Source: Bacteroidales bacterium
Lineage (GTDB): Bacteria > Bacteroidota > Bacteroidia > Bacteroidales > Tenuifilaceae
Assembly: GCA_017524185.1 (NCBI GenBank)
Contig: JAFWUG010000054.1
Coordinates: 1-32,225, forward strand
Length of the DNA: 32,225 nucleotides
Reading direction: 5' to 3'
Positions 1-32,225 of this stretch are shown in pieces. The position numbers and the translations under genes are program-made. The notes beneath the pieces are model-generated. The model ran no database searches. It saw nothing but the letters and a program-made list of their open reading frames with translations, and was not told the DNA's origin. Each line of letters begins with the position of its first letter. Position 1 is the stretch's first letter.

Positions 1-62
1 ACGCCCGGCAAAAGCAAGGCTGATAAGGTGAGGAGGGCGTATATTATGCGGCGGCGGGGCAT
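1..62 (-). CDS. N-terminus of an exported protein (partial, runs off left edge)
   Basis: Reading leftwards from the ATG at 62, the frame is open to the window edge. It encodes a short basic start (MPRRR) followed by a hydrophobic run (IIYALLTLSALLLPG), which is a typical signal peptide. The mature protein lies outside the window, so the function cannot be told. The start is supported by a Bacteroidota -7 box, TATCTTTG on the minus strand (92-99), which would place the transcript start about 25 nt upstream. The alternative ATG at 76 is in another frame and stops after 10 codons. The gene diverges from the PKD lipoprotein gene at 330. Confidence 0.6.
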   Translation of the reverse strand, partial: MPRRRIIYALLTLSALLLPG

Positions 63-91
63 GGGCGTTCTATCATGCAAAAAGCTACTCG

Positions 92-99
92 CAAAGATA
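92..99 (-). promoter_or_regulatory. Bacteroidota -7 promoter box for the left-edge gene
   Basis: Minus-strand TATCTTTG matches TAnnTTTG and lies 30 nt before the ATG at 62. No clear -33 TTTG is present. A second minus-strand match, TAAATTTG, lies at 175-182 and could be an upstream alternative. Confidence 0.5.
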
Positions 100-277
100 G
101 GGAATTGGGGGGAGATGGGCAAGAAGGGGGAGGGATTGTGAGTGATATGTCGTACAATTTTTTTCTAATCTGCTCAAATTTAGCGTGATGCAGTGTTCTT
201 TGCAACTACTCCCCAGCGGAATGTCTGCTTTAATGCTAAAATTGTGAATATGCGCAAAGCGAATCAAGAATCTTTTG

Positions 278-285
278 TAATTTTG
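278..285 (+). promoter_or_regulatory. Bacteroidota -7 promoter box for the PKD lipoprotein operon
   Basis: Plus-strand TAATTTTG matches TAnnTTTG. It is 45 nt upstream of the ATG at 330, giving a predicted leader of about 40 nt. The leader holds a small possible hairpin (GCACT-CGA-AGTGC, 301-313). No convincing -33 element is seen. Confidence 0.5.
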
Positions 286-329
286 CAGCCTGTATGTAAT
301 GCACTCGAAGTGCTAAGCATCCTCGTAAC

Positions 330-1721
330 ATGAAACTCGACCTGCACATAGCCGCTGCTTGTAGGGTTGCGCATTGTTATGCGTGCCGTACTTGGGTTTG
401 GCTGTTGGTATGCTGTGTGTTGGTGGCGTGTCTGCGCGAAACGCCAATGCCCATTGAGTCGAGGTTTGAAATAGTTGTGGCCGATGACCGTTCGTCGCCT
501 GTGGAGGTTAGTTTTATCAATGAAAGCTATGGGGCGGAGCAATACGAATGGACGTTTGAGGGCGGTCAGCCCAGCAGCGCAACGGAGAGAAATCCCGGCA
601 AAGTTGTGTTTGCCAATCCTGGTAGCCATCAAATTACGTTGCGCGTGTGGAATAGCGTTGAAGAGCGTGTTTGCCAACAAACGCTGCACGTGGATTCATC
701 TCTAACTGCTGATTTCGATTTTAACATTGCAATTAATGATTTTGCACCGGGCGTTGTAACTTTAAATAATAGGAGCACTGGCGGCAGTCGCTTCCAATGG
801 ACGTTTGAGGGAGGACAGCCTGCCACATCGGATTTGCAGCATCCTGGGTCTGTTATTTTCGCTCAGGGTGGCGAGCATCGTATTGGGCTAAAAATATACA
901 GCGAAAGTCATTGTGTTGAATGTTGCAAAACTGTAGTTCTGCGCCCACCATTGCAGGCAGCGTTTTCGTTGTTGCCTCTTGGCATTGATACCGATTGGGA
1001 AGCTCCGCTTACGCTGATTATTGTTAATAAAACCACTAGCGCAACCACTTACCATTGGAGCTGTAGCGATGCTGAGGTGCGCAGCTCAAGCGATAGTGCT
1101 ACCTCGGTGTATTTCAAAAATCCAGGCATTTATAACATAGAACTCGAAGCTAGCAATGGTAAGGATATCCAGCATGTTTCGCAACAAGTTGTAATAAAAC
1201 CAAATACAGGAATAATAGAACATAGCAATTTAAAATTTGGTATAAAAAGCGCTTACAACACCTTGGGCTGTTTTTATGCAACCAAAGCAGGTTGCGTGCT
1301 TTCGTTGGAGCAAGCACAGCAAGATGAATGGCGGCAGTGGATTGATATTGGATTTAGTGGCATCAATGCGCAATTCAATCATTGTACGTTTTTCGCGCCA
1401 TCGCAAATGCAGCAATACTTTGGCGTAGCGATAGATGGCGCACAAAATGCTGTTGTAATCAACAATCCGCAGCTTATTGGCTTTCCAATCACCGCGCCCC
1501 AGTTCGACGATATAAAACAACCGTCAGACTTCGACCAATTCGACGATGCATGGGAACGTACAGCAGGCGCATATTTTGGCCTGACCGACGCAGAGCATTA
1601 TGTATTGCTTCGCATGGCCGATATGAGGCGGGGAATTATTAGAATTAAGCAGTTTATGGGCAATGGCGATGCATCGTATATTGTAGCCGATATAAAGATG
1701 GAAAAAAGGGATGGAGAGTAA
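330..1721 (+). CDS. PKD-repeat lipoprotein, function unknown
   Basis: This 463-aa protein has a long basic N-region, a hydrophobic stretch (about 22-33) and a lipobox LVAC with the acylated Cys at 34, so it is probably an outer-membrane-anchored lipoprotein. Three PKD-like beta-sandwich repeats follow at about 45-122, 127-205 and 210-290. The first two share a W-T-F-E-G-G-Q-P core and a late G-x-H-x-I-x-L strand; the third is diverged (YHWSC). PKD folds usually serve adhesion or spacing on the cell surface. The C-terminal 170 residues, rich in aromatics and Asp, match nothing I recognise. It is the first gene of a tight operon, with 3 nt to the next start. The function is unknown; a surface-binding role is inference. 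Confidence 0.85.
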   Translation: MKLDLHIAAACRVAHCYACRTWVWLLVCCVLVACLRETPMPIESRFEIVVADDRSSPVEVSFINESYGAEQYEWTFEGGQPSSATERNPGKVVFANPGSHQITLRVWNSVEERVCQQTLHVDSSLTADFDFNIAINDFAPGVVTLNNRSTGGSRFQWTFEGGQPATSDLQHPGSVIFAQGGEHRIGLKIYSESHCVECCKTVVLRPPLQAAFSLLPLGIDTDWEAPLTLIIVNKTTSATTYHWSCSDAEVRSSSDSATSVYFKNPGIYNIELEASNGKDIQHVSQQVVIKPNTGIIEHSNLKFGIKSAYNTLGCFYATKAGCVLSLEQAQQDEWRQWIDIGFSGINAQFNHCTFFAPSQMQQYFGVAIDGAQNAVVINNPQLIGFPITAPQFDDIKQPSDFDQFDDAWERTAGAYFGLTDAEHYVLLRMADMRRGIIRIKQFMGNGDASYIVADIKMEKRDGE

Positions 1722-1724
1722 AAT

Positions 1725-3395
1725 ATGAAATTGCAAAAATTATTTTTATTATTTATATGTCTTTTTATGGGAGAACAGTTATATAGCCAAGATATTGAAA
1801 ATGTTTTCAATCGTGATGCTATTTTGCAGCGTCGTCCGCTGAAGTTTAGCGGTAATTTGTCGGCCAATATTACGCATATTCATAGCAAACCTCCCGACAG
1901 CCGTCCACCATTAACATATCAGTTAAATGGTACGCTTAATACCACGATTTTTGAGTCTTTTAGTATTCCTGTTACCGTAAATTTAAATAATTACGGCAGC
2001 AATGTACAATATCCTCAGTTGCCCAACCGTTTGGCGCTGCATCCGAAATATAAATGGGTTCAAACGCACATTGGTGATGTTTCCATGACCTTTGGTCCTT
2101 ACACGCTCAATGGGCATCAGTTCACGGGCGTAGGGGTGGAACTAACGCCTAATCGTTGGCACATAGCAGCCATGGGTGGTAGGCTGCTTCGCAGGGTTGA
2201 TTTAGACACATCCAGCACGGCTCCCCAGCCCAACTACGAACGCTGGGGCTACGGCCTAAAAACACGCTACGATGCCAATAGGTTCGCCATCGGTGCTACT
2301 TTTTTTGCAGCTCAAGACCGAGCCAATCCCATCATGTTCGAGTTCGATTCTTTGACCATATTTCCGCAGAGCAATATCGCCACAAGCATCGAAGGTAAAG
2401 CAAAGATAATCAATAATTTGGAACTGTCGGCAGAATATGCCCTTAGCATCCTACAGCGCGACGTTAGGATTGCGTTCCGTAACTATTACCATGCATTGAC
2501 AGGAAGTATTTCATATACATTTTGGGGCAATACTATTGGAGCGAAGTACGAGCGCATAAGCCCTGAATATAAAACCTTGGGCGCATATTATTTTAACAAC
2601 GACTACGAGAATATCACGTTGAATTATAGCCGAAAATTGTTCACTAACACCCTGTCGATTGCGCTTAGCGGGGGGATACAGCGCGACGATTTGTACAATG
2701 TTAGAGCCGAGAAAACCATTCGTTTCGTTGGCTCTGCCAATATGGAATGGACTCCCAACGACCGACTGACGGCATCGCTTGACGCATCGAGCTTTAATAG
2801 TCATCGCAACATGAAATCAAATTTCGACTATATCAATGAGCAAACCCCATACGATAATTTAGATACTTTGGAATTTACGCAAATAAGCAATAGTTTTAAT
2901 TTGGGAGTTAATTATAAACTTTTTAAGAACGAAAAACAAACGCATACCATGTCGTTCACAGCATGCCTAAATGAGGCCGCCGATAGACACGATGCTTATA
3001 TCATACCAGGCAACTTAACCCGTTTTGTAAATTCAAGCACTGCCTACAACATGCAACTGTCCGCAACATCGATAGTTTTGGCTGTAAACATGAGCAACCA
3101 CTATTCGCAGCGCAAGAATTCGCTCACTTGGGGACCGTCGCTCAATGTAACGCAGCATTTGTTTAAAAATGCGCTTAATATCGGTATGTCTGTTTCGTAC
3201 AATCAAACCTATATTGAGAAATTGATTACGGCCAACATTTATAATACAAGACTCAATGTTGGCTATAAATTTTTTAAAAAGCATAATCTAACTGCTATTT
3301 TGAACTATCAATTCCGGCGTCTTCGCGAGGGCGATACGCCTGAATATCATGCTTTAATCAGCCAATTGTCCTATAGTTACTCATTTGGGGATTAA
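1725..3395 (+). CDS. predicted outer-membrane beta-barrel protein, function unknown
   Basis: This 556-aa protein has a cleavable signal peptide (MKLQKLFLLFICLFMGEQLYSQ). The rest alternates polar and hydrophobic or aromatic residues, with many N/Y/T-rich strands such as SLNVTQHLF, LNVGYKFF and LSYSYSF, typical of a large outer-membrane barrel of roughly 20 strands. It has no TonB plug motifs and is much longer than PorP/SprF barrels (about 300 aa). The last strand ends SYSFGD, so the terminal aromatic is two residues from the end. It begins 3 nt after the PKD lipoprotein gene and lies 18 nt before the giant secreted protein, so the three are probably co-transcribed. A translocation or anchoring role for its partners is only inference. 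Confidence 0.8.
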   Translation: MKLQKLFLLFICLFMGEQLYSQDIENVFNRDAILQRRPLKFSGNLSANITHIHSKPPDSRPPLTYQLNGTLNTTIFESFSIPVTVNLNNYGSNVQYPQLPNRLALHPKYKWVQTHIGDVSMTFGPYTLNGHQFTGVGVELTPNRWHIAAMGGRLLRRVDLDTSSTAPQPNYERWGYGLKTRYDANRFAIGATFFAAQDRANPIMFEFDSLTIFPQSNIATSIEGKAKIINNLELSAEYALSILQRDVRIAFRNYYHALTGSISYTFWGNTIGAKYERISPEYKTLGAYYFNNDYENITLNYSRKLFTNTLSIALSGGIQRDDLYNVRAEKTIRFVGSANMEWTPNDRLTASLDASSFNSHRNMKSNFDYINEQTPYDNLDTLEFTQISNSFNLGVNYKLFKNEKQTHTMSFTACLNEAADRHDAYIIPGNLTRFVNSSTAYNMQLSATSIVLAVNMSNHYSQRKNSLTWGPSLNVTQHLFKNALNIGMSVSYNQTYIEKLITANIYNTRLNVGYKFFKKHNLTAILNYQFRRLREGDTPEYHALISQLSYSYSFGD

Positions 3396-3413
3396 ATTAC
3401 AACTACGACGACC

Positions 3414-6400
3414 ATGAAGATAAGTTTACATGTTCCGAAACGATTGCTTGGCCTGAGTTTAACGGCTATTTTGATATTTTTTGGCGCAATATCATCATTT
3501 GCCCAAAACGCTGGTCTGTCGCAACTGCAAGGGCTATTTGAAATAATTCAGAGCAGCAATTCCTACGTAGAAAGCTTGGATACTGACGGCGATAGCGATA
3601 TTTATTTGCCCGTTGGCATGAAACGCACAGTGGGCGGCATGGAAGTTGCAATCGCCATAAATCGTGTAAAACAGCACATGCAATCGTCGGAGGTGGGCGT
3701 ATATGCCCGCGTTGTTATCCCGCAGGGCGTTGATGGTAATCGGCTGGTACTTTTCTTTGGAGTGGAGGGGGTAAAGTGTTCGCATACAGGTGGATTGCCG
3801 TCAGTAGATAATTTAAAACTTACGCTGTTGCACGATGTTAGCATTCCGTTCAACAATGGCAACACCTCCATTGTGTTAAAGGGTAGCAGCACAGCACGTA
3901 GCAATACCTACATCACCATAAGTTGCAACGGATTCGAAACAATGGCCTTGGATGCCGAGGTGCATTTCCCAAAAAGTTTGATGGTGAATGCGTCAAATCC
4001 CAGTGAGCAGGTCATTGGGCGTTTCCAAACTGTGGTGAAAGACTGGGACGACATGCTTGTTGCTCTTAACCTGCCCGATTTTCAAATTGTTGGTCTGACC
4101 GATTATATCTTTTCGCTCGAAGATGTAGTGCTGGACTTTAGCAGCACGCGTAATGCTGATGGTATGTCGTTCCCGATTCAATATCAGAATTATATCCCCG
4201 ACGACGCAAATCTATGGCGCGGTGTATATGCGCAACGCGTTTCGCTAACCCTGCCTGAGGCATTTTCAAAAGCAAGCGTATCGGCGCAAAATATGCTCAT
4301 CGACGATAATGGCATCACTGGCATTTTTGCTGCCGACAATGTGCTGCCGCTTGAACAGGGCTCTGCCGACGGATGGCCTTTTTCTGTTAGCCATATCGAC
4401 GTGCAATTGGTTGCCAACGAATTGCAGTCATTATCGTTTTCGGGGCTTCTTCAATTGCCATTTCAAGGTAAGAGCAACACCATTGGTTACGAGGGTTTCA
4501 TGCAAAAAGATAGTCAGTATATGTTGCGCACAAAAAACACCGATGCGCTTGATATTGAGTTATTTCAGGGCAAGATGCATATCGATCCCAGTTCTAGCAT
4601 AAGCCTCACGCTAAAAGATAATAAATTTGTCCCCGAAGCTCTGCTACATGGAAATTTACAGATTGCAAACGAATCGCTAAAAATACCAAAACTTACATTT
4701 CAATCATTACGAATATCTACCCAAGAACCATATCTCTCGGCCCAGTATTTTGGCTGCGAAGGTGCTAAATTAGGCAATTTCCCGCTATCGATTCAGGAAT
4801 TTAAGTTGGTAAATAGCAATAGCAAGCAGATTAAATTGCTGATTGGTGCCGAGCTAACTCTTGGCAAAGATCAATTCAAAGGTTCTACTCAATTGGTCAT
4901 TTCGGCGCATTATGATAATAAACATTGGCAATATGATAATTTAGAAATAGGTGTAATTGAATTAAAAGCAAATATTGCTCAAACCATCGAACTTGACGGT
5001 AAAATAGAATGGAAGCGCAGCGATGCCGTATATGGCGATGGATTTATGGGAAAAATTAACTTCGGTGTGGCCCTGGGCGACGAGCAGCAGGGCGGAAAGG
5101 GCATCAATGTGGAGGTGAATGCAGGATTTGGGCAGAAGGGTAGTACGCCTTACTGGTATGCCGATGGATTGTGTGCTTTTCATCCTGGTGTGCCCATTGT
5201 TGGAGCACTAACGCTCAACGGTTTAGGTGGTGGTGCATTTTCTGGGGTTCGTGTGGAGCGCGTTGCCAATGGTGCATCTAATTTTATTCCCGATAGCACC
5301 AAGGGAATGGGCTTCAAGGCCGCTGTGATACTCGAAGTGAGCAAAGCGCTTTATGGCGAGGCTAATTTTGAAATACTATTCCACAGAAGTGGTGGCTTGC
5401 AAACGATTGGTTTCTACGGTTATGCCGAGTTTCCTAACAAAGGGGGTAGGGCAGGGGAGGTTACCGACCAGCTGAAACAGCAGCAACAGGCGTTTCCTAA
5501 CGAACTATCTGAAAAATTTAAAAATGCTCAATGCAATTTGGGCAACATAACGCAAGATCTTAAAAATCTGCCCAATGCTATTAAAGAAACTGGACTTTCT
5601 GGCACTCTGCTGATTCAGTACGATTTCAGCAACCGCTCGCTGCACGCCACCACTGAGGTGTACGTAAACTCTCCTGGTAATTTCATTACAGGTGTTCAGG
5701 GTGACGGGCTGGCGGGCGTTGGCGAGATGCATTTTGATGCGAACGAATGGTACTTGCATCTCGGCACCCCCAGCAGCAAAATTGGTGTTCGCTTGGGTAT
5801 TGGTAGCCTTTCGGCCAATGCGGGCTCGTATTTCATGGCAGGTCATCGCATCCCCGAAATGCCTGCATTGCCCGCTCAGGTTGCAGAATTGGCGAAAGAT
5901 ATAAAAAGCAATCGTAACACCGCCGAACTGTCCACAGGGCGCGGCTTTGCTTTTGGAGCAGATCTGAATGTTAGCACTGGCGATCTCACTTGCCTCATAA
6001 TGTATGCCAATTTTAATGCAGGATTGGGCTTCGATGTGATGCTAAAAGATTATTCCGCTAACGCATACTGCTTGGGGCGTAGCGGCCCTATAGGCATCAA
6101 TGGCTGGTATGCAAAGGGGCAGAGCTATGCCTATTTATATGGTGATTTAGGGGTGAAAGTAAAACTTTGGCGTATGACAAAGAAATTCAGCGTAATTAGC
6201 GGTGGAACGGCCACAGTGCTCCAAGCAGGATTGCCAAATCCCAGCTATTTTAATGGTGCGTTGAATGTAGATGTGAACATTTTAGGCGTAATAAAGGGGA
6301 ATTTTAAATTTGATTTCTCCATTGGCGAGGAATGTCAAATTATGAACGCTAACAGTTTGCCCATTGCTCAGGATATGATTAACAGCGTTTCGCCTGGCGA

Positions 6401-7799
6401 TGGGGAGAGTGAAATTAACGTGTTTGCATCGCCTCAGGCCACATTTAATATTGCTGTGGGTGAGCCATTCAAGGTTACCGAAGACGATGGCTCGCAGGCT
6501 CACTACTGTATTAAGTTGCGCCGATTGGCTGTGTTCGATAAAGACGGCAAGAGCATTGATGGTGCGCTGGAATGGAATGCGGAAAAAACAGCCGTAAAGT
6601 TTATTGCTAAAGAAACGTTGCCCGAGAGGACAGAGCTTACCGCCGAGGTGCGCGTGGGATTTCAAAAATGGCAAGGTGGTGTGTGGCAAGATGTGATTTT
6701 CGATGGAAAAGCAGCCGAGGAGGTGCGCACGCACAAGTTCACCACATCCGATGCTCCCAACGAAATACCGATTGAAAATATCGAATACTGCTATCCAGTC
6801 ATTGACCAGCGCTATTTCCTAACCGAGGAAAGCCCAAACGGATTCGTACAGCTGAAAAAGGGGCAGTCATATCTTTTTAAACGAGGATTCGACTATCAGC
6901 TCAATTTTTACAACAATGCAGGCGAAGTGGTTCGTACCAATTTTGAATACGACTCCACCCGTCAACGCTTGGTTTTTGCCATGCCTAAGCTGAAAAGGCA
7001 AACCACATACGCCCTCAGCGTATCATACGCCATCGATCCGCAGTCGGTTCACATCGCAGCTGCCTCTACGATGCAAAACAATGCATTTAGCAACGGCGAA
7101 TTGTCAGAAAATTTCACTGGAAAAATAGGTGGCGTTCAGGCACAATATAGCGTCGAAAATAATAAACGGAAAGAAATTCTCCAATACGCCTTTGCAAGCA
7201 GCGCATACGCTACATTTGCAGAGAAAATAAAAGATATAAAAGTCTTATACTCCATTGCCTACGATGCTAGCATTTCGTACACGTTTGGCGCACAGGTTAA
7301 GGCCAAAGAAGCTTTTGATGCCGTTGAAATACAGGGTACAAATACCACACAAAATAAAGCCCTTATAGGCATAAGGGCATATTTGACCGAGGATTTCTTT
7401 GTGCGTAAGGTGATGCCGTTGGTGTACGATGGCTATCCCTTTGGCAACATAAAACTCAATCGCGAAGAGCAGCCAATTGGTGTTCCACCGCATCAGGCTT
7501 TTAGCATCAATAGCACGTTTGTGGACGACCTGAACAGCAATAGGCTGAAGGCCGACAATTTTTGCTTTCCATTCACTTTCTGTGCGGCTGTTACAGCGCA
7601 AAGCGACTACCACGATTTGCGCAACAAGGTGGTAAATCGTTTATCTACAGATTCACCAATTTACAAGCGCTATGTAACCAGTTCGCTGCCAGTGATACCT
7701 GGTGGAAAATATAAAGCAAAACTAACCTACATGTTGCCCGATGGCACCCTGAGCAGCACCGCCGATTTTGAGTACAAGAATCATTTGTTCGAGAATTAA
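3414..7799 (+). CDS. giant secreted protein with an Ig-like (Big_5-like) domain
   Basis: This is a 1461-aa protein with an N-terminal signal peptide ending at SSFAQ (about residue 31). Residues 32-980 are mostly predicted beta-rich, with Gly-rich turns such as LNGLGGGAFSG, and contain one charged, probably helical stretch around 680-725. Residues of about 985-1105 look like an SbsA/Big_5 Ig-like domain: it opens with S-P-G-D-G, has a V-F-D-K-D-G strand and ends H-K-F-T-T-S-D. Two further beta-rich segments follow. The C-terminus lacks an obvious type IX secretion CTD (neither the CHU_C type nor the PorSS type), so the export route past the periplasm is unclear. It is the last gene of the 330-7799 operon. 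I do not recognise a named family. Confidence 0.85.
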   Translation: MKISLHVPKRLLGLSLTAILIFFGAISSFAQNAGLSQLQGLFEIIQSSNSYVESLDTDGDSDIYLPVGMKRTVGGMEVAIAINRVKQHMQSSEVGVYARVVIPQGVDGNRLVLFFGVEGVKCSHTGGLPSVDNLKLTLLHDVSIPFNNGNTSIVLKGSSTARSNTYITISCNGFETMALDAEVHFPKSLMVNASNPSEQVIGRFQTVVKDWDDMLVALNLPDFQIVGLTDYIFSLEDVVLDFSSTRNADGMSFPIQYQNYIPDDANLWRGVYAQRVSLTLPEAFSKASVSAQNMLIDDNGITGIFAADNVLPLEQGSADGWPFSVSHIDVQLVANELQSLSFSGLLQLPFQGKSNTIGYEGFMQKDSQYMLRTKNTDALDIELFQGKMHIDPSSSISLTLKDNKFVPEALLHGNLQIANESLKIPKLTFQSLRISTQEPYLSAQYFGCEGAKLGNFPLSIQEFKLVNSNSKQIKLLIGAELTLGKDQFKGSTQLVISAHYDNKHWQYDNLEIGVIELKANIAQTIELDGKIEWKRSDAVYGDGFMGKINFGVALGDEQQGGKGINVEVNAGFGQKGSTPYWYADGLCAFHPGVPIVGALTLNGLGGGAFSGVRVERVANGASNFIPDSTKGMGFKAAVILEVSKALYGEANFEILFHRSGGLQTIGFYGYAEFPNKGGRAGEVTDQLKQQQQAFPNELSEKFKNAQCNLGNITQDLKNLPNAIKETGLSGTLLIQYDFSNRSLHATTEVYVNSPGNFITGVQGDGLAGVGEMHFDANEWYLHLGTPSSKIGVRLGIGSLSANAGSYFMAGHRIPEMPALPAQVAELAKDIKSNRNTAELSTGRGFAFGADLNVSTGDLTCLIMYANFNAGLGFDVMLKDYSANAYCLGRSGPIGINGWYAKGQSYAYLYGDLGVKVKLWRMTKKFSVISGGTATVLQAGLPNPSYFNGALNVDVNILGVIKGNFKFDFSIGEECQIMNANSLPIAQDMINSVSPGDGESEINVFASPQATFNIAVGEPFKVTEDDGSQAHYCIKLRRLAVFDKDGKSIDGALEWNAEKTAVKFIAKETLPERTELTAEVRVGFQKWQGGVWQDVIFDGKAAEEVRTHKFTTSDAPNEIPIENIEYCYPVIDQRYFLTEESPNGFVQLKKGQSYLFKRGFDYQLNFYNNAGEVVRTNFEYDSTRQRLVFAMPKLKRQTTYALSVSYAIDPQSVHIAAASTMQNNAFSNGELSENFTGKIGGVQAQYSVENNKRKEILQYAFASSAYATFAEKIKDIKVLYSIAYDASISYTFGAQVKAKEAFDAVEIQGTNTTQNKALIGIRAYLTEDFFVRKVMPLVYDGYPFGNIKLNREEQPIGVPPHQAFSINSTFVDDLNSNRLKADNFCFPFTFCAAVTAQSDYHDLRNKVVNRLSTDSPIYKRYVTSSLPVIPGGKYKAKLTYMLPDGTLSSTADFEYKNHLFEN

Positions 7800-7846
7800 A
7801 ATAGATTTTTAGGTTTAAATCCCCATACTTTTATTCATTTGCATGT

Positions 7847-7879
7847 TTTGTGCACGAACAGACTTTTTGCCTAATTTTG
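7847..7879 (+). promoter_or_regulatory. promoter of the ankyrin-repeat gene (-33 and -7)
   Basis: TTTG at 7847-7850, a 21-bp spacer and TAATTTTG at 7872-7879 form a near-ideal Bacteroidota promoter. It lies in the 102-bp gap after the giant gene and predicts a leader of about 18 nt, which supports the ATG at 7902 as the start and separates this gene from the upstream operon. Confidence 0.7.
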
Positions 7880-7901
7880 TCAGGGTTTAGAATTGCAGTC
7901 C

Positions 7902-9311
7902 ATGATGAACCGCTTTCGCTATATATCGATGTATTCCTTGTTTTTGTTGGCTGGTTTACTCTTGCTGGTGGTTAGTGCTTCGGCTCAGGACTACACAGAT
8001 TACTACGACCCGCTTGGGGAGCTCCAGTCGCTCGACCGTATGCTTATTCAGTATGCCGACTCGAACAATGTGGAGGCAGTGCTACATTGCCTGACCAATG
8101 GTGCTAATCCCAATGCTGCGCGCCTTGATGGTATCACTGCGCTGATGTATGCTGTGCAGAATGATAACTACGTGATGGTTAGCCTGTTGCTAAACAATGG
8201 TGCATCGGCGCAGGCTGTCCCCGACGATGGCAACACTGCTCTACATGCGGCTGCCATTATGGGTTTAGACAGCATTGCTGTGCTGCTGCTAAATGCCAAC
8301 GCCGATGTGGATGCTTGCAATTATAAGGGTTTTACGCCTCTTCACTACTCCGTTTGGCATGGGTATCCATACCTTTCGGAATTGTTGCTGCTGCATGGAG
8401 CATCGGTGAATAGCGTTGATAATGAGGGGAATACTCCGCTGATGTTAGCAGCATACAACGGGGCGTTTCTGTGCGCTCAAACGTTGCTCGCCCATGGAGC
8501 CAATCCCAACAAGGCCGACATCAATGGTATAACCCCAGCCATGGCAGTGGCCGAGCTTAACGATACCGCCATGCTCGGGCTTTTGCTGCGCGGTGGTGCC
8601 ATTGCCTCACAGACCGATGCGCGTGGCTTCGATGCGCTTGCCCATGCCATCCGACGTGGTGCTAAGCACACCGTGGCTCAGCTAATGGCTGAGGGACAAT
8701 TCAATAGCGATATGCCGCAGAGCTACAGGCAACTGGCTCGAAGCAGCAATAGCAGCGATATTCGCAATGCGGTTGATGTACGTTTGCCGCAGAATAAGGC
8801 AAAATTCGGCATTGGAGCAGTGCTGGTTGGCGTTGATATGTGGGCGGGCAAACGGGCTTGGCATTTGGGGTTTCACGCTGGCATTATGGAGCAAAAATTT
8901 GGTGTTGAGTTACTTGTGCGCTATATGCGACGGGCAAGTAGCCCTGTGCTGCTCGAAAACGATAGGAGGCTCTACCAGGTCGATGAACGCCGCAGGTTGC
9001 TTGGACTGTGCGTCAGTCAGCATAGATGCATGTATGCCGTTGATGCCGACCGTTTTTTGGGCATTCACTATGGTTTGGGCTTCGATTTTGTGTTTCGCCG
9101 ATTCGATATTGTGGGGAAGCCCAGCAATCGACCCTACATGAATGCTATGGCTGGCGTGTTCTGGCGCAGTTGGAATCACGAGTGGCAGCTGGGATGGAAC
9201 TACACTGGTCTAAAAACCATTGATATATCGCCACATACGTTTAGTTTGGGGTTTATGTGGCTGATACCCATGCAACAGTCGCCACGCATAAAACGAATAT
9301 ATGTCAGGTAA
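7902..9311 (+). CDS. secreted ankyrin-repeat protein with C-terminal barrel-like domain
   Basis: This 469-aa protein starts at the ATG at 7902 (a second ATG follows at 7905). An in-frame TTG at 7893 is less likely given the promoter. A signal peptide ends near SASAQ (about residue 29). Six or seven ankyrin repeats cover about residues 50-265, with consensus features such as GNTALHAAA, GFTPLHYSV and GNTPLMLAA. After a linker, residues of about 285-469 show alternating aromatic/Gly strands (FGIGAVLVGVDMW, HLGFHAGIM, WQLGWNYTGL), resembling a small outer-membrane barrel of 8-10 strands. The ankyrin stack would then face the periplasm or the outside and probably bind protein. Its last 11 nt overlap the next gene. 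The barrel assignment is moderately sure, the ankyrin one very sure. Confidence 0.88.
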   Translation: MMNRFRYISMYSLFLLAGLLLLVVSASAQDYTDYYDPLGELQSLDRMLIQYADSNNVEAVLHCLTNGANPNAARLDGITALMYAVQNDNYVMVSLLLNNGASAQAVPDDGNTALHAAAIMGLDSIAVLLLNANADVDACNYKGFTPLHYSVWHGYPYLSELLLLHGASVNSVDNEGNTPLMLAAYNGAFLCAQTLLAHGANPNKADINGITPAMAVAELNDTAMLGLLLRGGAIASQTDARGFDALAHAIRRGAKHTVAQLMAEGQFNSDMPQSYRQLARSSNSSDIRNAVDVRLPQNKAKFGIGAVLVGVDMWAGKRAWHLGFHAGIMEQKFGVELLVRYMRRASSPVLLENDRRLYQVDERRRLLGLCVSQHRCMYAVDADRFLGIHYGLGFDFVFRRFDIVGKPSNRPYMNAMAGVFWRSWNHEWQLGWNYTGLKTIDISPHTFSLGFMWLIPMQQSPRIKRIYVR

Positions 9312-9723
9312 GTGTTTGATATTGAGTTTTTTATTGTTTATTTTGATGTCCGTCGTGGCGTGTTCAAAAGGGGGGACAGACGACGCATCGTGCGATAGTT
9401 GTTATTTTAATGAACCAACTGAGAGTCAGGTCGTACTGCGTTTTTCTATCTCAGACGAAAATCCGTTGGTCGATTTTGCAATCTATCGGGGCGAAACCTT
9501 CGATGGTACGCCTATCTATCAAGGTATGGCCGATAGCAGCGAGTTGGAGATTTGGCTGCCGCTGGGCAGCCACTACACGGTGGTGGCCGACTATTGCAGC
9601 AATGCGCGCAACATCAGTGTGGTGGCAGTGGGGCATCTGTATGCAGATCTCACGCGGACGCTCTGCGACGAGCCGTGCTATATGGTTTACGGTAGGCGAT
9701 TCGATTTGCGGCTGCGTTTCTAA
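9301..9723 (+). CDS. small cysteine-rich lipoprotein
   Basis: This 140-aa protein has a signal peptide with lipobox VVAC, the acylated Cys at about residue 21, followed by SKGGTDD. The mature part is about 120 aa, predicted mostly beta, and carries several more Cys in short pairs (CDSC, the CSN site, and CDEPC), suggesting disulfides in an oxidising compartment. Its ATG lies inside the last codons of the ankyrin gene (11-nt overlap, different frame), implying translational coupling and related function. Its stop overlaps the stop of the opposing CCA-adding enzyme gene by 4 nt. I recognise no family. Confidence 0.8.
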
Positions 9724-11129
9724 TCACGCGGCTGCGGCTTTAGCCCAAGTTCTTTGCCCTTGTCGAGCATAAAACGGTAGGCCTCATCGTAGTCGTTGTG
9801 GATAATGCCGTCGAGAATGGCATCTTTTATTGCGTTTTTTATCTCACCAATCTCACGGCAAGGGCTTATTCCAAAGGTACTCATGATTAGTTCGCCCGAT
9901 ATGGGCGGTTGGAAATTACGGATTGCATCGCGCTCCTCCAGTTCCTTCATTTTTTGTCTAACCTCCCTAAAATTGGCCATCAAACGGCGCACTTTGGCGT
10001 CGTTTTTTGAGGTTATATCGGCTTCGCAGAGCACCATCAGGTCGTCGATGTCGTCGCCCGCATCGAATAGCATACGGCGCACGGCCGAGTCCGATACATC
10101 TTCCGTGAGCGCAATGGGGCGCAGGTGTAGCGACACCAACTTCTGCACGTAGCGCATCTTCTCGTTCAGCGGGAGTTTCAGGCGGCGGAATATCTCTGGC
10201 ACCATCTTGCCGCCCAGAAAGTCGTGTCCGTGGAATGTCCATCCCTGCCCGTTCACATAGCGCTTGGTGCGAGGTTTGCCCACATCGTGGAGCAGAGCGG
10301 CCCAGCGCAACCATAGGTTGTCGGAGCGCCGTGCCACATTGTCGAGCACTTGCAGGGTGTGCAGGAAGTTGTCTTTGTGCGATAGACCATTTTTTTCCTC
10401 AACGCCCTTTAGCGCAGCAATTTCGGGGAATAGCAGCGGGAGCAGCCCCCCCTGCTCCATGAGCAGGAATGCATTAGAGGGGCGTTCGGCCAGCATCATC
10501 TTGTTCACCTCGTCGATGTTGCGTTCGGCCGACACAATGCTGATGCGTTCGCACATGCGGCCTATCGACGCAAAGGTTTCTGGTGCTATATCGAAATTGA
10601 GCTGCACCGCAAAGCGTATGGCGCGAAGCATACGCAGCGGATCGTCGGAGAAAGTGGTGTCGGGGTCGAGCGGCGTGCGCAGAATGCGGCGCTCCATGTC
10701 GGCCAGACCGTTGAATGGGTCTATCAGCTGCCCGTAGGTGCTGGCATTCAGGCTGATAGCCAGCGCATTTACGGTGAAATCGCGCCGTAGCTGGTCGTCT
10801 TCAATGGTGCCGTTTTCCACAATGGGTTTGCGCGAGTTTGAGCGGTACGATTCGCGACGCGCTCCCACAAACTCCACCTCCACGTCGCGAAGTTTCATTT
10901 GCGCCGTACCAAAGCTTTTGAAATACGACACCTTGGCCCCGCGCACCTGCTGCGCCACCTTGCGGGCAAAGTCTATGCCGCTACCCTCAACCACCACATC
11001 AATGTCTTTTGACGAGCGGCGTAGGCATAGGTCTCTAACGTATCCACCTATAACGTAGGCTTTTATGCCTTCGGCATCGGCCACCTTGCCGATTGTGCTG
11101 AATATGCTGTGCTGTAGATGGTTGCGCAT
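9720..11129 (-). CDS. cca: CCA-adding enzyme / tRNA nucleotidyltransferase, HD-domain type
   Basis: This 469-aa enzyme adds or repairs the 3' CCA end of tRNA in the cytosol. The class II nucleotidyltransferase head is clear: GGYVRD at 28-33, the metal-binding DID at 42-44, the [10 protein letters not shown] motif at 115-124 and the [12 protein letters not shown] block at 162-173. A C-terminal HD domain (LLHDVGK, His-Asp at 281-282) follows, as in many bacterial tRNA nucleotidyltransferases. The frame is open 15 codons further upstream, but the -7 box at 11151-11158 lies within that extension, so the ATG at 11129 is the start, with a leader of about 15-18 nt. It is a single gene, convergent with the Cys-rich lipoprotein gene. 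Confidence 0.95.
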
Positions 11130-11150
11130 GGGCAGTATGTTAAGCGGTTG

Positions 11151-11158
11151 CAAATTTA
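11151..11158 (-). promoter_or_regulatory. -7 promoter box of cca
   Basis: Minus-strand TAAATTTG matches TAnnTTTG. It ends 21 nt before the ATG at 11129 and sits directly beyond the hairpin at 11165-11215, so terminator and promoter abut. No standard -33 element is seen at the expected spacing, which would fall in the hairpin loop. Confidence 0.6.
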
Positions 11159-11164
11159 CAAAAT

Positions 11165-11215
11165 AATCGCACACAGCGGGCTGCTAATTGCATTGGCTTT
11201 GTGCTGTGTGCGATT
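11165..11215 (-). terminator. 13-bp perfect inverted repeat: terminator of the head-GIN gene or operator of cca
   Basis: The arms AATCGCACACAGC (11165-11177) and GCTGTGTGCGATT (11203-11215) are perfectly complementary, with a 25-nt loop. On the minus strand the hairpin begins 19 nt after the head-GIN stop codon and is followed by ATTTTGTAAATTTG, a T-rich but interrupted tract, so it probably ends that transcript. It also occupies the region where the upstream half of the cca promoter would lie, so it could equally be a protein-binding site. The large loop is unusual for an intrinsic terminator. Confidence 0.6.
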
Positions 11216-11233
11216 GATGTTGGAGGGCTATGC

Positions 11234-12052
11234 CTACCGCTTTTGCCTAAACGTTGCGCCGCTCGAGGTGGACACATCGGTTCGTGCCTTGCCGTAGAGC
11301 TTTATCCCAGCAGCCGACGATGCCCTGCCCGTAAAAAATTCGGTGGCGTTCACCGCTGCGTTTGCTGCGCTCGATGCCCTCACGTATGCCTCTTTGCATT
11401 CCCAATTGGAAGCATTTAGGTTTGAGGCACTGCTAACGTATGCTTTAAGTTCTTGGGCCACGCTTGGTCCTGTTAGTTTGATTGAGGCCGCACTGCTGCC
11501 TTCCACCGAGGCACGCTCGGCCTGTAGTTTGCTCAGATTGACCACGCTCGCCGCTCCTGCATCAATATCAATGCTCTCAGTGCTAAGCAAATGCATTGCA
11601 TCTATTCGGCCTGCCGAGCTGGTTTCGATGCTTAGCTGCTTGCTGTTGAATGTGGTCTCTATAATGATGTGTCCTGCCCGTCGTGCGCTTAGCTCTTTGA
11701 ATTTGGGCATATAGATGCTAATTTCAGGATAGTTGTCGCTGTAATCGTCGTGGGGAAACAACGTCCGCTGTTTTTTTCTGATTTCCAGTTCTTTGTCGTC
11801 AACATAGATGTTAACGTATTCAATCTGTTGGTCTGTCCCTTTCAGTTCTACCCTAAACTCTTTCGATTGGTAGATGTGTACTTTTGCTGGTGCTGCAAGA
11901 TCAATGGCGTCGAAATTGTTGAGTTGTAGGGTAATCGTTTTTATTTCGACACTTTCTTGCTCCTGTGCCGAAACGTTGAACGGAAATGTGATGGCTGCTA
12001 GTGCGCTGATTATCAGTGCAGATAGTCGAGTTGCTGTTTTGATTTTGTTCAT
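11234..12052 (-). CDS. head-GIN domain (DUF2807) exported protein
   Basis: This 272-aa protein has a signal peptide (about 1-29, ending NVSAQ). The remainder fits the putative auto-transporter adhesin head-GIN domain (DUF2807): an opening LNNFDAIDLAAPAKVHI strand, a V-D-x-x-x-L-E-I-R-K segment, and then a right-handed beta-helix-like series of short strands rich in Ser-Ala-Ala (SSAGRID, SSAASIKL, VSSASNLN, RASSAA). Such proteins are common in Bacteroidota, are exported, and have no established biochemical role. The gene is monocistronic. It diverges from the CapD-like gene, and the only promoter hint on its strand is a weak TTATTTTG at 12115-12122. Confidence 0.85.
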   Translation of the reverse strand: MNKIKTATRLSALIISALAAITFPFNVSAQEQESVEIKTITLQLNNFDAIDLAAPAKVHIYQSKEFRVELKGTDQQIEYVNIYVDDKELEIRKKQRTLFPHDDYSDNYPEISIYMPKFKELSARRAGHIIIETTFNSKQLSIETSSAGRIDAMHLLSTESIDIDAGAASVVNLSKLQAERASVEGSSAASIKLTGPSVAQELKAYVSSASNLNASNWECKEAYVRASSAANAAVNATEFFTGRASSAAGIKLYGKARTDVSTSSGATFRQKR

Positions 12053-12133
12053 ATTTATGAATTATTATTACGGTTTGTGCCAGTTTTTGGCAGTTTGGGG
12101 CGCGAAATTTGTAGGCAAAATAACCTGTGGCAA

Positions 12134-12166
12134 GTTTGCGCCTTGTATTATAAAGGACTATCTTTG
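12134..12166 (+). promoter_or_regulatory. promoter of the CapD/FlaA1-like gene
   Basis: TTTG at 12134-12137, a 21-bp spacer and TATCTTTG at 12159-12166 form a consensus Bacteroidota promoter. It lies 38 nt before the ATG at 12204 and rules out the long in-frame N-terminal extension back to 11874. Confidence 0.75.
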
Positions 12167-12203
12167 CCATTCGAATGTTGCATCGGCTACGACAAAATTT
12201 ATC

Positions 12204-14147
12204 ATGTCAGCATATAGTTTCTACCGTAAGTTGGTAAAGAATCCAGGCGAGCACGCCCCACGCTGGGTGGTTTTTTCGATAGATCTATTTATATGCGCCA
12301 CTGCGCTTATAATCAGCTATTTGCTTCGGTTTAATTTTAGTATACCCAGCAGCGAGAGTTACAGGCTGCTGTCGGTGCTCACCTACGTGCTGTTTGTTAG
12401 AGGGCTGATGTTCATTGTGTTTCGCACCTATTTGGGGCTTATACGCTACACCAGTATGCGCGATGCATGGCGTATATTTACGGTAATTACCTCTGGTACA
12501 GCCATTTTGCTTGCAGTAAACCTAATCATGTTTCAGCTGCGCAATAGGTTCGTGATTCCCAATTCGGTGATTTTAATCGACTATATGGGGTGTATGCTTG
12601 GGCTAATTGGTGCGCGAATTGTCTATAAATCACTATACTATACCATATCTAACAAGTATGTGGATCGTCGCGAGGTGATTGTGGTGGGCGAGGAGCAGTT
12701 TCTGGCAGGCCTAAAGGTGTTGAGCGAGGAGGCCATTCCGGGCATGAGGGTGCGTGCCTTTATCGACCCATCGATGCAGCAAATGGGGCATAAAATTAGC
12801 GGTATGCGCATCTATGATGTGTCTGAGCTGCAACAGTTGCTCCAAACCTATAGCATCGATATGGTGCTTTTTGCCCAGCAGAACATGCCCCTTGCCATTA
12901 AGCATCGCATTGCCGATGTGTGCATGGCTGCTAAAGTGCCAATGCAAACCGTAACCAATGTAGATTCATGGCTTAGTGGTAGTGGTAATGATGATGGTAA
13001 TGGTGGCGTTAAGGATTTCAATATCGAGGATTTGCTAATGCGTCCCCCCATCCACCTCAATCAGGATGACATCTGCGCCTACCTGCGCAACAAAACCGTG
13101 CTGATAACGGGGGCCGCGGGCTCCATTGGATCCGAGCTGGTGCGCCAGGTAAGCCAGTTCGACCCGCAACTGATTGTGCTATTCGACCATGCCGAAACGC
13201 CTCTCTACGATATAGATATGGAGCTGCGCGAACGGCTCGGATTTCTCAAGTTCGAGCTGGTGATTGGTAGCGTAACCAATATCAACCGAGTGCGGCGTAT
13301 GTTCGAGGCGTTCAACCCTCAGGTAGTGTTCCATGCTGCAGCCTACAAGCACGTGCCAATGATGGAGGAGAACCCATCGGAGGCCGTTTTTAACAACGTG
13401 AAGGGCACCAAGGTGATTGCCGACATGGCGGTGGAGTTCGGAGTGGAGAAGTTCGTGATGGTATCTACCGACAAGGCAGTGAACCCCACCAATGTGATGG
13501 GGGCCAGCAAACGCATTGCCGAAATATATACCCAAACGCTCAACAAACAGCAGCAGCACACGCAATTCATCACCACGCGCTTTGGAAACGTGCTTGGCTC
13601 CAACGGGTCGGTTATTCCCCGATTCAAGCGTCAGATTGAGCAGGGAGGACCAATCACCATCACGCATCCACGTATTACACGCTATTTCATGACCATTCCC
13701 GAGGCCAGTCAGCTGGTGTTACAGGCTGGCGCAATGGGAAAAGGCGGAGAAATCTTTGTGTTCGACATGGGCGAACCCGTACGCATTGTCGATTTGGCAC
13801 GTCGCATGATAAGTCTTTCGGGTAAAACCGAAGGACGCGACATCGCCATTGTTTATTCGGGGCTACGTCCGGGCGAGAAACTCTACGAGGAGGTGCTCAA
13901 CGACCAGGAGCGCACCCAGCCCACCTATCACCCAAAAATCATGATTGCTCAGGTGAACGAGTATTCGGCCGAGGTGTTTGGCCGCATCGATTCACTAATT
14001 GCAGCCCTCAACACCGACAACTACGACCTAGTGGCTATCATGAAAGAAATTGTACCAGAGTATATAAGTCGCAACTCGGTGTTCGAGAATATCGACCGCC
14101 AAAAACGATTTTCCCGCAATGCAGCAGCAACAAAGCAACAGGCCTGA
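12204..14147 (+). CDS. membrane-bound nucleotide-sugar 4,6-dehydratase/epimerase, FlaA1/CapD/WbpM type
   Basis: This 647-aa inner-membrane enzyme of surface-polysaccharide synthesis probably dehydrates a UDP-N-acetyl-hexosamine. Four transmembrane helices lie at about 21-41, 58-78, 93-112 and 121-141. A CoA-binding-like Rossmann domain covers about 155-255, and the SDR catalytic domain runs from about 298 onward. The NAD(P)-binding motif is TGAAGSIGSE (302-311). The STDKA motif (421-425) and the V-M-G-A-S-K motif (431-436), with Met where classical SDRs have Tyr, are the mark of this subfamily. A short Gly/Asn/Asp/Ser run at 258-268 links the two Rossmann domains. The chosen start fits the promoter at 12134-12166. 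The thioesterase gene overlaps its last 29 nt. The exact substrate cannot be told. Confidence 0.93.
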   Translation: MSAYSFYRKLVKNPGEHAPRWVVFSIDLFICATALIISYLLRFNFSIPSSESYRLLSVLTYVLFVRGLMFIVFRTYLGLIRYTSMRDAWRIFTVITSGTAILLAVNLIMFQLRNRFVIPNSVILIDYMGCMLGLIGARIVYKSLYYTISNKYVDRREVIVVGEEQFLAGLKVLSEEAIPGMRVRAFIDPSMQQMGHKISGMRIYDVSELQQLLQTYSIDMVLFAQQNMPLAIKHRIADVCMAAKVPMQTVTNVDSWLSGSGNDDGNGGVKDFNIEDLLMRPPIHLNQDDICAYLRNKTVLITGAAGSIGSELVRQVSQFDPQLIVLFDHAETPLYDIDMELRERLGFLKFELVIGSVTNINRVRRMFEAFNPQVVFHAAAYKHVPMMEENPSEAVFNNVKGTKVIADMAVEFGVEKFVMVSTDKAVNPTNVMGASKRIAEIYTQTLNKQQQHTQFITTRFGNVLGSNGSVIPRFKRQIEQGGPITITHPRITRYFMTIPEASQLVLQAGAMGKGGEIFVFDMGEPVRIVDLARRMISLSGKTEGRDIAIVYSGLRPGEKLYEEVLNDQERTQPTYHPKIMIAQVNEYSAEVFGRIDSLIAALNTDNYDLVAIMKEIVPEYISRNSVFENIDRQKRFSRNAAATKQQA

Positions 14148-14589
14148 GTCGGCTGAATATGGCCATGCAGTGCCAATCCAGATCCGTTTCACCGACATCG
14201 ACCAATTGCAGCACGTAACCAACTCGGTCTATCAGCAATACTACGATATGGGCCGTATGGCCTATTTCTCGCAGGTGCTCGGCGAGCAGATGGACTGGCA
14301 GCGCGAGGGCTTGGTGCTGGTGAGTCTCCACATGGACTATATGACGCCAATTAGGCTACAACACAGCGTCGAGGTGCGCACGCGCGTGGTGCAGATTGGC
14401 AACAAGAGCGTGAGCATGGAGCAGGAAATATATAACCACACCACGCAGAGCGTATGCTCGCGTAGTCGCTCGGTGATGGTGGCCTGCGCCGATATGTGCA
14501 GCCGTTCCATTGCTGTTCCGCAGCGCTGGGTGGAGCGTATGGTTAGTCATGAGCCGCAGTTGCGCCTACGCGCCGTTGTTGGGCAGTAG
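14119..14589 (+). CDS. YbgC/FadM-like acyl-CoA thioesterase (4HBT hot-dog fold)
   Basis: This 156-aa protein has the hot-dog thioesterase signature near its N-terminus: R-F-T-D-I-D (23-28), then the helix HVTNSVYQQYYDMGR, where D28 aligns with the catalytic Asp of YbgC-type enzymes. The usual Gly-Gly/Gly-His turn is replaced by QLQH. The later strand LVSLHMDYMTPIRL is also typical. It would hydrolyse a cytosolic acyl-CoA thioester; the substrate is unknown. The start (ATG at 14119) lies inside the CapD-like gene, giving a 29-nt overlap in another frame, and there is no later in-frame Met before the motif, so the two are translationally linked. Its end overlaps the opposing rimM gene by 24 nt. 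Confidence 0.85.
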   Translation: MQQQQSNRPESAEYGHAVPIQIRFTDIDQLQHVTNSVYQQYYDMGRMAYFSQVLGEQMDWQREGLVLVSLHMDYMTPIRLQHSVEVRTRVVQIGNKSVSMEQEIYNHTTQSVCSRSRSVMVACADMCSRSIAVPQRWVERMVSHEPQLRLRAVVGQ

Positions 14590-15090
14590 GCCGTCGGGCA
14601 AGTCCATGGTGAGCAGCCGTTTGTCCTCGTCGTATTCCACAATCAGTTCGTCGGCAGCGGGAATCAGCACCTCGTCGGTGCTGGTGTGTAGCGAGAAAAC
14701 GGCGTTTAGGCCGTAGTCCACAAAATCGGTTATGATGCCGAGCATTTTGCCGTCGGCCGATTGTAGTTGGTAGCCTACTAGGTCGGCCAGGGCAATCTCG
14801 TCGTCGTCGGATTGGGGGATGAGTGCGGCTGGAATTAGCGCGGTGAGGCCGAGCAGTTCCTCGGTATCGTCAATTGAGTCGATGTCGCGCAGCTTCAGTA
14901 TTAGGCTGCTGTTCGATTTTGGCCTAATGTGTTCGGCAAAAAAAGGGGTGGGTATTCCCTCAATATCAAGGAATACCCACCCTATTTGCTCTGGTATTTC
15001 GTCGAGCGCGGCGTTTAGCACAAGGTGCAATTCGCCTTTGATGCCGTGCGCCCGCTGTATGCGGCCTAGTTCCACTAGTTTGTCGTCCAT
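14566..15090 (-). CDS. rimM: ribosome maturation factor RimM
   Basis: This 174-aa factor assists 16S rRNA processing and 30S head assembly. The N-terminal domain shows the family opening L-G-R-I-x-x-A-H-G-I-K-G-E (about 8-20), and the C-terminal PRC-barrel carries D-L-V-G-Y-x-L (about 95-101) and D-E-V-L-I-P-A-A-D-E near its end. The start is the ATG at 15090, 19 nt after the rpsP stop. An in-frame extension upstream runs through the rpsP tail in another frame and is not real. It is probably co-transcribed with rpsP, matching the widespread rpsP-rimM order; trmD and rplS are not next to it here. Confidence 0.93.
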   Translation of the reverse strand: MDDKLVELGRIQRAHGIKGELHLVLNAALDEIPEQIGWVFLDIEGIPTPFFAEHIRPKSNSSLILKLRDIDSIDDTEELLGLTALIPAALIPQSDDDEIALADLVGYQLQSADGKMLGIITDFVDYGLNAVFSLHTSTDEVLIPAADELIVEYDEDKRLLTMDLPDGLLPNNGA

Positions 15091-15109
15091 GGGGCGCGTG
15101 GGGTTTGCC

Positions 15110-15679
15110 TTAAGCCTCGGCGGTTGCTTCGGTTTCGGCGGCTGCTTCGGCATCGGTGGCAGCCTCAGCGGCTTTGGCTGCTTCGGCCTCTGCCTTGGCT
15201 GCGGCTTCGGCGGCTGCACGCTCAGCGTTGCGTTTGGCGATTTCCTCGGCGCGAGCCTCACGAATCTTCGATTCGGCCTCTACGCGCTTCTTGTTGGCAT
15301 CGCGCTCGCTGGTGCGCAGGGAGTCAATCTTGGCCTTAATCTTAGAGTCTTTCTCGGCAGCCCAAGTGTTGAACTTGGCATCGGCCTGCTCCTGGGTTAT
15401 AGCCCCCTTCTGAACGCCCTGCTGGAGGTGTTTCTTGAGCAATACACCTTTGTACGACAGGATAGCCCTACAGGTGTCGGTAGGTTGAGCGCCTTTCTGT
15501 AGCCAGTCCAATGCTTTATCGAAGTTAAGATCGATAGTAGCAGGATTTGTGTTCGGGTTGTAAGAGCCAATCCGATCAATGAACTTGCCATCACGTGGCG
15601 CCCTGCTATCCGCTACAACAATGTGGTAGTAGGCGTAACGCTTTCTACCAAAGCGGCTTAGTCTGATTTTTACGGACAT
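15110..15679 (-). CDS. rpsP: 30S ribosomal protein bS16 with long Ala/Glu-rich C-terminal tail
   Basis: This is a 189-aa protein. The conserved bS16 core occupies about 1-85 (I-R-L-x-R-F-G-R-K and [10 protein letters not shown] near the start). Residues 86-189 are an extension rich in Ala, Glu and Lys, predicted to be one long helix or coiled coil and ending in near-pure Ala/Glu/Thr. Typical bS16 is about 80-90 aa; Bacteroidota forms are often about 180 aa, so the extension is expected in this phylum, though its role is not established. It is the first gene of the rpsP-rimM pair, with a -7 box at 15726-15733. Confidence 0.95.
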
Positions 15680-15725
15680 AAAAAATACGCTTAATGTTTA
15701 AACCTACATGAAAATTTTTGCGCCG

Positions 15726-15733
15726 CAAAGGTA
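15726..15733 (-). promoter_or_regulatory. -7 promoter box of rpsP-rimM
   Basis: Minus-strand TACCTTTG matches TAnnTTTG, 46 nt before the rpsP ATG at 15679. No clear -33 box is present. The 206-bp divergent region 15680-15885 otherwise holds this box, the opposing promoter at 15848-15879 and no gene. Confidence 0.6.
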
Positions 15734-15847
15734 GTAATTTTTTGTTTACATCTGCATATACCCCCATTTTTTCTGCTATATATGTCCCCATCAACTATCA
15801 ATACTGTTTTGGGGAGTTATGCTGATTGTGTTTATTGCCACTAAGTG

Positions 15848-15879
15848 TTTGTGTTTTATGGCGCGATTGTTTACCTTTG
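15848..15879 (+). promoter_or_regulatory. promoter of the TonB-like gene, nearly leaderless
   Basis: TTTG at 15848-15851, a 20-bp spacer and TACCTTTG at 15872-15879 match the Bacteroidota consensus. The ATG at 15886 comes only 6 nt after the box, so the transcript is predicted to begin at or within a few nucleotides of the start codon. Confidence 0.7.
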
Positions 15880-15885
15880 TAGCCT

Positions 15886-16656
15886 ATGGACTTCGCAAAA
15901 TTGGAGCAGCTGATAAATCGCGCCGTTGATGGCCTGCTGAACATGTGGAAGGAGCATTGCGTGGGCATTTTGGCCACCATAGCGTTCCATCTTTTGCTGA
16001 TGGTTGTGCTGTTGGCCTGTAAGCTCGAAACGCGTAAGGAGTTCTATGGTTCGGAGATTGAGTTGGCCTTTGAGCCTGATGAGCCTGAGATTGTGGATGT
16101 TGAAGAACCACAACGAGAACTGCTGCCAGCTGATGCGCTGGTGGCCGAGCGCGAGATGGAGGCGGTGCGCAATTTTGCGGTAGATGCCAACGAGCGCGAC
16201 CTGAATTCGGGCCTAAAGGATGAGAAGAATATCGATGCTGACGAGCTCTACCGTGAGGCCGAGCGGCTGAAGTCGCAGATGGAGCAGAACCGTGAGTTTT
16301 ATGAGTCTGTCCCCGATGAGTTGGCCGAAATTCCCAATACGCCGCAGAAGGAGGTAACGGAGGAGCAGAGGGCTAGCATCGATGCGCCTACGGTGGTGTC
16401 GTACAACCTAAAAGGCCGCAAGCCCTATCGTTTGCCAAGCCCAGCCTATAAGTGCCAGGGCGGTGGGCAGGTGGTGGTCAACATCGTGGTTGATGCCACG
16501 GGCAAGGTTGTTGGGACCAAGATTGACCCCGCTTTGTCGGTTATAGAGGAGTGTATAAACAACGAAGCCTTAGTTGCGGCAAAAAAAAGTCGTTTCACGG
16601 CCAGTGATAAAGCTTCGCAGAGCGGGAGTATTACCTATATGTTTGTAAAACAATAG
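15886..16656 (+). CDS. TonB-like protein (single TM helix plus TonB C-terminal domain)
   Basis: This 256-aa protein has a short amphipathic N-terminus, one transmembrane helix at about 26-45 (GILATIAFHLLLMVVLLAC), and a long acidic/charged region (50-165) rich in Glu, Asp and Arg rather than the Pro-rich spacer of classical TonB. Residues of about 175-256 resemble the TonB C-terminal domain (Y-R-L-P-S-P, then V-V-N-I-V-V-D-A-T-G-K-V and a final I-T-Y-M-F). It may transduce proton-motive energy to outer-membrane receptors, but no exbB/exbD is adjacent. M1 fits a leaderless transcript; M20 (15943) is an alternative start with a leader of about 58 nt. It is convergent with the LOG gene, 9 nt apart. 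Confidence 0.8.
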   Translation: MDFAKLEQLINRAVDGLLNMWKEHCVGILATIAFHLLLMVVLLACKLETRKEFYGSEIELAFEPDEPEIVDVEEPQRELLPADALVAEREMEAVRNFAVDANERDLNSGLKDEKNIDADELYREAERLKSQMEQNREFYESVPDELAEIPNTPQKEVTEEQRASIDAPTVVSYNLKGRKPYRLPSPAYKCQGGGQVVVNIVVDATGKVVGTKIDPALSVIEECINNEALVAAKKSRFTASDKASQSGSITYMFVKQ

Positions 16657-16665
16657 TTTGCATTG

Positions 16666-17241
16666 CTATACGGCTGCGTATTTTATTGCGCCGCTGTCCC
16701 ATTGGGGTGTGCTGGCAATTGCGGGTAGCACCTGTTCGGGGGTATCAACAAAAGTCCACATCTGCCGATGTTCGGGGCGCATAAAATGTTCGTCAACCAT
16801 TTGGTTTAGCAGTGCTTGTAGGTGGTGGTAGAATCCGTTGGTGTTCACTATTATTATTGGGCCGCAGTAAAGCCCCAGCCTTTTTAGGGTTATAGCCTCG
16901 GCCAGTTCTTCGAGCGTGCCGCAGCTGCCCGACAGCGTAACCACGGCTTCGGCGCGGAGGAGCATCTGGTGCTTGCGCTCCCGCATGTCGTCAACCAGTA
17001 CTAACTCGGTTAGGCCACGGTGCGCCCATTCCACCTGCTCCATGAATCGTGGAATTATGCCCACCACCTCGCCGCCGTTGTTTAGCGCGGCATTGGCTAT
17101 GCAGCCCATTAGGCCCTTGGCACCGCCGCCGTAGATTAGCCTATGCCCTGCTTGTGCCAAAATTTGCCCCATTCGCTGGGCTGTGTCGAAGTGGGCATCA
17201 GCCACCTTATCGCTCGAAGCGCAATAAACGCAGATGTTCAT
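16666..17241 (-). CDS. LOG-family nucleotide 5'-monophosphate phosphoribohydrolase-like protein
   Basis: This 191-aa protein is homologous to the LOG/TIGR00730 family, whose members cleave the N-glycosidic bond of (cytokinin) nucleoside 5'-monophosphates. Family marks visible are I-C-V-Y-C-A-S-S at the start, YGGGAKGLMG (37-46), the MRERKHQM block (86-93, with R-K) and G-T-L-E-E (108-112). In the signature PGGxGTxxE, the first Pro and the second Gly are replaced (SGSCGTLEE, 104-112), while the catalytic-region Arg and Glu remain. Activity is therefore likely but not certain. It is a single gene with its own -7 box at 17261-17268. Confidence 0.88.
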   Translation of the reverse strand: MNICVYCASSDKVADAHFDTAQRMGQILAQAGHRLIYGGGAKGLMGCIANAALNNGGEVVGIIPRFMEQVEWAHRGLTELVLVDDMRERKHQMLLRAEAVVTLSGSCGTLEELAEAITLKRLGLYCGPIIIVNTNGFYHHLQALLNQMVDEHFMRPEHRQMWTFVDTPEQVLPAIASTPQWDSGAIKYAAV

Positions 17242-17260
17242 GGAGGTTGATTTTATTGTG

Positions 17261-17268
17261 CAAAGTTA
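17261..17268 (-). promoter_or_regulatory. -7 promoter box of the LOG-family gene
   Basis: Minus-strand TAACTTTG matches TAnnTTTG, 19 nt before the ATG at 17241, giving a leader of about 15 nt. No clear -33 element is seen. Confidence 0.6.
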
Positions 17269-17317
17269 GCGTTTATAGGCATACGCAGTACATAGCGGTG
17301 AGGATATTGTGCAAATG

Positions 17318-17349
17318 TTTGCGGGATAATATTATATGTGCTAATTTTG
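17318..17349 (+). promoter_or_regulatory. promoter of the TonB-dependent receptor-DUF4249 operon
   Basis: TTTG at 17318-17321, a 20-bp spacer and TAATTTTG at 17342-17349 form a consensus Bacteroidota promoter. The leader to the ATG at 17426 is about 70 nt; I see no riboswitch-like structure in it. Confidence 0.7.
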
Positions 17350-17425
17350 CATCACAGAAATAACAGGCTTAAAGTGACCGAATCGTCCGTTGGGCTGATG
17401 TGAGTTGTAAAAAATGATTTAGATT

Positions 17426-19780
17426 ATGGCATACAGAAACACGCTGTTGGCATTGTTGGTTGGCATTCTCTTGGCGGCAACGACAAGTGCGCAGCAGCGT
17501 TACACGGTGAGCGGCACGGTGATGGAGGCAGGCAGCCGCGAAACGCTTATTGGTGCTACTGTTACCGTGCCAGGAAAAGCGGTTGGAGTTGCAACCAATG
17601 GCTATGGGTTCTATACGCTTGCTCTGCCCGCTGCCGATAGCGTTGTGCTGGAGTTTTCATACGTGGGCTATGCAACGCAGCGGCACACGGTGGCTCTGCG
17701 CGGCAATGTGGTGTTGAACGTTGAACTGGAGCTCGACATGATGCAGATTGACGAAATTGAGGTGGTGGCTGAGTCGAAAACCAGCAGCCGCAGCACCCAA
17801 ACCAGCGTAGTTGAGCTGCCCATAAAGCAGCTCAAGGCCATTCCAATGCTGCTGGGCGAAAAGGATTTGCTGCGGGCGTTTCAACTGATGCCCGGCGTTC
17901 AGTCGGGCGGCGAGGGAACCAGCGGCCTCTATGTGCGCGGCGGCGGTCCCGACCAAAACCTGATAATCCTCGACGATGCGCCTGTTTACAACGCTTTCCA
18001 CCTGTTTGGCTTTATGTCGCTTTTCAACGGCGATGCCATAAAGAATGTGGAACTGATAAAAGGCGGATTTCCAGCGCGTTATGGCGGTAGGTTGTCGTCG
18101 GTGATGGACATTGCCATGCGCGATGGCCGCAAGGACTCCATTGGTGGCGAGGCGGGCATTGGCCTGCTGTCGTCGCGCCTGATGCTCGAAGGGCCAATAG
18201 TTAAGGATAAGGTGTCGTTCATTGTGTCGGGGCGCCGGTCCTACATCGATTTGCTGATGCGTCCCATTCTCAAAATGATGGATGAAACGCAGGTGGGCTA
18301 CTATTTCTACGACCTCACTGCCAAACTCAATTGGGAAATCGATAAGCGCAATAAGCTCTATGTGAGCGGATATTTTGGGCGCGACAAGTTCTATATGTAC
18401 GACAAATACAGCCATACCGAAGAATCGGTGGGGCTATTTTGGGACAATGCCACGGCCACCGTGCGCTGGAATCGCATAATGAGCGAACGCCTATTCGCCA
18501 ATCTGTCGGCCATTTTTAGCAACTATCGCTTCGACGTTTATCTCGACGAAACCTCGCCTTTCAATCATTTTCGCATCGACTATATGTCGGGCATTCGCGA
18601 CTATGGGCTAAAGTACGACCTTACGTGGAGTCCGCTCACCGGGCACACGCTGCGCATGGGCGCGTTGGCCACGCTGCACGAGTTTCGCCCGCAGGTGGTT
18701 GTTGGCATTGACACCGAGGCGGGCCTAAATAGCCGCAAGGAGCAAATATATCGCACCCTCGAAACAGCCCTATATGCCGAAGATGAGGTGCGCTTGGCCA
18801 ACATCGGCTTGGCGAATGCAGGGCTGCGCTTGTCGTTGCATAGCGTCGGACTAAAACACATGCAGATGCATCTTGAACCACGCGCCTCGGTATCGGTGTT
18901 CGTCAGCGATAAATCGTCGGTTAAGGCATCGTTTGCCACCATGAATCAGTACATTCATTTGCTGTCGAACACAGGCGTGGGGATGCCCACCGACCTGTGG
19001 GTGCCAGCAACCGAGAATCTTCCCGCGCAGCGCAGCTGGCAAGTGGCCATGGGCTACACCTACGACCTAAAACCATGGCACACCACGCTATCGGCGGAGG
19101 GCTACTATAAACGCTCAAAGCGCATAATCACCTATCTGCCAGGGGCTAGTTTCCTCGACGTGAACGAAACCCTCGATGGCAACATAAGCTCCAACGCCAG
19201 CGGCATGGACTGGGAGAGCAACGTAACCACAGGCTCGGGACACGCCTTTGGTGTTGAGTTGCTGGCGCATCGCAAGAGCGGTAGGCTGTCGGGCTGGGTG
19301 GGCTACACCCTGTCGTGGAACAGGCATCGTTTTGCGGCAATCAACAACGGCAAGCCGTTCTATCCCAAATACGACCGCCGCCACGACATATCCATTGTGG
19401 CCACGTTTGAGGCCACCAAACGCCTTACGTTCACAGCCACGTGGGTCTATGGCACGGGCAATGCCGTGTCGATAGCTGTGGCCGAGTATCCCACGCCCCA
19501 CCATGGCTGGGGTATGGAAACCGTCTATTGCTATGGCGAGCGCAACCACTACCGCATGGCTCCCTACCATCGCCTCGATTTGGGCTTACAGCGGCGTAAG
19601 TATAAACGCAAAACCTTACGCACATGGGAATTTGGCGTGTATAATGCTTATAGTCGTCGCAACCCCTATTTCTACACCATGCGCCGCGATGGAATAGGCC
19701 CCAATACCGAGGTTAATAAGCTGATGCAGGTGTCGATATTCCCAATCCTGCCATCGGTTTCGTGGAGTATAAAGTTTTAA
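17426..19780 (+). CDS. TonB-dependent outer-membrane receptor with carboxypeptidase-regulatory-like domain
   Basis: This 784-aa receptor has a signal peptide ending TTSAQ (about 22). A CarboxypepD_reg-like beta-sandwich covers about 24-105 (VSGTVMEAGSRETLIGATV and FSYVGYATQ). The plug, about 125-225, has the family landmarks L-Q/M-P-G-V-Q-S, the YVRGG block and D-x-x-P-V-Y-N, then G-G-F-P-A-R-Y-G-G-R-L-S-S. The remainder is a 22-strand-type barrel ending SVSWSIKF with a terminal Phe. It lacks the length of SusC (about 1000 aa). It would import an unknown ligand across the outer membrane with TonB energy. The DUF4249 lipoprotein gene follows after 13 nt, a common partnership in Bacteroidota. 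Confidence 0.95.
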   Translation: MAYRNTLLALLVGILLAATTSAQQRYTVSGTVMEAGSRETLIGATVTVPGKAVGVATNGYGFYTLALPAADSVVLEFSYVGYATQRHTVALRGNVVLNVELELDMMQIDEIEVVAESKTSSRSTQTSVVELPIKQLKAIPMLLGEKDLLRAFQLMPGVQSGGEGTSGLYVRGGGPDQNLIILDDAPVYNAFHLFGFMSLFNGDAIKNVELIKGGFPARYGGRLSSVMDIAMRDGRKDSIGGEAGIGLLSSRLMLEGPIVKDKVSFIVSGRRSYIDLLMRPILKMMDETQVGYYFYDLTAKLNWEIDKRNKLYVSGYFGRDKFYMYDKYSHTEESVGLFWDNATATVRWNRIMSERLFANLSAIFSNYRFDVYLDETSPFNHFRIDYMSGIRDYGLKYDLTWSPLTGHTLRMGALATLHEFRPQVVVGIDTEAGLNSRKEQIYRTLETALYAEDEVRLANIGLANAGLRLSLHSVGLKHMQMHLEPRASVSVFVSDKSSVKASFATMNQYIHLLSNTGVGMPTDLWVPATENLPAQRSWQVAMGYTYDLKPWHTTLSAEGYYKRSKRIITYLPGASFLDVNETLDGNISSNASGMDWESNVTTGSGHAFGVELLAHRKSGRLSGWVGYTLSWNRHRFAAINNGKPFYPKYDRRHDISIVATFEATKRLTFTATWVYGTGNAVSIAVAEYPTPHHGWGMETVYCYGERNHYRMAPYHRLDLGLQRRKYKRKTLRTWEFGVYNAYSRRNPYFYTMRRDGIGPNTEVNKLMQVSIFPILPSVSWSIKF

Positions 19781-19793
19781 AAAACAGATTGTT

Positions 19794-20723
19794 ATGAAAA
19801 GATTTAGGTTTATATTGATTATATTTACATCGCTTTTGGCGGTATCGTGTGAAAACCTGATGGTTGAGGTAAAGGACGTTAATTTGCCCCACATGGATCC
19901 TGTGCTCAATGTGGTGTGTTTCCTGTCGCCCGATGAGCCTATTGAGGTGCATGTGATTGGTGTAGAGCCTATTATATATAATAGGGCAACAAAGGTGAAA
20001 TACAACTCCGACTATTTTGTAACCAATGCCCAGGTGCGCTTTGGCTGCGTGGCCACGGGGCAGCAGTTCGATTTGGTATATGTCGATAGTTTGGGCGTAT
20101 ATGTTTGCCCCGATGGTCAGCCCAAGCCCAGCATCGAGCAGGGCGGCGAGTACACCCTACGGGTGGAGGCCGAAGGCTATCCCACGGCCACGGCCATGGC
20201 GGTGATGCCTCAGGCCGATTTTGCTTGCAGCAACATTGAGGGCGATGTGCAGAAAATTGAAAATGAGTATCGTGGCCATTTCCGTTTCAACCTAGAAAAT
20301 AGCAGCAGCAGCGAGCAGGTTTTTCGCGTCATATCTCATCTCCACGGTTTGTATGAGCGTTATGACTATAGTGGCTACGATGGTATTAAGGTTGATACGG
20401 TTGTTGGTTATTCCTTGTTCATGGAGTCATACGAAACAGTTCAGCCCTGTAGTTCGGTTGTGGTGCTACATAAAAATATTCAACATATTCAATGGAGCAC
20501 CTGTCAGTACTTCGATTCCGTGAGCTTTGAGGTGATGCTGGTTGATCCTGATTATCAGAAATATCACGAGTCTATTATAGCGAACGCCCCCGACCTTCTA
20601 ATATTGGGGCAGCCTGATGGGGTTTACTCCAACATCAATGGCGGTTTAGGCATATTTGTGGGCTATATCAGGCGGCAGGTAACGAGTCCAATCAATTATA
20701 CTTCCTACGATAGTGGTGTTTAG
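19794..20723 (+). CDS. DUF4249-type lipoprotein, partner of the TonB-dependent receptor
   Basis: This 309-aa lipoprotein has a lipobox AVSC (acylated Cys about residue 19) after a basic, hydrophobic signal. The mature protein opens with P-V-L-N-V-V-C-F-L-S-P and has an early G-G-E-Y-T-L-R-V-E-A-E-G-Y strand, which match DUF4249 proteins as I know them (about 270-400 aa, usually encoded directly after a TonB-dependent receptor of this kind). It probably sits on the outer membrane as an accessory lid or ligand-binding subunit, by analogy with SusD-like partners; that role is inference. Its stop overlaps the opposing ispG stop by 4 nt. Confidence 0.85.
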   Translation: MKRFRFILIIFTSLLAVSCENLMVEVKDVNLPHMDPVLNVVCFLSPDEPIEVHVIGVEPIIYNRATKVKYNSDYFVTNAQVRFGCVATGQQFDLVYVDSLGVYVCPDGQPKPSIEQGGEYTLRVEAEGYPTATAMAVMPQADFACSNIEGDVQKIENEYRGHFRFNLENSSSSEQVFRVISHLHGLYERYDYSGYDGIKVDTVVGYSLFMESYETVQPCSSVVVLHKNIQHIQWSTCQYFDSVSFEVMLVDPDYQKYHESIIANAPDLLILGQPDGVYSNINGGLGIFVGYIRRQVTSPINYTSYDSGV

Positions 20724-22504
20724 GGTTCTACCCAGTCGCCGTTGGCCTTGATTAGTTCCACCAGTTCGTCCACGGCTTCGGCTTCGGGCAGATTGGCTTT
20801 CACCAGCGTTTTGCCGCGATAGAGCGATATGCGCCCTCGGGCGGCACCCACGTAGCCGTAGTTGGCATCGGCCATTTCGCCTGGGCCGTTCACAATGCAG
20901 CCCATCACGCCAATTTTCAGCCCTTTGAGGTGCGATGTGGCCGCCCGCACGCGCTGTAGGGTGCTGGGGAGGTCGTAGAGCGTGCGTCCGCATCCGGGGC
21001 AGGCAATGTATTCGGGTTTCGAGAGCCGCACCTGGGCGGCCTGCATGATGGCAAGCGCGGTGGCGCATCGCTCGTGATTGCTGAAGTTTGAGGCGGTTAG
21101 CATCACCCCGTCGCCCAGTCCATTCAGTAGCAGCGGGCCAATTTCGGCGGCGGCGCGCAGCTGCATCGTGGGGAGCGAAAGTTTATCGTAGTGCCTGTGT
21201 ATTATTACCGGCAGTTGTATGTCGTGCTCGTGGAGCAGTGCAAAGGCCGCCCGCTGTTCGATGTAGCTGTTGGTGCTTTTGCTGCTTAGCACCAAAACTC
21301 GGTCCATGGCCGATTGTAGCCATTCCACCGTTTCGGGGTAGAGCAGGTCGGAGTGGTGTATCAGCACAAACACGCCCTCGCTACCGCCCATGGCCTCGTC
21401 GAGCGTTTTGAGTCGGAAGGTGGAGGTGTCGTCGTTGCGTTCGTCGGCCGACAGATATACATCGGCCTGCTCCGATGGTTGTTCGTTGTCGAGCAGTTCC
21501 ACCACCACTGGGGGGCAGTTGCCGCCCACCAGTCCGTTCCACTGGTAGGTGAAACGGCGCGAGTAGGAGTAGGGGTTATAGGGCAGTTGTTCTATTTTGG
21601 GGAACACTAATGCCTGCCTTTGCGAATAGAGAGCCGCCAGCTCCTGTGCCACAGGTATTTCGGCCTCGGGCGGCTCGGTGAGCGACACTCGGATGGTGTC
21701 GCCCAAACCATCGGCAAGCAGCGCTCCTATGCCCACGGCCGATTTTATGCGGCCGTCTTCGCCGTCGCCAGCCTCGGTTACGCCCAGGTGTAGCGGGTAG
21801 GCCATCTGCTCGTCGGCCATGGTGGTGGCCAGCAGGCGCACGGCTTGCACCATGGTGCGTGTGCTGCTCGATTTCATCGAAACCACCACCGAATGGAAGT
21901 TGTGCTGTTGGAATATACGCAGATACTCCATCGCCGATTCCACCATGCCCTGTGGCGTGTCGCCGTGGAGTAGCATCATGCGTTCGGAGAGCGACCCATG
22001 GTTTACGCCCAGCCTGATTGCGGTGCCATGTTGTTGGCAAATCGCTATGAGCGGGAGCAGTTTTTCGGCGATACGTTGCTGCTCGTTGGCCATCTCTTCG
22101 GCGGTGTATGATGTGCCGTTTTGGGGCATTTTGTGGGCTACAAAGTTGCCCGGATTAATACGTACCTTTTGGGCGTGCTTGGCGGCCTCAAGTGCGGCTG
22201 CAGGGTTAAAATGTACGTCGGCGATTAGCGGTATGTTGTAGCCCTTGCTGCGCAGTTCGTGCGCTATGTTTGCCAGGTTCGACGCTTCGCGTACTCCTTG
22301 GGTTGTTAGGCGTATATATTCGGCACCAGCGTTTGCCGCCCTGATGCATTGCTCGACCGAGGCAGTGGTGTCGAGGGTGTTGGTGGTGGTCATGGTTTGC
22401 ACCCTGATGGGGTTGTGGCCGCCCATGGGTATTCCGCCCACGTTCACCTCGATGGTTTTGCGACGTGTGGGGCAGGTTGGGCATTCGCAGTAGGAGGTTT
22501 TCAC
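20720..22504 (-). CDS. ispG: (E)-4-hydroxy-3-methylbut-2-enyl-diphosphate synthase IspG (GcpE), long form
   Basis: This enzyme converts MEcPP to HMBPP in the MEP isoprenoid pathway using a 4Fe-4S cluster. The TIM-barrel domain begins at R-R-K-T-I-E-V-N-V-G-G (14-24), with N-P-I-R-V-Q-T-M and R-I-N-P-G-N downstream, and the D-G-L-G-D-T-I-R-V-S-L block. The C-terminal reductase-like domain supplies the cluster ligands C502 and C505 (CPGCG), C536 and E543 (GCIVNGPGE). With the GTG start at 22504 the protein is 594 aa, matching the long Bacteroidota/plant form with a middle insertion domain. No in-frame ATG lies upstream of the conserved core. The frame is open back to a TTG at 22717, so the true start is uncertain. 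Confidence 0.9.
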   Translation of the reverse strand: MKTSYCECPTCPTRRKTIEVNVGGIPMGGHNPIRVQTMTTTNTLDTTASVEQCIRAANAGAEYIRLTTQGVREASNLANIAHELRSKGYNIPLIADVHFNPAAALEAAKHAQKVRINPGNFVAHKMPQNGTSYTAEEMANEQQRIAEKLLPLIAICQQHGTAIRLGVNHGSLSERMMLLHGDTPQGMVESAMEYLRIFQQHNFHSVVVSMKSSSTRTMVQAVRLLATTMADEQMAYPLHLGVTEAGDGEDGRIKSAVGIGALLADGLGDTIRVSLTEPPEAEIPVAQELAALYSQRQALVFPKIEQLPYNPYSYSRRFTYQWNGLVGGNCPPVVVELLDNEQPSEQADVYLSADERNDDTSTFRLKTLDEAMGGSEGVFVLIHHSDLLYPETVEWLQSAMDRVLVLSSKSTNSYIEQRAAFALLHEHDIQLPVIIHRHYDKLSLPTMQLRAAAEIGPLLLNGLGDGVMLTASNFSNHERCATALAIMQAAQVRLSKPEYIACPGCGRTLYDLPSTLQRVRAATSHLKGLKIGVMGCIVNGPGEMADANYGYVGAARGRISLYRGKTLVKANLPEAEAVDELVELIKANGDWVEP

Positions 22505-22640
22505 AGCGCTGGGGGTCGGTTTGGTTCTCGGTTTATGGCTGGTTGGTTGTGTTACGTATTTGTAGCCCGTGGGTTTGTTTTTGTTTCTTTTAGGTTGAGG
22601 TTTGTCCAGTTTTTTGCTCTTTGAAGGAAATTGTGTTGTG

Positions 22641-22648
22641 CAAAGGTG
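22641..22648 (-). promoter_or_regulatory. possible -7 promoter box of ispG (imperfect)
   Basis: Minus-strand CACCTTTG differs from TAnnTTTG only at the first base of the box. A transcript from here would start near 22636 and exclude the TTG at 22717 as the ispG start, leaving a leader of about 130 nt to the GTG at 22504. Confidence 0.35.
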
Positions 22649-22723
22649 GATGTTTTTTTGAATCAGTATGAAAGTTTTGGGGAAAATCGAAAGATTTGTG
22701 GTTAACGATTCTCTCAAACAAGT

Positions 22724-22749
22724 GCGGGCGGTCTTTTCAGATCGCCCGC
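22724..22749 (-). terminator. hairpin after the small acidic lipoprotein gene
   Basis: Arms GCGGGCG (22724-22730) and CGCCCGC (22743-22749) pair perfectly. After one A-C mismatch, three more base pairs close a GAAA tetraloop when read on the minus strand. It starts 25 nt after the stop at 22775. The following tract (ACTTGTTTG) is only mildly T-rich, so termination may be partial and some read-through into ispG is possible. Confidence 0.6.
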
Positions 22750-22774
22750 GTTGGGTTAGTCAAGGGTGTGTCTA

Positions 22775-22978
22775 CTACTTAGCGGCCTCAACTACCTCCT
22801 CGACTGCCTCTGCTGCCTCCTCAACAGCCTCGGTAATGCTGTCGGTGGCTGCAACAATTTCGTCGGCAATGGCCTCGATTTCGGTCTCGGTGTTCTCGGC
22901 TGCTTTCTTGGGAGCTTGGCCACAGGCTGCTAACAGTAGGGTGCTTACTACCATTAGGCTTAGAAACATTTTCTTCAT
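22775..22978 (-). CDS. very small acidic lipoprotein
   Basis: This 67-aa protein has a signal peptide with lipobox LAAC (acylated Cys at 19). The mature peptide is only about 49 residues: a GQAPKK linker, then a continuous amphipathic helix of Glu, Ala, Ile and Val (E-x-x-A-x-E-I-V pattern ending VEEVVEAAK) with no aromatics. It resembles small Lpp-like or stress lipoproteins only in general design; I recognise no family. It has its own -7 box (23010-23017) and a downstream hairpin, so it is a real independent transcription unit and may be abundantly expressed. Confidence 0.8.
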   Translation of the reverse strand: MKKMFLSLMVVSTLLLAACGQAPKKAAENTETEIEAIADEIVAATDSITEAVEEAAEAVEEVVEAAK

Positions 22979-23009
22979 AGGAACAAAAAAATTGGTTAGT
23001 TTGTGTGTG

Positions 23010-23017
23010 CAAATATA
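23010..23017 (-). promoter_or_regulatory. -7 promoter box of the small acidic lipoprotein
   Basis: Minus-strand TATATTTG matches TAnnTTTG, 31 nt before the ATG at 22978. No standard -33 box is seen. Confidence 0.6.
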
Positions 23018-23069
23018 CGTTTTAATGGTGATAAAAGTTCATTTGCCGTATATTTTTTGTGGCGTCAGG

Positions 23070-26000
23070 TTATTTTTGAATTTGTTTTAGCAGCACCTCA
23101 ACCGCTTTGGCCAGCTGTGTATCGTTGCCTGTAGCAGCATCTTCGGGGCTTATGGCTACCTTTATGTCGGGTTGCAGTTGCTGGTTTTCGAGATATTGTC
23201 CGTTGAGGTTGCGCACGCCCATTTGGGGTATGCCAAACACCAGCGTGGGGTCGATCAGTTGCTCCCACCACACAGCGGTCATGGTGCCAGGGATGGGCAT
23301 GCCGATGAGCGGGCCTATGCCAAGTGTGCGGTAGGTGTAGGGGAATCCGTGCGCATCGGAGTAGTTGCCTTCGCCAATGAGCAGAGCCGAGGGTTTGTGC
23401 CATTTGGCTATAGGCTCCGAATTTACGAATTGCCCGCGTGGGGTGAAGTCGGCGTAGCGTTTGCCGCTGAGCAGCGTGGCTAGGTCGTCGTGGAGCCAGC
23501 CGCCGCCGTTGAAACGCGTGTCAACCACCACGGCCTCCTTGTTGCGGTGTTTGCCCAGCAGGTCGGAATACACGTCGCGGAAGCTTTGTGAGTCCATGCC
23601 GCGCACGTGAACGTAGCCAATGCGTCCGCCCGATAGTTCTTCCACTTTCTGGGTGTTGCGGCGGACAAAGCGTGCGTAGAGCAGGTCGCTCTCTTCGGCT
23701 TGCGTTATGGGGCGGATGGTTTCCGTCCAGCGTTGTCCGCTGGCGGGGTCGTATAGGTGCAGCATGGTGAGTTGGCCTGCCTTGTGGTTGAGCAGGGCAA
23801 AGTGGTCGGTGGTGGTGGTAATCTCTTGACCGTCAATTTTTTCGATAATCACACCCGTTTTCACCTTGGTGTTGGCTTTGGCCAACGGCGATTTGTCGAG
23901 CACCTCGGCTATGCGGACACCGTTACCTGTGTGTTTGAAATCGTATAGAACGCCCAAACTGGCGGTGTTATCGGCGTTTTTGTTCGCTGGGGTGAATCGG
24001 CATCCGGTGTGCGATGCGTTGAGTTCGCCTAGCAGCTCGCTGGCCATTTCGGCGAAGTCGTAGTTGTTGTTGATGTGGGGTAAAAAGCGGGCGTACTCCT
24101 TCTTATAGTATGCCCAATCGACACCATGTATGTTGGGGTCGTAGAATTTTTTGAGTACCTGCCTCCACATGTGCTCAAAAAGATGCTCCCGCTCGAGCGG
24201 ACGGTTGACTATGCGTTCGGCGCTGAACGTTACAGGTTTCTGCTTGCCCGAGGCAACTTCAATCTTTTTTATGCTGCCCTTTGATAGTAGGTACAGATTT
24301 TTTTCGTCCTTGTCGAACTGCAGGTTATGGGCGTGTCCGTCGAGCTTGACCAGCAATTTGGTTTCGCGCTCTTTTAGGTTGTGTACCCAGAGGTCGAATC
24401 CGCGCTCAAAACGGCTGAGGTAGAACAGTTTCTCGCCGTTTGAGGTGAGTACGGCATCGGATAGGCTCGATGAGTTTATGGTGAGCCGTACACGTCGGTC
24501 GGCTATATTTTCAAAGTCGAACTGTAGGGGCTTGACTGTGTTGGATTTATCGGCTGCGGGTTGCGTTTTTTTGTCCTTTTTATCCTCGGCCTTGTCCGTT
24601 CTATTTTTGTCGTCTTTTTTCTCATTCTTACGTTGTTCCTGCAGCAGCGTCCACTCGTGCTTTGTGAGGCGGAACTCGTCGTAGGCATCTTGGGTTAGGA
24701 ACATTGCCCACACATCGAATTGTGCGCCCCATGAGCCGTGGCTGCGCATACCCATTTTGTCGCTGAACCAAATTATGCATTTGCCGTTCATGGCCCATTT
24801 GGGGTTAGCGTCGTCGTAGCCGCTTTGGGTGAGGTTGCGTACTGGAGCCGAGCCGTCGGCACTGATTAGGGCCACCTCGGAGCATGGCCATGATGGGTAT
24901 TCAAAATACTGCGCTAGCAACCATTTGCTGTCGGGGCTCCATTGGAACCATTGGTCGCCATCGGAGTACGAATAGTTGTGGTGCGGTGCAAGAACGGTAC
25001 GTATTTTTTTTGTGTCTATATTGATGATACACAGTTCGGTACGTTCTTTCAAAAAGGCCACTTCCTTGCCGTTGGGCGAGTAGAGCGGTTGGAATGCCTC
25101 TTCGGATATTTCCACCAATGGCTCTTCGTGCAGCAATGTGGAGAGCGAGAAGTTGGGCTCGTCGCTATTCATAATTGATGTTTGGTAGATATTCCAGCTT
25201 CCGTTGCGTTCGGCGGCATAGAGCAATTTTTTTCCGTCGGGGCTGAAGCTTACCGAGCGCTCCTGTTCGGGTGTGCAGGTGATGCGTTTGGTCGAAGGGT
25301 ATTCGGTTGAGGTTACGTAGATGTCGCCTCCTATAATAAAGGCAGTTTCTTTGCCATCTGGTGATATGACCATCTCCGATGCACCGCTCTGCGCTATGGT
25401 GCGTTGCACCTCGAGTTCGGTTTGGTCGGACGCTATGCTGATATTGATTTTGCGAGGTTCGTCATTGGGGCGCATGGTGTAGAGTTCGCCGTTGTAGGCG
25501 AAGCAGAGCGTGCCGTTTTGTGCTACGCTTAGAAATCGCACCGGATGTTGTTTGAACTGCGTTAGTATCAGTGGTTCGGCGTTGGGATTGTCGGCGCGCT
25601 GCATGGCCACATTCAACGATCCGTTGCGTTCGGTTAGGTAGTACACGTTTTGACCATCGGGCGCGAACACCGGATTGAGGTCTTCGCCCTCGAATTGGCT
25701 AAGTTTTTGGTGTTTACCTGTTTGTGTGTTGTAAATCCAAACATCGTGAGTTATTGACGATGTGTGATGCTTGCGCCAGATGTCCTCCATGCCTTTCACA
25801 TCGGCATAGGCCATGAACTGGCCGTTGGGACTAAGCGACACCCATTCGGCGGGCGTGGTGAGCAGTTGTTGTGTTCTGCCGCCTGTTGCCGGAACGGCAT
25901 AGAGTTCGGTTAGCCATCGCGAAGGGAATAGTATATTCTGTGGAGCGTCTTGCAGGTGCGCAGTGAAAAGCACTTGGCTATTGTCGATGCTAAAACTGCA

Positions 26001-26360
26001 TGGATACTCGTTGGCCGAGTGATGTGTTAGGCGTGTAGGCTGTCCGCCCGTTGCGGGCATTACAAAAACATCGAAATTGCCGTAGCGATCAGATGCAAAT
26101 GCAATTTTTTTGCCATCGTGGCTCCAAACTGGCCTGTAGTCGTGGGCTGCGTGGGTGGTTAGCACCTGCGCCTGTCCGCCCTCGGTTGCTACTCTGTAGA
26201 GATTGCCTTTATAGGCAAAAACAATGGTGCTGCCATCGGGCGAAATGGCTGGATAGCGCAGCCATAGCGGGGCTTGTAGCTCTTGTCCATTCGCCGAGCC
26301 GAGAGCTAACATCAGGGTGCATAGCCCTGTTAAAATCAATTTTATCATCGTAGAATACAT
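23070..26360 (-). CDS. tricorn-like protease (S41 family) with WD40-like propeller and PDZ domain
   Basis: This 1096-aa exported protease has a signal peptide ending SANGQ (about 26). Beta-propeller PD40/WD40-like repeats run from about 30 to 560 (motifs such as ISPDGSTIVFAYKGNLYRV, SHDGKKIAFASDR, SPDGKKLLYAAERNG). A Lys/Asp-rich linker lies at about 575-610, then a second propeller-like part, a helical domain, a PDZ domain (about 800-890) and an S41 domain. The expected tricorn residues are present: H745 in IHGVDW, the nucleophile S1001 in GNYSDAHG, and E1058 in YLENQ. It probably degrades peptides in the periplasm. An alternative start at M5 (26348) changes only four residues. It diverges from the AT-hook gene. 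Confidence 0.93.
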   Translation of the reverse strand: MYSTMIKLILTGLCTLMLALGSANGQELQAPLWLRYPAISPDGSTIVFAYKGNLYRVATEGGQAQVLTTHAAHDYRPVWSHDGKKIAFASDRYGNFDVFVMPATGGQPTRLTHHSANEYPCSFSIDNSQVLFTAHLQDAPQNILFPSRWLTELYAVPATGGRTQQLLTTPAEWVSLSPNGQFMAYADVKGMEDIWRKHHTSSITHDVWIYNTQTGKHQKLSQFEGEDLNPVFAPDGQNVYYLTERNGSLNVAMQRADNPNAEPLILTQFKQHPVRFLSVAQNGTLCFAYNGELYTMRPNDEPRKINISIASDQTELEVQRTIAQSGASEMVISPDGKETAFIIGGDIYVTSTEYPSTKRITCTPEQERSVSFSPDGKKLLYAAERNGSWNIYQTSIMNSDEPNFSLSTLLHEEPLVEISEEAFQPLYSPNGKEVAFLKERTELCIINIDTKKIRTVLAPHHNYSYSDGDQWFQWSPDSKWLLAQYFEYPSWPCSEVALISADGSAPVRNLTQSGYDDANPKWAMNGKCIIWFSDKMGMRSHGSWGAQFDVWAMFLTQDAYDEFRLTKHEWTLLQEQRKNEKKDDKNRTDKAEDKKDKKTQPAADKSNTVKPLQFDFENIADRRVRLTINSSSLSDAVLTSNGEKLFYLSRFERGFDLWVHNLKERETKLLVKLDGHAHNLQFDKDEKNLYLLSKGSIKKIEVASGKQKPVTFSAERIVNRPLEREHLFEHMWRQVLKKFYDPNIHGVDWAYYKKEYARFLPHINNNYDFAEMASELLGELNASHTGCRFTPANKNADNTASLGVLYDFKHTGNGVRIAEVLDKSPLAKANTKVKTGVIIEKIDGQEITTTTDHFALLNHKAGQLTMLHLYDPASGQRWTETIRPITQAEESDLLYARFVRRNTQKVEELSGGRIGYVHVRGMDSQSFRDVYSDLLGKHRNKEAVVVDTRFNGGGWLHDDLATLLSGKRYADFTPRGQFVNSEPIAKWHKPSALLIGEGNYSDAHGFPYTYRTLGIGPLIGMPIPGTMTAVWWEQLIDPTLVFGIPQMGVRNLNGQYLENQQLQPDIKVAISPEDAATGNDTQLAKAVEVLLKQIQK

Positions 26361-26429
26361 TGGTTAAAATTCAATCAGACAAAAGATTGCAAAACCTATA
26401 TAGCAGGCGTTTTGCGAAAAACTATGTGG

Positions 26430-26437
26430 CAAATCTA
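26430..26437 (-). promoter_or_regulatory. -7 promoter box of the tricorn-like protease gene
   Basis: Minus-strand TAGATTTG matches TAnnTTTG, with a minus-strand TTG (26461-26463) 23 bp upstream as a possible -33 element. The predicted leader is about 65 nt. Confidence 0.5.
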
Positions 26438-26472
26438 TCATTTTTTTTGCATTAAATTGTCAAGAATAGGTG

Positions 26473-26500
26473 TTGATATTAGAATGTTTTTTTATCTTTG
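26473..26500 (+). promoter_or_regulatory. promoter of the AT-hook gene
   Basis: TATCTTTG at 26493-26500 matches TAnnTTTG; a TTG at 26473-26475 lies 17 bp upstream, closer than usual. The leader to the ATG at 26531 is about 26 nt. The divergent protease promoter lies about 55 bp away, so the two may share control. Confidence 0.55.
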
Positions 26501-26530
26501 CACGCAATATGACTAAACATTTTTTGCCGT

Positions 26531-27271
26531 ATGACAAAACTTACCAAGCTTTTTGATCTCTACGAAACAGAGGTTTCTATGGCTCAGGGTCGCATGGATA
26601 TTCTGCATGCCCTGATAAAAGAAATGCGCAACGAAGTTGGCACAACCGCTGAAAAAACAGCCAAGCGTGGCCGTCCTGCAAAGGAAAATAAGGCTGCTAA
26701 AAAAACTGTTGCTGCTGAGGCTGCCACCGCTCCAGTTGCTGCTCCCAAAAAACGTGGTCGTAAGCCTAAAGCTGCAAGCGCAGCTACCGCAACCGCAACC
26801 GCAACCACCGCTACTGCAAAAAAACGTGGCCGCAAGTCTAAAACTGCTAATGCAGCCGCTTCAACCGTTGCCCCTGTTGCTGCTGTAGAGGTTAAAAAGA
26901 CTGCCACTGCAACCAAAAAGAAAACCATAAAGGCAAAACGTAAATCAGCTCGCAAGGCTCGTCCTACCCACTACAAGTCGATTAAAGGCCACGGTGGTCC
27001 CAAAATGAAATGGGGCGATACCATTATAGAGGTAATGCGCGGTAGCATCAACCCTATGTCGTCGAAAGATATAGCCGACCGTACCATCGCAAAGATGGGT
27101 ATTGGTACGGCCGATGCCGACCGCGCTAAATTGGCAGTATCGACCAATCTCACCAAGTTGTTGAAGGAGAAAGCCGTGATTAAGCACGATGTGCCCGGTC
27201 AGCGTGCCGCTCTCTACAGCGTTGCTCCATCGCACGCTCAGGTTGTTGCTCCTGCCTACAAGGTGGACTAA
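26531..27271 (+). CDS. AT-hook DNA-binding protein with C-terminal winged-helix-like domain
   Basis: This is a 246-aa, very basic protein. Residues 1-38 form a predicted helix or coiled coil (a dimerisation candidate). A Lys/Ala/Thr-rich disordered region follows with three AT-hook cores: KRGRPAK (45-51), KRGRKPK (74-80) and KRGRKSK (98-104), then a KAKRKSARKAR cluster (134-144). Residues of about 158-232 (W-G-D-T-I-I-E-V-M-R through Q-R-A-A-L-Y-S-V) read as a winged helix resembling HARE-HTH/histone-H1-like folds. It likely binds AT-rich DNA as a nucleoid-associated or regulatory protein. The linker between hooks is coded by tandem 6-nt repeats. A strong terminator follows. Confidence 0.8.
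   Translation: MTKLTKLFDLYETEVSMAQGRMDILHALIKEMRNEVGTTAEKTAKRGRPAKENKAAKKTVAAEAATAPVAAPKKRGRKPKAASAATATATATTATAKKRGRKSKTANAAASTVAPVAAVEVKKTATATKKKTIKAKRKSARKARPTHYKSIKGHGGPKMKWGDTIIEVMRGSINPMSSKDIADRTIAKMGIGTADADRAKLAVSTNLTKLLKEKAVIKHDVPGQRAALYSVAPSHAQVVAPAYKVD
26786..26803 (+). repeat. tandem hexanucleotide repeat in the AT-hook linker
   Basis: Three perfect copies of ACCGCA lie in a row, with degenerate copies on both sides. They encode an Ala-Thr linker between AT-hooks 2 and 3. Gain or loss of a unit changes the linker by two residues without a frameshift. Confidence 0.75.
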
Positions 27272-27319
27272 TCTTCGTCAATGATTATATCATTTCAAGC
27301 GTAAACAATAGAGCAAGGT

Positions 27320-27347
27320 AAAAAGGGCAGGTTAGCCTGCCCTTTTT
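27320..27347 (+). terminator. strong rho-independent terminator after the AT-hook gene
   Basis: A 12-bp perfect stem, AAAAAGGGCAGG (27320-27331) with CCTGCCCTTTTT (27336-27347), and a TTAG loop, ending in a T-run. The A-run on the other arm would allow it to act in both directions. Confidence 0.92.
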
Positions 27348-27474
27348 ATTTGTTTGTGCTCAAATAAAATCATATTGTTTTCATCATAGATGTTCGGATG
27401 AGAGCGAAAATAAACTTCAGCACGCAGTATAACGTGCTTTGATGCTGAGAATGTAGCCCCAAGTAGAAATTTTT

Positions 27475-28665
27475 ATGAAAATTATAGACTGCCTGCTGCC
27501 CTGCCTCCGCGAGGTGATTGATGAGGGCCACAGCCTCGACCGTGTTACTGCCCGCTGGATTGCCGCCAATCGTGGTCAATGGTCCAATCGCGATGTGGCC
27601 ATGTTTGCCGAAACGCTTTCCGACGTTGTGCGTTGGTGGCGTTTGTTGCGCTCAATGGCTCATGCCGTGGGGTTTGAGGGCAATTCGGGTATTGGATCAA
27701 TTGTTGTCTATCAGGCACTGAATCCCAGCGTGAATGTGGTGCGCGAGCAGTTAAGCCCGCGCCAGAGGCGTACGTTGGAACAGGAGTATAGCCGCCTATA
27801 CGATCATCGGGCTGTGCGTGAGTCGATTCCCGATTGGCTCGATGCGCTGTGCGCTCGCGAGTTGGGTGCCGCTTGGCCCGATATGCTATCGGCACTCAAC
27901 GCTATGCCCAGCATTGTGCTACGTGCCAATAGGCTGCGCACCAGCCGACAGAGTTTGCTGGCCATGCTGGCCAACGAGGGCTATCGTGTGGCGGCACTGG
28001 GCGATGCCGATGCCATTGAGCTGCGCCAGCGTGCCAACATATTCCGGTCGTCGGCGTTCCGTCAGGGCTATTTCGAGCAGCAGGATTACGCCTCACAGGC
28101 GGTGGTGCCGTTCATGCAGATTGAGCCTGGTATGCGTGTGGTTGATGCATGTGCAGGCAATGGGGGCAAAACGCTGCATATGGCCAGTTTGATGGGCAAT
28201 CGAGGTCAGATTATTGCCCTCGATGTGGCTGACCACAAGTTGGCCGAATTGCGCCGTAGAGCCTCGCGGGCGGCTTGTTCCAATGTGGAAACGCGCCTAA
28301 TCGATTCGGCAAAGGTGCTAAAGCGGATGGCGCAGTCGGCCGACCGTTTGCTGCTCGATGTGCCCTGCTCGGGGTTGGGCGTGTTGCGCCGTAATCCCGA
28401 CATCAAGTGGCATCTGCGCGAGGAGCAGTTGAGCGCGTTGCAGGCCACGCAGCGCGATATTTTGCTGCGCTATAGCAATGTGCTGCGTCCTGGTGGTAAG
28501 TTGGTTTATTCCACGTGTAGTATCTTACCTTCGGAGAATATGCGTCAGGTGGAGTGGTTTGTGGCTCAGAGCCAAGGTGCATTTGCGGTTGAGGCCGAGC
28601 AAACGCTGTCGCCATGCGATGGAGCCGATGGGTTCTATATGGCGCGTATTGTGCGCTGCAACTAA
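27475..28665 (+). CDS. RsmB/NOP-family class I RNA (cytosine-5) methyltransferase
   Basis: This 396-aa SAM-dependent enzyme methylates cytosine C5 in RNA, probably rRNA. An N-terminal NusB/RsmB-like helical and ferredoxin-like region covers about 1-200. The Rossmann core has motif I DACAGNGGKT (224-233), motif IV LLDVPCSGLGVLRRNPDIKW, with C298 in PCSG, and motif VI YSTCSILPSEN, with the catalytic C348. Both Cys of the m5C mechanism are therefore present. It is a single gene. The leader holds two short alternative inverted repeats (27417-27449), but no convincing -7 box (nearest GTGCTTTG, 27434-27441). Its stop overlaps the opposing protease stop by 4 nt. The exact RNA target cannot be assigned. 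Confidence 0.92.
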   Translation: MKIIDCLLPCLREVIDEGHSLDRVTARWIAANRGQWSNRDVAMFAETLSDVVRWWRLLRSMAHAVGFEGNSGIGSIVVYQALNPSVNVVREQLSPRQRRTLEQEYSRLYDHRAVRESIPDWLDALCARELGAAWPDMLSALNAMPSIVLRANRLRTSRQSLLAMLANEGYRVAALGDADAIELRQRANIFRSSAFRQGYFEQQDYASQAVVPFMQIEPGMRVVDACAGNGGKTLHMASLMGNRGQIIALDVADHKLAELRRRASRAACSNVETRLIDSAKVLKRMAQSADRLLLDVPCSGLGVLRRNPDIKWHLREEQLSALQATQRDILLRYSNVLRPGGKLVYSTCSILPSENMRQVEWFVAQSQGAFAVEAEQTLSPCDGADGFYMARIVRCN

Positions 28666-29882
28666 AGCAGCGATATTAGGTCGAATGCGATGTTGAGCGT
28701 AGTGTCGGCACGCTGCACCGTAAGGTTTACTCGTTTCTGGCGGTCGAAATAGGCATCTTGTTCCACGTAGGGGATTTGCTGCACCGGTAGTCCGTTCACG
28801 GCCACAATCAGGTCGTCGATTTGCAATCCGTGCTGGTCGGCCTGGCTGTTGTAGGTGATGCTGGCCACTACCCACCCGCCCAGGGTGGAGTAGCGATCGG
28901 TGAATGTAAATCCTAATCTATCGTAGATAAATGGCGATTTGTAGATGCTGTTGGGGCGTAGGTAGAGTGCAGTGTCGAGAAAATCGAACACTAGGTCGAA
29001 TCGGCTCAGTATATTTCCCCCCAATATTCCCATGTGGTCGTCGGCGGCCAGCACGCCTGCGGTGTCGATGCTATACGATACGGTGGGCTGCTGCATGGCG
29101 AAATGGTTGGCCAGCCGCACCGTGTCGGGTATAAAATCGTAGCCATCGGAATCGTTGCCTACTCCTGCGTATTTGGTGTAGTAGCGAGCTTTGTGGGTTA
29201 TGGCTTGGTCGAGGTGGTATTGCTGCACCACGCTGCTGTTTATGATTGTGCCGGGCGAGCCAATGTCCACCGCAAAATCGCCATGAATGGTGAGCGTGTC
29301 GTTTATTTTGATGCTGAGTGGGATGGTAAAACTGTAGTCGAGCGCTCGCATGGGGATGCGGGTATAGCCGTTCAGGTCGATGGAGTCGTGGCTGCTGTAG
29401 GTTTTGATGTAGCCGTTGTCATAGTCAACCTGTAGCACGTTGTGCATGAAGTACGACGTACCTAGCAGTCCGTCGAGATAGTCGCCTCCGGCAGGCTTTA
29501 GCATCAGCACCACCACGTGCGACGTGCGGTATTGATGGTTGTTGAAAGTGAAGTTAAGGCTGTCGTCGATTATTAGTATGTTCTGGCGTGAATTGCCCAC
29601 GCCAGAAATGGAGCGACGGCGGGTTTTGGGATAGTTAAATCCGCTGGCGGCGTAGTAGAGGCTGTCGAGATAGAGATTGTCGGCCCCAGTGTCGAGCAGC
29701 AGATTGGCTGGCACGCTATCCACCAAGGCCTGCACAAAAATGTAGCTGGTATAGACTATAGGTATGGCTCCTGGCGGTATTTGTTGCTGCCGTTGCTGGT
29801 CGGCGCAGGCGCAGAGGTATAGCGCAGCCAAAGCCAAATAACAGGCAGTTTTTTGAGTTATTATGCTGATTTTCAAATGCAT
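28662..29882 (-). CDS. exported retropepsin-like aspartyl protease with PDZ domain
   Basis: This 406-aa protein has an N-terminal signal ending YLCAC; Cys26 (L-C-A-C) is a non-ideal lipobox, so it is either a lipoprotein or has a cleaved signal. Two retropepsin-like lobes are visible: the first active-site motif LLLDTGA (D64), the second AVDIGSPGT (D206), each followed by hydrophobic strands and a Gly-rich flap-like region (DGLLGTS, GILGGNIL). A PDZ domain lies at about 325-395 (G-W-V-V-A-S-I, then L-Q-I-D-D-L-I-V-A-V-N-G). This aspartyl protease-PDZ design is common in Bacteroidota. Substrates are unknown; it acts outside the cytoplasm. I found no clear -7 box in the 301 bp upstream. Confidence 0.88.
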   Translation of the reverse strand: MHLKISIITQKTACYLALAALYLCACADQQRQQQIPPGAIPIVYTSYIFVQALVDSVPANLLLDTGADNLYLDSLYYAASGFNYPKTRRRSISGVGNSRQNILIIDDSLNFTFNNHQYRTSHVVVLMLKPAGGDYLDGLLGTSYFMHNVLQVDYDNGYIKTYSSHDSIDLNGYTRIPMRALDYSFTIPLSIKINDTLTIHGDFAVDIGSPGTIINSSVVQQYHLDQAITHKARYYTKYAGVGNDSDGYDFIPDTVRLANHFAMQQPTVSYSIDTAGVLAADDHMGILGGNILSRFDLVFDFLDTALYLRPNSIYKSPFIYDRLGFTFTDRYSTLGGWVVASITYNSQADQHGLQIDDLIVAVNGLPVQQIPYVEQDAYFDRQKRVNLTVQRADTTLNIAFDLISLL

Positions 29883-30183
29883 ACCTCCAGTAAAATACTT
29901 TGTAATATATTGATGCGAAATGTAGAAATAAAAAATGGAAATACAAGCGATATGATGCTGTTTGTATGGTTCTTGAGGACAGAAAATGTTGGTTGTAGCG
30001 CATTGTGAGACTGATTTATGCGTATGTTAAATGGCTTTTATGCTCTATGTTGTTGCAGGAGCAAGCGTATGAGCGGTGTAATTAGAGAGGCATTTTGTGT
30101 TTGGAAGAATGGGAATGGAGAACCAAGCAATTGGGCATCATATATTTTGGGGTTATGTTGCTTACAAATGCCTCATTTGGTAA
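29883..30183. other. 301-bp intergenic region without a gene
   Basis: No supported ORF, tRNA or consensus promoter is seen in either direction. The only structure is an imperfect long-range inverted repeat, GAGGCATTT (30087-30095) with AAATGCCTC (30166-30174), whose 70-nt spacing makes it a poor terminator. It should contain the promoter of the aspartyl protease gene and the 3' end of the receptor transcript, but neither can be pinpointed. Confidence 0.5.
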
Positions 30184-32225
30184 CTATAGTCGGTTAATCT
30201 CTTCGCTCGAGTCTTCGCCCTTGTAGCGGCTCTTGGTGGTGTTGAATCGGTAACTCACCGAGAGCGATACACCCCTGCCGTTCATGTGGTTGAGCAGATG
30301 CGTGGTGATGCCGTACATGGTGCGGGTGTACTCGTGGCGCGAGTTGAGCAGATTACTGCCGCGCAGGGTGATTTGCAGCCGCTCGCGGAGCAGCCTGGCG
30401 GTGAGGTGTGTACCGAGGTCGATGTGGCTCTCAACAAGGTCGAGCTGCGTGTGGCCGCTCGAAGTGTAGCCGAGCGTAAGGCCAAGCAGCAGCTGCTTGC
30501 TCACGGTGAACACGCTGCGTGTACTGGCCTCGAACACAGGGCGGCTGAACGACTCTCCCTCGTGGGTAAAAAGCTCCTTGCTCCAGCCCAGGTCGATGTT
30601 GGGTCGCCAAAAACCGATGCGGGGGGCGTAGTTCAGTGCGATGGATACGCTGCGGAAGCGGTCGAAGTTCTCGAAGCGTGTTAGTGAGGTGCGTTCGTCG
30701 AGAGGTTTCGACACGAGCATGGCTGCGTTCTTGGCCTGGTAGTAATCGGCCGTGATGAGCAGCTTTTGCTCCTTGAGCTGAAGCATGGCCGAGAGCAGAT
30801 TGTCGGTGGTGGGCAGAAGGTAGGGGTTGCCGGCCTCGTAGGAGTAGGGCGAATTGTACTGTGTGCTGTTGCGCAGCTGGTAGTAGCTGGGGCGATCCAC
30901 CACGCGCTTGTAGCTCAGGCTGGCGTACAGTGCATCGTTGTAGAAATTGATGCCCACCATGGGCAGCCAGCCCTTGTCGCGTTGGTGGGTGGGTTCTTGG
31001 CCTTTCACAATGTAGTCGAACTGGGTGTCCTCGTAGCGCAGGCCCAGCTCCAGGTCCATGTGTTCGCCCAGGTAGAGGTTGTAGCCCACAAAGGCAGCCC
31101 ATTGTGTTTGGCGGGAGTGGTTGTTGTTGCCGCTTAGCGGCGATGCGCCGGTGGTGTCGAGCTCCACGGTGAATTGCTGACGGTTGTTGGTGTGAGCCAG
31201 CTCGCCGCCGCCCATCAGGTCGCCCGGTCCTAGCGGGGCTGTTAGCACCAGCCGCGCCGAGACTAGATCGTAGTTTTGCCTACTGCTGGTATTTATCTTT
31301 TCGCTAATGCCTGTGTTATCGTAGTCGTTCTCAACAGCTTGTGAGGTGTGCGAGTTGCCAATCAGCAGATCGGAGTTAAAGTTCCACGTTATAAATTCGT
31401 CTATAGCCCCGTAGTGGTAGGCGTTTAGATGGTGCGAGGCTCGTTGCCCGCTATGCACATCGTTGCTGCTGATGTCGCTGTTCGGCATCAATATGCCGTT
31501 GCGGCTGAGCCGCAGCTGCGAGGTGGTATGCTTGTCCTCGCGGGGCATCAGGTCGTAGCTGTAGCGCAGACCCATCGATGTGTGCTCGTTGGGCGTGTAG
31601 TTGATGCCCACATTGCCCTCTATGAACTGCGAGCGTCTTGTAAGGTTGTTCTCTTCGCTGTTGCTGTAGGTTGCGGTGTCGCTCGCAATGCTACGTTCCA
31701 ACAGCATGTCTTGCTTGCGGTTGGCGTTGCTAAGGTCGATGCTGCCGAAAATGTCGAGCTTGCCTCTGCGGTAGTTGAGCGAGCCGTAGGTATCCCAACT
31801 AAAGCTGTTATCTTTTTTTGCAAATGCGCCTATCTGACCGCTAAGCCCTTCACCTGTAGGCCTTATGGTTTCAATTTTAATTACAGATTTCACCGCCGAA
31901 CCATATTCAGGCCCAGGGTTATTTATCACCGTGATGCTTTTTATATTGCTGGCACTTAGTGTGCTGAGTTCATTACGGCTTTGCATTTTGCGATTGTTGA
32001 TATAGATGAGCGGTGTTCCTCGGCCAACAACCGATATGCTACCTTCGTCGGTGCTGCGCACCAGCGGCAACTGCCCAAGCACATCGGTGGCCTGCCCCAT
32101 GCTGCTCAGAAAAGAGCCCTGCACCTCGGTAATTAAACTACCTCGTTCCATTTTAAACGTTGGGCGCGAGGCCGATATTTTAACCTCGCCAATGCTGCTT
32201 GCGCTGGGCTGTAGCAGCACATCGC
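30184..32225 (-). CDS. outer-membrane beta-barrel receptor, OMP_b-brl_3/TonB-dependent type (5' end beyond window)
   Basis: At least 680 aa are visible; the frame is open at the right edge, so the signal peptide and probably a CarboxypepD_reg-like domain are missing. The visible part begins in the family's linker (D-V-L-L-Q-P, then G-E-V-K-I-S-A-S-R-P), followed by the plug: D-V-L-G-Q-L-P-L-V, V-V-G-R-G-T-P-L-I-Y-I-N-N-R and the N-P-G-P-E-Y-G-S-A block. The rest is barrel strands, with a typical Y-K-R-V-V-D-R-P-S-Y-Y-Q-L near the middle and a late N-L-L-N-S-R-H-E-Y. The C-terminus is unusual: after the last barrel strand (VSLSVSYRFN) comes a charged tail of about 17 residues, not a terminal Phe. 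The ligand is unknown. Confidence 0.92.
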   Translation of the reverse strand, partial: DVLLQPSASSIGEVKISASRPTFKMERGSLITEVQGSFLSSMGQATDVLGQLPLVRSTDEGSISVVGRGTPLIYINNRKMQSRNELSTLSASNIKSITVINNPGPEYGSAVKSVIKIETIRPTGEGLSGQIGAFAKKDNSFSWDTYGSLNYRRGKLDIFGSIDLSNANRKQDMLLERSIASDTATYSNSEENNLTRRSQFIEGNVGINYTPNEHTSMGLRYSYDLMPREDKHTTSQLRLSRNGILMPNSDISSNDVHSGQRASHHLNAYHYGAIDEFITWNFNSDLLIGNSHTSQAVENDYDNTGISEKINTSSRQNYDLVSARLVLTAPLGPGDLMGGGELAHTNNRQQFTVELDTTGASPLSGNNNHSRQTQWAAFVGYNLYLGEHMDLELGLRYEDTQFDYIVKGQEPTHQRDKGWLPMVGINFYNDALYASLSYKRVVDRPSYYQLRNSTQYNSPYSYEAGNPYLLPTTDNLLSAMLQLKEQKLLITADYYQAKNAAMLVSKPLDERTSLTRFENFDRFRSVSIALNYAPRIGFWRPNIDLGWSKELFTHEGESFSRPVFEASTRSVFTVSKQLLLGLTLGYTSSGHTQLDLVESHIDLGTHLTARLLRERLQITLRGSNLLNSRHEYTRTMYGITTHLLNHMNGRGVSLSVSYRFNTTKSRYKGEDSSEEINRL

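What the first reader, a model, noticed from the sequence alone, without database searches (positions are those of the whole stretch)
330..7799. Three-gene operon: PKD lipoprotein, orphan outer-membrane barrel and giant secreted protein
The genes are 3 nt and 18 nt apart, on one strand, with one clear promoter, and all three products carry export signals. None is a SusCD pair, a PorP/SprF-SprB pair or a TonB receptor. The combination suggests a surface complex in which the barrel anchors or translocates the 1461-aa protein and the PKD lipoprotein docks it. The spacing and signals are seen; the joint function is inference.
Basis: partly seen in the sequence, partly recalled or inferred. Interest (0 to 1): 0.6.

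Follow-up and report, generated by a model that had tools for sequence, protein, structure and literature searches.

The report
Surface-complex operon linked to TANFOR toxins
Three neighbouring genes make a surface lipoprotein, a large outer-membrane channel-like barrel and a giant exported protein; the same three occur together across the Bacteroidota phylum, next to genes for a giant adhesin and a family of bacterial toxins, so they are probably the undescribed outer-membrane part of that toxin-display system.

Summary
The operon is real: P1 (330-1721, PKD lipoprotein), P2 (1725-3395, outer-membrane barrel) and P3 (3414-7799, 1461 aa) lie on one strand, 3 and 18 nt apart. P2 and P3 match no Pfam, NCBIfam or PDB sequence; P1 matches only PKD. 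All three stay together across Bacteroidota. P1-P2-P3 in this order recurs in Chitinophaga, Niastella, Tannerella and Dysgonamonadaceae, and usually continues into an Fn3 protein, a SprB-repeat type IX-secreted giant and a TANFOR protein. TANFOR proteins are a published class of polymorphic toxins (PMC7073777). P2 is the constant partner: every one of 28 TANFOR-positive genomes among 393 of the order has P2, against 75 overall. In 51 of 59 loci the gene right after P2 is P3, a TANFOR protein or a TANFOR-P3 fusion. P2 models as a ~25-strand barrel of MtrB/usher architecture; the P3 body matches no solved fold. The window's own genome holds the other parts on other contigs. Best reading: P2 is the dedicated outer-membrane channel or anchor for P3/TANFOR-class proteins, capped by lipoprotein P1, in a T9SS-linked surface complex. 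The association is shown; the transport or anchoring role is inferred.

The parts
278..285 (+). candidate -7 promoter box TAATTTTG of the operon
   Evidence: pattern TANNTTTG; no TTTG at the -33 spacing, so weak
330..1721 (+). P1: PKD-domain lipoprotein, 463 aa, with a conserved C-terminal domain (about residues 285-460) that has no Pfam match
   Evidence: Pfam PKD E=7.5e-15; 33 homologues in 80 named loci, E 1e-60 to 1e-89, full length; lipobox with C-x-(K/R)-E; C-terminal conservation
1725..3395 (+). P2: outer-membrane beta-barrel of about 25 strands, no plug domain, 556 aa
   Evidence: no Pfam/NCBIfam/PDB sequence match; AlphaFold2 model pLDDT 77.8; Foldseek best match MtrB 6r2q_B, E=1.4e-9, TMq 0.55, then ushers and TonB-type barrels; 75 of 393 genomes
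3414..7799 (+). P3: giant exported all-beta protein, 1461 aa; takes the slot that TANFOR giants take in other genomes
   Evidence: 46 of 393 genomes, at least 568 loci Bacteroidota-wide; model of residues 26-1195 pLDDT 81 but pTM 0.46, no fold match with TM above 0.14 in PDB by query length; fused behind TANFOR in L037, L039-L041, L043-L045 and L202
7847..7879 (+). Bacteroidota-type promoter of the next gene (ankyrin + barrel protein, 7893-9311), marking the end of the unit
   Evidence: TTTGN{18,22}TANNTTTG match; the 7893 gene has no homologue in the related loci

Best explanation
P1-P2-P3 encode the outer-membrane core of a Bacteroidota surface complex that also includes, elsewhere in this genome, an Fn3 protein (Q690), a SprB-repeat giant and TANFOR proteins. 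P2 is a large outer-membrane barrel dedicated to P3/TANFOR-class proteins; P3 carries a Sec signal but no T9SS tail. P2 holds these proteins at, or passes them through, the outer membrane. P1 is a lipoprotein that caps or docks on the barrel. The SprB-repeat giant, exported by T9SS, supplies the adhesive arm, and TANFOR proteins, where they carry toxin ends, are the effectors. Shown: gene order, adjacency, co-occurrence, barrel architecture, T9SS in the genome. Inferred: that the proteins bind each other, that P2 is a channel or anchor, and that toxin display is the purpose.
For: Gene order: P1-P2-P3-Q690-SprB giant(-TANFOR) in L102, L108, L111, L112, L120 and L122; P1-P2-P3 in L100 and L104; P3-Q690-SprB giant-P1-P2(-TANFOR) in others, e.g. 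L144, L150. P2 followed directly by P3, TANFOR or a TANFOR-P3 fusion in 51 of 59 loci with a readable neighbour. P2 co-occurrence in 393 genomes: 28 of 28 TANFOR-positive (p=6e-23) and 40 of 46 P3-positive (p=2e-27). Sampling by P2 alone: 27 of the 30 best loci have a partner family within 1.5 kb; of 13 loci from genomes that had looked P2-only, 10 carry TANFOR, Q690 or P3 in the cluster. All 75 P2 genomes have SprA, the T9SS translocon. Own genome: Q690 on C45, SprB-repeat giant on C22 (C45 and C22 overlap by 141 bp), TANFOR pieces on C45, C73, C160, C11 and C65, SprA, 38 T9SS tails. Published: TANFOR neighbourhoods are enriched in SprB repeats, Fn3, PKD and T9SS tails (PMC7073777).
Against: No interaction, localisation or transport experiment exists. 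SprA is in 371 of 393 genomes of this order, so the T9SS correlation is weak (p=0.008 one-sided). P2, P3 and TANFOR need not be directly linked: in this genome TANFOR and Q690 lie on contigs other than the window's, and assembly gaps leave their distance unknown. 6 of 46 P3 genomes show no P2 (several are fragmented or incomplete assemblies). Only 1 of the 28 TIGR02542 genomes passes the curated cut-off; most TANFOR calls rest on a model built here. The TANFOR copy on C45 ends without a toxin domain. The P3 fold is unresolved.
Confidence: 0.62

Rival explanations
1. Adhesin or gliding-type surface organelle without a toxin role: P1-P2-P3 plus the SprB-repeat giant form an adhesive or motility surface structure, and TANFOR/Fn3 proteins are structural parts of it. 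The toxin ends of some TANFOR proteins are a secondary use.
For: SprB repeats are the hallmark of gliding adhesins; most P3 loci carry the SprB giant; many TANFOR giants behind P2 are 1880-2560 aa, and the C45 copy in this genome ends before any toxin.
Against: The SprB giants here carry type A tails where one was found, unlike SprB itself, which has a type B tail and SprF (PMC10202324); no PorP/SprF match was found in P2; TANFOR proteins are described as polymorphic toxins with a tested DNase (PMC7073777).
Confidence: 0.25
2. Nutrient-uptake system: P2 is a large porin or transporter and P1 its surface-binding lipoprotein, as in SusC-SusD or BtuB-BtuG; P3 is a large carbohydrate-binding or scaffold protein.
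For: Barrel + lipoprotein pairing is the usual Bacteroidota uptake layout; P2 matches TonB-receptor barrels among its Foldseek hits.
Against: P2 has no plug and no TonB-receptor, SusC or carboxypeptidase-like domain; the recurrent neighbours are SprB, Fn3 and TANFOR proteins, not enzymes.
Confidence: 0.08
3. P3 is a lipid- or glycan-handling envelope protein with a continuous beta groove, with P2 as its outer-membrane exit, similar in principle to the LptD line.
For: P3's weak fold hits are long continuous beta-sheet proteins: LptD and apolipoprotein B.
Against: TM-scores by query length are about 0.05-0.14, so these hits share only long beta hairpins; pTM is 0.46; no recurrent lipid or glycan genes in the loci.
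Confidence: 0.05

Closest known systems
TANFOR polymorphic toxin loci of Bacteroidetes (Jana, Salomon and Bosis 2020, PMC7073777)
   Same: Same neighbourhood: TANFOR protein, SprB-repeat protein with T9SS tail, Fn3 and PKD genes, genomes with T9SS; P3-like bodies are fused behind TANFOR domains in some relatives.
   Different: The window's P3 has no TANFOR or toxin domain. The paper's enrichment used conserved-domain models; P2 and P3 have no such model in the libraries searched here and are not named among its enriched domains, so barrel and P3 appear undescribed.
[quoted passage not shown]
   Same: A giant SprB-repeat surface protein and an outer-membrane barrel encoded in one operon in T9SS-positive genomes.
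   Different: P2 has about 25 strands and no PorP/SprF family match (the four PorP/SprF proteins of this genome lie on other contigs); the giant has a type A tail where found.
MtrB (26-strand barrel of the Mtr complex) and chaperone-usher barrels FimD/PapC (24 strands)
   Same: Large barrel; best architecture matches of the P2 model.
   Different: About 10% identity over gapped alignments; no Pfam MtrB or usher match; no cytochrome, chaperone or pilin genes recognised nearby.
SusC-SusD / BtuB-BtuG barrel-lipoprotein pairs
   Same: Lipoprotein gene next to an outer-membrane barrel gene.
   Different: No plug domain, no SusD family match; PKD lipoprotein instead.

Membership tests
TANFOR polymorphic toxin (P3) | N-terminal TANFOR domain (TIGR02542) | tested here: not met
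   no NCBIfam match at E<=1; not hit by the TANFOR model built here
TANFOR polymorphic toxin (P3) | variable C-terminal toxin domain with downstream immunity gene | tested here: not met
   P3 C-terminus is conserved across the family; no toxin family
TANFOR system, as locus | neighbourhood with SprB repeat, Fn3, PKD and T9SS tail genes | tested here: met
   met in related loci; in the own genome split over contigs
T9SS substrate (P1, P2, P3) | C-terminal sorting domain TIGR04183/TIGR04131 | tested here: not met
   no match in P1-P3; 38 TIGR04183 tails elsewhere in the genome, none in the window
PorP/SprF shuttle (P2) | TIGR03519 / FadL-like 14-strand barrel | tested here: not met
   no family match; about 25 strands in the model
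SusCD / TonB-dependent receptor (P1-P2) | Plug and TonB-receptor barrel domains; SusD family lipoprotein | tested here: not met
MtrB/PioB porin (P2) | MtrB family sequence and decahaem cytochrome partner | tested here: not met
   no Pfam match at E<=1; only the barrel architecture agrees
Surface-exposed Bacteroidota lipoprotein (P1) | lipobox plus export signal C-x-K-(D/E)2 (PMC5080379) | tested here: inconclusive
   lipobox present; most homologues have C-x-(K/R)-E, often with only one acidic residue

The most novel reading that the evidence does not exclude
P2 is a dedicated outer-membrane translocon for P3/TANFOR-class proteins, that is, an undescribed secretion route of Bacteroidota polymorphic toxins that works beside T9SS instead of through it, with lipoprotein P1 as its outer gate.
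Probability: 0.27. Interest if true: 0.85.

Novelty: new variant of a known kind. Interest (0 to 1): 0.62.

Why it matters
How TANFOR toxins leave the cell was left open in the 2020 paper, which guessed T9SS from neighbouring domains (PMC7073777). A barrel family present in all 28 TANFOR-positive genomes of this order sample, directly upstream of P3 or TANFOR genes in most loci, is a concrete candidate for the missing outer-membrane part. It makes the question testable by a single gene deletion. It also gives phylum-wide families that Pfam and NCBIfam lack (P2, P3, the P1 C-terminal domain) a place in one system.

Tried and rejected
Sequence search of P2 and P3 against the PDB: nothing. Foldseek of P3 against PDB and viral models: only generic long-beta matches with very low TM, rejected. 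SprD/SprC of F. johnsoniae considered as P3/P2 equivalents from memory; the defining paper is not held, no comparison made, left open. A Flavobacterium paper on two tandem spreading genes (PMC9950754) was opened; only its abstract was read and it gives no link to P2 or P3. Whole P3 family against TANFOR giants by profile alignment: one 70-column match, E=6e-4, suggestive only. The downstream ankyrin-barrel gene (7893) as a fourth member: rejected, own promoter and no homologue in the loci. The ~300-aa gene seen upstream of P2 or P3 in some Bacteroidales (13 loci) is not in the window. Pfam scan of six TANFOR-carrying proteins and two neighbouring genes: Fn3-type domains and one reprolysin-like peptidase end (L148), no other toxin domain recognised.

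Full report
Observation. P1 has two PKD domains; P2 and P3 match nothing in Pfam or NCBIfam even at E<=1 and nothing meaningful among PDB sequences. P1 has a lipobox, P2 and P3 Sec leaders. The operon promoter is only partly recognisable (-7 box at 278-285); the next gene has a full promoter of its own at 7847-7879.

Spread of P3. In 393 genomes of the same order P3 is found in 46. A pattern search of named genomes gave at least 568 relatives, from Prevotella amnii and Porphyromonas catoniae (about 50% and 48% identity) to Chitinophaga, Pedobacter, Flavobacterium and Tenacibaculum.

Neighbourhood. Reading ORFs around P3 in 41 and then 80 loci shows a conserved operon. Its members are P3; a 690-aa Fn3 protein (Q690); a SprB-repeat giant of 1000-2700 aa, with a T9SS type A tail where a tail was recognised; the PKD lipoprotein P1; and the barrel P2. 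P1 homologues were found in 33 loci besides the window, full length, E 1e-60 to 1e-89, and in the named-genome loci where P2 was in view P1 is usually directly upstream of it. The window's order P1-P2-P3 recurs in L100, L102, L104, L108, L111, L112, L120 and L122.

Link to TANFOR toxins. The last gene of many of these operons begins with a TANFOR domain (L098: TIGR02542 E=3e-10; own TANFOR model, 57 of 121 P3 loci within the held flank). TANFOR proteins were described as Bacteroidetes polymorphic toxins whose neighbourhoods are enriched in SprB, Fn3, PKD and T9SS tails (PMC7073777). That analysis used conserved-domain models, and its enriched domains include nothing that would stand for P2 or P3.

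P2 is the constant part. In genomes with TANFOR but without P3, the order is P2 - TANFOR giant (1880-2560 aa) - Q690-like protein. In L037, L039-L041, L043-L045 and L202 the giant is TANFOR fused to a P3-like body. So the slot after P2 is filled by P3, by TANFOR giants, or by both fused. Of 66 P2 ORFs, 59 have a readable downstream neighbour and 51 of these are P3 and/or TANFOR. These loci were picked through P3 or TANFOR, so I also sampled by P2 alone. P2 is in 75 of 393 genomes; all 28 TANFOR genomes and 40 of 46 P3 genomes are among them (p=6e-23 and 2e-27). 27 of the 30 best P2 loci have a partner family within 1.5 kb; the other three are short loci near contig ends. Of 13 loci from genomes that had looked P2-only, 10 carry TANFOR, Q690 or P3 in the cluster.

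Own genome. G000 (2.5 Mb, 174 contigs) has one P3 and one P2, both in the window. Q690 is on C45 and a 1146-aa SprB-repeat giant on C22; these contigs overlap by 141 bp, so they are likely one cluster. TANFOR pieces lie on C45, C73, C11, C160 and C65, all at or near contig ends. The C45 piece is 68% identical to the Prevotella amnii TANFOR-type protein (L080) and ends without a toxin domain. T9SS is present: SprA, 38 tails, four PorP/SprF proteins elsewhere.

Structure. P2 (17-sequence alignment): pLDDT 77.8, about 25 strands, no plug; closest architecture MtrB (E=1.4e-9, TMq 0.55), then ushers and TonB-type barrels. P3 residues 26-1195 (49 sequences): all-beta, pLDDT 81, pTM 0.46; best hits LptD, teneurin and apolipoprotein B with TM by query length of 0.14 or less, so no fold assignment.

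Mechanism. Shown: conserved operon, constant P2-P3/TANFOR pairing, large barrel, T9SS in every P2 genome (75 of 75 against 296 of 318; p=0.008). Inferred: P2 holds or passes P3/TANFOR proteins at the outer membrane, P1 caps it, the SprB giant is the T9SS-delivered arm. I cannot separate anchor from channel here.

Caveats. TIGR02542 hits are mostly below the curated cut-off, and the TANFOR model used for locus labels was built here. ORF calls are mechanical. Genomes within an order are related, so the p-values overstate independence.

Noticed in passing
G000 contigs C45, C73, C11, C160, C65 (L160, L212-L215): At least two TANFOR N-termini and three middle/C-terminal pieces, at or near contig ends, suggesting several similar copies that break the assembly; the C73 piece has its own leader-like start.
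   Followed up: partly
L042:4515-18001: A P3 relative of at least 4495 aa, cut by the stretch held; others reach 2311-3153 aa (L037, L040, L044).
   Followed up: no
L148:1150-8319: P1-P2 followed by a 1316-aa TANFOR protein with a reprolysin-like peptidase end, plus a separate P3-Q690-SprB set in the same locus (Dysgonamonadaceae MAG).
   Followed up: partly
window 7893-9311: Ankyrin-repeat protein with a leader and a possibly barrel-like C-terminal half, own promoter, no homologue in the related loci.
   Followed up: partly
L130:7909-9685: P2 of Niabella ginsengisoli is split into two overlapping ORFs (frameshift or assembly error).
   Followed up: no
window 17426-20723: TonB-receptor-like protein followed by a DUF4249 protein, an ordinary Bacteroidota pair.
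   Followed up: no
L117, L121, L128, L142, L151: Flavobacterium P3-Q690 operons carry two to four tandem ~390-455-aa proteins, most matched by the SprB-giant model, between Q690 and a larger protein.
   Followed up: no
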